A DNA stretch of 64,000 nucleotides from Bacteroidales bacterium (GTDB taxonomy: Bacteria > Bacteroidota > Bacteroidia > Bacteroidales > UBA932), in assembly GCA_017415715.1 (NCBI GenBank), contig JAFQFD010000001.1, forward strand, positions 1-64,000, in the 5' to 3' direction. The notes below the pieces were generated by a model. That model was not told the origin of the DNA. It did no database searches and was given only the letters and a program-made list of their open reading frames with translations. The translations under genes were made by a program, and so were the position numbers. Positions 1 to 64,000 of the stretch are shown piece by piece; positions within the stretch are counted from its first letter, which is position 1; each line of letters starts with the position of its first letter.

Positions 1-57
1 AATTGTATTTTGCCTTGACTTGGTAACATAACCCTTTGATTTACAAAGGTTAAGTTA

Positions 58-101
58 CAAAAAATCTGGGAAACATCCAAATTAGTGAACATTTCCCAGA
101 T
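58..101 (-). terminator. Intrinsic terminator downstream of glnS
   Basis: A perfect 10-bp inverted repeat (64-73 with 92-101) encloses an 18-nt loop. On the minus strand the stem is followed at once by six T residues, so it should end the leftward glnS transcript. The plus-strand side also has an AT-rich tail, so it may act in both directions. Confidence 0.75.
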
Positions 102-169
102 AATTTTTCAGACCTCTATGAGGACTTTTTCAGTGCCCTCTCACGCGATGCAGATTTTTTTATCTGGTC

Positions 170-1840
170 TTAAAACTTGAAGCTGTCTTTCAAAGCTGTT
201 GTCTTATTGAACACAAAGTGGTCTGGGGTGCTGTCCGGATCCTTGAAGAAGTATCCCACACGCTCGAACTGCACTGCAATTCCTGAATTATCCTCAAGGA
301 GGGCCGGTTCTGCATAACCCTTTCCGATTACGAGAGACTCCGGATTGAGGTAACTCTTGTAGTCCTCGCCTTCTGGTATCTGACCCATCTGAGCCTCAGT
401 GAAGAGCTTGTCATAGAGTCTGAGTTCAAGCTCCTTTGCATGCTCGGTTGACACCCAGTGGATAGTTCCCTTTACAGAGCGCCACTCGCCTGCTCCAGGC
501 TTTGAAGTCGGATCATATGTACACTTGATCTCTACGATGTTGCCTTCAGCGTCCTTTACTACTTCCTGGCACTTGACGATGTATGTATACTTGAGGCGAA
601 CCTCTCCGTCCGGTTTGAGGCGGAAATACTTCTTAGGTGGTTCCTCCATGAAGTCGTTTCTCTCGATATAGACCTCACCCGTGAACGGAACCTTGCGTGA
701 CGGTCCTTCCGGATCTGCAGGGTTGAGAGGAGCATCGAACCACTCCACCTTGCCCGGCTCCCAGTTGGTGATTGTGAGCTTTACAGGGTCCTGTACCACC
801 ATATAGCGGTTTGAACGCTCGTTAAGGTCCTGACGGACACACCACTCCATAAGCTGGAGGTCTATGAGCTGCTCACGCTTTGCAACACCCACCTTCTCAG
901 CGAACATGCGGATTGACTCTGGTGTGTAACCACGGCGGCGGATACCGCAGATGGTTGGCATACGAGGGTCGTCCCATCCACTTACGAAGTTGTTCTTCAC
1001 AAGCTCGAGGAGCTTGCGCTTTGACATCACTGTGTATGTGAGGTTGAGTCTTGCGAACTCATACTGATGCGACGGGAATATGCCGAGCTTCTCGATGAAC
1101 CAGTCATAGAGTGGACGATGCACGTCAAACTCAAGGGTACAGATCGAGTGTGTAATGTTCTCGATCGAATCTGACTGGCCATGAGCATAGTCATACATCG
1201 GGTAGATGCACCACTTGTCACCTGTACGGTGATGATGAGCATGGATGATACGATAAAGGAGAGGGTCGCGGAACAGCATGTTCGGATGCGCCATGTCGAT
1301 CTTTGCGCGGAGCACCTTCTCGCCGTCTGCATACTTTCCTGCCTTCATCTCACGGAAGAGCTGGAGATTTTCCTCGACGCTGCGGTTGCGGTATGGGCTC
1401 TCGGTTCCCGGAACCTGGACAGTACCACGGCCTGCACGGATCTCCTCCTGTGTCTGGTCGTCTACATAAGCAAGCCCCTTCTTAATAAGCTCCTCCGCCC
1501 ACTCGTAAAGCTGATCGAAGTAGTCTGATGCATATCTTTCATTCTCCCAGTTGAAGCCGAGCCACTTGATGTCCTCCTTGATAGAGTCCACATACTCAGT
1601 ATCCTCCTTTACGGGGTTTGTATCGTCGAAACGGAGGTTAGTCTTTCCGCCATACTTCTTTGCAAGACCGAAGTTGATGCAGATGCTCTTTGCATGACCG
1701 ATGTGCAGATAGCCGTTCGGCTCAGGCGGGAAACGTGTCATTACGCTTTCACACTTGCCGCTGGCGAGATCCGCCTCAATGATTTCCTCCAAAAAGTTAA
1801 GATTTCTGGTTTCGTTTACTTCCTTGTTTACCTCTTCCAT
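170..1840 (-). CDS. glnS: Glutaminyl-tRNA synthetase
   Basis: This class I aminoacyl-tRNA synthetase charges tRNA-Gln with glutamine in the cytoplasm. The HIGH signature is at residues 46-49 within PEPNGYLHIGHAKS, and the KMSKS-type loop reads VMSKRK at about 271-276. The C-terminal third fits the beta-barrel anticodon-binding domains of the GlnRS family. At 556 residues it matches the usual length (about 550). The start is the first ATG, about 28 nt below a TATATTTG promoter element. It is divergent from yicC and ends about 70 nt before a terminator, so it is probably monocistronic. Identification is very safe; a GluRS is unlikely because the motifs are GlnRS-like. Confidence 0.97.
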   Translation of the reverse strand: MEEVNKEVNETRNLNFLEEIIEADLASGKCESVMTRFPPEPNGYLHIGHAKSICINFGLAKKYGGKTNLRFDDTNPVKEDTEYVDSIKEDIKWLGFNWENERYASDYFDQLYEWAEELIKKGLAYVDDQTQEEIRAGRGTVQVPGTESPYRNRSVEENLQLFREMKAGKYADGEKVLRAKIDMAHPNMLFRDPLLYRIIHAHHHRTGDKWCIYPMYDYAHGQSDSIENITHSICTLEFDVHRPLYDWFIEKLGIFPSHQYEFARLNLTYTVMSKRKLLELVKNNFVSGWDDPRMPTICGIRRRGYTPESIRMFAEKVGVAKREQLIDLQLMEWCVRQDLNERSNRYMVVQDPVKLTITNWEPGKVEWFDAPLNPADPEGPSRKVPFTGEVYIERNDFMEEPPKKYFRLKPDGEVRLKYTYIVKCQEVVKDAEGNIVEIKCTYDPTSKPGAGEWRSVKGTIHWVSTEHAKELELRLYDKLFTEAQMGQIPEGEDYKSYLNPESLVIGKGYAEPALLEDNSGIAVQFERVGYFFKDPDSTPDHFVFNKTTALKDSFKF

Positions 1841-1874
1841 ATCTCTGGTAATAATGAATTTGCAAATAATCTTA

Positions 1875-1882
1875 CAAATATA
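1875..1882 (-). promoter_or_regulatory. glnS promoter -7 element
   Basis: The minus strand reads TATATTTG, matching the Bacteroidetes -7 consensus TAnnTTTG, about 35 nt upstream of the glnS start. No good -33 element is visible at the expected distance, so only the -7 part is supported. Confidence 0.5.
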
Positions 1883-1894
1883 CGGATTTTTCAG

Positions 1895-1902
1895 TATTTT
1901 TG
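1895..1902 (+). promoter_or_regulatory. yicC promoter -7 element
   Basis: The plus strand reads TATTTTTG, a match to TAnnTTTG, 27 nt upstream of the chosen yicC start codon. It lies back to back with the glnS element, so the 88-nt divergent spacer holds both promoters. It also argues against the longer open frame that begins upstream at 1755. Confidence 0.55.
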
Positions 1903-1928
1903 TGACTTCAAATCAGTTTTTTAGCAAT

Positions 1929-2816
1929 ATGATCAGATCTATGACAGGCTACGGCAAGGCCGAAGCCATATTGGAGACAGGAAAGATAACAGTGGAAGTC
2001 CGTTCTCTCAACGGAAAGACCGCCGACATAAGCCTCAAGACATCAATGCTTCCAAAGGATAAGGAAATGGCTGTAAGACAAAAGATTGCAGCTGTCCTTA
2101 CACGTGGAAACATCGATTTCTTCATAACATATGAGCCTAATGCCGCCGACAGCGTAAAGAAGATAAACATGGACCTTGCGATGGAGTATTACCAGCAGAT
2201 CAGCTACCTTGGCCAAAAGCTCGGCGCCCACAATCTGTGGAGCCAGAATCCCAATGACCTTCTTGCCATGATCCTTCGCATGCCTGATGTCATGGATGCA
2301 AGAAAGCAGGATGTCATCACTGACGAAAACTGGCCTGTTGTGGAGGCTTGCATTGACGAGGCTCTCGCCAACATCAATGCGTTCCGCGCCCAGGAGGGAG
2401 ATGTCCTTTACAAGGATATAACAGAGAAAGTCGCAAACATTCTTGAATATTCAGCCCAGGTGGAGGTCTTTGAAAAAGAGCGCGTAGAAGCGATCAGAGA
2501 AAAAATTTTGAGCCGTTTTGCAGAGCTCAAGGCTGAGCCAGACCAGAGCCGTCTCGAGCAGGAGATGATATTCTACATCGAGAAGCTTGACATCAACGAA
2601 GAAAAGGTACGACTCCGCCAGCACTGCAAGTATTTCCTTGACACTATAGCAAACGAGGAATGCCCTGGTAAAAAGCTTGGCTTCATCGCTCAGGAGATGG
2701 GACGAGAGATAAACACGACCGGATCAAAGGCCAATCACACAGAGATACAGAAGATCGTGGTCAAGATGAAGGATGAACTGGAGAAGATAAAAGAACAAAG
2801 TCTGAATGTGCTGTAG
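1929..2816 (+). CDS. yicC: YicC/YloC family endoribonuclease
   Basis: This is a 295-residue member of the YicC/YloC family, whose characterised members are endoribonucleases linked to small-RNA turnover and stationary-phase survival. The N terminus MIRSMTGYGKA is the family signature. The C-terminal region contains EKLDINEEKVRLRQH and a conserved segment FIAQEMGREINTTGSKA. The open frame runs further upstream to 1755, but that part overlaps glnS and the promoter, so 1929 is chosen as the start. In many Bacteroidetes yicC precedes gmk; here a convergent porin gene follows. The stop codon lies in the loop of a strong hairpin. Confidence 0.9.
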   Translation: MIRSMTGYGKAEAILETGKITVEVRSLNGKTADISLKTSMLPKDKEMAVRQKIAAVLTRGNIDFFITYEPNAADSVKKINMDLAMEYYQQISYLGQKLGAHNLWSQNPNDLLAMILRMPDVMDARKQDVITDENWPVVEACIDEALANINAFRAQEGDVLYKDITEKVANILEYSAQVEVFEKERVEAIREKILSRFAELKAEPDQSRLEQEMIFYIEKLDINEEKVRLRQHCKYFLDTIANEECPGKKLGFIAQEMGREINTTGSKANHTEIQKIVVKMKDELEKIKEQSLNVL

Positions 2817-2835
2817 CGCATTCAGACTTTGTTCT
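2792..2835. terminator. Long hairpin over the yicC stop codon
   Basis: A perfect 17-bp inverted repeat (2792-2808 with 2819-2835) extends by three more pairs to a 4-nt loop. It includes the last yicC codons and its stop codon, and it ends six bases before the convergent porin stop. On the minus strand it is followed by a T-rich run (CTTTTATCTT), so it most likely terminates the porin transcript and probably also yicC. Confidence 0.75.
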
Positions 2836-2840
2836 GATCA

Positions 2841-4040
2841 TCACAATACCGGTATTATATACTGGATTCCGAGCGAGATGCGCTGCGTATGAGGCTTATA
2901 GCCTCCTATCGCCAGCGCATTTTCTGTCAGATTGAAGCCCTTGTATACATAGTGCGCAAACACCTTGAAACCTTTTTCTTCGGTAAACGGGAACCATTCG
3001 ATACATCCCTGTGCATTCCATGCGGTCATGTACTGTCCCGCATTGAATATGCCATTATCCTCATATACGCCCGCCGTCTCATACGCTCCCTTTATATACG
3101 CATTCCATTTTGGAAGGAAACGATAGTCGACATTGGCTATGACAGTGAAATACTGAGTATGCTGGGCCGTCATGGGCTGATTTGATAGCGTTGTAATACG
3201 ATGCTGCGTATCAAGTCCGGAGCGCTGATACAGGACGTCCAGGTATGCCAGGACCGGCCCCTTTTCATATATGTTTCCGCACATCAGATAATAGATGTTC
3301 CTTCCCTTTGCGAGCTGTCCGGCTGATGCAGAATACTGAAGGTTGATCGCACCGTCAGCAAACCATCCCATCCAGCAGGCAGATGCAAGAAGAGGGAATT
3401 TTGTAGGCTCTACGCCATCTGGAAGACCGTGGATGTACATGTCATTGTCAGTTCCGCTTCTATGATTCACCACCTGGAGATACAGATGTTGAGTGGGGCT
3501 CAGATATACTGAGCCTTTCAACCCGGTCTGAAAAATCTCAAAGTTATTGTTGAATTCACTGAACTCTCTGACCAGCAGGCCATTGACATAACCTTCATAG
3601 CCTCCTACAGCAAGGAACTGCTTTCCTGCAACGAGGTCGAACCTGTCATTGACACGCCATTTGATGTTGGCATATTCGATTGAAGAAGCTATGTTCTCTA
3701 CTGAATAAGGATTGCTGTATCTGTTGAACGACTGACGGAAATGATAAGACAGATGATCCGTCAGTCTTCCATAAATCTCGAACCTGACACGATTCATCTT
3801 GAACGACATCTCGTCGAACTTTCCTGCTGTGAAATAGGCATTCGCAGACGAAGCGAACTCGAGATTGATATGGGACTTGATCTTCCTGATCTTATATCCG
3901 TCATTCTTCACAGAATCACGACGGTCGATGATCCTCTCTACAAGCGTATGAAGTTCCTCATCGGCAAGAAGGGTCTTAGGATTCTGCGCGTATGAGCAGA
4001 CGGTAAAAAAGATCGCCAGAGTAAAAAACAGTCTTTTCAT
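2841..4040 (-). CDS. Outer-membrane porin, OprO/OprP-like
   Basis: This 399-residue protein starts with a signal peptide (MKRLFFTLAIFFTVCSYAQ, cleavage near residue 19), followed by a short helical segment. The rest is a long stretch of alternating amphipathic strands rich in Tyr, Phe, Gly and Asn, ending in an aromatic and hydrophobic C terminus typical of beta-barrels. The pattern (FRQSFNRYSNPYS, VAGKQFLAVGGYEGYVNGLLVREFSEF) resembles the phosphate-selective porin O/P family, which Bacteroidetes often use for anion or general solute passage. The start at 4040 is preferred over an upstream in-frame ATG because the signal peptide begins there and the promoter lies just upstream. The substrate is unknown. 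Confidence 0.8.
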   Translation of the reverse strand: MKRLFFTLAIFFTVCSYAQNPKTLLADEELHTLVERIIDRRDSVKNDGYKIRKIKSHINLEFASSANAYFTAGKFDEMSFKMNRVRFEIYGRLTDHLSYHFRQSFNRYSNPYSVENIASSIEYANIKWRVNDRFDLVAGKQFLAVGGYEGYVNGLLVREFSEFNNNFEIFQTGLKGSVYLSPTQHLYLQVVNHRSGTDNDMYIHGLPDGVEPTKFPLLASACWMGWFADGAINLQYSASAGQLAKGRNIYYLMCGNIYEKGPVLAYLDVLYQRSGLDTQHRITTLSNQPMTAQHTQYFTVIANVDYRFLPKWNAYIKGAYETAGVYEDNGIFNAGQYMTAWNAQGCIEWFPFTEEKGFKVFAHYVYKGFNLTENALAIGGYKPHTQRISLGIQYIIPVL

Positions 4041-4058
4041 ATGATCCGGTTTAGACTG

Positions 4059-4090
4059 CAAAGATAAAAAGTTCCAAAAGATTACACAAA
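4059..4090 (-). promoter_or_regulatory. Porin promoter
   Basis: The minus strand carries TTTG (4087-4090), a 20-nt spacer and TATCTTTG (4059-4066), a textbook Bacteroidetes sigma-ABfr promoter. It lies 18 nt upstream of the porin start. Confidence 0.75.
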
Positions 4091-4289
4091 ATGACTCAAC
4101 AGATTGCTACATCAGGGGCAATATCGCTCATTTTCGTACTTGATGCCTTTCGTTTTGCAGGAATCTGGGACGAAAATGCTGAATAACGTCCCCGACATCC
4201 AGAAAACTCACACAACGATAAGGCAAAACTGCTCGCCACAAAAGATAACGCCATGATTGAAGAAAGAGCGAGCAAAGGACATGAAATAT

Positions 4290-4311
4290 TTTTGACAACA
4301 TTATGTCAAAA
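4290..4311. promoter_or_regulatory. Palindromic operator upstream of the WYL regulator
   Basis: The 330-nt gap between the porin and the WYL gene holds no convincing gene. It contains an 8-bp perfect inverted repeat, TTTTGACA and TGTCAAAA, six bases apart. It overlaps a TATTTTTG box, and TTGACA recurs near 4320 and TTTGACA near 4373. This looks like a binding site for a dimeric regulator, most simply the WYL protein encoded 80 nt downstream. The rest of the gap has no other structure that I can see. Confidence 0.5.
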
Positions 4312-4391
4312 GACACAAATTGACAAAGATATTTATCTAAACTATTCTTTTACTGGCGCATAATGCTTAAATTTGACAAAATCGCAACTAT

Positions 4392-5300
4392 ATGGAAGCC
4401 ACGAAAATTGAGCGTTTGCTCCGCCTGATAATGATGATGGCCGACAAGGTCGATTATACTATAGAAGACATTTCAGAAAAACTTGGCATCACACCCAGGT
4501 CAACATATCGTTATATTGAAACATTACGTACCTGCGGATTTGCTATTGACAAAAGAAAAGCAAATCTATATAAACTGGTAAAAATACCCAACAGCTCCAT
4601 CAATTTCAACAAGCTCATATATTTCACAGAAGAAGAAGCACATATAATAAACAATCTGATAAGCAGTCTTGACAACACAAACTCGTTAAAAACTGCATTA
4701 CAGAAAAAATTGTGTACGATTTACAGTCTCACCAACATGGCGGAACTGATTACTGACAAGGCAAGCGCGCATTGTATCGAATCATTAGGCAATGCCATAA
4801 GAACTAAAAGCAAAGTAATTCTTAAAAGATACGAATCCGGACATTCCAAATCAATCGCCGACCGACATATCGAACCCTTCGCTTTCACGACAAACTATAT
4901 TGATGTTTGGGCGTATGATCTGGATAAACGCGAAAACAGGATATTCAAGATTGCCAGAATCGGTGAAGTTGTCGTCCTTTCAGAATCTTGGGAATTTGAA
5001 AACATGCACCGCAAGACCGAAACAGACTGTTTCAGGATGAATGGCAGCGAACAGATTCCAATCAAGCTGGAACTGAGTATCAGGGCAAAGAATCTTCTGA
5101 TCGAAGAATACCCATTAGCCGAAAAAGAGATTGAACTCATAGATGGCAAATGGATTCTTGACACCAATGTGAGAAGCCTTGAGGGCGTAGGCAGATTCGT
5201 CATTGGTCTGGCAGGAGACATAAATGTCATAGACTCCCCTTCCCTGGAGGCGTACATTCAAAACTACATAGAAGAACATCTTAAGCGATATATCAAATAA
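4392..5300 (+). CDS. WYL-domain transcriptional regulator beside cas9
   Basis: This is a 302-residue protein with an N-terminal helix-turn-helix (about residues 20-55, DISEKLGITPRSTYRYIETL) and a central-to-C-terminal WYL-type ligand-sensing region. The WYL core lies near residues 135-200, around HIEPFAFTTNYIDVWAYD and a following strand. WYL proteins bind nucleic acid or nucleotide ligands and are repeatedly found beside CRISPR-Cas and other defence genes, usually as repressors. The gene converges on the tracrRNA: its stop codon overlaps the T-tract of the tracrRNA terminator. A palindrome about 80 nt upstream suggests autoregulation. Regulation of the cas operon is inferred from position only. 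Confidence 0.85.
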   Translation: MEATKIERLLRLIMMMADKVDYTIEDISEKLGITPRSTYRYIETLRTCGFAIDKRKANLYKLVKIPNSSINFNKLIYFTEEEAHIINNLISSLDNTNSLKTALQKKLCTIYSLTNMAELITDKASAHCIESLGNAIRTKSKVILKRYESGHSKSIADRHIEPFAFTTNYIDVWAYDLDKRENRIFKIARIGEVVVLSESWEFENMHRKTETDCFRMNGSEQIPIKLELSIRAKNLLIEEYPLAEKEIELIDGKWILDTNVRSLEGVGRFVIGLAGDINVIDSPSLEAYIQNYIEEHLKRYIK

Positions 5301-5380
5301 AAAACAGAAAGCGAGACCTTGCAGCCCCGCCTTAAATGTTTTCACAACGGAATAATCCTTATTGTGAATTGCTTCGAAAT
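5299..5380 (-). ncRNA. tracrRNA of the type II-C CRISPR-Cas9 system
   Basis: The minus strand from about 5380 begins with an anti-repeat (5361-5382) that matches the CRISPR repeat at 10800-10847 in reverse complement over about 22 nt, with one base deleted. Next comes a segment with the family feature TTCCGTTGTGAAAAC, then a GC-rich stem-loop (AAGGCGGGG pairing with TCTCGCTTT, including wobble pairs) and a run of six T. This is the usual build of Bacteroidetes II-C tracrRNAs: repeat duplex, nexus-like region and terminator hairpin. The transcript should be about 80 nt. It pairs with the crRNA repeat to guide RNase III processing and Cas9 loading. Confidence 0.88.
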
Positions 5381-5385
5381 TTCTG

Positions 5386-5416
5386 CAAATATAAACATTA
5401 CTATTGAAAATACAAG
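5386..5416 (-). promoter_or_regulatory. tracrRNA promoter
   Basis: The minus strand has CTTG (5413-5416), a 19-nt spacer and TATATTTG (5386-5393), which matches the Bacteroidetes consensus. Transcription should start about 6-8 nt further on, at the first base of the anti-repeat. The -33 element lies only 3 nt from the cas9 start codon, so tracrRNA initiation and the cas9 leader share the same DNA. Confidence 0.75.
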
Positions 5417-5419
5417 CAT

Positions 5420-8400
5420 ATGAAAAAGATATTAGGACTTGATCTGGGAACAGCATCGATCGGATGGGCACTCGTAAATGAAGCTGAAACAAAAGAAGAA
5501 AGTTCGTCAATTACCAAACTTGGCGTCAGAATAATTCACTACGACACCTTTACCAATGGTGAAGGGCAAGAGATCAAAGGCAGTGCAGCTGATGAATTCT
5601 GCAAAGGAAAATCCGTATCTCCCAATGCAGCAAGAACGAAATGCAGAAGCATGAGAAGAACTCTGCAGAGATATAAGCTCCGTAGAAAAGTGCTCATTGA
5701 ACTATTGACAAGAGAAGGCTGGATTTCAGAAAACGCTATCCTTAACGAGCATGGCAATCATACGACATTTGAAACCTTACGCCTGCGTTCTCTTGCGGCT
5801 ACGGAAAAAGTGACATTGCTAGAATTTGCCAGAATATTGCTCAACATCAATAAGAAAAGAGGATATAAAAGCAGTAGGAAAGCCAAAGGAAAAGAAGAAG
5901 GCAGCATTGTTGATGGGCTTTCTTTAGCAAAGGAGCTTTATGAGGAAGGGATCACTCCTGGAGAGTTCGTATACCGAAGAATGTTGACCGGTAAATATCA
6001 AGTTCCTGACTTTTACAGGTCAGATTTAAAGGGAGAACTTGACCGTATATGGGAAACACAGCATCAGTTTTATCCTGAGATTCTTTCTAAAGAATTAAAA
6101 GATTCCTTAAATGGGAAAAGTAAAGGACAAATATTTAAAATATGTCAGGCCCCATTCAGCATAGTAGGTATAAAGAGAGAATTCAAAGGCAAGGAACTAA
6201 AGACAGAAAACTATAAATGGAGAAGCGAAGCTGTACACCAGAAAATCGGGCTTGAACAACTTGCCGTAGTCCTGCAAGAAGTTTGTGACCATATCAAGAA
6301 TTCATCCGGATATCTTGGCGGAATCAGTGACAGAAGCAAAGAATTGTTCTTCGCAAACCTTACCGTAGGTCAGTGGCAATGGAAACAGATTGAATCAAAC
6401 CCTCACCATAGTCTTAAGAATCAAGTATTTTTCAGACAAGATTATATGGATGAGTTTGAAAGGATCTGGGAAACACAAGCAAACCATCATAAAGAACTGA
6501 CCGATGAATTAAAGAAAGAAATAAGAGACATCATCATATTCTATCAAAGGCCTTTACGAAGTCAGAAAGGTCTTGTAAGTTTATGCGAATTCGAGCACTG
6601 GACAAAGGAAGTCATTATAGAAGGTAAAACCAAACAGAAAACTTTCGGACTGAAAGTATGTCCAAAATCATCCCCTTTATTCCAGGAATTCAAAATATGG
6701 CAGATATTAAACAACATCAAGGTTAATGGAAATTACCTAGAACAAGAAGAGAAGGAAGCTTTATTTGCAGAATTGAATATAAAAGGGAAATTATCGGGCA
6801 CAGAATGTCTGAAGATTTTATATAAAAAACGCACGAAAGGATTAGAAATCAACTATAAAAACATTGAGGGCAATAATACCCAGGCATCGCTATTCGAGGC
6901 CTATTCAAAAATTCTGGAAATCAGCGGGCACGAATGCGATCTGTCCAAGATGTCCGGTCCAGATGCACTAGAACACGTTCGGAACATCTTCGAACATTTG
7001 GGCTATAAAACCGACTACCTGTATTTCGATTCATCATTGGACGGAAGCGACTTCGAATGTCAGCCGTCATATAGACTATGGCATTTGCTATATTCTTTTG
7101 AAGGGGACAAATCAATTTCCGGAAATGAATCGCTCGTAAATAAAATAGCCGAAATCACAGGTATGGATAATGACGCCGCAAAAATACTTGCCACTGTCAC
7201 TTTCGCACCGGACTATGGTAATCTCTCGACAAAAGCGATGCGTAAGATTTTACCTTACATGAGAGCAGGAAATGAATACAGTTTAGCTTGTGAATATGCC
7301 GGCTATAGACATTCAGCAAAATCTTTGACTAGGGAAGAATTAGCCGAGAAATCATATAAGGACAAGTTGGACTCTATTCCTAAAAACAGTTTAAGAAATC
7401 CTGTTGTTGAAAAGATTCTGAATCAGATGGTCAATGTCGTCAACGAAATAATAGCAACCTATGGCAAGCCTGACGGCATCAGAATAGAAATGGCCAGAGA
7501 GCTTAAGAAGAGCGCGAAAGAAAGGCATGAAATGTCTGAGGCAATCGGTAAGGCTTCTGCTGCACACGAGAGTATCAGGGAACTGTTGATTAAAGAATTC
7601 AACATACCAAATCCGTCGAGAAACGACATCATTCGCTATAAGTTATACCGCGAATTGGAGAAAAATGGCTACAAGACTCTTTATTCGGGTACATACATTC
7701 CACAGGAAAAATTGTTCAGCAAGGAGTTTGACATAGAACATATTATTCCACAGGCAAAATTGTTTGACGACTCGTTCTCAAACAAGACATTGGAAGCACG
7801 ACAGGTCAACATTGACAAATCAAACTCTACAGCGCTTGATTTCGTGACATTAAAGTATGGAGATGAATATGCAGAAAACTACATAGCTACAGTAGAAAAT
7901 CTCTGTGAAATCGGAAGCATCACCAAGGCCAAAAGAAATAAGCTGTTAATGAAAGAATCTGAAATACCGCAAGGTTTCATAGAAAGAGACCTCAGGGAGA
8001 CTCAATATATAGCAAAGCTTGCCAAAAACATGCTGGAAGAGGTCGTCAAGGATGTTGTAAGTACAAGCGGAGCAATCACAGACAGGCTTAGAGAGGACTG
8101 GCAGCTCGTTGATGTAATGAAGGAAATCAACTGGGCCAAATATGAAAAACTTGGTATGACCGAGATAACTACTGACAAGGATGGCAGAAGGATATATAAG
8201 ATAAAAGACTGGACAAAGAGGAACGATCATAGACATCATGCTGTCGATGCATTGGCAATAGCATTTACCAAACGATGCTATATCCAGTACCTCAACAATC
8301 TGAACGCACGCATTCCAAAAGGATTGGACGACACAGAATACATTGACCTGAGTGAGTATGAGCTGTATGACCTCCCAGTAGAAGAAAGGTCTGCTGTCGT

Positions 8401-9415
8401 GAGGTATATAGAAAGCAATATGATGTATCGAGACAACAGGCATAAATTGAGATTCTGTCCGCCTATGCCTCTTGAAAAATTCAGACAAGAAGCAAAGCGT
8501 CAGATTGAGAACATCCTGATATCCATTAAAGCAAAAGGCAAAGTTGTCACACGTAATGTAAACAAAACCAAGAAGAGAGACGGTTCTGGCCAGAAAGTGC
8601 AACTGACCCCAAGAGGACAACTGCACAATGATACGGTTTATGGAAAAATCACACATAAGGGCACAACCATATATACAAAACGAGAGGCCATCTCCCCTTC
8701 TCTGAAAATTGACAAAATTATTGACGAAGGCATAAGAAGGATTCTAAAGGCCAGGCTCACAGAATACAATGGTGATGCTCAAAAAGCATTCAGCAATCTT
8801 GACCAGCATCCAATCTGGTTGAATGAGGAGAAAGGGATTGCTATAAAGAGAGTTACAATTACCGGCAAAAGTACTGTGGTTCCGCTACACAACAAACGGG
8901 ACAATTCTGGAAATTTTATGGTGGACGATAACGGCAACCCTATTCCTACAGACTATGTCAGCACTGGAAGTAACCATCACATTGCGATATTTAAAGATGC
9001 TGATGGAAATCTCCAGGAACAAGTTGTGTCATTCTTCGATGCAGTAACAAGAGTCAATCTGGGAATGCCTGTAATAGACTACGGATATAGACATCAAGAT
9101 GGATGGACATTCTTATTCACTATGAAGCAGAACGAATATTTCGTTTTCCCAAATCCTGAAACCGGATTTGACCCTAACGAAATAGATTTGATGGATCCGA
9201 ACAACTATGCTATGATAAGTCCTAATTTGTTTAGGGTGCAGAAGATGACGACTAGAGATTATTTCTTTAGACATCATTTAGAAACCACTGTAAGCAATTC
9301 AAGCGAAAACCTAAGGAATATAACTTGGATAAGAATCAGAAACGCTAATGGATTAAATGGGATTGTTAAGGTAAGAATAAACCATATCGGAGAAATTGTC
9401 AAAGTCGGAGAGTAA
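5420..9415 (+). CDS. cas9: CRISPR-associated endonuclease Cas9, type II-C
   Basis: This 1331-residue RNA-guided DNA endonuclease cuts DNA matched by crRNA and tracrRNA. RuvC-I has D8 in GLDLGTASIGWA; an Arg-rich bridge helix lies at about 71-100. RuvC-II has E690 in IRIEMARE. The HNH motif is DIEHIIP with catalytic H774 and N797. RuvC-III has H940 and D943 in HHAVDA. The C-terminal 330 residues are the WED and PAM-interacting region. All catalytic residues are present, so both nuclease centres look active. The residue before the HNH histidine is Glu instead of the more usual Asp. The gene heads a cas9-cas1-cas2 operon without csn2 or cas4, which fits II-C. Base composition is clearly AT-richer than the housekeeping genes nearby. 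Confidence 0.97.
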   Translation: MKKILGLDLGTASIGWALVNEAETKEESSSITKLGVRIIHYDTFTNGEGQEIKGSAADEFCKGKSVSPNAARTKCRSMRRTLQRYKLRRKVLIELLTREGWISENAILNEHGNHTTFETLRLRSLAATEKVTLLEFARILLNINKKRGYKSSRKAKGKEEGSIVDGLSLAKELYEEGITPGEFVYRRMLTGKYQVPDFYRSDLKGELDRIWETQHQFYPEILSKELKDSLNGKSKGQIFKICQAPFSIVGIKREFKGKELKTENYKWRSEAVHQKIGLEQLAVVLQEVCDHIKNSSGYLGGISDRSKELFFANLTVGQWQWKQIESNPHHSLKNQVFFRQDYMDEFERIWETQANHHKELTDELKKEIRDIIIFYQRPLRSQKGLVSLCEFEHWTKEVIIEGKTKQKTFGLKVCPKSSPLFQEFKIWQILNNIKVNGNYLEQEEKEALFAELNIKGKLSGTECLKILYKKRTKGLEINYKNIEGNNTQASLFEAYSKILEISGHECDLSKMSGPDALEHVRNIFEHLGYKTDYLYFDSSLDGSDFECQPSYRLWHLLYSFEGDKSISGNESLVNKIAEITGMDNDAAKILATVTFAPDYGNLSTKAMRKILPYMRAGNEYSLACEYAGYRHSAKSLTREELAEKSYKDKLDSIPKNSLRNPVVEKILNQMVNVVNEIIATYGKPDGIRIEMARELKKSAKERHEMSEAIGKASAAHESIRELLIKEFNIPNPSRNDIIRYKLYRELEKNGYKTLYSGTYIPQEKLFSKEFDIEHIIPQAKLFDDSFSNKTLEARQVNIDKSNSTALDFVTLKYGDEYAENYIATVENLCEIGSITKAKRNKLLMKESEIPQGFIERDLRETQYIAKLAKNMLEEVVKDVVSTSGAITDRLREDWQLVDVMKEINWAKYEKLGMTEITTDKDGRRIYKIKDWTKRNDHRHHAVDALAIAFTKRCYIQYLNNLNARIPKGLDDTEYIDLSEYELYDLPVEERSAVVRYIESNMMYRDNRHKLRFCPPMPLEKFRQEAKRQIENILISIKAKGKVVTRNVNKTKKRDGSGQKVQLTPRGQLHNDTVYGKITHKGTTIYTKREAISPSLKIDKIIDEGIRRILKARLTEYNGDAQKAFSNLDQHPIWLNEEKGIAIKRVTITGKSTVVPLHNKRDNSGNFMVDDNGNPIPTDYVSTGSNHHIAIFKDADGNLQEQVVSFFDAVTRVNLGMPVIDYGYRHQDGWTFLFTMKQNEYFVFPNPETGFDPNEIDLMDPNNYAMISPNLFRVQKMTTRDYFFRHHLETTVSNSSENLRNITWIRIRNANGLNGIVKVRINHIGEIVKVGE

Positions 9416-9417
9416 TC

Positions 9418-10676
<1,259 letters not shown>

Positions 10677-10716
10677 AACTCAAATCAATAGAAGTCCAAA
10701 ACATGTTCATAAACGC

Positions 10717-10745
10717 AAAAAATCCAGTCATTGACTGGATTTTTT
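10717..10745. terminator. Bidirectional terminator after cas2
   Basis: A 14-bp inverted repeat (10717-10730 with 10732-10745) has A-tract and T-tract ends (AAAAAATCCAGTCA and its complement). It forms an intrinsic terminator on both strands, ending the cas operon from one side and any transcript reading through the CRISPR repeat from the other. Confidence 0.85.
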
Positions 10746-10799
10746 AATTTCTGATAACCACTTATAAATCTTTGAATTTCAACAACTTACCCAAAGTCT

Positions 10800-10847
10800 G
10801 TTGTTATCAGTCTGTCAAAGATAAAAATTTCGAAAGCAATTCACAAC
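10800..10847 (-). CRISPR. Solitary CRISPR repeat (array without spacers)
   Basis: On the minus strand these 48 nt begin GTTGTGAATTGCTTTCG, continue with an A/T-rich middle and end CTGATAACAAC. Length and sequence resemble the 46-48-nt repeats of Bacteroidetes type II-C arrays. The first 22 nt pair with the tracrRNA anti-repeat at 5361-5382, which fixes the identity and direction. No second copy with a 30-nt spacer is found on either side: a terminator lies on one side and hicB on the other. The terminal GTTG and the internal TATCTTTG, 20 nt apart, form a promoter inside the repeat, as in other II-C arrays. Confidence 0.82.
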
Positions 10848-10855
10848 ACGACTTG

Positions 10856-11254
10856 TTAAAGAGTAACCGAGCTAAGCTCTTCGCCAATACAATGAATTGC
10901 ATCGAGAATCTTCTTTACTGTCTTTTCTCCTGGGTATGCAACACCACTTTTATACTGCCTCATTTTACTTTCATTGATTCCTACATATTGAGCAAACTTT
11001 GATGCATTAATGAAATCGAATGCTGCAAAAAAAGATGGCATATCATATCTGAATGTAATTGTATATACGTCTACATCAAAACCTTCAGCACTGGCATAAA
11101 CCGAGGATTCCGCCACACTGACTTTAAAATCTTCTTTAGCCTCCTCAACCGTAGCTCCAAAACCACCAAAGAAATTACCAGCAAAATGTTGTTCCGAACG
11201 AACCGAATACATGCCGTCTGACCCTTTTTCAATTATTGCAGTAATATGATACAT
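10856..11254 (-). CDS. hicB: HicB-family antitoxin
   Basis: This 132-residue protein has an N-terminal HicB fold (MYHITAIIEKGSDGMYSV, then a segment around ATVEEAKEDF) and a C-terminal helix-turn-helix (ASKFAQYVGINESKMRQYKSG). HicB neutralises the HicA ribonuclease and represses the hicAB promoter through its DNA-binding domain. It is the second gene of the operon, 57 nt after hicA. Its stop codon is 8 nt from the solitary CRISPR repeat, on the same strand, so the mRNA should run into the repeat. Confidence 0.9.
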   Translation of the reverse strand: MYHITAIIEKGSDGMYSVRSEQHFAGNFFGGFGATVEEAKEDFKVSVAESSVYASAEGFDVDVYTITFRYDMPSFFAAFDFINASKFAQYVGINESKMRQYKSGVAYPGEKTVKKILDAIHCIGEELSSVTL

Positions 11255-11311
11255 AATCTAATGAATTTAAACAGTATATCCACATATATGGAATTCAAGA
11301 ATGGGCAGGGA

Positions 11312-11494
11312 CTAAATCCCTGCCTGTTTCTTGATGGCTAATAATGTTCCGGTTGGAATTTCTTGACCATCATGCCTCGGAACCACAAATTTGTTACCAG
11401 TGATCGGAGAAAACCACTTTTCATGTCGTCCACCTTGGCTCAACAGGTAACATCCATGCTTCCGAAGCAGTTTCTTGAATTCTGCTGTTCTCAT
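11312..11494 (-). CDS. hicA: HicA-family toxin (mRNA interferase)
   Basis: This 60-residue protein has the double-stranded RNA-binding-like HicA fold, with catalytic H24 in GGRHEKWFSP and the conserved tail VPRHDGQEIPTGTLLAIKKQAG. HicA cleaves mRNAs when free of HicB. It is the first gene of the pair, as is usual for hicAB. Its promoter overlaps a small inverted repeat. All hallmark residues are intact, so the toxin is probably active. Confidence 0.92.
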   Translation of the reverse strand: MRTAEFKKLLRKHGCYLLSQGGRHEKWFSPITGNKFVVPRHDGQEIPTGTLLAIKKQAGI

Positions 11495-11516
11495 ATTTCA
11501 TAGAACTTTCACAACA

Positions 11517-11547
11517 CAAAGGTAACATTTTCGTTACTATTATGCAA
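11517..11547 (-). promoter_or_regulatory. hicAB promoter with an overlapping operator
   Basis: The minus strand has TTG (11545-11547), a 20-nt spacer and TACCTTTG (11517-11524). An inverted repeat, GTAAC and GTTAC six bases apart (about 11522-11537), covers the -7 element and spacer. This is a likely HicB operator for autorepression. Confidence 0.65.
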
Positions 11548-11639
11548 CGATTTCTACAATTTTATGAGATATCCAATGAAGAATTTCATCAACATACGCA
11601 AAGCAGCAACATGTGCCATACATTAGCACATTAGTACCT

Positions 11640-11647
11640 TACCTTTG
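11640..11647 (+). promoter_or_regulatory. Promoter -7 element of the small membrane protein gene
   Basis: TACCTTTG matches TAnnTTTG and lies 28 nt before the start codon of the 35-residue open frame. No clear -33 element is seen. Confidence 0.45.
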
Positions 11648-11675
11648 CATCATAAACTTAAAACAGGAGGTAAAT

Positions 11676-11783
11676 ATGTGGCTCGCAGTTATTATTTCAG
11701 TTTGTCTTGCAGTTGAAGCACTCAGCTATATTTCTGGTGGCGAATTCAAGTTAAGCAAGAATGAGAAAGGGTCGGAGGCATAG
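11676..11783 (+). CDS. Small membrane protein of 35 residues, function unknown
   Basis: The frame begins MWLAVIISVCLAVEALSYIS and ends with the polar tail GGEFKLSKNEKGSEA. That gives one hydrophobic helix (residues 2-19) and a short, mostly charged tail. Three features support translation: AGGAGG ends 5 nt before the ATG, which is striking in a lineage that rarely uses Shine-Dalgarno sites; a TACCTTTG promoter box lies upstream; and a terminator hairpin overlaps the stop codon. I do not recognise the family. It converges on the GH53 gene with a 7-nt gap. Confidence 0.6.
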   Translation: MWLAVIISVCLAVEALSYISGGEFKLSKNEKGSEA

Positions 11784-11801
11784 CCGCAGGCTACTCCGAC
11801 C
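11770..11801. terminator. Hairpin shared by two convergent genes
   Basis: GGTCGGAG (11770-11777) pairs with CTCCGACC (11794-11801), and an inner TAGCC/GGCTA stem continues it with a 3-nt bulge. The hairpin spans the stop codons of both the small membrane protein gene and the GH53 gene. Confidence 0.6.
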
Positions 11802-12900
11802 AGTTCTTGAATGCATCCATGATCACAGTCGGATGTCCGTCCTCGGTGAAAGCGCCTAGCTTATACTGTGACGGGCGGCATTCCGGTTCCCAGTAGAAGA
11901 CACCTTTGCAGATCCCGTCTGTATTTTCGATGGACTCTCGGATTACACGTGCAAGCTGACGCCTGCTCTCTTCCATTACTTCAGGCTTTGATTCATCAAC
12001 AAGGAAGCCGGTTTCGACGATCATCACGTCACATCCGAACTTCTTGCCGACGTGCTTGATGTTCTCAATGCAATCTGTGATTGTGGTCTCTGCATCATCG
12101 CGGAATCCCCCATCCATGGCCCAATATGGATATAGTGACATTCCTATCATGTCCCACTTGGCTCCGCCTGCCTTGAGGACTCCGAGATTGAAGTCATACA
12201 GATTCTTGTCAAAACCATTGTCCAGATGTACCATCACTATGGCATCCGGGAATACAGACTTGCATGCATCATATCCTGCTGCAAAGAGGCCGGCATACTG
12301 CTCAGGGTTATTAACAACGTGTCCCATAGATTCTATGATCGTGGTATTGCCGTTCTCGTCAAGCTTCGGCCAGCCGTACTCATTTGACTCGACAGTCCAG
12401 AGGAAGCCATTGCGGGTCTCATTGCCGACCTGAATCCACTTCGGTGTTATGCCGTTTTCCTTTAGATAAGCAAGCACTTCTACAGTGTGAGCAGCAAGGT
12501 CTTCCTTCATCTGCTCATATGAATGACCACTCCATGCTGCAGGAATGTTCTGCTTCTGCGGGTCTGCCCACCAGTCGCTGTAATGGAAGTCGACCATTAT
12601 GGCCATGCCAAGAGCCTTTGCGCGCTGGCATTTCACCAGAAGGTCCTCCTTGCTGCACCAGTTGCCATGTGCAGAAGGGTCCACCCACACACGATGACGG
12701 ACCGCATTGAGCCCAAGGTCCTTCATGAGAGCCGTACATTCCATTTCTTCTCCAGCAGCATTGTAGAACTTATGGCCTTTAGCCTCATACTCAGTAATCC
12801 ATCCCAAGTCTGCTCCAAGCCAGAAATCAGGTTCGGACTTACATCCGGAAATAATAGATACAAAGACTGCCACAGCAGCAATGAGAGTAAATCTTTTCAT
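11791..12900 (-). CDS. Arabinogalactan endo-beta-1,4-galactanase, GH53 lipoprotein
   Basis: This 369-residue glycoside hydrolase cleaves beta-1,4-galactan side chains of pectin. A lipoprotein signal peptide ends in SIISGC (lipid-attachment C20), placing the enzyme on a membrane surface. The TIM-barrel has the acid/base E161 in QVGNETRNG and the nucleophile E296 in MIVETGF, as in GH53. It is the last gene of the glycine cleavage operon, starting 1 nt after the transporter stop. That is an odd partner, since no susC/susD genes are nearby. Family call is very safe; exact polysaccharide target is inferred. Confidence 0.93.
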   Translation of the reverse strand: MKRFTLIAAVAVFVSIISGCKSEPDFWLGADLGWITEYEAKGHKFYNAAGEEMECTALMKDLGLNAVRHRVWVDPSAHGNWCSKEDLLVKCQRAKALGMAIMVDFHYSDWWADPQKQNIPAAWSGHSYEQMKEDLAAHTVEVLAYLKENGITPKWIQVGNETRNGFLWTVESNEYGWPKLDENGNTTIIESMGHVVNNPEQYAGLFAAGYDACKSVFPDAIVMVHLDNGFDKNLYDFNLGVLKAGGAKWDMIGMSLYPYWAMDGGFRDDAETTITDCIENIKHVGKKFGCDVMIVETGFLVDESKPEVMEESRRQLARVIRESIENTDGICKGVFYWEPECRPSQYKLGAFTEDGHPTVIMDAFKNWSE

Positions 12901-12901
12901 A

Positions 12902-14395
12902 TCAAAATCCTGGTAAATCTATAAATAAAGTAGGAAGAAGAAGCAGGAAGCCCAGCACAACAAGCAGGAGAATGAATTTCCATATCCACTTCACCCATTT
13001 TTCATAAGGTATTTTCGCCACAGAAAGTACAGCCATGAGGACTCCAGAGCATGGAGTAATCATGTTTGTGAATCCGTCACCGAACTGGAACGCCAGCACC
13101 GTCGCCTGACGGGATACCCCTATCATATCTGAGAACGGAGCCATTATCGGCATCGTCACAGCAGCCTTTGCAGAGGCTGACGGAATGAACAGGTTGATGA
13201 AAGTCTGAATGCCATACATGGATCCAAGGGCGCCGACGCGGCCCGATCCTTCAAGAGCGGACGCCATTGAGGCAAGCATCGTGTCTATGACCTGTCCATT
13301 CTTCAGGATCACAATGATTCCTGCAGCAAATCCTATTATCAACGCTGCCGAGAATATGTCCTTGGCTCCCGCGATGAATTCTTTTGCGATCTTGTCTGCC
13401 GAATACCCCGCAGAGAAGCCCGCAGCGATGGCGAGCGCCATGAACAAGGCACATATTTCTGAAAGATACCATCCATAACCCATAGCGCCGACCACAAGGA
13501 ATACTATGGTGAACATCAGAAGGTTAAGGATATACATTCTGGCCGAATTCCTCAAGGCGAAAAAAGATGCTATGGCAAAGAGGCAAGTAAGCACCCACAT
13601 CAGCCATGGGGCTTCATACGAAGCCTGTCCGAGTTTTATCGCACACCCGTCCGCATAGAATATCGAGAAGAGGACAAGTACGACGCAAATCACACCATAG
13701 CATATCCAGGCATTGATCTTGCCCGACTCTTCAGAGGCTTCAACAGTCTCTTCTGACGCAACAGTCCCCGATACCGGCTTACGGATGCGTCTGGCGTACC
13801 ACAGGACAAAGGTTATGGCGACAGCCATCAATATCACCCAGCAGAAGATGCGATATTCTATTCCTGAGAACAGCGGCAGCGATGCCATGTCCTGAGCGAT
13901 ACCTATCGTGAAAGGATTCAGCATGGCGCCGGCAAAGCCGACATGCGCGGCGACATACACCATGCATACACCCACGAAATCATCATATCCAAGAGACCTG
14001 GCAAGCGGAATCACAACTGCAACGAAAGCAATCGTCTCTTCGCTCATTCCGAATACGGCTCCGAAGAGGCCGAACAGTAGCATAACGAGAGTGATCACAA
14101 TGTTCCCTACTCCCAGCTTGCGGACAAGTCCGAACCGTTCAAGACTCCGGACCTTGGAAATGAACTTCATGATCCCTTCATCAACAGCCTTAGTACTGTT
14201 TACAACCCAGAATGCTCCTCCGATGATCAGCACAAAGGCAATGATGCCGGCCTGCTGGCTGAATCCCTCATACAACGCGGAAAACACCTGCCAGGTCTGC
14301 GGCTCGCCACCCGGCACAAGCCAGGTAGCGACAGCGCATACCAGCAGAACCGCGAATATGATCACATATGTATTCGGAACTCTGATCTTACCCAT
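12902..14395 (-). CDS. YfcC/DcuC-family membrane transporter
   Basis: This protein of about 497 residues has roughly 12 hydrophobic segments. It begins MGKIRVPNTYVIIFAVLLV and then WLVPGG, the hallmark opening of the YfcC family (C4-dicarboxylate and arginine/ornithine-like carriers). The ATG at 14395 is preferred over a GTG four codons upstream. It overlaps the lpd 3' end by 8 nt, so translation is probably coupled. Being inside the glycine cleavage operon suggests transport of an amino acid or related product, but the substrate cannot be read from the sequence. Confidence 0.8.
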   Translation of the reverse strand: MGKIRVPNTYVIIFAVLLVCAVATWLVPGGEPQTWQVFSALYEGFSQQAGIIAFVLIIGGAFWVVNSTKAVDEGIMKFISKVRSLERFGLVRKLGVGNIVITLVMLLFGLFGAVFGMSEETIAFVAVVIPLARSLGYDDFVGVCMVYVAAHVGFAGAMLNPFTIGIAQDMASLPLFSGIEYRIFCWVILMAVAITFVLWYARRIRKPVSGTVASEETVEASEESGKINAWICYGVICVVLVLFSIFYADGCAIKLGQASYEAPWLMWVLTCLFAIASFFALRNSARMYILNLLMFTIVFLVVGAMGYGWYLSEICALFMALAIAAGFSAGYSADKIAKEFIAGAKDIFSAALIIGFAAGIIVILKNGQVIDTMLASMASALEGSGRVGALGSMYGIQTFINLFIPSASAKAAVTMPIMAPFSDMIGVSRQATVLAFQFGDGFTNMITPCSGVLMAVLSVAKIPYEKWVKWIWKFILLLVVLGFLLLLPTLFIDLPGF

Positions 14396-15788
14396 TATGT
14401 GCCGCACTCTGAAGCACTTCCGTCAATGTCGGATGTGTGTGAATAATATCCTTGAACTGTTCTATAGTTGCTTTGCGTGAAATCAGCGCGCACGCTTCCT
14501 GAACTATGTCTGAAGCATGCGGACCGAAAAGATGACATCCAAGGATTTCACCTGTTTCTGCGTCAACTACCAATTTGCAGAAGCCGTCAGTCTGAGCCAT
14601 GGTCACTGCCTTTCCGTTCGCACGGAAGAAGGATTTCAGGCATTTGACAGATCTTCCCGCCTCCTTGCATTCGTCTTCGGTCATGCCGACGGAAGCAGCC
14701 TCGGGAGTCGTAAATACGGCTGCAGGCATCACAGAAAGGTCGATATTGTTCTCAATGCCCATTATATGGTCAAGAGCGACGATTCCCTGGAAAGTTGCAG
14801 CATGAGCAAGCATCATCTTGCCGTTGATGTCGCCGATCGCATAGATATGCGGAACATTGGTCTGCATGGTCCTGTCATCGACAACAATCCCTCTTGGCGT
14901 GAATTCAATGCCTGCATCAGCGAGATTCAGCGAGTCAACATTTGCTTTCCTTCCTACAGCCATCAGGACCCTGTCAGCCTCGACGGTTTCTTCCTTGCCT
15001 TTGCGGGTATAGGACACCTTGTATACTGAGGAGTCATCAATAGTTATACCTGTCACCTGGGCCTGGGTATTGATCTCTATTCCACGTTTCCCAAGACTCT
15101 GCTTCAGCCTTTTCGAAAGGTCTGAATCGAAACGAGGAAGGATGTCCTTGAAGTATTCAAGCACTGTCACCTCGCTGCCGAAGCTGCGGAAGACCGAAGC
15201 GAACTCAAGACCGATGACTCCGCCGCCGATAACACAGAGTCTTGAAGGAACTTCTTCAAGGTCAAGTATTTCCCTGGAAGTGAGAATGCCTGGAAGGGCT
15301 GCTCCGGATATCGGCAGGGAAGCAGACACAGAACCTGTCGCTATGATTATGTAATCGGCGCTGTATTCAAGGGATTTCTCGACTCTGCCTTCGGCCTCGC
15401 TCGAAATGACAGAAGAATCGCTCGGAATGACAGAGACGGTATGCTGGTCTTTGAACGATGCCTTGCCGCGGACCAAGGTGATCAGCTTGTGACCAAGCAG
15501 GCCCTCGACTCCGCCACGCAGCTGCTCCACGACAGCATTCTTGCGTGCCGCGACAGCCTTGAAGTCAAAGTCATATGACAATCCAGTCACACCGAAAGCC
15601 TCTGCATCGCGCAGTTCGTCCAGCACTTCAGCATTCCTGCAGAAAGACTTTGTCGGAATGCAGCCTTCATTGAGACATGTTCCTCCGACATGTCCGGCCT
15701 CGACAAGGACAACTTCCACTCCCCTTTTTGCAGCAAGGAGGGCGGTTTCATAACCGCCCGGCCCTGCACCTATGATGATGATCTTCAT
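14388..15788 (-). CDS. lpdA: Dihydrolipoamide dehydrogenase (L protein)
   Basis: This 466-residue flavoprotein reoxidises the lipoyl arm of GcvH with NAD+. The FAD-binding motif GAGPGG is at 7-12, the redox disulfide is C38/C43 in GGTCLNEGCIPTK, and the catalytic His-Glu region near the C terminus reads HTHPTLTE. The start at 15788 is chosen because the FAD motif begins there; an in-frame extension runs 18 codons upstream into gcvPB. Residues about 119-140 (SVIPSDSSVISSEAEGRVEK) are not part of the family pattern and are encoded by a palindromic repeat inserted in frame. The gene begins 1 nt after gcvPB. Confidence 0.94.
   Translation of the reverse strand: MKIIIIGAGPGGYETALLAAKRGVEVVLVEAGHVGGTCLNEGCIPTKSFCRNAEVLDELRDAEAFGVTGLSYDFDFKAVAARKNAVVEQLRGGVEGLLGHKLITLVRGKASFKDQHTVSVIPSDSSVISSEAEGRVEKSLEYSADYIIIATGSVSASLPISGAALPGILTSREILDLEEVPSRLCVIGGGVIGLEFASVFRSFGSEVTVLEYFKDILPRFDSDLSKRLKQSLGKRGIEINTQAQVTGITIDDSSVYKVSYTRKGKEETVEADRVLMAVGRKANVDSLNLADAGIEFTPRGIVVDDRTMQTNVPHIYAIGDINGKMMLAHAATFQGIVALDHIMGIENNIDLSVMPAAVFTTPEAASVGMTEDECKEAGRSVKCLKSFFRANGKAVTMAQTDGFCKLVVDAETGEILGCHLFGPHASDIVQEACALISRKATIEQFKDIIHTHPTLTEVLQSAAHNG
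15371..15432 (-). repeat. REP-like palindromic element inside lpdA
   Basis: On the minus strand two near-identical 17-nt units (TCTGTCATTCCGAGCGA and TCTGTCATTTCGAGCGA) stand 21 nt apart. They are followed by a mirrored half ending in GTCGAGAAATCC. The outer parts pair imperfectly (ATTTCTCGA against TCGAAAT), giving a mobile-palindrome look. The element is read through in frame and adds about 20 residues to Lpd. A related copy lies between V-ATPase genes at 37194-37221. Confidence 0.7.
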
Positions 15789-15789
15789 A

Positions 15790-17322
15790 TTACATGTCTT
15801 TGTATCTGAGCACCGGCTGGCGGGCAGCTGTTGTCTCATCAAGACGACGCACCGGAGTTGTATGAGGCGCCGTCTTCAAAGACTCAGGATCTGCCAAAGC
15901 CTCTGCCGCGATATGCTTCATGATCTCAATGAATCCGTCCAATGTCTCCTTTGACTCCGTCTCTGTCGGCTCTATCATTATTGACTGATGGAACAGCAGA
16001 GGGAAATATATTGTCGGAGCATGGAAGCCATAGTCAAGCAGTCTCTTGGCGATGTCCAGAGTCGTGACTCCTGTCGACTGGTCCAGAAGACCGTCGAAGA
16101 CGAATTCGTGCTTGCAGACAGTCGGGATCGGCAGCTTGAAGCAATCCTTGAGAGACTCCTTGATGTAGTTGGCGCCAAGAACGGCGAGTGGTCCCACCAT
16201 CCTGATATTCTGCTTTCCGAGCATCAGGATATATGTATACGCTCTCAAAAGGACAGCGAAATTGCCCATGAATCCGGATATCTGTCCACAGGCCTGGCAT
16301 CCGCACTTACATTCCGGAGAACATCCGCATACCTCCCCGAATACTCCTGCACCTTCAGGTGAATTCTCGCAGCGACATGTACCGTCTGCAATATAGAGAG
16401 TGCCGTCTTCATCCTCCATGACCTTCGGAACAGGAAGATGAGATGCAAGATGAGCAGCAACGCCGACAGGACCCGCACCTGGACCACCACCTCCGTGAGG
16501 TGTGGAGAACGTCTTATGCAGATTGAGGTGCATCACATCAAATCCCATGTCTCCCGGACGAACGACGCCCATAAGAGGATTCATGTTGGCTCCATCATAG
16601 TAAAGCAGACCTCCGCACTCGTGAACAAGTGCTGCAATCTCCTTTATATCCTTCTCGAACAGACCTAAGGTATTCGGATTCGTCATCATGATGCCCGCAA
16701 TCGTATCGTCGAGAAGTGGCTTAAGATCCTCAACATCAACAAGTCCCGCTGCATTTGACTTGACCTGGACAATCTCCAGACCGCAAACCGCGGCCGAAGC
16801 CGGATTAGTTCCATGCGCGCTGTCAGGGACAATGATGCGGGTACGTTTCATGTCGCCACGCGACATATGATATTTGCGGATTATCATGAGGCCTGTGAGC
16901 TCGCCGTGCGCTCCTGCGAACGGATCGAGAGTGAACTCTGCCATTCCGGTTATTGCCGACAGGGCATGCGAAAGATCCTTGTATAAACGGAGGGCTCCCT
17001 GGACTGTCTGCGCCGGCTGGAGCGGATGCAGGCCGGCGAATGCCGGCATTGCCGCGATCTCTTCGTTTATCTTCGGATTGTATTTCATGGTGCAGCTTCC
17101 GAGAGGATAGAATCCTGAATCCACACCGAAGTTCATCTGTGACAGATTGGTATAATGGCGTACGACATCAAGTTCGCTCACCTGAGGAAGCGCCGGAGCT
17201 GCCGCGCGCTGAAGGCCTGCAGGAAGATCCGAAGCAGATGTATCCCATTTGTTGACCGGCAAAGAGTATCCCTGTCTTCCTTCCTTGGAAAGATCAAAGA
17301 TCAGTTTATCGTAGTACTTCAT
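15790..17322 (-). CDS. gcvPB: Glycine dehydrogenase (decarboxylating) subunit 2
   Basis: This 510-residue subunit carries the PLP-binding half of the P protein, which decarboxylates glycine and passes the aminomethyl group to GcvH. The PLP lysine is K270 in [15 protein letters not shown]. Subunit 1 is separate (gcvPA) and overlaps the start by 4 nt. Residues 316-345 hold eight cysteines (316, 318, 332, 334, 338, 340, 342, 345) in CRC and CGC...CKCGCQAC clusters. As far as I recall, usual GcvPB proteins have a short Cys-free segment at this place. The insert could bind metal. Confidence 0.95.
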
Positions 17323-18665
17323 GCCTGTGCCTCCTCCTCACTTGAAAGACTTTTGATTATACATAATACCGCATCAAGATTGTCCTTTGACACCTTCTCG
17401 GTAACGCAGAAATTCACAAGGCCAGGTTCAACCTCGACGGCTCCGAATACACCGCACATCTGAAGTCTGTCCTGCAGCAGTTCCACTGGTACAAGAGACT
17501 TGAGAGTGAATTCCTTGAGGAACGGCTTGTCAAAAGCCTTCTCAAAGAGGCCGGTCTCAAGGAGACGGTCGTGCAGATAGTGGGCTCCACCATAGCTGAG
17601 ATCGTTTACCTCACGAAGACCGCGCGGTCCCATGAGAGACATATATACTGTCACATAAAGGGCCATCAGAGACTGGTTTGAGCAGATGTTGCTGGTCGCC
17701 TTTTCGCGGCGGATATGCTGCTCGCGGGCCTGAAGTGTAAGGACATAGGCACGCTTTCCATCAACATCGCGTGTCGCTCCCACAATTCTTCCAGGAAGCT
17801 TGCGGACATGGTCCTTGGTACATGCAAGGAAACCGACATATGGACCTCCATAGCAAAGAGGCACGCCAAGACTCTGAGAATCTCCGCAGACAATGTCAGC
17901 CCCCCACTCGCCCGGAGTCTTGATCACAGCAAGCGATGATGGGTCGGAATACACCATCAGCAGACCCTTCTGCGCATGAACAGCATCGGCAAAGCCTGTC
18001 AGGTCTTCTATCACACCATATTTGTTGATGCCCGGAACAAGGACTCCCGCCACATCACCGGCAGCAAGCTCGGTAAGAAGTGCACCATATGAAGTGGCAC
18101 CCTCATGGCAAGGGACGAATCCCAGTTCTATTCCGTTATACTTCGCGTACGTCCTGACCACCTTCACAACCTGCGGAAGAAGACCTTCCGACAGAAGGAC
18201 ACGTGTCTTCTTCTTCGTTGCCGCCATTGACATCATCACGGCCTCTGCTGCTGCTGTCGCGCCGTCATACATGGACGCGTTGGTGCAGTCCATTCCGGTC
18301 AGTTCGGTTATCATAGACTGATACTCGAAGATATAGCGGAGCGTACCCTGGGACACTTCCGGCTGATATGGAGTGTATGCTGTAAGATATTCCGAACGGG
18401 AAATGATATGAGGGATCACGGCTGGAGAATAATGGTCATATGCTCCAAGACCGCAAAGGCAGAACATGTTTGTGTTCTGCTCTGCAAGCTCTTCAAAATA
18501 CTGACGGACCTCAAGCTCGGACATTGCGTCCGGAAGGTCGTACTCTTCACGGTAGATGACATCCTGAGGGACATCGGAGTAGAGATCCTCAAGGGACTCC
18601 ACTCCGATTCTGTCCAGCATCTGGCGCACATCATCTTCCGTATGTGGAAAATATGCGAATGCCAT
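17319..18665 (-). CDS. gcvPA: Glycine dehydrogenase (decarboxylating) subunit 1
   Basis: This 448-residue N-terminal half of the split P protein forms the heterotetramer with GcvPB. Typical motifs include [10 protein letters not shown] near the start, [25 protein letters not shown], and [10 protein letters not shown] with [16 protein letters not shown] later. The start at 18665 is used because the family N terminus begins there; a longer in-frame start would overlap gcvH. Its stop overlaps the gcvPB start as ATGA, which suggests coupled, equimolar synthesis. Confidence 0.95.
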
Positions 18666-18675
18666 AGCTGTAAAA

Positions 18676-19059
18676 TTACTCGTTAGCGCACATTGCCTCG
18701 TATGTCGCCGCATCCATAAGGCCTTCGAGCTCAGAAGGATCGCTCATCTCGACCTTCATGATCCAGTTTGCAAAAGCGTCTTCGTTCAAAAGCTCCGGAG
18801 CATCCTCAAGGGCCTCATTGATCTCGACAACAGTTCCTGAAACAGGGCAGAAAAGGTCGCTGGCAGCCTTTACGCTCTCTACCGCACCGAACTCCTCACC
18901 TGCCTCAAGTTCATCGTCAACCTCAGGCATATCTACATATGAGAGGTCGCCCATAGCATGCTGTGCGAAATCAGTGATGCCGATAACAGCAACATTACCT
19001 TCTACCTTAACCCATTCGTGCGACTCGCTGTAATAGAGTCCTTCTACTGTCTTTGCCAT
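18676..19059 (-). CDS. gcvH: Glycine cleavage system H protein
   Basis: This 127-residue lipoyl carrier protein shuttles the aminomethyl group between the P, T and L proteins. The lipoylated lysine is K64 in GAVESVKAASDL, and the family opening SESHEWVKVE is present. The start at 19059 (MAKTVEGLYYSESHEW) fits the family; ten upstream codons are likely untranslated. It lies 4 nt below gcvT and 10 nt above gcvPA. Confidence 0.96.
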   Translation of the reverse strand: MAKTVEGLYYSESHEWVKVEGNVAVIGITDFAQHAMGDLSYVDMPEVDDELEAGEEFGAVESVKAASDLFCPVSGTVVEINEALEDAPELLNEDAFANWIMKVEMSDPSELEGLMDAATYEAMCANE

Positions 19060-19063
19060 AATT

Positions 19064-20158
19064 TTATCTATTTTTATAATTGGTTTCATAGAAACGGCGT
19101 TTTGTCACTACGCCAGGGAACACTTTCTTGCGGATGCGGATCTCGACCTGAGTTCCAAGCTCGGTGTATGCCTTGTCCACCATCGCCACGCATACGCTGC
19201 GATCAGTCGATATCGAGCGGTATCCTGTTGTCACGACTCCGACCTGCACGCCATTTACCTCAACTGGATATCCTGCACGCGGGATTGCCTTGTCCTGAAG
19301 CTCAATGCCGACACTCTTGCGTGTCACACCTGCCTCCTTCTGTGCAACGAGAGCATCACGACCGATGAACTCTGCCTTGTCCTTGATCTTTGCGAACATA
19401 CCGAGTCCCGCCTCGAGCGGAGTGATCTCATCGCTGAGTTCGTGGCCATAAAGAGGAAGGCCGGCCTCAAAACGGAGGGTGTCACGGCAACCGAGTCCGC
19501 ACGGAACCACACCTGCTGCGAGAAGCGTGTCCCACATATTGTTTATGACCTCATGAGAAGCATATATCTCGAATCCGTCCTCACCGGTATATCCTGTGCG
19601 GCTGACGATCATGTCGTCTGTCCTGTAATAGGTATAGAATCCAAGCTCTGCAGCCGGAGCCAGTCCGAGGGTCTCCACCGCATATTTCTCTGCCTCAGGT
19701 CCCTGCAGGGCTATCTGTCCCCATACATCCGACTGGTTGTCAACCTTGACATCATAGCCTTCCGCCTGTGCGCAAAGCCATTCGTAATCCTTTGCAATGT
19801 TAGACGCATTCACAACGAGAAGATAATGATCCGGAACGAATTCCTTATAGACCAGGAGGTCGTCGACTGTTGTTCCGTTCGGATACAGCATCATTCCATA
19901 GAGGATCTTTCCGTCTTCCATGCCTGCAATGTTGTTTGAGAAGACATGATTCACGAACTCCTCAGCATCCGGACCGCTGACGAAGATCTCGCCCATGTGG
20001 GACACATCGAACATTCCGGCCTGATGGCGGACAGCATTATGTTCGTCAGTAATGTTTGTGTACTGAATAGGCATGATGAAACCTCCGAACGGGCTCATCA
20101 GAGCGCCCAGGGCCACATGCTTGTCATAAAGACAGGTTTTCAAAAGATTCTCTTCCAT
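19064..20158 (-). CDS. gcvT: Aminomethyltransferase (T protein)
   Basis: This 364-residue enzyme transfers the methylene group from GcvH to tetrahydrofolate and releases ammonia. It shows the folate-binding opening (LYDKHVALGALMSPFGGF, AGMFDVSHMGEI) and the motif SRTGYTGEDGFEIY, followed by the C-terminal beta-barrel region. It starts 3 nt below the lipoate ligase stop. The one-carbon units it makes can feed metF and metH, encoded elsewhere in the window. Confidence 0.96.
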   Translation of the reverse strand: MEENLLKTCLYDKHVALGALMSPFGGFIMPIQYTNITDEHNAVRHQAGMFDVSHMGEIFVSGPDAEEFVNHVFSNNIAGMEDGKILYGMMLYPNGTTVDDLLVYKEFVPDHYLLVVNASNIAKDYEWLCAQAEGYDVKVDNQSDVWGQIALQGPEAEKYAVETLGLAPAAELGFYTYYRTDDMIVSRTGYTGEDGFEIYASHEVINNMWDTLLAAGVVPCGLGCRDTLRFEAGLPLYGHELSDEITPLEAGLGMFAKIKDKAEFIGRDALVAQKEAGVTRKSVGIELQDKAIPRAGYPVEVNGVQVGVVTTGYRSISTDRSVCVAMVDKAYTELGTQVEIRIRKKVFPGVVTKRRFYETNYKNR

Positions 20159-20161
20159 ATG

Positions 20162-20863
20162 TCAATATATTTGATATTCCTTTTCCATCTCTTCTATTGC
20201 CGCCATCTGACCCGGAGTCAAGGTGATTTCTCCATCTGTGAACCATGACACCAGATGATTCTCCAGGCTTTCGGCTGAAGCCAGCACAGGACTCACCCCC
20301 TTGTAATCTGAAAGATTCATCACCCTCTGCCTGACAGACTCCACGCCATGCCTTTGAAGTTTCTCCACCGGTGGCCTTATAGCCTCAGTAAGGGCCTCCA
20401 GATCGGTCGAATAGAGCAAAGTCCCGTGGACTATGCTGCGGTCCGGAAGCTGATGAAACGCGTTGCCGCTTACCTTTCTTCCGTCCACCATCATGTCATT
20501 ACGTTCTGAAGCCACCGCAGGAAGTCCTATGAAGCATAAAGACGCGGCCAATGCAGACATATACCTGTCAAAGACCGCCGAAACCTCTCCCCTGCCGGAG
20601 ATATATGAAATCATGAGATTGCCCATATCGGAGTATACGCATCCGCCGCCGCTCTTGCGACGGACAACCTGGACGCCTGCCTTACGGCAATACTCCATAT
20701 TAACCTCATTTTCAAGGACCTGATTGCGGCCGATGATGACCGTCGGCTGCACACGCCATACAAAGAAGGCATCGCCGTCGACATTCTTCGCCACATATTC
20801 TTCTGCGGCGAGATAGAATGCGAGACTCCTGCATCTTTTGTCCGGAAATACGACGTGCCTCAT
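20162..20863 (-). CDS. lplA: Lipoate-protein ligase A family protein
   Basis: This 233-residue protein has the LplA/LipB fold with RRKSGGGCVYSD at 68-79 and the lipoyl-AMP-binding lysine K130 in DGRKVSGNA. It should attach free lipoate to GcvH, encoded two genes downstream. It is shorter than E. coli LplA (about 338 residues) and lacks most of the accessory C-terminal domain, so it may need a partner or act as a transferase. As first gene of the operon it links H-protein activation to glycine cleavage. Confidence 0.88.
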   Translation of the reverse strand: MRHVVFPDKRCRSLAFYLAAEEYVAKNVDGDAFFVWRVQPTVIIGRNQVLENEVNMEYCRKAGVQVVRRKSGGGCVYSDMGNLMISYISGRGEVSAVFDRYMSALAASLCFIGLPAVASERNDMMVDGRKVSGNAFHQLPDRSIVHGTLLYSTDLEALTEAIRPPVEKLQRHGVESVRQRVMNLSDYKGVSPVLASAESLENHLVSWFTDGEITLTPGQMAAIEEMEKEYQIY

Positions 20864-20883
20864 GATTCACTTTTAAAATCCAC

Positions 20884-20891
20884 CAAATTTA
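20884..20891 (-). promoter_or_regulatory. Promoter -7 element of the lplA-gcv operon
   Basis: The minus strand reads TAAATTTG, matching TAnnTTTG, 20 nt before the lplA start. The leader is too short to hold a glycine riboswitch, and none is seen. Confidence 0.45.
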
Positions 20892-20978
20892 AAGAATATT
20901 TCTAAAAAATGAAAAAATCATCCACGGAAATCGCTTCAGGTATCATATATGTTTTGACAGACTTCAAAAGACCGGATT

Positions 20979-21452
20979 ATGGAAAAGAGAAACGGACTCA
21001 CATTCAGAAGAATATTCAGATACCTGATGGAAGAAAGGTATTATCCGCAATTCGAGAAAACCCACATACTATTCGAATTGGACGGAAACATGGCTGTGCT
21101 TGAGTACGAGGACGGCATTCTGTCCGTCAGGCTTTTCTTCAGTATCGATGAAGAAGAATACGACAACTTCCTGGAAGCATCTAACGGCTGCATGCTTCGG
21201 ACATTCATCGTCAAACCTGCAATTCTTGATGATGGAAAAACCATCATGTTCAGCTGCGAAAACATCTGTGAGAATTTCAGGGACTTCAGCCGTTTCTTTC
21301 CACGGATGATTTCCGAACTGCGCCAGGGGCTGAAAGTCCATAAGGCGCAGATGAAGGAGATACTGCTGAGTGAGGAGATTGCAAAAGCAGCGCTGCCCGC
21401 CGTGGAGGAGGGTGTCCTCGAGGCGGGCAGCGGCAGAAAAGTATTGTCCTGA
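20979..21452 (+). CDS. Uncharacterised small protein, possibly YbjN-like
   Basis: This 157-residue soluble protein has no signal peptide or membrane segment. The pattern of an N-terminal helix, several short strands (HILFELDGNMAVLEYEDGILSVRLFF) and two C-terminal helices resembles YbjN or secretion-chaperone-like folds, but I cannot assign a family firmly. The last 25 residues (AALPAVEEGVLEAGSGRK) are encoded by a GC-rich palindrome and may be acquired. It abuts the convergent nhaA stop codon with no gap. Confidence 0.65.
   Translation: MEKRNGLTFRRIFRYLMEERYYPQFEKTHILFELDGNMAVLEYEDGILSVRLFFSIDEEEYDNFLEASNGCMLRTFIVKPAILDDGKTIMFSCENICENFRDFSRFFPRMISELRQGLKVHKAQMKEILLSEEIAKAALPAVEEGVLEAGSGRKVLS
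21391..21432. repeat. GC-rich palindrome at the 3' end of a coding region
   Basis: CGCTGCCCGCC (21391-21401) pairs perfectly with 21422-21432, and an inner GAGGA/TCCTC stem continues the hairpin. It lies within the last codons of the 157-residue gene, 17 nt before its stop. It could be a REP-type element, a terminator for the convergent nhaA, or both. Confidence 0.6.
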
Positions 21453-22799
21453 TCAGTTGGCCTTAGGAAGGAACTTATTGAGAAGCACACAGCCAAGGAC
21501 GGCGGAAATGACTGAGCCGCAAAGGACTCCGAGCTTCGCCTGATTGAGGAGTGCGACTCCTGCTGCTCCGAGGCCGGCGTATGACAGGTCAGCAATGAAC
21601 ATTGACACAGTAAAGCCGATACCGCAGACTACGCAGACGCTTGCGAATGACTTCCAGTCTGCACCGGCCGGCAATGCCACAACCTTGAGGCGGACAGCAA
21701 GCCATGAGAAGCTGAAGACTCCGACAAACTTGCCGACTACAAGACCTGTCATTACGGCAAGGCCTACTCCTGAGAAGAGGCTTCCGACGCTCATCTGGGA
21801 AAGGTCGATTCCTGCGTTCGCGAATGCGAAGAGCGGGATGACTATGAAGTTGATGAGGAAATGGAGGTTGTCCTCAAGATCCTGGAGCGGACTGATCATC
21901 TTGTCGGCAGCTGACTCGATGCTCTTGAGGGTATGGATCTCCTCGTTGGTCAGCACGACAGTGTTGTGAAGATCATCAACCTCGATCACAGGGAACTTGC
22001 TGATATTCTTTCTGATACGCTCGAGATAGTGGCCTGTTCCCTTCTTGAGTGTCGCAGGGATGCAGAATGCCACGATCACTCCGGAAATTGTAGCATGGAT
22101 TCCGGAATTGAGCATCATGTACCAAAGCACGAGACCTACGGTGACATAGAATGCCTTTGAGCGGATCTTGATGATATTCGCAGTAACCATCAGCGCCACA
22201 CATGCTGCTGACAGAAGCATGAACATCATATTTATGTTCGAAGAGTAGAAAAGCGCAATCACAATGATGCCTCCAAGGTCGTCAGCCACCGCGAGAGCCG
22301 CAAGGAACACCTTGAGCCCTACAGGAACCCTGGTCTTGAATACGGCAAGAACTCCGAGTGAGAATGCGATGTCAGTCGCCATCGGTATGGCAAGTCCACG
22401 CTGCATTGCAGCATCTGACGGGCATACAAGGGCGAAAAGAAGCACAGGAACGAGCATACCGCCGCATGCTCCGATTATCGGGAGAAGCGCCTTCTCTCTG
22501 GTCGAGAGTTCGCCAACCCTTATCTCTCTCTTGATCTCAAGACCCACAGAGAGGAAGAATATCGCCATGAGGAAGTCATTGATGACAGCCCCGAGGCTCA
22601 TCGCATGACCGTTATGGCTGAAGAAGTTGAAGTTTCCGACAGAGAACATCACTTCGTTCTGCCAAAGTCCGAAATACCAATCCTTTACAACAGGGATATT
22701 GGCGCATATGAGGGCAAGTACGGTGAAGAATATCAGCACCATACTGGCGTTCACATGTCTCTTGAATTTACTGAGGAAGCTATAGTTTGAATGGGACAT
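21453..22799 (-). CDS. nhaA: Na+/H+ antiporter NhaA
   Basis: This 448-residue inner-membrane antiporter expels Na+ in exchange for protons. About 11-12 hydrophobic segments are visible. The ion-binding aspartate pair sits in LAVADDLGGI, and other NhaA motifs are AIFFLSVGLEIKRE and MATDIAFSLGV. An inserted stretch after the sixth or seventh helix (ERIRKNISKFPVIEVDDLHN) is common in Bacteroidetes members. It stands alone, divergent from the TPR protein gene. Confidence 0.95.
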   Translation of the reverse strand: MSHSNYSFLSKFKRHVNASMVLIFFTVLALICANIPVVKDWYFGLWQNEVMFSVGNFNFFSHNGHAMSLGAVINDFLMAIFFLSVGLEIKREIRVGELSTREKALLPIIGACGGMLVPVLLFALVCPSDAAMQRGLAIPMATDIAFSLGVLAVFKTRVPVGLKVFLAALAVADDLGGIIVIALFYSSNINMMFMLLSAACVALMVTANIIKIRSKAFYVTVGLVLWYMMLNSGIHATISGVIVAFCIPATLKKGTGHYLERIRKNISKFPVIEVDDLHNTVVLTNEEIHTLKSIESAADKMISPLQDLEDNLHFLINFIVIPLFAFANAGIDLSQMSVGSLFSGVGLAVMTGLVVGKFVGVFSFSWLAVRLKVVALPAGADWKSFASVCVVCGIGFTVSMFIADLSYAGLGAAGVALLNQAKLGVLCGSVISAVLGCVLLNKFLPKAN

Positions 22800-22875
22800 A
22801 AGCCTCTGATAAATTAATATTGAAACATTACACTACTTACAAAATGGACGCAAAAGTAGTCAATTTTTCAACAAT

Positions 22876-22907
22876 ATTGCGAGTTTGGACATTTTTTTAT
22901 AAATTTG
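22876..22907 (+). promoter_or_regulatory. Promoter of the TPR protein-yebC unit
   Basis: ATTG (22876-22879), a 20-nt spacer and TAAATTTG (22900-22907) match the Bacteroidetes consensus, about 63 nt upstream of the TPR gene start. Confidence 0.6.
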
Positions 22908-22970
22908 CCGCCTGTTTTTCGGGCGCTTATCTGCACCTATGAAAGTAGACAAATATAAAACTATCAAGAT

Positions 22971-23651
22971 ATGGCTAAAGAAATCAAAAACGAAAGGGCT
23001 GAGGCGGTAGTCGAGGCTGTTTCAAAGACAGAGCAGTTCTTCAATGAGAACAAGAAGACCCTCCTTTACATCATCGGAGGCATCATCGTAGCTTGCGCTG
23101 CATTCTTCTGCTGGCACAAGTTCATCCATCAGCCAAAGGTTGAGGAGGCACAAGGACAGATGGCATTCGCAGAGGAGAACTTCCGCAATGCTGCTGACTC
23201 AACCGGATATGCTCTCGCTCTCTACGGTGACGGCAACGTCCTCGGATTCGAGCAGATCGCAAAGGAGTATGGCAACAAGGCAGGAAAGTCTTTAAACTTC
23301 TATGCTGGCGTATGCGAGTTCTACCTTAAGAACTATGAGTCTGCAATCAAGTATCTCAAGGCATACAATGGCAAGGACGAGATCCTCGCTGCACGCGCTC
23401 TTGCATGCATCGGTGACTGCTATGTAAACCTCGAGGACTACAACACAGCACTCGGATATTTCGAGAAGGCTGTCGCTGAGGGTGACAACGCTTTCGCAGC
23501 AGAGTACCTCCTCGACGCAGGTCTCGTTGCCGAGAAGCTCGGTCAGAACGAGAAGGCACTCGGATACTACCAGCAGATCAAGGAGAAGTATCCAATGTCT
23601 ATGCAGGCTTACGACGTTGACAAGTACATCAGCCGCATCGAGGCTAAATAA
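22971..23651 (+). CDS. Membrane-anchored TPR protein
   Basis: This 226-residue protein has a charged N-terminal stretch, one transmembrane helix (about residues 31-48, LLYIIGGIIVACAAFFCW) and a series of TPR-like helical pairs, the clearest being AARALACIGDCYVNLEDYNTALGYFEKA. The layout resembles YfgM-type ancillary proteins that face the periplasm and help outer-membrane protein folding. It lies 14 nt upstream of yebC, so they are probably co-transcribed. The exact role is unknown. Confidence 0.8.
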   Translation: MAKEIKNERAEAVVEAVSKTEQFFNENKKTLLYIIGGIIVACAAFFCWHKFIHQPKVEEAQGQMAFAEENFRNAADSTGYALALYGDGNVLGFEQIAKEYGNKAGKSLNFYAGVCEFYLKNYESAIKYLKAYNGKDEILAARALACIGDCYVNLEDYNTALGYFEKAVAEGDNAFAAEYLLDAGLVAEKLGQNEKALGYYQQIKEKYPMSMQAYDVDKYISRIEAK

Positions 23652-23665
23652 TTACTGAAAGGATT

Positions 23666-24397
23666 ATGGGAAGAGCATTTGAGTTCCGCAAGGAGAGAAA
23701 GTTCAAGAGATGGGGTCACATGGCCCGCGTCTTCACCAAGATCGGAAAGGAAATCACTATCGCTGTAAAGCAGGGTGGCGCTGACGTGACAGGTAACCCA
23801 CGTCTCCGCGCTCTCATCCAGACTGCACGCAGTGAAAACATGCCAAAGGACAACATCGAACGCGCTATCAAGAGAGCGACCGACAAGGACCAGGCAGATT
23901 ACAAGGAGGTAGTATTCGAAGGATACGGTCCTCACGGCATCGCAGTTCTCGTAGAGGCTGCAACCGACAACAACAACCGTACTGTAGCTAACGTACGTTC
24001 ATACTTCACAAAGAGCGGCGGATCGCTCGGAACTTCAGGAAGCGTAGACTATATGTTCGACCGCAAGTGCATGTTCCGCATGAAGACCACAAATCCATAC
24101 GACCTCGAGGAGCTTGAGCTTGAGCTCATCGACTATGGCGTAGAGGAGATCTTCGAGGAGGAGAACGAGAACGAAGAGACTGAAATCGTTCTTTACGGTG
24201 AGTTCACAGCTTTCAACAGCATCCAGAAATGGATCGAGGAGAACGGCTACGAGCTCGTTGCAGCAGAGTTCACCCGCCTTCCTAACGTAGAGCTCAAGGT
24301 CCTCGAGGGCGAGGCAAAGGCTGACGTCGAGAAGCTCATCGAGCGCATCGAGGAGGACGACGACGTACAGAACGTTTACACTACAATGCAGCCGTAA
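23666..24397 (+). CDS. yebC: YebC/PmpR family regulator
   Basis: This 243-residue protein belongs to the YebC/PmpR/TACO1 family, implicated in gene regulation and in relieving ribosome stalling. Hallmarks include the GHMARVFTKIGKEI opening, NPRLRALIQTARSENMPKDNIERAIKRA, and YGPHGIAVLVEAATDNNNRT. The family is well conserved, so the call is safe. A strong terminator follows. Confidence 0.94.
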   Translation: MGRAFEFRKERKFKRWGHMARVFTKIGKEITIAVKQGGADVTGNPRLRALIQTARSENMPKDNIERAIKRATDKDQADYKEVVFEGYGPHGIAVLVEAATDNNNRTVANVRSYFTKSGGSLGTSGSVDYMFDRKCMFRMKTTNPYDLEELELELIDYGVEEIFEEENENEETEIVLYGEFTAFNSIQKWIEENGYELVAAEFTRLPNVELKVLEGEAKADVEKLIERIEEDDDVQNVYTTMQP

Positions 24398-24415
24398 TTT
24401 CGGATAAATAATCAT

Positions 24416-24455
24416 AAGATGGCCGGTAATCGCAGGATTACCGGCCATCTTTTTA
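24416..24455 (+). terminator. Intrinsic terminator after yebC
   Basis: A perfect 16-bp stem (24416-24431 with 24436-24451) with a 4-nt loop ends in a T-rich run on the plus strand. It closes the TPR protein-yebC transcript. Confidence 0.92.
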
Positions 24456-24539
24456 TTTAAATTCCGCCCCGGATTTCTGAATTTTCGCCACACGGGGAGC
24501 AATTGCGGCGTAATAAGGCTATCTGTGGCAGGGTTTTAC

Positions 24540-24568
24540 TTGCACACATCAAAAAAATGCTAACTTTG
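24540..24568 (+). promoter_or_regulatory. Promoter of the methylmalonyl-CoA decarboxylase operon
   Basis: TTG (24540-24542), an 18-nt spacer and TAACTTTG (24561-24568) precede the first gene by 22 nt. The stretch between the yebC terminator and this promoter holds nothing else recognisable. Confidence 0.6.
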
Positions 24569-24590
24569 CCAAGGATGAAATAATATTTAT

Positions 24591-26102
24591 ATGAGTATTC
24601 AACACGAAAAGATCAAGGAACTTGTCGAGCGTCGCGCTTCCGCACGCATGGGCGGAGGACAGAAACGCATAGATGCGCAGCACTCCAAGGGCAAGTTCAC
24701 GGCACGCGAAAGAATCGCGATGCTTCTTGACGAAGGCAGCTTCGAGGAGTTCGACATGTTCGTCCAGCATCGTTGCAACAACTTCGGAATGGAAAAGACA
24801 AAGTTCGACGGCGACGGAGTCGTAACCGGAATGGGTACTGTCGACGGTCGCCTTGTATATGTATTCGCACAGGATTTCACAGTCGCAGGAGGCTCTATGT
24901 CAGAGACCATGGCACAGAAGATATGCAAGGTCATGGACATGGCCGTCCGTAACGGCGCGCCTTTCATAGGCATCAACGACTCTGGCGGAGCACGCATCCA
25001 GGAAGGCATATGTTCGCTGGCCGGATTCGGTGAGATCTTCGAGAGAAACATCCTTGCTTCCGGCGTCATTCCTCAGATTTCCGGAATCTTCGGCCCTTGC
25101 GCCGGAGGAGCTGTATACTCCCCTGCTCTGACCGACTTCACAGTGATGATAAAGGACACTTCCTATATGTTCCTCACGGGACCTGGTGTAGTCAAGACCG
25201 TAACAGGTGAGACGGTCACACAGGAGGAACTCGGTGGAGCGAGCGTACACGGCACCAAGAGCGGTGTAGCTCATTTCGCGGCCGAGAACGAGCAGGAGGG
25301 CATAGCAACAATCAAGGCACTCCTTTGTTTCCTGCCTTCCAACAATCGCGAGCATGCCCCTTTTGTCGAGACCAACGATCCGGCAGGACGCGTAGACGAC
25401 GCCCTGAATGAAATAATCCCGGACAATCCTAACAAGGCATATGACATGTATCAGGTCATCGGCAGCATGGTCGATGACGGCAAGTTCCTCGAGGTTCACC
25501 AGAGCTGGGCAAAGAACATCATCGTCGGATTTGCGCATATGAACGGCAGGTCTGTGGGCATTGTGGCAAACCAGCCTAAGATTCTTGCCGGAGTGCTTGA
25601 CATCAATGCATCACGCAAGGCCGCTCGTTTCGTGCGCTTCTGCGACGCATTCAACATTCCACTCGTAACTTTGGTCGATGTGCCAGGCTTCCTTTGTGGA
25701 ACGCAGCAGGAATACGGCGGCATCATCACGCATGGAGCGAAACTGCTTTATGCCTATGGAGAAGCAACAGTGCCTAAGGTTACGGTCACATTGAGAAAAT
25801 CTTATGGCGGAGCGCATATCACAATGAGCTGCAAGCAGTTGCGCGGAGACATCAACTATGCATGGCCTTCTGCGAACATCGCCGTGATGGGAGCCGAAGG
25901 AGCGGTTGAGATCCTTAAGAACATTGAAGCCAAGGAATACAACGACCTGTTCTGCAACCCATACAATGCGGCAAGCTATGGATATGTCGACGATGTCATC
26001 GAGCCTCGCAACACCAGATTCCGCGTGATCCGTGCGCTTGAGCAGCTGGCAGAGAAGAAGCAGGAAAACCCGTGGAAGAAACACGACAACCTCCCACTCT
26101 AA
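24591..26102 (+). CDS. mmdA: Acyl-CoA carboxyltransferase, methylmalonyl-CoA decarboxylase alpha subunit
   Basis: This 503-residue carboxyltransferase of the crotonase superfamily should move CO2 from methylmalonyl-CoA to the biotin of the carrier protein. It has two halves with oxyanion-hole motifs: [20 protein letters not shown] and [16 protein letters not shown] in the first, and [32 protein letters not shown] in the second. The following genes encode a gamma-like subunit, a biotin carrier and a membrane beta subunit, which points to a Na+-pumping decarboxylase and not a propionyl-CoA carboxylase. The enzyme links propionate formation to a sodium gradient. Confidence 0.9.
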
Positions 26103-26113
26103 TAATATAAGGT

Positions 26114-26497
26114 ATGAATACATTCATGTTATTGCAGGTGTCGGAGAACGTTGTGCGCAAAAGCGCTGAGATGGCGGCAAGGGATCCTCATGGAGTCATC
26201 ATCACCGTGGTCTCTGTCGCAGTTGTGTTCACGGCTCTTGTAGTGCTGTACTTTGCATACACATTCGTCGGCAAGGCAGTCAACGGCAAGTTCGACTGGA
26301 AGAGTCTGGCCTGCCGCTTCAAGAGAAAGGCGGCCAAAGGCGCGCCTTCAGAAGAGGAGGCTGCGGCAATTGCATTGGCTCTTGACCAGGAACTCAACGG
26401 AGAGACATATGCAGCCATAGGACTCGCGTTACATCAATACCTCAACGACACAGTCCACGACAACGAAAGCTATATCATAACAATCAAAAGGAAATAA
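26114..26497 (+). CDS. mmdD: Decarboxylase small membrane subunit (OadG/MmdD-like)
   Basis: This 127-residue protein has one transmembrane helix (about residues 33-56, ITVVSVAVVFTALVVLYFAY) and a cytoplasmic tail. The C-terminal part contains the PSEEEAAAIALAL element seen in OadG-type proteins. Such subunits hold the carboxyltransferase to the beta subunit in Na+-translocating decarboxylases. It lies 11 nt after mmdA and 2 nt before the biotin carrier gene, as expected for this operon. Confidence 0.82.
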   Translation: MNTFMLLQVSENVVRKSAEMAARDPHGVIITVVSVAVVFTALVVLYFAYTFVGKAVNGKFDWKSLACRFKRKAAKGAPSEEEAAAIALALDQELNGETYAAIGLALHQYLNDTVHDNESYIITIKRK

Positions 26498-26499
26498 TC

Positions 26500-26931
26500 A
26501 TGAAAGAGTATAAGTTCAAGATAAACGGAAACGAATACAATGTCGCTGTAAATTCAGTGTCAGGAAACATTGCTGATGTCACTGTAAACGGCACGCCATA
26601 TCAGGTGGAGATGGAGAACACCTCGGCTGCTCCTGTTCAGCAGGCTGTACCTGCGGCACCTGCCCCTGCAGTCACTCCGGTTTCTGCTCCGCAGCCTGCG
26701 GCCAAGCCTGCAACAGGCGGCAAGGCTGTCACATCACCGCTTCCAGGCGTGATCATCGCTGTGAAAGTCAATGTCGGAGATGCGGTCAAGGCCGGTCAGG
26801 TCGTAGCCATACTCGAAGCCATGAAGATGGAAAACGAGATCCAGGCAGAGTCAGACGGCACAGTTACAGCTGTGAATGTAGCAAAGGGAGATTCAGTACT
26901 CGAAGGAGCAGCAATAGTTACTATAGGATAG
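26500..26931 (+). CDS. mmdC: Biotin carboxyl carrier subunit
   Basis: This 143-residue carrier has an N-terminal strand-rich part, an Ala/Pro-rich flexible linker (about residues 43-75) and a C-terminal biotinyl domain. The biotin-accepting lysine is K109 in EAMKMENE. It carries CO2 between the carboxyltransferase (MmdA) and the membrane decarboxylase subunit (MmdB). Length and domain order match MmdC-type carriers. Confidence 0.93.
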   Translation: MKEYKFKINGNEYNVAVNSVSGNIADVTVNGTPYQVEMENTSAAPVQQAVPAAPAPAVTPVSAPQPAAKPATGGKAVTSPLPGVIIAVKVNVGDAVKAGQVVAILEAMKMENEIQAESDGTVTAVNVAKGDSVLEGAAIVTIG

Positions 26932-26935
26932 TATT

Positions 26936-28078
26936 ATGCATACAGTTATAGAAAGCCTGCAGCAGTTCCTGCAATACACAGGCTTCGCAAACATGACATG
27001 GCAGCACGTCATAATGATAGCCATAGGTGTGGCATTCATCACTGTTGCCATAAAGAAAGATTGGGAGCCGCTTCTTCTGGTACCTATCGGCTTCGGTATG
27101 ATCATAGGCAACATTCCTTTCACAGAAGGACTTCAGATAGGCATATATGAACAGGGATCCGTTATGAACATCCTATACCAAGGTGTTCAGAAGGGATGGT
27201 ATCCTCCTCTCATATTCCTTGGCATAGGCGCCATGACTGACTTTTCATCACTTATATCGCAGCCTCGTCTGCTCCTTATCGGAGCTGCAGCACAGATAGG
27301 AATTTTCGGAGCATATGTCGTAGCTCTTCACTTGGGCTTCACTCCTGCCGAGTCCGGAGCGATAGGCATCATCGGCGGCGCCGACGGCCCTACAGCCATC
27401 TTCCTGTCATCAAAGCTTGCCCCACACCTGATGGGAGCCATAGCTGTGTCGGCATACTCATACATGGCCCTTGTGCCTGTGATCCAGCGCCCTATCATGC
27501 TTCTGATGACAACCAGGAAGGAACGTCTCATACGCATGAAGACGCCAAGACCGGTAAGTCAGAAGGAGAAGATCATCTTCCCTATAGTGGGATTCATCCT
27601 CACCGCCCTCATCGTGCCTTCAGGAATGCCGCTGCTGGGCATGCTGTTCTTCGGTAACTTATTGAAGGAAAGCGGAGTAACCAAGCGTCTTGCAGAGACA
27701 GCACGCGGTCCGCTCATCGACGTTGTGACCATACTGATAGGCGTAACGGTAGGCTGTTCCACACAGGCTGACGTATTCCTTACGACGACATCTGTCAAGA
27801 TCTTCGCACTCGGTCTGATGTCATTCATAATAGCGACCATTTGCGGCGTAGGCTTCGCCAAGATAATGAACCTGTTCTGCAAGGAAGGTAACAAGATCAA
27901 TCCGCTTATAGGAAATGCCGGAGTATCGGCCGTCCCTGACGCAGCTCGAGTATCCCAGAACGTCGGTCGTGAATTCGATCCGAGCAACCACCTGCTGATG
28001 CACGCTATGGCACCTAATGTTGCCGGAGTCATCGGCTCTGCCGTAGCAGCCGGCATCCTCCTCAGCTTCCTCGGATAA
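26936..28078 (+). CDS. mmdB: Na+-translocating decarboxylase beta subunit
   Basis: This 380-residue polytopic membrane protein decarboxylates carboxybiotin and couples that to Na+ export. It has about nine to eleven hydrophobic segments. Family motifs are GAMTDFSSLI, AAAQIGIFGAY, the ion-site region GIIGGADGPTAIF, and near the C terminus GNAGVSAVPDAARVSQ. It begins 4 nt after mmdC and closes the operon before a strong hairpin. Confidence 0.95.
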   Translation: MHTVIESLQQFLQYTGFANMTWQHVIMIAIGVAFITVAIKKDWEPLLLVPIGFGMIIGNIPFTEGLQIGIYEQGSVMNILYQGVQKGWYPPLIFLGIGAMTDFSSLISQPRLLLIGAAAQIGIFGAYVVALHLGFTPAESGAIGIIGGADGPTAIFLSSKLAPHLMGAIAVSAYSYMALVPVIQRPIMLLMTTRKERLIRMKTPRPVSQKEKIIFPIVGFILTALIVPSGMPLLGMLFFGNLLKESGVTKRLAETARGPLIDVVTILIGVTVGCSTQADVFLTTTSVKIFALGLMSFIIATICGVGFAKIMNLFCKEGNKINPLIGNAGVSAVPDAARVSQNVGREFDPSNHLLMHAMAPNVAGVIGSAVAAGILLSFLG

Positions 28079-28111
28079 TCACTGGCGCACATATAACTGA
28101 TCATCAACGCA

Positions 28112-28157
28112 TTATCAAAAGTTCGTGTTCCCCAAAGGGAGCACGAACTTTTGATAA
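28112..28157 (+). terminator. Hairpin terminator after mmdB
   Basis: Arms 28112-28127 and 28142-28157 pair perfectly over 16 bp and continue to a 4-nt CAAA loop with one mismatch. The 3' arm contains its own T-rich stretch, but no strong T-tract follows. It separates the decarboxylase operon from metH. Confidence 0.7.
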
Positions 28158-28211
28158 CATACTGCACATCAAGACCATACGCACCAGCTATGAATATTGA
28201 CAAATTATGTC

Positions 28212-28219
28212 TATATTTG
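28212..28219 (+). promoter_or_regulatory. metH promoter -7 element
   Basis: TATATTTG lies only 6 nt upstream of the metH start codon, so the mRNA would be nearly leaderless. No cobalamin or SAM riboswitch fits in this space. The -33 element is unclear. Confidence 0.45.
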
Positions 28220-28225
28220 TAAGTT

Positions 28226-31200
28226 ATGATTGCATTGGGAGATAAGATACTGATTCTGGACGGTGCTATGGGCACCATGATACAGAAATACGGGCTGACT
28301 GAAGGTGACTACAGATGCGGTCCCTTTTCGGAGTGTGAGAAGGAACTCAAGGGCAATAATGAATGCCTCAACCTGACACATCCGGAGATCATCAAGCAGA
28401 TTCACAAGGAATACATAGCGGCAGGTGCCGATATCATAGAGACTAACACATTCAGTGCGAATATCATTTCACAGTCAGAGTATGATTGTGAGAAATTTGC
28501 TGCTCAAATGGCTCTGGCAGGTGCCAGGATCGCCCGCGAGGCGGCAGACGATGCGGCTGAAATAGCTGCAGCTGTGGGTCTGGAACGCAAGGTGTGGGTT
28601 GCCGGAAGCATGGGGCCTACATCCAAATCCCTGTCACTGTCGCCTGACGTGTCGGACCCGGCATTCAGACCATATTCTTTTGACGACATGTATGAGGCAT
28701 ATCGTCAGCAGGCAGAGGCCCTTATCCAAGGAGGCGTCGACCTGCTTCTGATCGAAACATGCTTTGACGCTTTGAATGTCAAGGCTGCCCTCAAAGCGAT
28801 ATCGGACATTCAGGCCGGACACGACAAGATCCCTGTAATCATTTCTGTATCAGTCGGAGACAGAAGCGGTAGAACGCTCACAGGCCAGACGTTGGAAGCG
28901 TTCTATACAGCAGTAAGCCACTACCCTCTTCTGGCCTTTGGCCTTAACTGTTCGCTCGGTGCATCAGAGCTCATGCCTCTGATTGAAGACATCTGCAAAT
29001 GGTGCAGATGCGGCATAAGCTGCTACCCTAATGCGGGACTTCCGAACGAGATGGGCGGATATGACCAGAGTCCTGATGACATGGCTCAGCAGGTCAAGGT
29101 CATGGCAGAAAAAGGCCTGGTAAACATAGTAGGAGGATGTTGCGGAACAACACCGGAACATATCAGGGCAATAGCAAAAGCCGTCAGAGGCATCTGCCCT
29201 TCCACCAGAACAGCCTTAGCCGTAGATGACACACCACTGAAGGTCAGCGGCCTGGAAGCCGTGACCGTAGATGTCAAGCATAACAATTTCACGAATGTCG
29301 GAGAAAGGACGAACGTCGCAGGATCAAGGAAATTCGCCAGACTGATTGCAGAAGGGAAATATGACGAGGCCCTTCAGATCGCAGCGAAGCAGATCGAAGA
29401 CGGAGCAGGCATCATAGACATCAACATGGATGATGCAATGCTGGACAGCACCAAGGAGATGGAGCGTTTCGTCAGATATGTTTCCAACGACCCGGCAGTC
29501 GCCAAGGCCGCTCTCATGATAGACTCGTCACATTGGGAGACACTGCTTGCAGGCCTGAAGAATGCCCAGGGAAAGTGCATAGTAAACTCCATCAGTCTCA
29601 AGGAAGGACCAGAGGCATTCGTAAGCAAGGCAAAAGCCATCAAGGAACTCGGAGCCGCCATGGTTGTCATGGCCTTTGACGAAGAAGGACAGGCCACAAC
29701 ATATGACAGAAAGATCGCTATATGTCAAAGAGCATATGACCTGCTGACAAAAGAGGCCGGTGTTGCTCCAGGTGACATAATCTTCGATGTAAACATACTT
29801 TCTATAGGAACAGGAATCAGCGAACACGCCAGATACGCCGTCGACTTCATCGAAGCGGTCAGATGGATAAAGGGTAATCTGCCGGGAGCGCTGACCTCGG
29901 GCGGAGTGTCAAACCTCTCGTTTGCATTCCGCGGGAACAATACCGTGCGTGAAGCCATGCACTCGGCCTTCCTCTATCATGCGATAAAGGCCGGTCTCGA
30001 CATGGCCATTGTCAACCCTTCGATGCTTCAGATCTATGACGAGATCGAGCCCGAACTTCTGAAATGTGTGGAGGATGTGATCTTCGACAGGGATTGTCAG
30101 GCAACCGAAAGGCTGATCGTGAAGGCGACACGTTTGAAGGAGGAGATTGCCGGTCAAGCCGGCAATGACGGGAAGGGTGGCAATGACGGAAAGGGTGGCT
30201 ATGACGGGAAGGACGAGTCTCGCCATGCTGACGAAGACTACGGAGCACGTCTTGCAGAAGCGATTGTCAAAGGTATGTCGACCGACCTTGAAACCGACCT
30301 GAAGGGGCTCCTCGACAAGGGAGAAAGCGCTCTGAAGATCATCGAAGGTCCGTTGATGGCCGGCATGGAAACTGTCGGAAAGTTGTTTGGAGACGGCAAG
30401 ATGTTCCTTCCACAGGTCGTGAAGTCTGCAAAGATAATGAGGGATGCCGTCACCATCCTGGAACCATATATGGGCAAGGACGACAAAGCGTCCGAAAAGC
30501 CCGTAGTGGTCATTGCAACGGTAAAGGGAGATGTCCATGACATTGGAAAGAACATAACCGGCATAGTTCTGACATGCAACGGATTCGACGTTCATGACCA
30601 GGGAGTCATGGTCGACAAGGAGACCGTCCTGGACGAAGCGGAGAGACTCGACGCGGACATAGTGGCGGTCAGCGGACTCATAACGCCGTCTTTATATCAG
30701 ATGGAGGAGATATGCAGGGAGATGTCTGCACGCGGGATGACAAGGCCTCTCTTCATAGGAGGTGCGACCACCTCAGCCCTGCATACCGCAGTGAAGCTCG
30801 CACCGCTCTATGGGCATGTGTATCATGGTGCTGACGCCTCAGCATCAGCTGTCATGGCAAAGAAATATATGATTGACCCTGAAGCATTCGAGAAAGAACA
30901 GCATACGGAGCAGGAACATCTCAGGGAACTGTATGAAAAAGCAGACGATTTCAAGGATAACTCCAAATCGACCTCGGTCGGAAGTGACGAATATGAAGGG
31001 AAGTTCCCGTTCGAGAGCTATCTCGAGAACTGTCCGCTTGACATTCCCGCCAAGGAGCTGGATCCTTCTGAAGTGATGCAATATTTCGACTGGAGAATGT
31101 TCTATGCGATATGGGGCGTGAAATATGGAAGCGCATCGCCCGAAGCAATGGAACTCATGCAGCTCAGACAGGATGCCGAAGATGAGCTGGCTCTCGGAAA

Positions 31201-31813
31201 TTACAGGATAATGATTTCTGCCAGATTCATTCTTGGATCATCTGACGGAAGCAGCATAATCACACGCGAAAGGAAGATCCCGTTCATGAGACAGGAAACG
31301 GGAGAAGGCCTCTCGCTCTGCGACTATGTGATACCGCATAGTTCGGGCAGACGCTCCCCTTTCGGCGTGTTCACAATCTGTGTCAGACCAAGAAATGCCG
31401 CACACGAAGAGGGCTGCTGCTGTCCGGCCTGCAGCAACAAGTATGAGGACATGGTGGCTAAGACGATCAGGATGACTTTGGCTGAGGCCGCTTCGGAATG
31501 GCTTGACGATCAGCTCCATAGGGATGGCATAAAGATCATAAGGCCGGCTGCAGGATATTCAAGCTGCCCTGACCACACGCTCAAGGACGATATAATGGAG
31601 ATGCTTTCCGGAAGATTCGGTCTGGGCATCAAACTGACCGAGAGCTATGCAATGATACCCGAATCAAGCATCTGCGGATTCATATTCATGCATCCGGAGG
31701 CAAAATACAGCGAGATACGCAGAATAAGCAAGGAACAATATGACGGATATGCGTCTGTCCGCGGCATGGACGAAGACAGAGCAAGACGTTTTTTAGGACA
31801 TCTGTTGAAATAG
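28226..31813 (+). CDS. metH: Methionine synthase, cobalamin-dependent
   Basis: This 1195-residue enzyme transfers a methyl group from methyl-tetrahydrofolate to homocysteine through cobalamin. The domains in order are homocysteine-binding (about 1-310, zinc site in VGGCCGTTPEHIR), pterin-binding (about 335-640, opening NFTNVGERTNVAGSRKF), the cobalamin cap and B12 domain (cobalt-ligand H771 in DVHDIGKNI) and the reactivation domain (about 890-1195). All four modules are complete. Between the pterin and cap domains lies an unusual Gly/Asp/Lys-rich stretch encoded by a palindrome and tandem repeats. metF follows after 3 nt. Confidence 0.96.
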   Translation: MIALGDKILILDGAMGTMIQKYGLTEGDYRCGPFSECEKELKGNNECLNLTHPEIIKQIHKEYIAAGADIIETNTFSANIISQSEYDCEKFAAQMALAGARIAREAADDAAEIAAAVGLERKVWVAGSMGPTSKSLSLSPDVSDPAFRPYSFDDMYEAYRQQAEALIQGGVDLLLIETCFDALNVKAALKAISDIQAGHDKIPVIISVSVGDRSGRTLTGQTLEAFYTAVSHYPLLAFGLNCSLGASELMPLIEDICKWCRCGISCYPNAGLPNEMGGYDQSPDDMAQQVKVMAEKGLVNIVGGCCGTTPEHIRAIAKAVRGICPSTRTALAVDDTPLKVSGLEAVTVDVKHNNFTNVGERTNVAGSRKFARLIAEGKYDEALQIAAKQIEDGAGIIDINMDDAMLDSTKEMERFVRYVSNDPAVAKAALMIDSSHWETLLAGLKNAQGKCIVNSISLKEGPEAFVSKAKAIKELGAAMVVMAFDEEGQATTYDRKIAICQRAYDLLTKEAGVAPGDIIFDVNILSIGTGISEHARYAVDFIEAVRWIKGNLPGALTSGGVSNLSFAFRGNNTVREAMHSAFLYHAIKAGLDMAIVNPSMLQIYDEIEPELLKCVEDVIFDRDCQATERLIVKATRLKEEIAGQAGNDGKGGNDGKGGYDGKDESRHADEDYGARLAEAIVKGMSTDLETDLKGLLDKGESALKIIEGPLMAGMETVGKLFGDGKMFLPQVVKSAKIMRDAVTILEPYMGKDDKASEKPVVVIATVKGDVHDIGKNITGIVLTCNGFDVHDQGVMVDKETVLDEAERLDADIVAVSGLITPSLYQMEEICREMSARGMTRPLFIGGATTSALHTAVKLAPLYGHVYHGADASASAVMAKKYMIDPEAFEKEQHTEQEHLRELYEKADDFKDNSKSTSVGSDEYEGKFPFESYLENCPLDIPAKELDPSEVMQYFDWRMFYAIWGVKYGSASPEAMELMQLRQDAEDELALGNYRIMISARFILGSSDGSSIITRERKIPFMRQETGEGLSLCDYVIPHSSGRRSPFGVFTICVRPRNAAHEEGCCCPACSNKYEDMVAKTIRMTLAEAASEWLDDQLHRDGIKIIRPAAGYSSCPDHTLKDDIMEMLSGRFGLGIKLTESYAMIPESSICGFIFMHPEAKYSEIRRISKEQYDGYASVRGMDEDRARRFLGHLLK
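30146..30217 (+). repeat. Palindrome and 18-nt tandem repeats within metH
   Basis: ATTGCCGG and CCGGCAAT form an 8-bp stem with a 5-nt loop (30146-30166). Three 18-nt units follow at 30164-30181, 30182-30199 and 30200-30217; the first two differ at one base and the third is diverged. They encode NDGKGG, NDGKGG and YDGKDE. The block sits in the linker before the cobalamin cap domain, about residues 641-664. Confidence 0.8.
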
Positions 31814-31816
31814 ACT

Positions 31817-32773
31817 ATGAAAGTAACTGATATACTGGCAGGCAGCACGAAGGCCTTCCCATCACTGGAGATTGTCCCGCCCCTCAGGGGCATGACCAAA
31901 GACGAACTTCTTGAGAGCATCGCACCATTCATGGAGTTCAGTCCGAAATACATCAATGTCACAAGCCACAGGGACGAATACGAGTTCCGTGAAGAGAGTG
32001 ACGGAAGCTTCAGCAGGCACCTTGTGCGCAATCGCATAAGTGAAACGACTGTATGCGCAGCAATCATGGACAAATATGACATAACAGTCATTCCACACAT
32101 CATCTGCGCAGGCACGACAAAGGAAGAGATCGAAAGCAAGCTGGACAACCTTGCATTCCTCGGCATCAACAACATCGTAGCGCTCCGAGGCGACAGCATG
32201 AGCAGCGAGAAGCGTTTCACTCCAACTCCAGGAGGCTACAGCTATGCAAACGAGCTGGTGGAAGGCATCAGGAGCTATCAGGGCAGCAGTTCATACAGAA
32301 GAAGCCGTGGACTTGAAACCGACGACAGATTCTTCTGCATCGGAGTCGGAGCATATCCCGAGAAGCATTTCGAGGCTCCGAACATCGAGACTGACATCAT
32401 GAACCTGAAGAGGAAGGTGGATGCCGGTGCCGACTACATCATCACGCAGATGTTCTTCGACAACAAAGTCTATTATGATTTCGTGGACAAATGTCGCAAG
32501 GCCGGAATAACCGTTCCGATCATACCTGGCCTGAAACCGATATCCACTCTCAAGCAGATAAGCATGCTGCCCGAGTCGTTCTCGCTGGACATCCCGGTCG
32601 AGCTGACTGAAGAAATCAAGAAGGCCAAAGACAAAGAGGCGGTATACAGACTCGGCTCAGAATGGTGCGCTATGCAGTGCAAGGACCTGATTGCCAATGG
32701 TGTTCCCGCAGTACATTTCTACACCATGGGAAAGAGCGAAAACATCGTAAGCATTCTGAAAGAATGTTTTTAA
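31817..32773 (+). CDS. metF: Methylenetetrahydrofolate reductase
   Basis: This 318-residue flavoenzyme reduces methylene-THF to methyl-THF, the substrate of MetH. The TIM-barrel signature includes SLEIVPPLRGM, a substrate-site segment YINVTSHRDEYEF, NIVALRGDS and GADYIITQMFFDN. It lies 3 nt after metH, so the two steps of methyl transfer are co-expressed. Length fits bacterial MetF (about 295-320). Confidence 0.95.
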   Translation: MKVTDILAGSTKAFPSLEIVPPLRGMTKDELLESIAPFMEFSPKYINVTSHRDEYEFREESDGSFSRHLVRNRISETTVCAAIMDKYDITVIPHIICAGTTKEEIESKLDNLAFLGINNIVALRGDSMSSEKRFTPTPGGYSYANELVEGIRSYQGSSSYRRSRGLETDDRFFCIGVGAYPEKHFEAPNIETDIMNLKRKVDAGADYIITQMFFDNKVYYDFVDKCRKAGITVPIIPGLKPISTLKQISMLPESFSLDIPVELTEEIKKAKDKEAVYRLGSEWCAMQCKDLIANGVPAVHFYTMGKSENIVSILKECF

Positions 32774-32791
32774 TATTTAAAAGCAGAATTG

Positions 32792-32823
32792 ATTGCTTTG
32801 TCAAGGTTTTATTATTAGATTTG
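32792..32823 (+). promoter_or_regulatory. V-ATPase operon promoter
   Basis: ATTG (32792-32795), a 20-nt spacer and TAGATTTG (32816-32823) match the Bacteroidetes consensus. The predicted leader is about 40 nt and AT-rich. Confidence 0.6.
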
Positions 32824-32871
32824 CAAGATAGATAAGAAAATTTAATCAAATACACATAATTAAGCAAAAAC

Positions 32872-33477
32872 ATGCAGAACAAATTGCAAGAACTGACAGA
32901 CAAGCTCTACAATGAGGGTCTGGCAAAAGGAAAACAGGAAGGCGAGGAAATCCTTGCCAAGGCAAAGGTTCAGGCAGAAGAGATCGTAGCCAAGGCAAAG
33001 GCCGAGGCTGCAGCTATCGTCGCTGCCGCTAACAAGGAGGCTGAAGACCTTAAGACCAAGGTTCAGGGCGACCTCAAGATGGCGGCAAGCCAGAGCGTTG
33101 CTGCAACAAAGAAGGACATCGAGACCCTCGTAGTCACAAAGATGACCGGAACAGAGGTTGCAAACGCGCTTACTTCGGCTGAATTCGTGAAGGAAGTGAT
33201 CCTCGCTGTTGCCAAGGGATTCAACGCAGAGGAGCCTGTAGACCTCGAGGTGATTCTTCCCGAGGCTCTCAAGAAGGATCTCGAGCCTTTCGTTACATCC
33301 GAGCTCGCAAAGGTGCTCAAGTCTGATATCCAGGCGTCATTCACCAAGAAGATTGCCGGAGGATTTACAATCGGTCCTAAGGACGGCGGCTACTTCATCA
33401 GCTTCACAGAGGAGACATTCAACGCCCTCATCTCAGAATACCTCAGACCTGCAACCAAGAAGATTCTCTTCGGATAA
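32872..33477 (+). CDS. V/A-type ATPase subunit E
   Basis: This 201-residue protein has a long N-terminal coiled-coil rich in Ala, Glu and Lys (about residues 10-85), then a globular C-terminal domain ending AFNALISEYLRPATKKILFG. This is the peripheral-stalk subunit E layout. It is first in the operon, and its stop codon overlaps the next start as TAATG. No separate subunit G/H gene is seen to pair with it. Confidence 0.9.
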   Translation: MQNKLQELTDKLYNEGLAKGKQEGEEILAKAKVQAEEIVAKAKAEAAAIVAAANKEAEDLKTKVQGDLKMAASQSVAATKKDIETLVVTKMTGTEVANALTSAEFVKEVILAVAKGFNAEEPVDLEVILPEALKKDLEPFVTSELAKVLKSDIQASFTKKIAGGFTIGPKDGGYFISFTEETFNALISEYLRPATKKILFG

Positions 33478-34103
33478 TGAACAATTACGAATATATCATA
33501 GCAAGTCTGCCGGACATCACCACCGGATGGAAATTCGGTGAAAAGACTCCGGAAGACTACATTGAAGAGATCGTCAGCCTCTGCTCGGAAAAGGACAGGG
33601 AAACGATTGCCTTCCTCATGGACAGCTACAATGACGAGAAGCTCGACGCTGCGTTCTACAGTGTCGCTCTTGTTCATAAGGATGCCTTCATAAGGGAGTT
33701 CTTCCGTTTCGACCTGAATGTCCGGAATGCAAAGGTGAAATATCTGAACAAGGCTCTTGGAAGACCTGCTGACAAGGATGTGCTCACATTCGGTGAAGAC
33801 ACAGACCCAAAGGTTCTCGAGGCTGCGGCATCAGAGTTTGAAGAAGCTGCAGACATGGAAACGGTCCTTGCGCAGACTGACATCCTGACCAGAGAGAGAG
33901 GTATTGACGACCTGATGTGGGAAAAGATAAACACGCTGACCACATTCAACTATTTCGACATTGACGCCATCCTCGGCTTCATCACGAAGATGAACATAGT
34001 CGCAAGATGGTTCAGGCTCGACGAACAGACCGGACGCGAGATGTTCCAGAAGCTTGTGAATGAAGTAAGAGGCACATTCAAGGGTGTCGAGTATAACGGA
34101 TAA
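33477..34103 (+). CDS. DUF2764 family protein of the V-ATPase operon
   Basis: This 208-residue soluble, mostly helical protein is of the DUF2764 type found between V-ATPase E and A genes in Bacteroidetes. Features are an N-terminal NYEYIIASLPDITTGW, a region around EFFRFDLNVRNAKVKYLNKALG, and near the C terminus INTLTTFNYFDIDAILGF. Its place and helical build suggest a divergent version of the central connector subunit C, which the operon otherwise lacks. That is inference; no function is proven. Confidence 0.8.
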   Translation: MNNYEYIIASLPDITTGWKFGEKTPEDYIEEIVSLCSEKDRETIAFLMDSYNDEKLDAAFYSVALVHKDAFIREFFRFDLNVRNAKVKYLNKALGRPADKDVLTFGEDTDPKVLEAAASEFEEAADMETVLAQTDILTRERGIDDLMWEKINTLTTFNYFDIDAILGFITKMNIVARWFRLDEQTGREMFQKLVNEVRGTFKGVEYNG

Positions 34104-34126
34104 TAACAAAAACACAGATAATCATT

Positions 34127-35878
34127 ATGAAAACAACAGGTAAGGTTACGGGTATCGTATCAAACCTCGTTACAGTAGAAGTCAACGGTCCTGTGTCTCA
34201 GAATGAGCTTTGCTTCATCACCGTAGGTGACACAAAGCTCATGGCCGAGGTCATCAAGGTCAACGGCAAGTTCGCTGCTGTACAGGTATTCGAGAGCACC
34301 CGTGGACTCAAGAACGGCAACGAAGTGGAGTTCGAGGACAAGATGCTCGAGGCCACTCTCGGCCCAGGTCTTCTCTCAAGCAGCTACGACGGTCTGCAGA
34401 ACGACCTGACTACAATGACAGGAGTATTCCTCAAGAGAGGAGAATACACCGACCCTCTCAACCATGAGAAGCTCTGGGACTTCACTCCTATAGCAAAGCC
34501 GGGCGACAAGGTGGTCGCTGCCGACTGGCTCGGAGAAGTGAAGGAAGGATGGCTCCCTCACAAGATCATGGTTCCGTTCGCATTCAACGGCGAATACACT
34601 GTAAAGTCTGTAGCTGAGGCAGGTCAGTACACTATCGACCAGACCATAGCGGTCCTGACAGATGCAGCAGGAGAGGACATCGAAGTGAACATGTATCAGA
34701 AGTGGCCTGTAAAGGTGGCCATCAAGGGATATAAGGAGAAGCCAAGACCATCACGCATCATGGAGACAGGTGTGCGCGTGATCGACACACTCAACCCTAT
34801 CGCCGAAGGCGGTACAGGCTTCATTCCTGGTCCTTTCGGCTGCGGAAAGACAGTGCTTCAGCACGCGATCGCGAAGCAGGGTGACGCCGAGGTCATCGTG
34901 ATGGCAGCCTGCGGAGAGCGTGCAAACGAGGTCGTGGAGATCTTCACGGAGTTCCCTGAGCTTATCGACCCGCACACAGGACGTCACCTCATGGAGCGTA
35001 CAACCATCATCTGCAACACTTCAAACATGCCGGTTGCAGCACGTGAGGCTTCAGTTTACACCGCAATGACAATCTGCGAATACTATCGCGCAATGGGACT
35101 CAAGGTCCTCCTCCTGGCAGACTCCACATCACGTTGGGCGCAGGCTCTCCGAGAGATGTCAAACCGTATGGAGGAGCTCCCTGGAGCTGACGCGTTCCCT
35201 GTAGACCTTTCAGCGATCATCTCTGCGTTCTATGCACGCGCAGGTATGGTTGTCCTGAACAATGGCGAGACCGGTTCCGTAACATTCATCGGTACCGTAT
35301 CACCAGCCGGAGGTAACCTCAAGGAGCCTGTGACAGAGTCTACCAAGAAGGCGGCACGCTGCTTCTACGCTCTCGAGCAGAACAGAGCAGACCAGAAGCG
35401 CTATCCTGCTGTGAACCCTATCGACTCATACTCAAAATACCTTGAGTATCCGGAGATCCGCGAGCATCTCGCAGAGAAGATCAAGGCAGGATGGGTAGAG
35501 ATGGTAGAAAAGACCAAGAACATCATCCGCAAGGGTAAGGATGCCAATGACCAGATCAACATCCTCGGTGACGACGGTGTGCCGATGAGCTACCACGAAC
35601 TGTTCTGGAAATCAGAACTCGTTGACTTCGTCATTCTCCAGCAGGACGCATTCGACGCTATCGACGCACTCTGCCCTATCGAGCGCCAGAGCTACATGCT
35701 CGAGCTCGTACTCGGCATCTGCGACATGGAATTCGAGTTCGAGAACTATGAGGAGTGCCGCAACTTCTTCAAGGAAGTGATCAACCTCCTCCGTCAGATG
35801 AACTACTCTGAATTCCAGAGCGAGAAATTCAATAACTACAAGCAGCAGCTTACAAATCTCCTCAGCAATGGCAACTAA
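34127..35878 (+). CDS. V/A-type ATPase catalytic subunit A
   Basis: This 583-residue subunit binds and turns over ATP in the A3B3 head. The Walker A is GPFGCGKTVLQH (about residues 235-246), preceded by the A-specific non-homologous insert, with Walker B around VLLLADSTSRWAQALREMS. It overlaps subunit B by 11 nt, suggesting coupled synthesis. Length is typical for the family. Confidence 0.97.
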   Translation: MKTTGKVTGIVSNLVTVEVNGPVSQNELCFITVGDTKLMAEVIKVNGKFAAVQVFESTRGLKNGNEVEFEDKMLEATLGPGLLSSSYDGLQNDLTTMTGVFLKRGEYTDPLNHEKLWDFTPIAKPGDKVVAADWLGEVKEGWLPHKIMVPFAFNGEYTVKSVAEAGQYTIDQTIAVLTDAAGEDIEVNMYQKWPVKVAIKGYKEKPRPSRIMETGVRVIDTLNPIAEGGTGFIPGPFGCGKTVLQHAIAKQGDAEVIVMAACGERANEVVEIFTEFPELIDPHTGRHLMERTTIICNTSNMPVAAREASVYTAMTICEYYRAMGLKVLLLADSTSRWAQALREMSNRMEELPGADAFPVDLSAIISAFYARAGMVVLNNGETGSVTFIGTVSPAGGNLKEPVTESTKKAARCFYALEQNRADQKRYPAVNPIDSYSKYLEYPEIREHLAEKIKAGWVEMVEKTKNIIRKGKDANDQINILGDDGVPMSYHELFWKSELVDFVILQQDAFDAIDALCPIERQSYMLELVLGICDMEFEFENYEECRNFFKEVINLLRQMNYSEFQSEKFNNYKQQLTNLLSNGN

Positions 35879-37187
35879 GGCATTTCAGAAAATATACACA
35901 CAGTTGGAGGCCATCACTAAGGCAACCGTAGCGCTCCGCGCACAGGGAATCTCCAACGATGAGCTCGCTGTCGTGGACGGCAGACTGGCTCAGGTCGTAA
36001 AGACCAAGGGTGACCTGGTCACTCTCCAGGTCTTTGCAGGTACCGAAGGCATTCCTACTAATGCTGAGGTGACATTCCTCGGCGCTCCTCCTACCCTCAA
36101 GGTAAGCGACGAGCTTGCCGGCCGCTTCTTCGACGCATACGGCCGTCCGCTCGACGGAGGTCCTGAGGTTGAAGGAAAGGAAGTGCAGATCGGAGGTCCT
36201 TCAGTAAACCCTTACAAGAGAAGACAGCCTTCGCAGATCATCCCTACAGGTATCGCGGGCATCGACCTCAACAACACCCTCGTGTCAGGACAGAAGATTC
36301 CATTCTTCGCAGACCCTGACCAGCCGTACAACAACGTGATGGCACAGGTTGCCCTCCGTGCGGACGTAGACAAGATCATCCTCGGAGGTATGGGTCTTAC
36401 AAACGACGACTACCTCTACTTCAAGCATGAATTCGAGGCGGCCGGAGCTCTTGACAAGATCATTTCATTCGTGAACACCACAGAGCAGCCTCCTGTAGAG
36501 CGTCTCCTCATCCCTGACATGGCGCTTACAGCTGCAGAGTACTTCGCTGTAGAGAAGAACGAGAAGGTGCTCGTGCTCCTTACCGACATGACCCTCTACG
36601 CCGATGCGCTCTCGATCGTATCTAACCGTATGGACCAGATCCCTTCAAAGGACTCTATGCCAGGCTCTCTCTATTCAGACCTTGCAAAGATCTACGAGAA
36701 GGCCGTTCAGCTTCCTGACGGAGGTTCGATCACCATCATCGCGGTCACAACCCTTAATGACGGTGACATCACACATGCTATTCCTGACAACACAGGATAT
36801 ATCACAGAGGGACAGCTCTTCCTCCGTGCGGATCCGGACTCAGGAAAGGTCATCATCGACCCGTTCCGTTCTCTTTCACGTCTGAAGCAGCTCGTTCAGG
36901 GCAAGCAGACACGTAAGGACCACAGCCAGGTGATGAATGCTTCTGTACGTCTGTATGCAGATGCTCAGAACGCAAAGACCAAGCTCGAGAACGGTTTCGA
37001 CCTCAGTGACTATGACCACAGATGTCTGAAGTATGCAACTGCTTATGCTACAAGAATCCTTGCAATCGACGTAAACATCAAGATCGACGAGATGCTCGAC
37101 ACTGCATGGGAGCTCTTCGGAACATACTTCTCGAAGGCTGAGACCGGCATCAAGCAGGAATTCATCGATCAGTATTGGAAAAATTAG
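35868..37187 (+). CDS. V/A-type ATPase subunit B
   Basis: This 439-residue subunit is the non-catalytic partner of A and lacks a Walker A loop, as expected. Markers include FFDAYGRPLDGGPE, the B-type segment VSGQKIPFFADPDQPYNNV in place of the P-loop, and SRLKQLVQGKQTRKDH near the C terminus. The gene ends 41 nt before subunit D, and that gap holds a small repeat element. Confidence 0.96.
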   Translation: MATKAFQKIYTQLEAITKATVALRAQGISNDELAVVDGRLAQVVKTKGDLVTLQVFAGTEGIPTNAEVTFLGAPPTLKVSDELAGRFFDAYGRPLDGGPEVEGKEVQIGGPSVNPYKRRQPSQIIPTGIAGIDLNNTLVSGQKIPFFADPDQPYNNVMAQVALRADVDKIILGGMGLTNDDYLYFKHEFEAAGALDKIISFVNTTEQPPVERLLIPDMALTAAEYFAVEKNEKVLVLLTDMTLYADALSIVSNRMDQIPSKDSMPGSLYSDLAKIYEKAVQLPDGGSITIIAVTTLNDGDITHAIPDNTGYITEGQLFLRADPDSGKVIIDPFRSLSRLKQLVQGKQTRKDHSQVMNASVRLYADAQNAKTKLENGFDLSDYDHRCLKYATAYATRILAIDVNIKIDEMLDTAWELFGTYFSKAETGIKQEFIDQYWKN

Positions 37188-37193
37188 TCCTAC

Positions 37194-37221
37194 TGTCATT
37201 TCGACCGTAGTGGAGAAATCT
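37194..37221 (+). repeat. REP-like element between subunit B and D genes
   Basis: The 28 nt TGTCATTTCGACC...GGAGAAATCT match the two ends of the element found inside lpdA (15371-15432), with a shorter middle. It fills most of the 41-nt gap in the V-ATPase operon. Confidence 0.65.
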
Positions 37222-37228
37222 AAATTTT

Positions 37229-37849
37229 ATGGCAATAAAGTTTCAATATAATAAGACATCTCTTAACAACTTGAACAAGCAGCTCAAGATGCGTAAGAAT
37301 GCCCTCCCTACCCTTAAGAACAAGGAGTCGGCGCTGCGTCTTGAGGTCCGCAAGGCCAAGGAGTATTCAGAGAAACTTATTGAAGATCTTGATGCCGCCC
37401 TGAAAAGATACGACTACCTCGCAGCCCTCTGGAATGAATTCGAGCCGGGTCTCATAGCAATCACTGATGTGACCCTGGAGACCGTGAAGGTCGCCGGAGT
37501 GAAGACACCGGAGCTCAAGGACATCCAGTATCAGATCAACGACTTCAACGCCTTTGCAAAGCCGGCATGGTATGCAGACGGAGTCGCGATTCTGAAGGAG
37601 CTGTCAAGACTCGGAATCGAATCCGAGGTCTACAAGGAAAAGGCCCGTATACTTGACTACCAGAGAAAGAAGACCACTCAGAAGGTAAACCTCTATGAGA
37701 AGGTACAGATTCCTGGATATCAGGAGGCCATCAGAAAGATCAAGCGATATATGGAAGACGAGGAGAACCTCTCCAAGGCAGCTTCCAAGATCGTGAAGAG
37801 CAGACATGCAATCGAAGAAGAAGAGGAGGAGCAGAACAATGGTAGATAA
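37229..37849 (+). CDS. V/A-type ATPase subunit D
   Basis: This 206-residue protein is mainly two long coiled-coil helices (N-terminal about 10-75, C-terminal about 130-190) around a short central domain, the build of the rotor shaft subunit D. The opening FQYNKTSLNNLNKQLKMRKN and the end IVKSRHAIEEEEEEQ are family-like. It overlaps the start of subunit I by 11 nt. Confidence 0.92.
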   Translation: MAIKFQYNKTSLNNLNKQLKMRKNALPTLKNKESALRLEVRKAKEYSEKLIEDLDAALKRYDYLAALWNEFEPGLIAITDVTLETVKVAGVKTPELKDIQYQINDFNAFAKPAWYADGVAILKELSRLGIESEVYKEKARILDYQRKKTTQKVNLYEKVQIPGYQEAIRKIKRYMEDEENLSKAASKIVKSRHAIEEEEEEQNNGR

Positions 37850-39701
37850 AATGATGAAATACTCCTTCATTCTCCTCAGCGGGGAGACTGAAGGCTTCCT
37901 GGAGAAGCTCCAGGAACTCGGCGTCGTCGACATCACCCGTTCTGCGAAGCCTGTTGATGACTGCTCTGCTGCTATGCTTGACTCAGTAGCTGCTGCCAAG
38001 AAAGTGATCGGCAGACTGGAAGGCATAAGCTATGAGAAGGATTCAGACTTTGAAAAGGTATCTAAGGCATATGCGGAAGCATCCACTCCTGTTGACGCAG
38101 TCAAGGAAGCACAGCTGGCACTCGTAGAATCAGCTGAACTTGAACTTGCAAAGGCAGCAGCAGAAAAGGAGGTAAAGGCAAGGCTTCCTTGGGGCGACTT
38201 TGACAAAACACGTCTGGATTCTCTTGAAACTCTCGGCTACACCGTGAGGTACTATTCTGTAAACCGAAAGGCATATTCAGCAGAATGGGCTGAGACATAT
38301 CCTCTTGAGGTAATATCTGAGGACAAGAATAATATCTGGTTTGTTACTGTCACTGCAAAAGGAGACGAATACTCACTCCCTGTCGATCCGGTTGCCGCAC
38401 CTGAAGCCTCATGGAAAGAGGCACAGGCTGAAGTTGACGCTTTAGCGGAAAAAATCATACAGGTTAAGGGACGACTCCTCAGATGCAAGGATGCCATCTC
38501 CCAGATAAAGGCTGAGTGCACAGAAACTCTGGTTGACCTCGACCTCTACCTTGCAAAAATGTCTACAGAAACAGCAGTGGACAACCGCATCAACGTGCTG
38601 GAGGGATTCGCGCCTGTAGAGCATGATGCAGAACTTTGCAAGGAATTTGACGAAATGGGCATCCTTTATATAAAGGAGGAGGCCGCAGAAGAGGACAACC
38701 CACCTATTAAATTGAAGAACAACTGGTTTTCAAGTCAGTTTGAAGTCCTTACAGGAATGTATGGAATGCCTGTTTATGGCGAATTCGACCCGACTTCAAT
38801 CGTAGCTCCGTTCTTCCTCCTGTTCTTTGCAATGTGTATGGGAGATGCCGGATATGGTATCCTGCTCATCCTTATAGGCATGTTCCTCAAATACAAGATG
38901 GCAGACAGCGGACTTGGCAAGATGCACAAACTTGTGACCTTCCTCGGAATCGGAACGTTGGTTATAGGATTCTTCCTTGGAACATTCTTCGGAATGAGCA
39001 TCCTGGAAGCTTCCTGGGCACCACAATGGCTCAAGGCGATATGCGTTGACGGCTGGTTCCCTGACGGAAAGATAGCCGGTTTCCCTGCACAGATGGTTCT
39101 TGCTGTGGGCATCGGAGTATTCCACATCTGTCTGGCAATGGTGGTCAAGACAATCGGATTCACTAAGAGATTCGGCTTCAAGAGCACCATCAGCACCTGG
39201 GGATGGACACTTCTGATAGTAGGTGGAATCATCCTGGCTGCTCTCGGAATGATGAATGTAATGGGACCAATGGCAATGAAATGGGCTGTAATAGGACTGG
39301 CTGTGATCAGCTGCCTTGCAATCTTCATATTCAACACTCCTGGACGCAATCCGCTGGTGAACATAGGATCAGGACTCTGGGATACATATAACATGGTCAC
39401 AGGACTCCTTGGAGACGTGCTCAGCTACATCCGTCTGTATGCTCTCGGGCTTGCCGGAGGAATGCTCGGAAATGCATTCAACATCATGGGTACCATGATA
39501 CTTGACATTCCTATTCCTGCTCTGAACTGGGTGTTCTGCATAGTGATCCTGATCTTCGGACACGTTCTCAATCTTGCGATGTCATGCCTTGGAGCATTCG
39601 TACACCCGCTCCGTCTGACATTCGTAGAGTATTTCAAGAATTCCGGATATGAGGGTACCGGAAAATTCTACAGCCCCCTCACAACTGATAAAGAAGAATA
39701 A
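37839..39701 (+). CDS. V/A-type ATPase subunit I (a subunit)
   Basis: This 620-residue stator subunit has a soluble N-terminal half with helical arms (about 1-305). The membrane half has about seven hydrophobic segments, starting near FDPTSIVAPFFLLFFAMCMG. The ion half-channel arginine is probably in LGDVLSYIRLYALGLAG. The start at 37839 (MVDKMMKYSFILLSG) is chosen over an in-frame start 11 codons earlier, which would overlap subunit D further. With subunit K it forms the ion path through the membrane. Confidence 0.93.
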   Translation: MVDKMMKYSFILLSGETEGFLEKLQELGVVDITRSAKPVDDCSAAMLDSVAAAKKVIGRLEGISYEKDSDFEKVSKAYAEASTPVDAVKEAQLALVESAELELAKAAAEKEVKARLPWGDFDKTRLDSLETLGYTVRYYSVNRKAYSAEWAETYPLEVISEDKNNIWFVTVTAKGDEYSLPVDPVAAPEASWKEAQAEVDALAEKIIQVKGRLLRCKDAISQIKAECTETLVDLDLYLAKMSTETAVDNRINVLEGFAPVEHDAELCKEFDEMGILYIKEEAAEEDNPPIKLKNNWFSSQFEVLTGMYGMPVYGEFDPTSIVAPFFLLFFAMCMGDAGYGILLILIGMFLKYKMADSGLGKMHKLVTFLGIGTLVIGFFLGTFFGMSILEASWAPQWLKAICVDGWFPDGKIAGFPAQMVLAVGIGVFHICLAMVVKTIGFTKRFGFKSTISTWGWTLLIVGGIILAALGMMNVMGPMAMKWAVIGLAVISCLAIFIFNTPGRNPLVNIGSGLWDTYNMVTGLLGDVLSYIRLYALGLAGGMLGNAFNIMGTMILDIPIPALNWVFCIVILIFGHVLNLAMSCLGAFVHPLRLTFVEYFKNSGYEGTGKFYSPLTTDKEE

Positions 39702-39710
39702 AAACAATAA

Positions 39711-40166
<456 letters not shown>

Positions 40167-40188
40167 TAGAATATAATCAATATAACTG

Positions 40189-40224
40189 AAAAACCAGTCT
40201 GAAGCCCGCTTCAGACTGGTTTTT
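40189..40224 (+). terminator. Terminator of the V-ATPase operon
   Basis: A perfect 17-bp stem (40189-40205 with 40208-40224) with A-tract and T-tract ends lies 23 nt after the subunit K stop. It is a strong intrinsic terminator that works in both directions. Confidence 0.9.
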
Positions 40225-40245
40225 TCATATAACAAAGTTTTTAGT

Positions 40246-40253
40246 TATATTTG
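40246..40253 (+). promoter_or_regulatory. gpsA promoter -7 element
   Basis: TATATTTG matches TAnnTTTG, 25 nt before the gpsA start codon and just after the V-ATPase terminator. Confidence 0.5.
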
Positions 40254-40278
40254 CCATATTAACGGAAACCCGAAAAGT

Positions 40279-41283
40279 ATGGCATTCAATATATCTGATA
40301 ATACGAGATGTGGCGTGATCGGCTACGGCAGCTGGGCGACAGCTCTGGTTCACACATTGGAGCGAAACAGGATTGAAGTGTGGTGGCACATCAGAAATGA
40401 GGAAGTGATGGAAAGCCTTCTCACAGAAGGCAGGAATGCCAAATACCTCAGTGACGTCGAGTTTCATCCGGACTTCATACATCCGACTCAGGATATCAAT
40501 GAAGTAGTAAGAAACTGCGAGGTCATTCTGATAGCGACACCTTCCGCATTTCTCAAGAATGTCATGGCAGAACTCACCGAGTCACTCGACGGCAAGTTCA
40601 TACTTTCTGCAACCAAAGGTATAATATCAGACGACAACTCGACAATTACAGAATACTTCAGAAACGCCTTCGGACTCTCATATGACAACCTTGGACTGAT
40701 ATCCGGCCCGTCACATGCAGAAGAAGTATCACGAAACAAGCTTTCATACCTTACAGTAGCTTGCAAGGACGAAGAGAATGCCCGAAAGATCGGTGAGATG
40801 TTCAGGAGCAATGATTTCAAAGTCAGCTACTCTACCGACATCTATGGCATTGAATACGCGGCAATTCTCAAGAACATCTATGCCATAGCCTCGGGACTCG
40901 CCTATGGTCTGGGATACGGAGACAACTTCAGAGCAGTACTCACAGCAGCATGTGCAAAGGAACTGACAAAGTTCATCAACGAAAGCTATCCGTTCGAGAG
41001 GGATACAATGAACTCGGCATACCTTGGCGATCTGCTTGTGACCTCATATTCATCATTCAGCCGCAACCGCCGTCTCGGCCAGTTGATCGGCCACGGATGC
41101 ACGGTAAAGAGTGCTCTCAACGAGATGACTATGATTGCAGAAGGCTACTACGCCGCTGCATGCATAAAGAAAAGCAACGAAAGGCACAACATAGAGATGC
41201 CTATCGCCGACATGGTATATGACATACTCTACAAGAGAGTAAGTCCTAGAAAAAGAATGAAAGAGCTCACAGCGCTGCTGTAA
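40279..41283 (+). CDS. gpsA: Glycerol-3-phosphate dehydrogenase (NAD(P)+)
   Basis: This 334-residue enzyme makes sn-glycerol-3-phosphate from dihydroxyacetone phosphate for phospholipid synthesis. The Rossmann motif GYGSWATAL is at about residues 15-23. The catalytic lysine is expected in AAILKNIYAIASGLAYGLG, and GPSHAEEVS is the other family signature. It is monocistronic. Its last codons form one arm of a terminator hairpin. Confidence 0.95.
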   Translation: MAFNISDNTRCGVIGYGSWATALVHTLERNRIEVWWHIRNEEVMESLLTEGRNAKYLSDVEFHPDFIHPTQDINEVVRNCEVILIATPSAFLKNVMAELTESLDGKFILSATKGIISDDNSTITEYFRNAFGLSYDNLGLISGPSHAEEVSRNKLSYLTVACKDEENARKIGEMFRSNDFKVSYSTDIYGIEYAAILKNIYAIASGLAYGLGYGDNFRAVLTAACAKELTKFINESYPFERDTMNSAYLGDLLVTSYSSFSRNRRLGQLIGHGCTVKSALNEMTMIAEGYYAAACIKKSNERHNIEMPIADMVYDILYKRVSPRKRMKELTALL

Positions 41284-41298
41284 GCTCTTTCATTCTTT
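41252..41298. terminator. Hairpin over the gpsA stop codon, facing ndk
   Basis: A 16-bp perfect inverted repeat (41252-41267 with 41283-41298) includes the last gpsA codons in its 5' arm and the stop codon at the loop edge. It ends 10 nt before the convergent ndk stop. The 3' arm ends in CATTCTTT, so it likely serves both genes. Confidence 0.75.
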
Positions 41299-41307
41299 AT
41301 ATGATTC

Positions 41308-41769
41308 TTAATATTCGTCCGGAGCGTACTTGAAAGGATCAAGCGGCGACTTGTAGTCGCAATAGTCTGACTCAACGAAAAATCTCTCCAGCTCTATCTT
41401 TGCATTCTCAAGAGAGTCAGATGTGTGCACGATATTCTCCTGAGCGCTCAAGCTGTAATCGCCGCGGATTGTTCCCGGAACAGCCTTGCTTCCCTTTGTT
41501 GCTCCAGCCATGTCCCTTACAACCTGGACTGCGCTGTATCCTTCCCAGCAGCAGAGGATTACCGGAGCTGCCATCATGCCGTCACGGAGCCATGGGAAGA
41601 ACGGACGGTCAAGAAGATGGGCATAGTGTACTTTCAGGATTTCTTCATCAAGCTGTACCATCTTCATTGCGACAAGCTTCAATCCCCTTTTCTCAAATCT
41701 TGAGATAACCTCGCCGATAAGACCTCTCTGGAGGCATCCAGGCTTCAGTATTACCAATGTTCTTTCCAT
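41308..41769 (-). CDS. ndk: Nucleoside diphosphate kinase
   Basis: This 153-residue enzyme balances nucleoside triphosphates by transferring phosphate from ATP. The family opening MERTLVILKPGCLQRGLIGE and the catalytic histidine region ENIVHTSDS are present; the residue after the catalytic His is Thr where Gly is usual, a mild variant. It lies 5 nt below the lipoprotein gene and may share its transcript. Confidence 0.95.
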   Translation of the reverse strand: MERTLVILKPGCLQRGLIGEVISRFEKRGLKLVAMKMVQLDEEILKVHYAHLLDRPFFPWLRDGMMAAPVILCCWEGYSAVQVVRDMAGATKGSKAVPGTIRGDYSLSAQENIVHTSDSLENAKIELERFFVESDYCDYKSPLDPFKYAPDEY

Positions 41770-41774
41770 ATCAA

Positions 41775-43553
41775 CTAAATTTCTTCAGCACCGCTATATA
41801 TTGTAATCGGGCCACTCCACTCACCTGAGATGTTGTTTGAGGCCTCTGAGTCATCATAGAGATTCCATACAAATTCAAACTGAGCCTCGCGTCCACCTGT
41901 TGCTACAGCATAATCAGTAGTCCTCGTGACTGACACTGTTCCTTTAACCGCAGGAGCCATCTCATCCATGTTCTGCCAGGTTCCTTCCATGTAATGCAGA
42001 TACCAGTTTCCTCTGTAGCCGCCATCCCATGTAAATCCGCGACGGGCATCGGTTCCTGTCATATAATGATAATCTCCCCAGTTAGGCTCATAGAATATGT
42101 CATCGTATGGACGGCCCATCCTGCTCACGCTCATATTATAAAGGAATTCGTCCATCGCAAGATTAGGCTGGATTGTATAAACATATTCCTTGTTGACCTC
42201 AGGAGCAATGTCTCCGCCGCTTCCAAGAGGGATGACAAACTCGAAGATCATGATATCTCCATTTGGATCCCAAGCCTCTATACGCTCATCCCAAGGAAGT
42301 TCTTTCTCCTCATCTGTCCACATCCTCGGCTGGAGCCACAGCTGCCATGCCTCTGCGATATCGATAGGATTCTCGGCTGAAGTAGTGTGAAGAGTCTCTA
42401 TATGTGAAAGATAACCTCTTTCCACCCTGTACATGTCACATTCCACATCGTCTTCAAGTGTAGAAAGAATCACGCGGTCGCTGTCTGTAGAGGCATCGGT
42501 GATTTCCATCGCGCCAGTCCATGTTCCCTTGATCTTTCTTTTCGACGGAGTCGTGAACTCATATTCCAAAGTATACACATCATTGTATCCGACCTGAGAG
42601 CGGGTGACATTGACATTTCCTTCCATAATGAACTCCATCGCCTGGCTTCCCTTCGAATCAATCTGGAAGAGATATGTACCGAAAGGCATGCCATCCATGT
42701 TCATTCCATAGAGCATGCTGAACTCCTGAGAATTGAATGAAGGATATACCGTATATGTTCCTTCAGAAAGGATAGGAAGTTCATCTCCTGAAGGCAGTTC
42801 GTCGAACATGTTCATCACTATCATCACGCCAGGCAATGTGCCGGTCTCATCCTCCACGAATCCTTCAGTGGAAAGCGATATTACATAGTTGGCTGTTCCG
42901 TAGCCAAACAGGTTTCCATAATATACTGCATCTATATCCGAGAATGGCATGTCGATTATGTCGTCAGTAACGGTCTGGAGACCTGCTGCAACAACCTTCC
43001 AGTCATCGAACTTGATCGTACCGCTGTATGAATATGTAACCTCAAAAGTCTCGTCACCTTTCTTGATGACAAGGTCATCGGTAATAAGTTCGTAACCACC
43101 TTCTGAATTGTAAGACACTATTATGGATCCTGATACAAGTTCGTAGTGATACTGAGTATTGCCTACAAGTCTCTTTACATAGGAATTTGCAGTGTTCACG
43201 GTCTTATCTGCATCATCTGCTACCATATATGTACCTTCCGGAAGCATGACAGACTCGACTCCGTCAACTATCTTTGCATTGAACTCAAGGACAAGCATGT
43301 CTCCTTCAGAATCCAGATATGGAGTGCCGTATCCGTCACGGAAGCAAACCGCATCGCTGAACACGACGCTATATACTCCAACCGAATTGTGTCCGAGGTC
43401 TCCATAATACATGCCGAACTCCTGATCGACAAGGTCAACCGGACCGTCATATATCACGATCGGAGCCTTTTCCACATCAGGCTGAGGCTGGTCACAGGAA
43501 ACTGCGGCAAATACCGCTGCGACAAGTATAAACAAGCTGAAAAATCTTTTCAT
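41775..43553 (-). CDS. Large repeat-containing lipoprotein, function unknown
   Basis: This 592-residue protein starts with a lipoprotein signal peptide ending in FAAVSC. The rest is strand-rich and seems to hold three diverged copies of one unit. Each begins near YYGDL/YYGNL-like sequence, carries an LPEGTY or LSEGTY turn, and ends with a Gly-Thr strand before a closing SGTIKF, KGTWTGAMEI or SGEWSGPITI strand. No catalytic motif is recognised. A surface-exposed binding role is possible but unproven. Confidence 0.75.
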   Translation of the reverse strand: MKRFFSLFILVAAVFAAVSCDQPQPDVEKAPIVIYDGPVDLVDQEFGMYYGDLGHNSVGVYSVVFSDAVCFRDGYGTPYLDSEGDMLVLEFNAKIVDGVESVMLPEGTYMVADDADKTVNTANSYVKRLVGNTQYHYELVSGSIIVSYNSEGGYELITDDLVIKKGDETFEVTYSYSGTIKFDDWKVVAAGLQTVTDDIIDMPFSDIDAVYYGNLFGYGTANYVISLSTEGFVEDETGTLPGVMIVMNMFDELPSGDELPILSEGTYTVYPSFNSQEFSMLYGMNMDGMPFGTYLFQIDSKGSQAMEFIMEGNVNVTRSQVGYNDVYTLEYEFTTPSKRKIKGTWTGAMEITDASTDSDRVILSTLEDDVECDMYRVERGYLSHIETLHTTSAENPIDIAEAWQLWLQPRMWTDEEKELPWDERIEAWDPNGDIMIFEFVIPLGSGGDIAPEVNKEYVYTIQPNLAMDEFLYNMSVSRMGRPYDDIFYEPNWGDYHYMTGTDARRGFTWDGGYRGNWYLHYMEGTWQNMDEMAPAVKGTVSVTRTTDYAVATGGREAQFEFVWNLYDDSEASNNISGEWSGPITIYSGAEEI

Positions 43554-43575
43554 AAAAATATTATTGAATATCGCA

Positions 43576-43583
43576 CAAAGATA
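43576..43583 (-). promoter_or_regulatory. Promoter -7 element of the lipoprotein-ndk unit
   Basis: The minus strand reads TATCTTTG, a full match to TAnnTTTG, 22 nt upstream of the lipoprotein start. The -33 element is weak. Confidence 0.5.
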
Positions 43584-43608
43584 ATATTATTCTTGTGAAT
43601 TACTATAC

Positions 43609-44877
43609 TTAGAGAGGTTTTCTTGACAGCGGCATTGTCATACATCTCGCACCGCCTCCTCCACGCGGCAATTCCGAGCCGTCAATCGTCAGCACACAAG
43701 GTGAATTTCCATAGACCGTAGAGTCAGCTGCGCCGGATATGAAGTCATTCGCCTTCACTATCTCGAAGCCGCTTTTAGAGAGTTCCTCCAAGGTATGAAT
43801 GTTTCTTGCATATGATATGACCTTGCCAGGAGCAAATGCAAAGAAGTTCGCGCCGCTATGCCACTGTTCTCTCTCCTGGTCCCATTCGTCGGCACCTCCG
43901 CAGACTATAGGCTTGAGATCCATGCCGAGCTTCTTGAGAACGCTCAGCAGTCCGGACACCGGACGGATGCTTGTCACCCTTCCATCTTCTATGATGATAT
44001 GAACTGTCTGATATTGATTGGCTTGCGTGATCAAAGGCTTGAAGACCATGCACTTGTCATTGTCAAGAAGCGTAAACACCATGTCAAGATGAATGAACGA
44101 CTCCGGCTCGGAAGGGAGCTGCTGCACAATGACATTATACCTTCCGCGAGGAACTGACTTGCGGAAGCGGTCTATCATGAAGTCTATTCCCTGAGGCGTC
44201 GTCCTGACGCCGTTTCCTATGATGAGGATATCTTCCCTGGCTACGAGGATGTCACCTCCTTCCATAATCACCTCGGACTTATCGGTCTGGAGATAGTTTG
44301 CGTCGATTACAGAACATTCGAAGGCTCCGCTGCTGCGGTATATGGCATCCATGATGAACGATTCACGCATCCTGACCTTGTTAGCCATACGGCACACAAG
44401 TGCCTGATTGCCTATGGTCACAGCCGCGTCGCGGGTGAAATAGAAGTTGTAAAGCGGATAGAGGGCGTAATATTCATTCTTAAGGTATGCGGTCAGGGTG
44501 TTGATCCTTGCAGGAAGGCCCTCGATCAGGACACGGGCAAGATCCGCAGACTTCATCTGCATGAGTTCCTCATAGTACGGCATGACATCTTCAGTCGTAC
44601 AAATCCTTCTGATCAGGTCCTCGCGAGGCTTTGCCTGCTCAAGAACATTGATCAGAAGCGATCGTACTTCATATACATCTGCAACTTTTGAAAGGACCCC
44701 GTACAACTGTTCATATTCAGACTGGGCGATGGAGAGGTTAAGGATGTCACTGTATAATGCTCTCTGCACATTGAGAGGAGTCATGTTCTCCACCTCCGCT
44801 CCGGGGCGATGAAGAAGGACTGCATTGAGACTTCCGATTTCGGACTGGACCTCAATCTTTAATTTCTGCTTTGTCAT
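43609..44877 (-). CDS. arcA: Arginine deiminase
   Basis: This 422-residue guanidine-modifying enzyme turns arginine into citrulline and ammonia. The catalytic cysteine is C412 in GGGGARCMTMP. Other active-site segments are YFTRDAAVTIGNQ, MEGGDILV and FIHLDMVFTLLD. Length fits bacterial ADI (about 410). The partner genes of the full pathway (carbamoyltransferase, carbamate kinase, arginine-ornithine antiporter) are not beside it. Confidence 0.95.
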   Translation of the reverse strand: MTKQKLKIEVQSEIGSLNAVLLHRPGAEVENMTPLNVQRALYSDILNLSIAQSEYEQLYGVLSKVADVYEVRSLLINVLEQAKPREDLIRRICTTEDVMPYYEELMQMKSADLARVLIEGLPARINTLTAYLKNEYYALYPLYNFYFTRDAAVTIGNQALVCRMANKVRMRESFIMDAIYRSSGAFECSVIDANYLQTDKSEVIMEGGDILVAREDILIIGNGVRTTPQGIDFMIDRFRKSVPRGRYNVIVQQLPSEPESFIHLDMVFTLLDNDKCMVFKPLITQANQYQTVHIIIEDGRVTSIRPVSGLLSVLKKLGMDLKPIVCGGADEWDQEREQWHSGANFFAFAPGKVISYARNIHTLEELSKSGFEIVKANDFISGAADSTVYGNSPCVLTIDGSELPRGGGGARCMTMPLSRKPL

Positions 44878-44937
44878 ATATCTTAAGGTCTATGGCCAAT
44901 TTTTGTAAATTTAACAAATTAATGCGAAACTGCCAAA

Positions 44938-46920
44938 TCATCGTAAGAGGTTGATTCTTAAATTATGAAGTCCGCAATCCGTATGCGGAGACTCCCTGTC
45001 GGCAGCCTTCAGACTCACCTTGACCTTACGGCCTTTGACAGTGTCAGGCAGATCGACAACCATACGATATGCCTTCTGCTCGTCAGAGAGTCTGAATCCT
45101 GCGCATGCAGTATTCTCAAACCTGTTATATGAGCGCAGGATCACTTCGATCTCCTCCTCGTACAATTCCATCAGCACCTTTTCGGTACGACTTTCCGTAC
45201 GATATGGATTCAGATGCTTCATCATGGTTTTTCCAGATACCTGCAGCTCTGCTCCATTGCCTGCAATCAAGTCAAACAAAGCAAGAGAATGCGCATCAGA
45301 AGCGACATAAGCCTTGTAGAGATAATTCGAAAATCCTGCCGAAGGGACTTCTGCACAATCCCCTTCAGGCGATTTCCATTCCGGTACCCTCGCCTGGTCT
45401 ATGGCATGGTCGAAAGTGCCGCCACGCATCCTTCCAAATTCCGCCCCCGACACATTGACCCATGATGCCAGATCCACAGGACTGCAATCATCAAGCTCAA
45501 GTATCATTTCCTCATCACCTGCCCTCAGGCTTATCTTTCTTCCTATTTCCTCTGAAGTATATAATATCTCGACTGATGAGGCCGGACGACGCATATCGAC
45601 ATTCCATTCATATCCGACGACACTTCTGTAGTTGCTGTAATAGTCAAAACATGAATAACTGTATTCTGGGATTGCGTTCTTCCAGGTAAGCACGGAGCCA
45701 TGAGGCAAGGTGTCTTCCATAATCTCCGGAAGACCATTTTCATATTCCAGCCTTATGACTTTGACATCGGACGGGTTGAACATTTCCGGGGTGACATGGA
45801 CCTTTCGCCTACTTCCAGGCAGGACAATCATCTGAGACTCAGGGCATTCACCCGTAAGAAGCAAGTACAGGACATTCCCTTTCCTTGTAACATCTCCCCA
45901 CTCGAATTCGGTCCTGTAAGGAGAAGGCTCAGTGCCATAGATTGCGTCTCCATTCTTTTCAAGCCATCGACCTATGGACTCTATGACTTTGCTTTCAAAA
46001 GGGACAATGCTTCCGTCCGAGGCCGGGCCTATATTCAAGAGGAAGTTACCTCCACGCGACACGACATCGATCAAGGTGCGCAGTTTCTCGGCGACCTTGT
46101 CCTCGACCTCTCCCCTTTCCTGCCAGCTGCGGTAGCTCCATGTCTCCGGAAACATCGACACCGCGCTCTGCCAAGGGGCCTGCAATGCAGTCTGCGGCAG
46201 CTTGTTGTCTGCCATCACCGCAAAATCATAGACATCATTTCCAAGACGGCCGCTCACCATGCAATCCGGCTGAAGCGACTTCACCAGGTCATAGAGCTCG
46301 CGGCTCTGCCATGGCTCCAGGGAGCCCATGTCGAACCAGAGCTCCGACACAGGTCCGTACGAAGTAAGAAGTTCACGCACCTGGGCCTTGCTGAACTCGT
46401 GATGCTCTGGCGTCACGAAATCTGCATTGTGACTTGAGATCGGGTATGCATGAGGATAATTCCAGTCTATGAGTGAGAAATACAGTCCGAAACGCAGCCC
46501 CTTCCTGGCACACGCCTCAGACATTTCACGGACATAATCCCTTCCTGAAGGAGTCATCTCCACACTGTTATAGGAAGTCGTAGAGGTGCTGAACATGCAG
46601 AATCCGTCATGATGCTTTGTGGTGAATACCACTGAACGCATTCCTCCCCTGACGGCAAGCTCCGCTATCGCTTCCGCATCGAATCCGACAGGATCAAACT
46701 CATATGCAGTTGCTGCATACCAGTCAGAGAATATTCCTGCAAAAGACTGGATCTGCTCGCTGTATCCCTGCCTGACGGGTTCACCCTCCCAGACACCGCC
46801 AAGCTTGGAATAAAGACCGAAGTGTACAAACATTGAATATTTGTCGGAATGCCAGTCCTGAGAGCGGAGATCGCCTGAGAAAACGAGAATGAGCGCAGAT
46901 AGCAGAAGGGCCTTTTTCAT
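44938..46920 (-). CDS. Alpha-L-fucosidase, GH29
   Basis: This 660-residue exported enzyme removes terminal alpha-L-fucose from glycans such as mucin. A signal peptide covers about residues 1-20. The GH29 core shows FVHFGLYS, FTTKHHDGFCMF and the nucleophile D197 in ELWFDMGS, with NFLLNIGPASDGSI later. About 280 C-terminal residues, with strand-rich segments and a LASWVNVSGAEF part, look like NPCBM or F5/8-type sugar-binding modules. It stands alone and is divergent from the S9 peptidase pair. Confidence 0.93.
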   Translation of the reverse strand: MKKALLLSALILVFSGDLRSQDWHSDKYSMFVHFGLYSKLGGVWEGEPVRQGYSEQIQSFAGIFSDWYAATAYEFDPVGFDAEAIAELAVRGGMRSVVFTTKHHDGFCMFSTSTTSYNSVEMTPSGRDYVREMSEACARKGLRFGLYFSLIDWNYPHAYPISSHNADFVTPEHHEFSKAQVRELLTSYGPVSELWFDMGSLEPWQSRELYDLVKSLQPDCMVSGRLGNDVYDFAVMADNKLPQTALQAPWQSAVSMFPETWSYRSWQERGEVEDKVAEKLRTLIDVVSRGGNFLLNIGPASDGSIVPFESKVIESIGRWLEKNGDAIYGTEPSPYRTEFEWGDVTRKGNVLYLLLTGECPESQMIVLPGSRRKVHVTPEMFNPSDVKVIRLEYENGLPEIMEDTLPHGSVLTWKNAIPEYSYSCFDYYSNYRSVVGYEWNVDMRRPASSVEILYTSEEIGRKISLRAGDEEMILELDDCSPVDLASWVNVSGAEFGRMRGGTFDHAIDQARVPEWKSPEGDCAEVPSAGFSNYLYKAYVASDAHSLALFDLIAGNGAELQVSGKTMMKHLNPYRTESRTEKVLMELYEEEIEVILRSYNRFENTACAGFRLSDEQKAYRMVVDLPDTVKGRKVKVSLKAADRESPHTDCGLHNLRINLLR

Positions 46921-46958
46921 AAATGAATAATTTTATGCTAATATACTGATATTTTCAC

Positions 46959-46966
46959 TATTTTTG
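46959..46966 (+). promoter_or_regulatory. Promoter -7 element of the small membrane protein-S9 peptidase pair
   Basis: TATTTTTG matches TAnnTTTG, 16 nt upstream of the start codon of the 127-residue gene. Confidence 0.5.
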
Positions 46967-46982
46967 CATAAAAGAAAGTATT

Positions 46983-47366
46983 ATGAAAGGTAAAATCATC
47001 GGCATCGCGTCACTTATTCTGGCCCTGGTACTTGCAGGCTTCATTTACTTCAAATTCTACTTCGTATTTGGAGAAGGGGTCAAGGCCGGAGAACTCAACT
47101 TTGTAGTCCGCAAGGGATATATCTTCAAGACCTACGAGGGCCGCGCCATACAGGCGGGCTTCGGCAAAGGCAAGGGAGTGAATGCCGGGGTCATACAGTC
47201 ATACGAATTCGACTTCTCCATCACAGATCCGGCAATCGCCGACTCGCTCATGAGATGTGGCGGAAAAGTCGTAGAGCTCCACTACAAGGAATACCTTGGA
47301 GCGCTCCCATGGAGAGGAAAGCAGGAATACATAGTCGACAAGATAGTTTCAGTCAGAGATAATTAA
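46983..47366 (+). CDS. Small membrane-anchored protein, function unknown
   Basis: This 127-residue protein has one N-terminal transmembrane helix (about residues 4-27, ending in a Phe/Tyr-rich edge) and a strand-rich outer domain with KGYIFKTYEGRAIQAGFG and the end GKQEYIVDKIVSV. Similar Bacteroidetes proteins are, as I recall, sometimes labelled 6-phosphogluconate dehydrogenase, but nothing here supports that. Its stop overlaps the peptidase start (TAATG), so the two are translationally coupled. Confidence 0.75.
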   Translation: MKGKIIGIASLILALVLAGFIYFKFYFVFGEGVKAGELNFVVRKGYIFKTYEGRAIQAGFGKGKGVNAGVIQSYEFDFSITDPAIADSLMRCGGKVVELHYKEYLGALPWRGKQEYIVDKIVSVRDN

Positions 47367-49387
47367 TGACATATATGACAAGAATTTTCACAATCCTATG
47401 CCTGATGAGCATAGGATTCGCTTTGTCTGCTCAGCCAGGCACGATCGCAGTACGTGAAGCAAATCCACAGTCAGGCAAGATCCTGACCATGGAGGAGACG
47501 ATACTTTCCAGGGCACTTTCTCCGGAAAACCTATGGTGCAGGTGGGACGGCAACGAGGACATCGTAATGATGAAGGATGGCCAGGCTGTTTCCTTCAACA
47601 TCAACACAAGGCTGGAGAAGCCATACAAGCCGGTCAGTCGCCAGGAGAAGATCTATGCTAAAAACAAGAGCCTGTATTATCGCACAGACAACGGGTTGGT
47701 CCTCACTGTAGCGAAGAGCAAGGACCCGGACATTACATTCGGAGAATATGTCAGCCGCAATGAGTTCGGAATCAACGAAGGCATATTCTGGGCTCCGGAC
47801 AGCAGCAAGGTGGCTTTCTACAAGAAGGACGAAAGCAAGGTCAGTTCATTCCCTCTGCTTGACATCACGACAAGGACAGGAACGCTCAAGGAGATAAAGT
47901 ATCCGATGGCCGGCATGGATTCGGAAAAAGTCGAGCTCGGAGTATACAATCTGCTGACTTGCAAGGCTGTATACCTCAAGGTCAACGACTTCGGAGAAGA
48001 CCAGTACCTTACCAACATCAGCTGGACTCCCGACGCGTCAAAGATCATAGTACAGGTGCTGGACCGCAGCCAGAAGCACATGCACATGAACCTGTACGAC
48101 GCGGTCACCGGAACATTCATCAAGACTATCCTGACTGAAGACAACGATAAATATGTCGAGCCGCAGGACCCCGTGTGGTTCGTAAAAGGCTCCGACAACC
48201 TTTTCATATACAGGACAGACAACAGAGACGGATACAGAAACCTGTATCTGTGCGACCTCAAGGGCAACGTACGCAGGATAGCAGAGACCGACGCGGACCT
48301 GGCATATGTCGGAAATGACGGAAGCCACATCTGGTACACTTCTGCAGAAGTCTCCCCTATCGAGAATCATCTGTTCCGCGTAAGCATCAAGGTTCCGAGT
48401 ACAGCAATCTACAAGGGAGCTGAGGCTGTCAAGATCGGAAAGCCTCAGCAGCTCACTACAGAAGAAGGATGGCACGACATCGCGATGAGCCCGGACTGCC
48501 GACACTATGTCGACTCGTGGAGCAGTCTGAACGTTCCGAGAATGACAAACCTCTGCACATCAGACGGCACTGCCATCAGGACAATGCTTACAGCGGACGA
48601 CCCTACAATGGATTACGCCTATACAGAAATCTCTCTTGGCAAGGTAAGAAGTGCAGACGGAAGGTTCGATAATTATTATCGTCTGATAAAGCCGAAGGAC
48701 TTCGACCCTGACAAGAAATACCCTGTCATCGTCTATGTTTATGGAGGACCGCACTCGCAGATGGTCAGGAACACATTCATGGGCGAGCTCCGCAGATGGG
48801 AGATGTATATGGCCCAGAGAGGCTATCTGGTCTACGTGCAGGACAACAGAGGCACACAGAACCGTGGAGCCGCCTTTGAGAAGGCGATCCACCGTCAGTG
48901 CGGCCAGGCAGAAATGGCAGACCAGATGGAGGGCGTGAAGATGCTCATGGAACTGCCGTATGTCGACAAGGACCGCATCGGAGTACATGGATGGAGTTAC
49001 GGAGGATTCATGACCATTTCACTCATAACAAACTATCCTGACGTATTCAAGGTGGCTGTGGCAGGCGGTCCGGTCATCGACTGGAAGTGGTACGAGGTGA
49101 TGTATGGCGAGCGTTACATGGACAGCCCGCATGTCAATCCCAAGGGATATGAGAAGACCAGCCTGATCAACAAGGCGAAGGATCTCAAAGGCAAGCTGCT
49201 CATATGCCAGGGTGCCATAGACCCGGTAGTTCTCTGGGAACACAGCCTCAGCTTTGTCAGAGCATGCGTGGTCAACAATGTCCAGGTGGATTATTTCCCA
49301 TACCCTTGTCACGAACACAATGTCATGGGCAAGGACAGAGTGCATCTGCACGATAAGATATCGATGTACTTTGAGGACTATTTGTAG
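47366..49387 (+). CDS. Dipeptidyl peptidase IV-like S9 peptidase
   Basis: This 673-residue exported serine peptidase has a signal peptide (through about residue 22, LSAQPG), an eight-bladed propeller N-terminal domain and a C-terminal alpha/beta hydrolase. The catalytic serine is S544 in HGWSYGGFMT, the aspartate is in CQGAIDPVV and the histidine in PCHEHNVMGKDR. The DPP4 propeller region ENHLFRVSI is also seen. A second possible start lies 3 codons downstream. It likely trims dipeptides from peptides in the periplasm. Confidence 0.92.
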   Translation: MTYMTRIFTILCLMSIGFALSAQPGTIAVREANPQSGKILTMEETILSRALSPENLWCRWDGNEDIVMMKDGQAVSFNINTRLEKPYKPVSRQEKIYAKNKSLYYRTDNGLVLTVAKSKDPDITFGEYVSRNEFGINEGIFWAPDSSKVAFYKKDESKVSSFPLLDITTRTGTLKEIKYPMAGMDSEKVELGVYNLLTCKAVYLKVNDFGEDQYLTNISWTPDASKIIVQVLDRSQKHMHMNLYDAVTGTFIKTILTEDNDKYVEPQDPVWFVKGSDNLFIYRTDNRDGYRNLYLCDLKGNVRRIAETDADLAYVGNDGSHIWYTSAEVSPIENHLFRVSIKVPSTAIYKGAEAVKIGKPQQLTTEEGWHDIAMSPDCRHYVDSWSSLNVPRMTNLCTSDGTAIRTMLTADDPTMDYAYTEISLGKVRSADGRFDNYYRLIKPKDFDPDKKYPVIVYVYGGPHSQMVRNTFMGELRRWEMYMAQRGYLVYVQDNRGTQNRGAAFEKAIHRQCGQAEMADQMEGVKMLMELPYVDKDRIGVHGWSYGGFMTISLITNYPDVFKVAVAGGPVIDWKWYEVMYGERYMDSPHVNPKGYEKTSLINKAKDLKGKLLICQGAIDPVVLWEHSLSFVRACVVNNVQVDYFPYPCHEHNVMGKDRVHLHDKISMYFEDYL

Positions 49388-49441
49388 GCCCAATATCAAA
49401 AGACTTTGCTAAATTTGCGCTGTTTTTGCGTTTTTAGAAAA

Positions 49442-50647
49442 ATGAGATCAGTAAAAGAGATATACAAGATAGGAAGAGGCCCGTCAAGCAGTCATACAAT
49501 GGGTCCGTTCAAGGCAGTAAGAAACTTTGTCGAGAATCATCCTGAGGCAAAGAGTCTGAGGGTTACCCTGTATGGTTCATTGTCAGCCACAGGCAAGGGT
49601 CACCTTACAGACAGGGCCGTAACCGACGCCTTCGCTGACGGTGATGTCGAAATAATATGGGAGAAGGACAGTCTTCCCTTCCATCCCAACGGCATGGAAG
49701 TGGCATCGGTTGACGGAGAGGGAAATGTCATAGACAAGTGGACATATTACAGCGTCGGAGGCGGAGACATCGTCTGCATCGAACACCCGATCGATGCTGA
49801 AGACGGAGGCGAGGTTTACCAGATGAACACAATGAAGGAAGTGCTCGACTGGTGCAACTCGACCGGAAGGTCTTTCTGGGAATTTGTCGAGGAGAACGAG
49901 CGTGGCACCAAAGGCTTCTGGGAATATCTCGAGCTCGTCTGGAAGACTATGCAGAAGGCGGTGGAAAGAGGAATTGACGAGGAAGGTGCGCTTCCCGGAC
50001 CGCTCAATATAAGGAGGAAGGCCGGAAGTTACTTCATCAAGGCTGACGGATACGGAGACGTGCTGCGCACAAGAGGCCTTATCTTCGCATATGCACTTGC
50101 TGTGAGCGAAGAGAATGCCTGTGGAGGAACGATCGTCACCGCGCCGACCTGCGGATCATGCGGTGTGTTGCCTGGCGCATTGTACCACCTCAAGAAAGTA
50201 TATGGATTCAGTGACCAGCGAATCATCAGGGCCCTTGCCACAGCGGGCATCATAGGTAACATAGTAAAGCACAACGCATCTATTTCAGGTGCAGAAGTAG
50301 GTTGCCAGGGAGAGGTCGGCGTTGCATGCGCCATGACAGCAGGAGCGATCACCCAGCTTATGGGAGGAAGCCCGTCGCAGATCGAGTATGCCGCAGAAAT
50401 GGGACTTGAGCATCACCTCGGACTTACATGCGACCCGGTGTGCGGAATGGTTCAGATTCCATGCATAGAAAGAAATGCATATGCTGCAGCCAGAGCCATG
50501 GATGCCAGCATCTACTCACTCTACACTGACGGACGCCACAGAGTGTCATTCGATCAGGTAGTGAGAGTCATGAAGGAGACTGGAAAGGATCTTCCTTCTC
50601 TCTACAAGGAAACCAGCGAAGGCGGTCTTGCAAAGCACCTTGACTAA
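49442..50647 (+). CDS. sdaA: L-serine ammonia-lyase, iron-sulfur dependent
   Basis: This 401-residue single-chain enzyme deaminates serine to pyruvate with a 4Fe-4S cluster. The beta domain opens MRSVKEIYKIGRGPSSSHTM. The alpha domain has the cluster cysteines in APTCGSCGVLPGALYH and CDPVCGMVQIPC, with CQGEVGVACAMTAGA between. The start at 49442 fits the family; the open frame starts 12 codons earlier. It would act on serine made from glycine, fitting the glycine cleavage genes in the window. Confidence 0.95.
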   Translation: MRSVKEIYKIGRGPSSSHTMGPFKAVRNFVENHPEAKSLRVTLYGSLSATGKGHLTDRAVTDAFADGDVEIIWEKDSLPFHPNGMEVASVDGEGNVIDKWTYYSVGGGDIVCIEHPIDAEDGGEVYQMNTMKEVLDWCNSTGRSFWEFVEENERGTKGFWEYLELVWKTMQKAVERGIDEEGALPGPLNIRRKAGSYFIKADGYGDVLRTRGLIFAYALAVSEENACGGTIVTAPTCGSCGVLPGALYHLKKVYGFSDQRIIRALATAGIIGNIVKHNASISGAEVGCQGEVGVACAMTAGAITQLMGGSPSQIEYAAEMGLEHHLGLTCDPVCGMVQIPCIERNAYAAARAMDASIYSLYTDGRHRVSFDQVVRVMKETGKDLPSLYKETSEGGLAKHLD

Positions 50648-50654
50648 TACAACT

Positions 50655-51302
50655 ATGGGCAACAGAAAATTCGACACCTGCTTCTTCGAGAGGTATGCGC
50701 AGATCTCGCTTGAGACTCTGCTGGGCGAGGACTATGCCGACCTCGTGAACGAAGACAGACCTGATCTCCAGAAACCGGACAAGAGTCTCGGCATTGAGGT
50801 GACAAGGGCCATGGAGCCGACAAAGGACGTTGCCCGGGCAATGCTGAAGGAGATGGCAGGTCTTCCTGTAAAGGAGGAAGACCGTGAGGAGATGGACCAG
50901 ATCATCAAGAGCGGTTACGGATATGGTCTCCAGGAAGGAAAGTATATAGGATCGCTTGAGTATGAATACTGGGCCCTCGCCCAGCCGCTTCGCAGGATCA
51001 TAGAAAGCAAGGTCAGCAAGGTCGGATCAGGATTCTATGGAGATTTCAAGGAATTCGGCCTCTACATATTCTGCAAAGACGACCTCACTCCTGAAGAAGT
51101 CAGGCTGACTCTGGAGTACACCAGCGAACTGCAGAGACACCTGGATGTGAAGTATTCAAAGATGTATCTCTCACTGATCGACAAGCTGTATGTCTGCGAC
51201 CTTACGGAAGTAAACCGTCTCCACCACCCTACTACAAAATACACATCCTACGAGATAACCCGCAGGATGTGCAAGAAATTTTTCCTCGAATCTTTGGAAT
51301 AA
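50655..51302 (+). CDS. Uncharacterised protein, possible PD-(D/E)xK-like core
   Basis: This 215-residue soluble protein starts 7 nt after the serine dehydratase stop; an earlier in-frame ATG at 50628 would overlap that gene. The region DRPDLQKPDKSLGIEVTRAM has the spacing of a PD-(D/E)xK-type active site (PD, then E-V-T), but the catalytic lysine is not clear, so nuclease activity is only a guess. The C terminus is helical and basic. It abuts the convergent pyrF stop codon. Confidence 0.6.
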   Translation: MGNRKFDTCFFERYAQISLETLLGEDYADLVNEDRPDLQKPDKSLGIEVTRAMEPTKDVARAMLKEMAGLPVKEEDREEMDQIIKSGYGYGLQEGKYIGSLEYEYWALAQPLRRIIESKVSKVGSGFYGDFKEFGLYIFCKDDLTPEEVRLTLEYTSELQRHLDVKYSKMYLSLIDKLYVCDLTEVNRLHHPTTKYTSYEITRRMCKKFFLESLE

Positions 51303-52145
51303 CTACAGATTCGCAGTCTGCGCCGCAGCAACGGCAGCCGCCTTTGCGAAGTCTTCTGAATGATCTGCGTAAAGAATACCCCTTGAAGAATTGATGAGAA
51401 GTCCGCCATGGTCATTTGATCCATGTGCAATCACTTCTTCAGCCGAGCCTCCCTGTGCGCCTACTCCTGGAACAAGGAAGAAGTTGTCAGGGCAGAAACT
51501 GCGGAGTTCTTCGAGCTTGTCAGCTTTTGTAGCACCTACGACAAACATCATGTTGTCCGGAGTAGAAATCTCCATCATCTCCTCCATCACCGCCTGATAT
51601 AAAGGTTTGCCGTCCTTCTGCGCATTCTGGAACTGATACGCAGAAGCATTTGAAGTAAGTGCAAGCACAATCGCCCATTTGTCCTTATACTCAAGGAAAG
51701 GAGTGACGCTGTCTGCTCCCATGTACGGTGCTATCGTAACAGCATCAAAGTCCATTTCTTCGAAAAATGCCTTTGCATACATCTTGGCCGTGTTTCCGAT
51801 GTCTCCCCTCTTTGCATCTGCAATGAGGAAGATTTCCGGATATTTTGATCTTATATAGTCAACTGTTGCGTCAAGAGCGCGCATGCCCTCTATGCCATAG
51901 CACTCATAGAAAGCGAGATTCGGCTTATATGCCACACAATGTGCAGCAGTTGCGTCTACAATCGCCTTGTTGAACTCCACGATAGATCGTGCCTTGCCGC
52001 TGAAGAGCCGGCCGTTCAGAGCAAGTTCGCCCTGAGTAGCAAGAGCCTTGACGTGCTCCGGCATCTTATCAAAGTCCACATCCAGGCCGACACAAAGCAT
52101 GCTCTTCTTGGCCTGTATCTGCTGATATAACTGTTCTCTGTTCAT
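51303..52145 (-). CDS. pyrF: Orotidine 5'-phosphate decarboxylase
   Basis: This enzyme of about 280 residues makes UMP in the last step of pyrimidine synthesis. The family core is LGLDVDFDKMPEHVK-like near the start (as CVGLDVDFDKMPEHV) and the catalytic IADAKRGDIGNT. It is of the longer type-2 kind. The start at 52145 (MNREQLYQQIQ) is preferred; the open frame extends 78 codons upstream, but that part is translated from an inverted-repeat element and is low complexity. Confidence 0.93.
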   Translation of the reverse strand: MNREQLYQQIQAKKSMLCVGLDVDFDKMPEHVKALATQGELALNGRLFSGKARSIVEFNKAIVDATAAHCVAYKPNLAFYECYGIEGMRALDATVDYIRSKYPEIFLIADAKRGDIGNTAKMYAKAFFEEMDFDAVTIAPYMGADSVTPFLEYKDKWAIVLALTSNASAYQFQNAQKDGKPLYQAVMEEMMEISTPDNMMFVVGATKADKLEELRSFCPDNFFLVPGVGAQGGSAEEVIAHGSNDHGGLLINSSRGILYADHSEDFAKAAAVAAAQTANL

Positions 52146-52159
52146 AATTATCTTATTCC

Positions 52160-52270
52160 GGTGGGATGGTATTATTTTGAAAACCGTGGCCGCCCGTGGC
52201 CTCGTGAACGGGAGGGGCCCGCCGCGCAGCGGTGGGAGGGATTTAGTTTTCAAAATAACACCATACCGCC
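52160..52270. repeat. GC-rich inverted-repeat element (MITE-like)
   Basis: Two 25-nt arms (52160-52184 and 52246-52270) are inverted copies with 22 of 25 identical positions; each ends inward with TTATTTTGAAAAC or its complement. The 61-nt core is very GC-rich and holds a second hairpin (CCCGCCGC with GCGGTGGG). The contrast between AT-rich arms and GC-rich core suggests a small mobile element. It sits between the M20 peptidase and pyrF genes. Confidence 0.75.
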
Positions 52271-52281
52271 ATATTGTATAT

Positions 52282-53628
52282 TTAGTAATATCTATAGAAT
52301 AATGCGATGGCTTCCATGCCGGCGAAGAGCTGCTTGAGGAGGTAGCTCTCGTTTGGTGAGTGGATCGTATCCCTCTCAAGACCGAATCCCATCAGAAGCG
52401 GATCAATCTCAAGGATGCGCTGAAGGTCAGCCAGGATCGGAATCGATCCGCCGCCACGTGACGGCACAGGCTCTATGCCATATACTTCTGTCATAGCCTT
52501 CTCTGCTGCCTTGTATGCAGGTGATGAAATCGGGATAAGGAATCCGTTTCCGCCATGATGAGGCGTAACCTCAACCTTCACATAATCAGGGGCTATCGCC
52601 TTGAAATGCTCCTCAAAGAGTCTTGTTATGGTCTCGCTGTCCTGATTCGGAACAAGACGCATGGATATCTTTGCGTGGGCTACTGATGGAAGGACAGTCT
52701 TTGCGCCTTCTCCGATATAACCGCCCCATATGCCGTTTACATCGAGGCATGGACGGATACCCGTACGCTCGAGCGATGTATATCCGGCCTCGCCCTTGAC
52801 CTCCTTGATATCAAGAAACTCCTTATATTCCTCAAGATCGAACGGAGCGCGAGAGAGCTTTGCCCTGTCCTCAGCAGAAAGTTCGACTACATCATCGTAG
52901 AATCCCTTTACCGTGATATGTCCATCCTTGTCAATAAGGGACGAAATCATGTTGCAAAGCACATTGATCGGATTTGCCACAGCACCGCCGTAGTGACCTG
53001 AATGAAGGTCCTTGTTCGGTCCTGTAACCTTCACCTCCACATACGACAGTCCACGCATTCCACAGTTGATGGATGGTACCGACTCCGAGATCATTGTAGT
53101 ATCGGAAACCAGAATGATGTCTGCAGCAAGACGCTCCTTATTCTCCTTCGCCCACGCTGCAAGCGAAGGGCTTCCGATCTCCTCCTCTCCCTCGAGGATG
53201 AACTTGACATTATGCTTCAGTGTGCCCTGACGTACCATGAACTCAAATGCCTTGATGTGCATGAAGAGCTGGCCCTTGTCATCATTGGCTCCGCGCGCAT
53301 AGATTGCTCCGTCCCTGATTTCCGGCTCGAAAGGATCTGAATGCCATAGTTCGATAGGATCCACAGGCTGAACATCGTAATGTCCATATACCAGGACTGT
53401 CGGAAGCGACGGATCGACAAGCTTCTGGCCGAAAACCACAGGATGACCTGTCGTAGGATAGACAGCAGCCTCGTCAGCTCCCGCTTCCATAAGAAGCTCG
53501 ACGAGCCTTTCAGCACAACGCTTCATATCCGGCTTATGCTGCTCCAGAGAGCTCACAGACGGAATCCTCAACAGTGAGAAGAGTTCCTCAAGAAATCTTT
53601 CCTTGTTAGTTTCAATGTACTGTTTCAT
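52282..53628 (-). CDS. M20 family dipeptidase
   Basis: This 448-residue zinc peptidase likely hydrolyses di- or short peptides in the cytoplasm. Metal and catalytic motifs are VYGHYDVQPVDP, RGANDDKGQ, LEGEEEIGSPS and near the C terminus a GFGLERDTIHSPNE segment. No signal peptide is seen. It follows the reductase gene by 21 nt in the leftward cluster. Confidence 0.94.
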   Translation of the reverse strand: MKQYIETNKERFLEELFSLLRIPSVSSLEQHKPDMKRCAERLVELLMEAGADEAAVYPTTGHPVVFGQKLVDPSLPTVLVYGHYDVQPVDPIELWHSDPFEPEIRDGAIYARGANDDKGQLFMHIKAFEFMVRQGTLKHNVKFILEGEEEIGSPSLAAWAKENKERLAADIILVSDTTMISESVPSINCGMRGLSYVEVKVTGPNKDLHSGHYGGAVANPINVLCNMISSLIDKDGHITVKGFYDDVVELSAEDRAKLSRAPFDLEEYKEFLDIKEVKGEAGYTSLERTGIRPCLDVNGIWGGYIGEGAKTVLPSVAHAKISMRLVPNQDSETITRLFEEHFKAIAPDYVKVEVTPHHGGNGFLIPISSPAYKAAEKAMTEVYGIEPVPSRGGGSIPILADLQRILEIDPLLMGFGLERDTIHSPNESYLLKQLFAGMEAIALFYRYY

Positions 53629-53649
53629 TGTATTATGTGTTAGTATTTG

Positions 53650-54444
53650 CTAAAGGTTGTAGTAAAGAGAGAGTATCCATGCAAAGACCGGCTTCGGCAG
53701 AAGCCATTTTGCAAATACGGCCAGACGCTGAAGGAATGAGGCCACCACATAATTGTATGCAGGCTTCCTTTTCCTTACTATGCGCGATATCTTATCTGCA
53801 AGAAACTCCGGTTTCAGACCTCCCGTCTCATCTTTCTCTATTCCTGCCAGCGACCTTTCATAAGAAGGATAAGCTTGCGCTACGTCTGCAGGACATACTG
53901 ACTTGCGCTTCGCTGTGAAGTCTGTCGAGAAGTCACCTGGCTCTATCACTGTCACAGACACCCCTGTTCCGCGGAGTTCCAGACGAAGGGACTCACAATA
54001 TCCCTCTACAGCAAACTTGCTTGCAGAATACGCTCCCTGATAAGGAAGTCCCATCAGGCCCCCGATGCTGCTCATGCAGAATATCTTACCGGAACCTTGC
54101 CTTCTCATCACCGGCACGACATGTGAGATCCACCTGACCATTCCCATGAAGTTTACATCCATCTGCCTGGCGACCTCTGACGGAGTGCAATATTCAAGAG
54201 GTCCTCCTATGCCCATTCCGGCATTGTTGATGAACACATCAAGCCTTCCTTCCGCCGCCATCAGCTGAGCGAAAGCGTCAGCAACGGCAGCCTCATCCTG
54301 GACATCGGCATTGAGATACGTCACCCCATCTATTGGCTCTACATGGCGTCGCACTGTGCCATAGACTTTATGTCCGTCTTTTGCAAGACGGGTTGCAATG
54401 GCCTTTCCAAAGCCAGATGACACACCGGTTACAAGTATTACCAT
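53650..54444 (-). CDS. Short-chain dehydrogenase, candidate 3-ketosphinganine reductase
   Basis: This 264-residue NAD(P)-dependent oxidoreductase has the TGVSSGFG cofactor motif at about 6-13, NNAGMGI near residue 75, and the catalytic YSASK after YQGAY. The C-terminal 20 residues are hydrophobic, which may hold it on a membrane. It starts 3 nt after a serine palmitoyltransferase stop, so reduction of the 3-keto product of that enzyme is the simplest role. The pairing is an inference; the fold alone does not prove it. Confidence 0.75.
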   Translation of the reverse strand: MVILVTGVSSGFGKAIATRLAKDGHKVYGTVRRHVEPIDGVTYLNADVQDEAAVADAFAQLMAAEGRLDVFINNAGMGIGGPLEYCTPSEVARQMDVNFMGMVRWISHVVPVMRRQGSGKIFCMSSIGGLMGLPYQGAYSASKFAVEGYCESLRLELRGTGVSVTVIEPGDFSTDFTAKRKSVCPADVAQAYPSYERSLAGIEKDETGGLKPEFLADKISRIVRKRKPAYNYVVASFLQRLAVFAKWLLPKPVFAWILSLYYNL

Positions 54445-54447
54445 ATA

Positions 54448-55635
54448 TTAAAGTATTTCGAGAGACTTGAAGACCTTCGTAAGTTTCTCCACCGCAAAGT
54501 CAACCTGCTCCTTAGTATGAGTTGCCATCAAGGCAAATCTGATGAGTTCATCGCCTCTTGCTACTGCCGGGGCTATGACCGGAGTTACAAATACTCCTTC
54601 CGCCAAAGCCAGACTCACAATGGCCATAGCCTTCTCTGTATCACGCACAAAGAGAGGAATTATCGGCGACTCAGTCCTGCCGGTATCGAATCCGGCATCC
54701 TTGAATGACTTCTGCGCATACCTGGTAAGCTCCCAAAGGTGCTCGAATCTCTCGGGTTCTGTCTGCATTATTTCAAGAGCCTTGCCAGCAGAAGCCACTG
54801 CTGCTGGAGTCATCGAAGCGCTGAAGATCAATGCCCTGGAATTATGCTTGAGATAATTCAGGATCTCATGATCTCCGGCGATGAATCCTCCGAGAGAACC
54901 GAATGACTTCGAGAAAGTTCCCATGATAAGGTCCACCCTGTCAGTCAATCCGAAATGATCGGCAGTACCACGTCCGTTCCTTCCAAGAACTCCAAGGGAA
55001 TGAGCATCATCCACCATCACCGAGGCATTATACTGATCGCAGAGATCGCAGATCTGCGGAAGCGGAGCGATGTCTCCTTCCATAGAATAGATACCGTCGA
55101 CAACGATCAGCTTGCAGCTGTCCGGTTCGCAGAGCTTGAGTTTGCGCTCCAGATCCTCGACATCATTATGCTTGAACTTCAGAACTTTAGCAAAGCCCAG
55201 ACGACTTCCGTCTATGATTGAGGCATGGTCCTGGGCATCAAGAAGAATATATCCTCCACGGAACCCGAGGGCAGAAACCACCCCAAGATTGACCTGCATT
55301 CCAGTGCTGTAAGTAACTACTTCCTCCTTGCCGACAAACTCAGCGAGCCTTTGTTCCAGGTCCACATGGATATCCAGTGTACCGTTGAGGAAACGGGAGC
55401 CCGAACAGCTTGAGCCATATTTATCTATGGCATTCTTTGCAGCCTCCTTGAGACGAGTATCATTGGAAAGTCCAAGGTAACTGTTCGAACCGAACATCAG
55501 AACATCCTTGCCTTCGATCTTCACGACAGTCGACTGTTCTGAACTGATCGGCGTGTAGTAAGGGTAAATTCCCTTCTCCTTGCACTGCTGCGGGAGAGTG
55601 TACTCTCCACAGATGCGGTTAAGTAGTCTTTTCAT
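54448..55635 (-). CDS. Serine palmitoyltransferase-type alpha-oxoamine synthase
   Basis: This 395-residue PLP enzyme condenses an amino acid with an acyl thioester. The PLP lysine is K243 in GTFSKSFGSLGGF. Its sequence (VLMFGSNSYLGLSNDTRL, DKYGSSCSGSRFLNGTLDIH) is close to Bacteroides serine palmitoyltransferases that start sphingolipid synthesis. A 2-amino-3-ketobutyrate ligase or BioF function is less likely given the flanking reductase. It starts 12 nt below clpX. Confidence 0.88.
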   Translation of the reverse strand: MKRLLNRICGEYTLPQQCKEKGIYPYYTPISSEQSTVVKIEGKDVLMFGSNSYLGLSNDTRLKEAAKNAIDKYGSSCSGSRFLNGTLDIHVDLEQRLAEFVGKEEVVTYSTGMQVNLGVVSALGFRGGYILLDAQDHASIIDGSRLGFAKVLKFKHNDVEDLERKLKLCEPDSCKLIVVDGIYSMEGDIAPLPQICDLCDQYNASVMVDDAHSLGVLGRNGRGTADHFGLTDRVDLIMGTFSKSFGSLGGFIAGDHEILNYLKHNSRALIFSASMTPAAVASAGKALEIMQTEPERFEHLWELTRYAQKSFKDAGFDTGRTESPIIPLFVRDTEKAMAIVSLALAEGVFVTPVIAPAVARGDELIRFALMATHTKEQVDFAVEKLTKVFKSLEIL

Positions 55636-55646
55636 ATAGGTTAAGG

Positions 55647-56855
55647 TTATTTTTCCAATCTTGCCTTGGCGTAATCAAGTGTCAGGACAAATACATCTTC
55701 ATCGGATGAAGGTGCTTCATACATCACATCTGTCATTATCGCCTCGCAAATTGAACGCAAGCCACGCGCTCCAAGTTTATTCTCGATAGCTGTGTCAACT
55801 ATCAGATCAAGTACCTCCGGCTCAACTTCAAGCCTCATTCCGTCAAGTTCGAACATTTTTTCATACTGACGGATGAGGGCATTCTTAGGCTCGACAAGTA
55901 TCCTCTTAAGAGCATCTCTGTCAAGGTGGTCAAGGTATGTGATAACAGGGAGACGTCCTATGATCTCCGGTATCAGTCCATAAGAGCGAAGATCCTGAGC
56001 CTCAACATACTGCAGAAGATTGTTCTTGTCAATTTTCTGCTTGTCTGCTGCGCCGAAACCTATGACCTGTGTGTTAAGTCTCTGAGCGATCTTGCGTTCT
56101 ATGCCTTCGAATGCACCTCCGCAGATGAAGAGGATATTCTGAGTATTTACATGCAGGAACTCCTGCTCAGGATGCTTGCGTCCTCCCTGTGGCGGCACAT
56201 TCACAATGCTGCCCTCAAGGAGCTTGAGCATGGCCTGTTGTACTCCTTCTCCAGAAACGTCCCTTGTAATCGAAGGATTGTCGCTCTTGCGGGCAATCTT
56301 GTCGATTTCATCGATAAAGACTATACCCCTCTCCGCCTTTGCCACATTGTAGTCAGCTTCCTGAAGCAGACGGGACAGGATGCTCTCAACATCCTCTCCG
56401 ACATAACCTGCCTCTGTAAGGACAGTTGCGTCCACAATTGTGAAAGGCACATCAAGGAGCTTTGCTATTGTTTTGGCCATCAATGTCTTACCAGTACCGG
56501 TAGGACCGACCATCAATATATTTGACTTCTCCAGTTCAAACTCGTTGTCAGACGCCAGATTGTTGTTCAGTCTCTTGTAATGATTGTAGACCGCAACAGC
56601 AAGAAGCTTCTTCGCCCTGTCCTGACCTATGACATACTGGTCAAGAAAAGCGTGAATATCTTTCGGCTTATGTTTTGTCTCAACCACTCCGACAGGATCA
56701 GCATCCTTTTTATCAAAGTCCCTGACATAGTCTTGAGCGATCTTGACGCAGTCCGAACAGATGCAGGCGTCAAGTCCCTGCAGCAGAAGCGACACTTCGC
56801 GTTCGCTTCTGCCGCAGAACATGCAACGGCTTCTCTGGTTATCAGATTTTGCCAT
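55647..56855 (-). CDS. clpX: ATP-dependent Clp protease ATP-binding subunit ClpX
   Basis: This 402-residue AAA+ unfoldase feeds proteins to ClpP. An N-terminal four-cysteine zinc domain is present (CMFCGRSE, then ICSDC). The Walker A is GPTGTGKT, and the ClpP-docking loop lies in the FGAADKQK region. It lies 5 nt below clpP and is co-transcribed with it. Confidence 0.97.
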
Positions 56856-56860
56856 ATTTA

Positions 56861-57529
56861 TTATTTCTTCTTTGTAAGGATCTCATCGATCATTCCGTAC
56901 TCGAGAGCCTCCTGAGAATTTAGCCAGAAATCACGGTCTCCGTCTGCATAGATCTTCTCGATCGGCTGTCCGGAATGCTCTGAGATTATAGTGTAAAGCT
57001 CTTTCTTGATCTTCTCGATCTCCTGAGCCGCTATGAGTATGTCAGAAGCCTGACCCTGAGCACCGCCGAGCGGCTGATGGATCATGACCCTGGCATGCTT
57101 GAGTGCAGATCTCTTTCCGTGTGCACCTGCACAAAGAAGTACTGAGCCCATTGAGGCTGCCATTCCTGTACAGATTGTCGCCACATCAGGTTCGATGATC
57201 TGCATTGTGTCATAAATGCCAAGACCCGAAGAAACGACACCTCCCGGAGTATTCAGATAAAGCGAGATATCGCTTGTGTTATCTGTAGATGCAAGGAAAA
57301 GGAGCTGAGCCTGTATGATATTAGCGACGTCATCATCAATTGGAACGCCCAAAAAAATTATTCGATCCATCATCAGGCGGCTGAATACATCCATAGATGC
57401 GACATTGAGCTTTCTCTCCTCAATGATTGTAGGATTGATGTATGCATCCATTACAGACTGATATCTATGCATTGTCATTGAGCTGATTCCATGCTCAAGA
57501 ACGGCGTATTTCTGAAATTCCTTATTCAT
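56861..57529 (-). CDS. clpP: ATP-dependent Clp protease proteolytic subunit ClpP
   Basis: This 222-residue serine peptidase forms the degradation chamber. The catalytic serine is S127 in GMAASMGSV and the histidine H151 in [11 protein letters not shown]. The start at 57529 fits the family; an in-frame extension of 11 codons upstream is unlikely to be used. A terminator-like hairpin lies only 24 nt upstream, which leaves little room for a separate promoter. Confidence 0.95.
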
Positions 57530-57552
57530 AGCTTTGTGTATTAATCGGATGA

Positions 57553-57586
57553 AAAAAAACAAAGGCCAGCTTTGCGAGCCGGCCTT
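57553..57586 (-). terminator. Terminator or attenuator between tig and clpP
   Basis: On the minus strand AAGGCCGGC (57578-57586) pairs with GCTGGCCTT (57562-57570), one mispair, followed by TGTTTTTTTTC. It is a good intrinsic terminator just after tig, yet clpP begins 24 nt further on with no obvious promoter, so partial read-through is likely. Confidence 0.7.
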
Positions 57587-57596
57587 ATAGTGTAGA

Positions 57597-58904
57597 CTAG
57601 TTCAACTCGCGGAACTTGTCAACTGAAATCTTCTTTTTCTTGAGAGTGACAACCTCGCGAACGGCAGCGAAAGTCTTCTCGTTCTCAACCTGGTCGAGAA
57701 TCCTTCTGCCCTGCTCCTCCTGTGCAAGGATGTTCTTTGCAAATGCCTCAAGCTGCTCCTCAGGAACATTGTTCATTCCATACATTGCGAACTGGTAAGC
57801 GGCAAATCCCTTTGCGCTTGCAAGAAGGTCAGCCTCCTCTACCTTCACGCCATACTTGTCCATGAGGTATCCGCGTACCATCTGCCACTTGTAGTCAACG
57901 ATGAAGAGATCCCAATCCTTCTCGATGTCCTCCATTGTGAACTTGCCCTCGTTGATGACATAGATCCATCTCTTGAGGAACTTCTCGGCGATGGTAAGGT
58001 TCGCCTTCTCGAGAAGATATGTCTTGGCATCCTTAGAGAAACGGAAGTCTGCCTCCTGCGCATACTCTGCACGGATTCTCTCCTCGATCTTTGCATCGAA
58101 CTCTTCCTCAGTCTTCACGCCGAAGATCTTCTCGAATGTTTCCTCAGTAAGAGGCGCGTTGACGAATGTCTTCACGCTCTGAACTGTCATCTTGAACATA
58201 GGGTCAAGAGTTGCGAGCTCGTCCTTGCTTACCTTGAGCATAGATGCGCGGTCTGTCTCATTCTCGAATGCCTCGTTTACATTCACGTCAAGAACATCAC
58301 CTGGCTTGACGCCTACGAATGACTTTCTTACAGCCTCAGCCACATTGCGGAGAGCGACATATGTACCCTCCACCTTGGTCTCACCCTGCTCGAAGTCTAC
58401 GATGATGAAGTCATCTGCCTTTGCCTTCTTGCCATCCTCGAGTGAGCCATACTGCTTGAGGAGGTTGTCCTTCATCTCCTTCTTTGCAGCCTCAGTCACT
58501 GTGATGGTGTAATATACGATCTCATCATCCTTTGAAAGCTCGAATGAAACCTCCGGATTCTGAGCTATGTCAAACTTGAAAGTGAAGTCACCTGCATTTG
58601 CCCAGTCATTCTGTGGATTGTCCTCGCTTGGAAGAGGCTCACCAAGAACCTTGAGCTCGTTCTCACGGATAAAGTCGTTGAGTGCTGCAGAGATAACATC
58701 GTTCACTGCGTCTGCAAGAGCCTGCTGGCCATACATCTTCTCTACGAGAGACATTGGCACCATACCCTTTCTGAAACCTCTGATGTCAGCCTTCTTTCTG
58801 AAATCATTGAGTCTCTTCTTTCTGCTGTCTGCATAGTCCTCAGCTGAAACTGAAAGCGTCAGTTCGAGATTGAGGTCGTCAATTCTGTTCTGTTCAATTT
58901 TCAT
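57597..58904 (-). CDS. tig: Trigger factor-type chaperone
   Basis: This 435-residue ribosome-associated chaperone has the N-terminal ribosome-binding part with FRKKADIRGFRKGMVPMSLVE (the family signature loop), a middle domain and a long helical C-terminal arm domain. The middle domain is less like an FKBP peptidyl-prolyl isomerase than in Proteobacteria, a common trait of Bacteroidetes. It is upstream of clpP and clpX, the usual order. Confidence 0.92.
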   Translation of the reverse strand: MKIEQNRIDDLNLELTLSVSAEDYADSRKKRLNDFRKKADIRGFRKGMVPMSLVEKMYGQQALADAVNDVISAALNDFIRENELKVLGEPLPSEDNPQNDWANAGDFTFKFDIAQNPEVSFELSKDDEIVYYTITVTEAAKKEMKDNLLKQYGSLEDGKKAKADDFIIVDFEQGETKVEGTYVALRNVAEAVRKSFVGVKPGDVLDVNVNEAFENETDRASMLKVSKDELATLDPMFKMTVQSVKTFVNAPLTEETFEKIFGVKTEEEFDAKIEERIRAEYAQEADFRFSKDAKTYLLEKANLTIAEKFLKRWIYVINEGKFTMEDIEKDWDLFIVDYKWQMVRGYLMDKYGVKVEEADLLASAKGFAAYQFAMYGMNNVPEEQLEAFAKNILAQEEQGRRILDQVENEKTFAAVREVVTLKKKKISVDKFRELN

Positions 58905-58961
58905 ATCAATTGTTTTTAATCATTTCCCACTACATAAGCGCACAGGCGCTTGTAAAGCGCG

Positions 58962-58992
58962 CAAAGTTAATCATTTTGCACGATATTTCAAA
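58962..58992 (-). promoter_or_regulatory. tig promoter
   Basis: The minus strand has TTTG (58989-58992), a 19-nt spacer and TAACTTTG (58962-58969). It lies just after the pgpH stop, so tig begins a new transcript. A short hairpin (AAGCGC with GCGCTT, 58936-58951) follows in the leader. Confidence 0.75.
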
Positions 58993-58995
58993 ATA

Positions 58996-61023
58996 TCATT
59001 TCCCGGCCTTTTCCTTCCTTTTAGGATATGATACACGGGAGTGATACATCTGCTGAAGATAGGCCTTCATAACCTGACGGACTACATTGACCTCCCTGAG
59101 TGAAATGTCCGAATCAGAAAGTTGTCCGTCATCAGCCTTTCCGTCAATGATCCTGTCGACAAGTCCCTCGATGCTGGCAGGAGAATAGTCCTTAAGACTC
59201 CTCGAGGCTGCCTCGACAGCATCACAGAGCATTAGGATCACTTCTTCCTTTGTCGAAGGCTTGACTCCATTATAATAGAATTCAGACACCTCGTCAGGAT
59301 TACCTCCGTCATTGAGATACTGATTCAGGAAATATCCTGTTGCAGTTGTGCCGTGATGCGAGCGTATGAAGTCCTTCAGAACATCCGGAAGCCCATATTT
59401 GTCTGCCATTGCAAGACCGTCAGAGACATGGCGTATGATCTCCTGGGCGCTTTCCTTCGGAGAAAGCCCCTCGTGGAACTTGACACCGGGAGTCTCATTT
59501 TCGGTAAAGCACTGAGGATTGGCTATCTTTCCCACATCATGGTACAATGCAGCAGCGCGGATAAGCGGTATGTTTGCATCGATCGATCTTGCAGCGGCGT
59601 CTGCGAGGTTCATGACCTGGAGAGAATGCTGGAAGGTGCCGGGGGCCTTGTCCGCCAGAAGGCGGAGAAGAGGCCTGCTGGTATCGCTGAGCTCGACAAG
59701 CTTTGAGGATGACACGAGCATGAAGATCTTCTCGAACAAGTATATCAGAGGATATCCGGCAACGGCAAGGAAAGCTGCAAGCGACAGTTGCCAGAGCTGC
59801 CTTATGTTCATCATGCCCTCCATGCCGTCTGCAAGCCTGAATGCACCCCAGACAACAGCCATCACGGCAAATGTCACAAGCGCAAGCACGAATTGCAGCC
59901 ATCCCTTGTTGAAGTAGTCAAACACATAAATTGCCGCAATACCTCCAGCCAGATATATGAAGAACAGTTCGACTCCGTCAGGAGCGGCTATCAGCATCGG
60001 CAGCAGAGATATGAGATATACGAGAAGCACCAGTCTCCTGGTAAAGAATGCAAGCAGATAAAGGACTATCAGCGTAAACGGAATCATATAGAAATACGCC
60101 GGTTCTATCTCTACAACAAGGAAGGAAGATACTGCAGAAAGCGTAAAGACGAGCAGGATATACAGATATTTGTTAAACTGCTCGAATATATGATAGTTGC
60201 AGAAGTATATCGAAAAGAAAAGGATCAGCACCAGAAACAATGCGATCAATGCATTCCCAAGCCACTGAAGGAACTCCGGTCCGTCATATCCGACATTCGC
60301 CTCATATTCTTTCTTGTAAGAGTCAAGGAGCAGTTCAAGGTCAGCAGTCACAAGTTCACCTTTCGACACAAGGGTCTGGCCAGCCTTGATGATACCGAGG
60401 GTCGGAGATACAAGAGCGACATTCTCCTCATGTATGAGGTCGGTAACCTGCTGGTCGAAGACAAGGTCTGAGGACACAAGCGGAGCAAGGAACGCATTGT
60501 ATATTGAGTCCACAGGCGCTTCAGGCAACACAGACGCGAGCGATGAACGGAGGGCATCCTCCGCCTCCGCAATCGTATAGAGTTCTTCTACAGGAACCTT
60601 CGCAGCTCTCATATCCCTCTGTACATACACAAATCCGACAATGTCGGACTGATGGGAAGCCGGCAGGATTCCTTTCGAATATATATCCTGCAACGCCACA
60701 TTCAGAGCCGGTCTGGCAGAGGAATACTTACCCAACTCCGCAGAGGCGAGTGCAGACTGCGCAGACTGGAAAACCGACGGGTCATACCTGAAAACGGGTA
60801 TGACGCTGGAACCTGCCTTCTGAAGGTCTGACTTCAACTGCTCCTCTGACTTGAGCAGAGGAAAGTCAAACTCAGACACAAGGTCTTCATACATCCAGGG
60901 AGCACCTTTCTTATAGTCATATTGGAATTTCGGGCTTCTTGGCATCACCAATGTCAGCAGCACAAAGAGCGCCACCAGCGGCAAATAGACCTTATACCCC
61001 CGAGGGAACCTGCTTTTCTCCAT
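58996..61023 (-). CDS. 7TMR-HD membrane phosphohydrolase, PgpH-like
   Basis: This 675-residue protein has an N-terminal membrane helix, an extracytoplasmic domain (about residues 35-270), seven hydrophobic segments (about 270-450) and a cytoplasmic HD domain (metal site in LYHDVGKIANP, then FIRSHHGTTATGYF). Family members such as PgpH hydrolyse cyclic di-AMP, so a role in c-di-AMP turnover is likely. It is third in a tight operon after the acyltransferase-like gene (5-nt gap). Confidence 0.9.
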   Translation of the reverse strand: MEKSRFPRGYKVYLPLVALFVLLTLVMPRSPKFQYDYKKGAPWMYEDLVSEFDFPLLKSEEQLKSDLQKAGSSVIPVFRYDPSVFQSAQSALASAELGKYSSARPALNVALQDIYSKGILPASHQSDIVGFVYVQRDMRAAKVPVEELYTIAEAEDALRSSLASVLPEAPVDSIYNAFLAPLVSSDLVFDQQVTDLIHEENVALVSPTLGIIKAGQTLVSKGELVTADLELLLDSYKKEYEANVGYDGPEFLQWLGNALIALFLVLILFFSIYFCNYHIFEQFNKYLYILLVFTLSAVSSFLVVEIEPAYFYMIPFTLIVLYLLAFFTRRLVLLVYLISLLPMLIAAPDGVELFFIYLAGGIAAIYVFDYFNKGWLQFVLALVTFAVMAVVWGAFRLADGMEGMMNIRQLWQLSLAAFLAVAGYPLIYLFEKIFMLVSSSKLVELSDTSRPLLRLLADKAPGTFQHSLQVMNLADAAARSIDANIPLIRAAALYHDVGKIANPQCFTENETPGVKFHEGLSPKESAQEIIRHVSDGLAMADKYGLPDVLKDFIRSHHGTTATGYFLNQYLNDGGNPDEVSEFYYNGVKPSTKEEVILMLCDAVEAASRSLKDYSPASIEGLVDRIIDGKADDGQLSDSDISLREVNVVRQVMKAYLQQMYHSRVSYPKRKEKAGK

Positions 61024-61028
61024 AACTT

Positions 61029-62297
61029 TTACTTTATCGGTTCAAATGAATATCTGTCAGCGACATATGCCTCTATGCTGTTTTCCTGCATGAGTTCCAC
61101 CAGCCTTCGGCATACCTCTGATACATTTTTCCTGCCACAGACCGTGATCACCAGCTCCCCCCTGTAAACCTCGACGGTCACGGAAAATGCCTTTGATCCG
61201 GAAGGAACGACAGGATAGAATTCCGTCACGAGTCTCTGCATGCTGTCGGGCATCATGACATTTCCGACTCGGGTTATCTCATAAGTCGACTTCTTGGCAA
61301 GACGTGCCTTGTAATCATCAAAAGCCGCATTGAGTTCTTCCATCGTATGCGCTTTCTCACATACCCTTTCCACTTCCGCAATGACCATCTGCGCACTGTA
61401 GGCCAGTGTATCATTCTTCAACTGGGCCTCCAGAAGCTTCTTCTGTGACATCAGCACCGTGTTATACGGATAGTCGGAAAGATTTCTGTTATATGCCAGG
61501 TATACTGGCGTATGATACGGACGCAATGACGGTGAAGGATAATATGGTCTGAGGTTGACCTTGACTCCCGCAACGACATATTCTCCCACTTCTATCTCAC
61601 TTCCTATCAGTTCATGGACAGCATGCGAGAAGAAAGGAGCTACATATGTGACAGGTATGTTTGTCATGTCAAGATAGTCCTTCTTGAGCTTGGCCACAGG
61701 AACACGCACCTGAGCCACATCTTCCTTATCCGTCTGCACCGGAGCGGCAACTGCAGCCTTCGCATCCATATACCATATAGGACGCGAAGCGACGACATCA
61801 TCCATATGCGGCATCGGGTCCTCGCCTTCGGCCTTGAAATATTCTCCGGAAAGCAGCTTCACGGAGCCGTCTGTCCTTACGGGATAGCCTGACAGCTCCA
61901 GGTATCTCAATAGGACAGCCTTGACGAAGGACATCATTCCAAACTCATCTGCGATGGATCGATGGAAATCGAAATACACCGTCTTATGTGAGTATGAAAC
62001 CATGAACAGATAGCCCGCCAGAGCCGTATCGCCGAAAGTCTTCGGCAACGATGCAGACGCCTCGAAAACAGGCACCGGGGCATCTACAGGGCAGAATACA
62101 TACTCTTCGTTTTCTATAGCAAGCCCCACAGCAAACTGCGGGAATCTGGATATCCCCTCAGCAAGCGCATTGGCAAGAACCTCAGGGTTTATATGCATAG
62201 TCAGTGCCGTCACAATACGTGACGACACTGATGCATCGGCCTGTGAGCCGTATAAATATGTCCTCCCGCAAAGAGGAGGAACAAGGTATTCCTTCAT
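61029..62297 (-). CDS. Condensation-domain-like acyltransferase homologue with an altered active site
   Basis: This 422-residue soluble protein has the two-lobe build of CoA-dependent acyltransferases and NRPS condensation domains, with no signal peptide. The catalytic HHxxxDG motif appears as HRSIADE (residues 112-118). Arg replaces the second, catalytic His and Glu replaces the Gly, so normal acyl transfer is doubtful. The C-terminal lobe includes YVAPFFSHAVHELIGSEIEVGE and VAGVKVNLRPYY. It lies 6 nt below an alpha-oxoamine synthase gene, hinting at lipid tailoring. Family call moderate; function unknown. Confidence 0.7.
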   Translation of the reverse strand: MKEYLVPPLCGRTYLYGSQADASVSSRIVTALTMHINPEVLANALAEGISRFPQFAVGLAIENEEYVFCPVDAPVPVFEASASLPKTFGDTALAGYLFMVSYSHKTVYFDFHRSIADEFGMMSFVKAVLLRYLELSGYPVRTDGSVKLLSGEYFKAEGEDPMPHMDDVVASRPIWYMDAKAAVAAPVQTDKEDVAQVRVPVAKLKKDYLDMTNIPVTYVAPFFSHAVHELIGSEIEVGEYVVAGVKVNLRPYYPSPSLRPYHTPVYLAYNRNLSDYPYNTVLMSQKKLLEAQLKNDTLAYSAQMVIAEVERVCEKAHTMEELNAAFDDYKARLAKKSTYEITRVGNVMMPDSMQRLVTEFYPVVPSGSKAFSVTVEVYRGELVITVCGRKNVSEVCRRLVELMQENSIEAYVADRYSFEPIK

Positions 62298-62303
62298 AAG
62301 CAG

Positions 62304-63569
62304 CTAGATTGCCATGTCCACGATGTCGTTCTCGTCGCCATCATAGTATCCGGCATCAAGCTTTGCACGAACCTCTGTAAACGCCTTGAGTGTACGCTCC
62401 ACATCCTCCATAGAGTGAGCTGCAGTAGAGATAATGCGGAAGATTACCATACCCTTAGGAATTACAGGATAGATGACTACCGAGCAGAAGATTCCGTAGT
62501 TTTCGCGGAGATCGACCGCCATTCTTGAAGCCTGTCCTACACCGCCCTTGATCTGCACAGGTGTAACGCATGCTTCAGCAGGTCCGATCTCGAATCCGAG
62601 ATTGCGGAAACCGTCCTGGAGAGCCTTGGTGATGGTGAAGAGCTTCTTGCGGAGTTCGTCACCCTCCTTGCTTCTGATGATCTCAAGTCTCTTGAGACCA
62701 CCCTCAACGAGAGCCATAGGAAGAGACTTTGCATAGATCTGCGAACGCATGTTGAAACGAAGATAGTTGATGATCTTCTTAGGACCTGCAACGAATCCGC
62801 CGATTGATGCCATCGACTTTGCATAGGCTCCGATATAAAGGTCAACCTCGTCCATCACGCCGAAGTGCTCTGATGTACCACGGCCTGTCGGGCCCATGTT
62901 ACCGAATCCGTGGGCATCGTCGATGAGGATTCTGAACTTATATTTCTTCTTGAGCTCGACAATCTTGTCAAGGAATCCGAGGGCGCCTGTCATACCGTAT
63001 ACACCTTCAGTGATGAGGAGGATGCCGCCACCGGTCTCTTCGCAAAGTCTTGTAGCTCTCTGGAGAGTCTTCTCGCAGCTTTCATAATCATTATGACGGA
63101 ATGTCATTCTCTTACCCATATGCATGCGCGCACCGTCGATAAGGCAGGCATGAGCCTCTGAATCGTATACGATCACATCGTGACGGTCCATGAGAGCGTC
63201 TATAGTCGAAAGGATTCCCTGATATCCGAAATTGAAGAGGAATGCATCCTCCTTGCGCTCGAACTCTGCAAGTTCGCGCTCGAACCTTTCATGAAGATCG
63301 GTGTGACCTGTCATCATACGGCTTCCCATCGGATAAGCAAGGCCCCACTTAGCAGCAGCTTCAGCATCTGCCTTTCTGACCTCAGGATGATTTGCGAGGC
63401 CGAGGTAGTTGTTAAGACTCCATACAAGAACGTCCTTGCCCTGGAATTTCATATGAGGGCCAAGTTCACCTTCAAGCTTCGGGAACATGTAGTAACCGAA
63501 TGCCTTTGCAGCATACTGTCCGAGAGGACCACCTGAATGCTTCTCGATTCTTTCAAAAATGTCAGTCAT
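62304..63569 (-). CDS. Second alpha-oxoamine synthase family PLP enzyme
   Basis: This 421-residue aminotransferase-fold enzyme has the PLP lysine K251 in AYAKSMASIGGF and the aspartate-histidine pair LIDDAHGFGNMG. It differs clearly from the palmitoyltransferase at 54448-55635 (no DKYGSS/SRFLNG segment; instead GLAYPMGSRMMTGHTDLHERFE). Possible roles are a long-chain amino-acid condensation such as capnine or other sulfonolipid synthesis, or a 2-amino-3-ketobutyrate ligase-like step. It heads an operon with the acyltransferase-like gene and pgpH. Confidence 0.82.
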   Translation of the reverse strand: MTDIFERIEKHSGGPLGQYAAKAFGYYMFPKLEGELGPHMKFQGKDVLVWSLNNYLGLANHPEVRKADAEAAAKWGLAYPMGSRMMTGHTDLHERFERELAEFERKEDAFLFNFGYQGILSTIDALMDRHDVIVYDSEAHACLIDGARMHMGKRMTFRHNDYESCEKTLQRATRLCEETGGGILLITEGVYGMTGALGFLDKIVELKKKYKFRILIDDAHGFGNMGPTGRGTSEHFGVMDEVDLYIGAYAKSMASIGGFVAGPKKIINYLRFNMRSQIYAKSLPMALVEGGLKRLEIIRSKEGDELRKKLFTITKALQDGFRNLGFEIGPAEACVTPVQIKGGVGQASRMAVDLRENYGIFCSVVIYPVIPKGMVIFRIISTAAHSMEDVERTLKAFTEVRAKLDAGYYDGDENDIVDMAI

Positions 63570-63609
63570 AACTGTCAGATTGTTGTTTTGGTTTAGTACT
63601 TTCTATAGA

Positions 63610-64000
63610 TTATGCATCAATGTTTGCATAGTGTGCGTTCTGCTCTATGAACTCGCGGCGAGGCGGCACGTCGTCACCCATGAGCATTGAGAATGTGCGC
63701 TCTGCTTCAGCCGCGTTCTCGATTGTGATCTGGCGGAGAAGGCGTCTCTCAGGATCCATGGTAGTTGACTGGAGCTGCTCTGCGCTCATCTCTCCAAGAC
63801 CTTTGTAACGCTGCACGAACACGCCCTTGTCTGAGCCCTTGCCGAGCTGGAGGGTCGCCTCCTTGCGCTGAGCCTCTGTCCAGCAGTAGATCTCCTCCTT
63901 GCCCTTCTTGACGAGATAGAGCGGCGGAGTTGCGAGGTATACGTATCCGTTCTTGATGAGGTCCTGCATGTAGCGGAAGAAGAATGTCAGGATGAGTGTT
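63610..64000 (-). CDS. gyrB: DNA gyrase subunit B, C-terminal part
   Basis: The 3' part of gyrB enters the window from the right edge, so the gene is incomplete here. The visible 130 residues are the end of the TOPRIM domain and the tail: a TFFFRYMQDLI segment, PPLYLVKKGKEE, the signature FVQRYKGLGEMSAEQL, and MDPERRLLRQI near the end. ParE is less likely given the context and sequence. It should continue beyond base 64000. Confidence 0.9.
   Translation of the reverse strand, partial: TLILTFFFRYMQDLIKNGYVYLATPPLYLVKKGKEEIYCWTEAQRKEATLQLGKGSDKGVFVQRYKGLGEMSAEQLQSTTMDPERRLLRQITIENAAEAERTFSMLMGDDVPPRREFIEQNAHYANIDA

Follow-up and report, generated by a model that had tools for sequence, protein, structure and literature searches.

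A set of cas genes that stands beside a single CRISPR repeat raises the question of whether the spacers were lost in the cell, lost in the assembly or no longer needed. The question is posed by the window, a 64,000-nt stretch of DNA from a Bacteroidales bacterium, whose draft genome of 2.58 Mb in 56 contigs is 86% complete (14% estimated missing). A sequence-only reading had described a complete type II-C system with one repeat and no spacers, and had offered a collapsed array, an acquisition site or another job for tracrRNA and Cas9 as explanations. In our view the answer is probably an acquisition-ready II-C locus, the array of which has truly been reset to one intact leader-proximal repeat.

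The three cas genes lie on the plus strand. cas9 (5420..9415) encodes a type II-C protein of 1331 aa (TIGR01865, 1.5e-163), cas1 (9418..10335) a protein of 305 aa (TIGR03639, cas1_NMENI, 8.6e-92) and cas2 (10344..10676) a protein of 110 aa (TIGR01573, 2.1e-20; PADLOC Cas2_II, 1e-47). All three reading frames are open and each matches its own family. The Cas9 residues D8, E690, D771, H774, N788, H939, H940 and D943 are identical in 77 of 77 aligned sequences, the window's included, which bears out the claim that genes and catalytic residues are intact. In Cas1, E157, H215 and E231 were found by motif and are what we take to be the expected E, H and E positions. No match to csn2 was obtained among the six proteins of the island described below (five of six searched with NCBIfam, all six with Pfam and PADLOC), and in the same profile searches the only cas4 signal came from the Cas1 part of a Cas4-Cas1 fusion model matched by cas1. 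The locus thus has the type II-C signature gene cas9 with its RuvC and HNH residues, and type II cas1 and cas2 without csn2 or cas4. Judged by their sequences, the coding genes look functional. For the Cas1 of Riemerella anatipestifer, E149, H206 and E221 are reported as the active residues (PMC6008519). The best sequence match of Cas9 among solved Cas9 structures is CbCas9 (PDB 8iyq, 2e-67), and the best stretch covers residues 720-1287 of the query only.

Upstream of cas9 is a gene for a transcriptional regulator of the WYL/HTH_11 type (4392..5300, plus strand; PADLOC WYL, 6.2e-16; Pfam HTH_11, 1.6e-6). A homologue with 62-63% protein identity is found upstream of cas9 in the relatives L031 and L033. 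WYL-type regulators are linked to II-C cas operons in this upstream position in the window's group, and directly 3' of cas2 in three genomes of another genus (L257-L259), where the matches that adjoin cas2 are 42-47% identical and, in L257, split in two pieces.

A tracrRNA is predicted on the minus strand at 5297..5384, with an anti-repeat (about 5360-5384), a hairpin and a terminator-like hairpin with a T-run (fold of -26.6 kcal/mol); its ends are estimates made from the sequence. TATATTTG (5386..5393, minus strand), read directly from the sequence, is a Bacteroidetes -7 promoter motif that would serve it. In the passage that names this motif, its consensus is given as TAnnTTTG (PMC10309648). 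Rfam gave no match, up to E = 1, for the tracrRNA or elsewhere in 3500-13000. The computed duplex between the 5' part of the tracrRNA and the repeat reaches -28.8 kcal/mol, whereas 300 shuffles averaged -7.6 and went no lower than -17.9; the pairing that had been claimed for the two is therefore upheld, and with it a further mark of type II-C, a tracrRNA with an anti-repeat to the repeat.

The repeat (10800..10847, crRNA strand minus) is 48 nt long and stands exactly where it had been noticed; it differs by 1-2 nt from the array repeats of the two closest relatives and is the sole copy found in the 56 contigs. A repeat search between 9.5 and 12.5 kb gave no second copy. Over the whole assembly, its 16-nt 5' part, at up to two mismatches, matches its own site and one other place with two mismatches, which we judged to be chance; its 23-nt 3' part, at up to three mismatches, matches its own site alone. 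No second array with the same repeat was found in the 86%-complete assembly. The exact 48-mer had no match in the genome collection, from which own-genome records were possibly excluded, and 0 matches in viral contigs. An array has at least two repeats and spacers, and here one copy is present in the window and in its assembly. We file the locus as a II-C cas locus with an empty array and not as a complete system; to call it complete would go too far, since a normal guide requires a spacer and the assembly has none.

Between cas2 and the repeat lie 123 nt (10677..10799, no strand assigned) that have the placement, similar length and T-run layout of the relatives' leaders. The first repeat lies 100-150 nt past cas2 in 40 of 57 relatives' loci. 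The leader contains a terminator-like hairpin (10717..10745, no strand assigned), a perfect 14-nt inverted repeat scored on the plus strand, and the flanking A-run and T-run suggest that it may work in both directions. Within the repeat, TATCTTTG (10816..10823, minus strand) is a Bacteroidetes promoter motif of the form TAnnTTTG directed towards cas2; this motif is present in 49 of 57 consensus repeats of relatives, compared with 1.3% of shuffled ones. The repeat promoter would yield just a short leader RNA ending at the hairpin. With this promoter facing the leader terminator, and with no spacer on the 5' side of the repeat as a crRNA requires, no normal guide should be made at present. The one exception seen would be transcription of the neighbouring hicAB pair, with the tail of hicB in guide position. 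We infer a memory-less state, in which the enzymes and the tracrRNA are present and spacers are not.

The closest loci, L033 and L031, come from Bacteroidales MAGs of goat and water deer and are among the 80 loci kept of 240 found; their Cas9 proteins are 68.9% and 67.1% identical to that of the window. They have the same regulator upstream, but they carry eight and five repeats whereas the window carries one. Comparison of the same locus in relatives, as had been advised, thus yielded arrays, with repeats that differ from the window's by 1 nt (L033) and 2 nt (L031). Both arrays stand at the same place after cas2 as the window's repeat, and run into contig ends.

The single-repeat state was looked for in two samples that overlap, several contigs having identical lengths in both. 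The first comprised 80 loci kept of 240 found, together with G053 and G090. Among these 82 loci, 76 have cas2 (six without it were excluded) and 50 have at least 1000 nt after it (26 with less were excluded); L077 is masked, which leaves 49 assessable loci. All 49 have three or more repeats, and the single-repeat state occurs in none. The second sample was drawn from cas2 found in 59 of 398 and 154 of 393 genomes (best 30 places each, partly the same). Its 57 loci were reduced to 45 by excluding the window's own copy (L200) and 11 loci with less than 800 nt after cas2. An array was present within 1.5 kb in 39 of the 45, of which 38 were counted by script (at least two repeats) and L254 was added by eye for its evenly spaced motif copies (k-mer test of 0). 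The single-repeat state was recognised in none; in the other six, which have no array within 1.5 kb, a lone repeat of unfamiliar sequence would have escaped notice. The shortest arrays are those of L253, which has two repeats, and L248, where an intact repeat is accompanied by a truncated one. In G246 cas2 is followed by a leader and a single intact repeat, and a degenerate repeat lies about 490 nt further along; the contig begins inside cas2, and cas9 was not found in the assembly. On these counts the single-repeat state appears to be rare. Relative to cas2, the arrays of L046, L087, L102 and L036 have the strand orientation opposite to that of the other loci. In G196 (L188; G196:C11:651-3509) a cas9 match with one TAG stop inside stands beside a seven-repeat array.

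Cas loci without any array are also met among relatives. L257-L260 and L262 have cas1-cas2 and no array within the fetched stretches, and L259, L260 and L262, three of these five, have a cas9 of a distant clade; the cas locus on C11 of G191 likewise has no array within the fetched stretch. Array finders require at least two repeats. In a survey of type II cas loci, 22% were isolated from CRISPRs, 109 of 477 being without a nearby CRISPR in its Table 1 (PMC5294841). The window's locus resembles these in having cas genes without an array, but it keeps the leader and one intact repeat. It is a rare form of a known state and does not look like a new kind of system.

The main rival to a true reset is a fault of assembly: the genome would hold a real multi-spacer array, perhaps variable among strains, and the assembler would have skipped the spacers between identical repeats. 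We regard this as rather unlikely, though it is well ahead of the other alternatives considered below. The assembly is a draft, probably metagenomic, in 56 contigs, and arrays are hard for such assemblies, as 24 of 57 relatives' arrays end within 100 nt of a contig end and both closest relatives break inside the array. Strain variation of such arrays is also reported, in the part of the work that concerns it, for II-C of Bacteroides fragilis (PMC9367070). However, assemblies of relatives usually fail by breaking the contig at the array and not by reading through it with one repeat left. Such a single repeat was absent from all 49 first-sample loci and from all 39 array-bearing loci of the overlapping second sample, though L248 and G246 come close. 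The same rarity speaks against a true reset, which was seen in none of 49 and none of 45 loci of these overlapping samples, six of the 45 being able to hide a single copy, and the 56-contig, 86%-complete draft is a second point against it.

The surroundings of the locus limit what an assembly fault could have removed. The whole II-C locus lies in an AT-rich genomic island (4042..11611, no strand assigned), delimited by alignment with sister genomes. Its order is WYL-type regulator, tracrRNA, cas9, cas1, cas2, leader, single 48-nt repeat and a hicA/hicB-like pair; the cas genes are on the plus strand, and the tracrRNA, the hicB-like gene and hicA on the minus strand. GC is 39.6% in the island and 47.4% and 49.7% in the flanks. 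The sister genomes G026 and G066 match the window through 4041 and resume at 11612, with 11 nt between, and the identities of the flanking stretches are 82-91% and 91-95%. The left edge is uncertain by about 30 nt because of a porin promoter. Island and empty site are colinear, which counts against collapse. Since both island edges meet one empty site, the contig is no misjoin of two loci at the repeat, and therefore only array-internal material could be missing.

A cas9 match is absent from both G026 (84% complete) and G066 (71% complete), and 9 of 101 genus genomes, its own included, contain a cas9-like match when matches of every strength are counted. The site is variable, as other genes occupy it in G032. 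The simplest reading of these alignments is that the island was gained in the window's lineage, the alternative being loss in both sisters, and it was probably acquired horizontally. Low GC and absence at the site in two sister genomes indicate that it may be a recent arrival. This weakens the argument that intact genes imply continued selection, which had been put forward for the locus; dN is 0.25-0.30 and dS is saturated (returned as -1), so that no dN/dS ratio results.

Two further repeat-like sequences at the island's ends were considered and rejected. At the left edge, 4049-4090 resembles the repeat in direct orientation with a score of 45, second in the window to that of the actual repeat and above the maxima of 27-36 given by 20 shuffled repeats. 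The half that bears the signal resembles a porin promoter, a similar one being present in G032. Taken by itself, the other half scores 17, which is less than the best background in the window (20-23), although the score over the full length remains out of the ordinary. A direct-orientation match of at least 40 upstream of cas9 was found in 6 of 52 relatives with usable sequence and in 0 of 52 with shuffled repeats, and three of the six lie within about 120 nt of cas9. We did not accept 4049-4090 as a second, island-bounding repeat. A degenerate repeat at the hicA end was also dismissed, its score of 24 being reached by 48 of 300 shuffles.

Which end of an array the lone repeat represents can be judged from complete arrays of relatives. 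The last repeat is degenerate in 20 of 32. In these repeats 166 mismatches fall in the far half, the part that would pair with the tracrRNA, versus 31 in the near half, 14 of them at the first base; the near part is for the most part preserved, as is the middle, where the promoter motif lies. This damage fits arrays that are transcribed from inside the repeats in the direction of cas2. Repeat-borne promoters directed to the leader have been proposed for Flavobacterium (PMC8092290, PMC10309648). Because degeneracy sits at the far end of arrays, and because acquisition in CRISPR1 of R. anatipestifer, a II-C system, is placed at the leader end by the part of the study that treats it (PMC6008519), the lone repeat of the window lies at the acquisition end. 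No part of it is damaged, not even the half that generally degenerates in the repeat at the far end. A collapsed array and an acquisition site, which had been listed separately, would then in effect be one reading, with the repeat at a conserved leader like the one described there.

In the other 12 of the 32 arrays the last detected repeat has at most two mismatches, and a more degenerate copy beyond could be missed; in one of them, L072, it is a stray copy 1.1 kb on. This bears on both main explanations. An assembly collapse onto the right flank and a true loss by recombination would both require that the last repeat be intact, and at most 12 of the 32 complete arrays would qualify. With this reservation, the evidence points to a true reset: the repeat, its pairing with the tracrRNA and the catalytic residues appear intact, relatives' repeats that differ by 1-2 nt form arrays at the same place after cas2, an inverted motif in the leader still fits the window's own repeat over 8 nt, and very short arrays occur in relatives (L248, L253, G246). 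Earlier spacers would have gone, the simplest route being recombination of the first repeat with an intact last one, and what remains, the leader with one repeat, may still serve Cas1-Cas2 as the place for a first new spacer.

Known II-C systems of Bacteroidota offer a comparison, as far as the portions drawn on here describe them. R. anatipestifer CRISPR1 likewise has cas9, cas1 and cas2 beside the array and the tracrRNA upstream of cas9, and its strain RA-CH-2 has 16 repeats and 15 spacers (PMC5006608, PMC6008519). Its repeats are 47 nt long and its leader, from cas2 to the first repeat, is 107 bp, versus 48 nt and 123 nt in the window. Its authors describe finding no promoter in the repeat (PMC5006608), whereas the window's repeat has TAnnTTTG. 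In Flavobacterium columnare the array is thought to be transcribed from within the repeats towards the leader, as proposed here; it has, however, 36-nt repeats in a filled array, and a toxin-antitoxin pair, ParDE, between cas9 and the array, whereas in the window hicAB lies beyond a single repeat (PMC8092290).

The hicAB pair matters for the third explanation, that tracrRNA and Cas9 have another job. hicA (11312..11494, minus strand) encodes the toxin of a toxin-antitoxin pair (Pfam HicA_toxin, 2.2e-17). The neighbouring gene (10856..11254, minus strand) is an open reading frame with its stop codon 8 nt from the repeat; it had no significant Pfam match, and we presume it to be hicB-like from its place beside hicA. 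It has tblastn matches (E of at most 0.001) in 80 of 151 genus genomes, its own included. hicAB was rejected as a conserved partner, since a hicB homologue is present in 1 of 82 cas9 loci of the first sample, L062, where it lies about 2.4 kb beyond the array. G196 has hicAB beside its array in another orientation than the window; the pair there is closely similar and lies between the last array repeat and a degenerate repeat.

tracr-L is the model for a tracrRNA and Cas9 that act as a regulator. A use of this kind, with the array dispensable, would accord with the intact genes, with the WYL regulator linked to the locus in the window and in relatives, and with the cas1-cas2 operons that lack an array in the fetched stretches (L257-L260, L262), the Cas9s seen there being of a distant clade. 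We nevertheless consider it improbable. Leader and repeat have both stayed intact, and the repeat retains the half that most terminal repeats have lost; inspection of the tracrRNA by eye revealed no natural single guide. The hicB-tail guide has only its own match within three mismatches in its own genome, near matches to its last 12 nt in the window are at chance level, and the tail has no exact match in viral contigs. Repurposing of Cas9 and tracrRNA thus finds no positive support. Of the sequence-only reading, the intact II-C genes, the tracrRNA and the single repeat are supported; the other job is not, the hicB tail having given no other match in these searches and hicAB being no conserved neighbour.

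A narrower version, to which we give very little credence, is that the lone repeat has a function in the 3' UTR of the hicAB mRNA and that the level of Cas9 and tracrRNA sets toxin-antitoxin output. No terminator was scored between hicB and the repeat, so hicAB transcripts should reach it. Beyond the hicB stop the transcript would continue for 8 nt and enter the repeat in crRNA sense; the toxin-antitoxin message would be cleaved by the joint action of tracrRNA, host RNase III and Cas9, and one 'crRNA' with the hicB tail as guide would be loaded until the first real spacer arrives. CreTA-type elements are CRISPR-regulated toxin-antitoxins in which the guide of an ectopic repeat represses the toxin gene, according to the part of the source that defines them (PMC9458426). 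The window's locus does not fit this definition: the sole repeat stands beside the leader, 3' of hicB, and the would-be guide is the hicB tail, which matches no second place in its own genome at up to three mismatches; a HicB-like protein partner is present. Nor does the repeat resemble viral solitary repeat units or Racr, described in the relevant part of PMC10651486 as a lone repeat in a viral genome and not beside cas genes; it is 123 nt from cas2 and beside a leader.

Lone repeats do occur elsewhere. Intact solo repeats lie just 5' of hicAB at 9126 in L174 (G317) and 9628 in L176 (G236), with no cas9 match. In L175 (G287) a degenerate repeat, a 30-nt spacer-like stretch and an intact repeat were seen by eye, about 100 nt upstream of the repeat, and by eye this genome without a cas9 match appears to carry an orphan mini-array. 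L178 (G052), a 98%-complete genome without a cas9 match, has two repeat-like copies 860 nt apart (9332 and 10192). The window's repeat might accordingly be a decaying scar, like the solo or near-solo repeats kept in G317, G236, G287, G361 and G052, genomes 81-98% complete that have no cas9 match. We think this most unlikely, as in the window the cas genes, the tracrRNA and the leader are all intact.

The inverted motif in the leader is a more general feature. CTGATAAC (10751..10758, plus strand) is an inverted copy of repeat bases 10803-10810, an 8-nt match to the window's own repeat. In 57 loci, the window included (L111 excluded for too short a leader; relatedness among loci not controlled), there is a tendency for the leader, of which 73 nt were tested, to contain in inverted form the cas2-proximal end of the first repeat of the same locus. 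The RNA duplex of own leader and repeat averages -10.47 kcal/mol versus -6.61 when permuted, the lowest of 2000 permutations being -7.64. The longest exact inverted match averages 6.91 nt in the 57 loci versus 5.22 nt (highest permutation 5.72). Neither the middle nor the last third of the repeat exceeded the highest permutation, nor did any third in direct orientation. The feature is not universal: the own leader is among the three best partners in 24 of 57 loci, and in L031 the inverted copy is interrupted. Scored without gaps, 9 of 13 positions or more match in 32 of 57 loci (20 swaps gave a mean of 10 and a maximum of 18 loci). The offsets of these 32 fall mainly in two classes, 15 at 36 or 38 and 11 at 56-63, which are about 20 nt or two helical turns apart. 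The motif could act as DNA, being a site that the integrase recognises, or as RNA, forming a hairpin that closes the leader transcript; both are possible. A non-exhaustive literature search found no prior report of it.

In conclusion, if its structure is confirmed at the level of reads, the locus would be a natural 'blank' II-C system with enzymes, tracrRNA and acquisition site. It would then be a starting point for testing whether a leader and one repeat suffice for uptake of a first spacer in II-C, and how Cas9 behaves without guides. The locus suggests as well that cas loci classed as 'arrayless' in surveys may have an intact leader-repeat unit that array finders leave unreported. The inverted leader motif seen across these II-C relatives may matter more than the single repeat.
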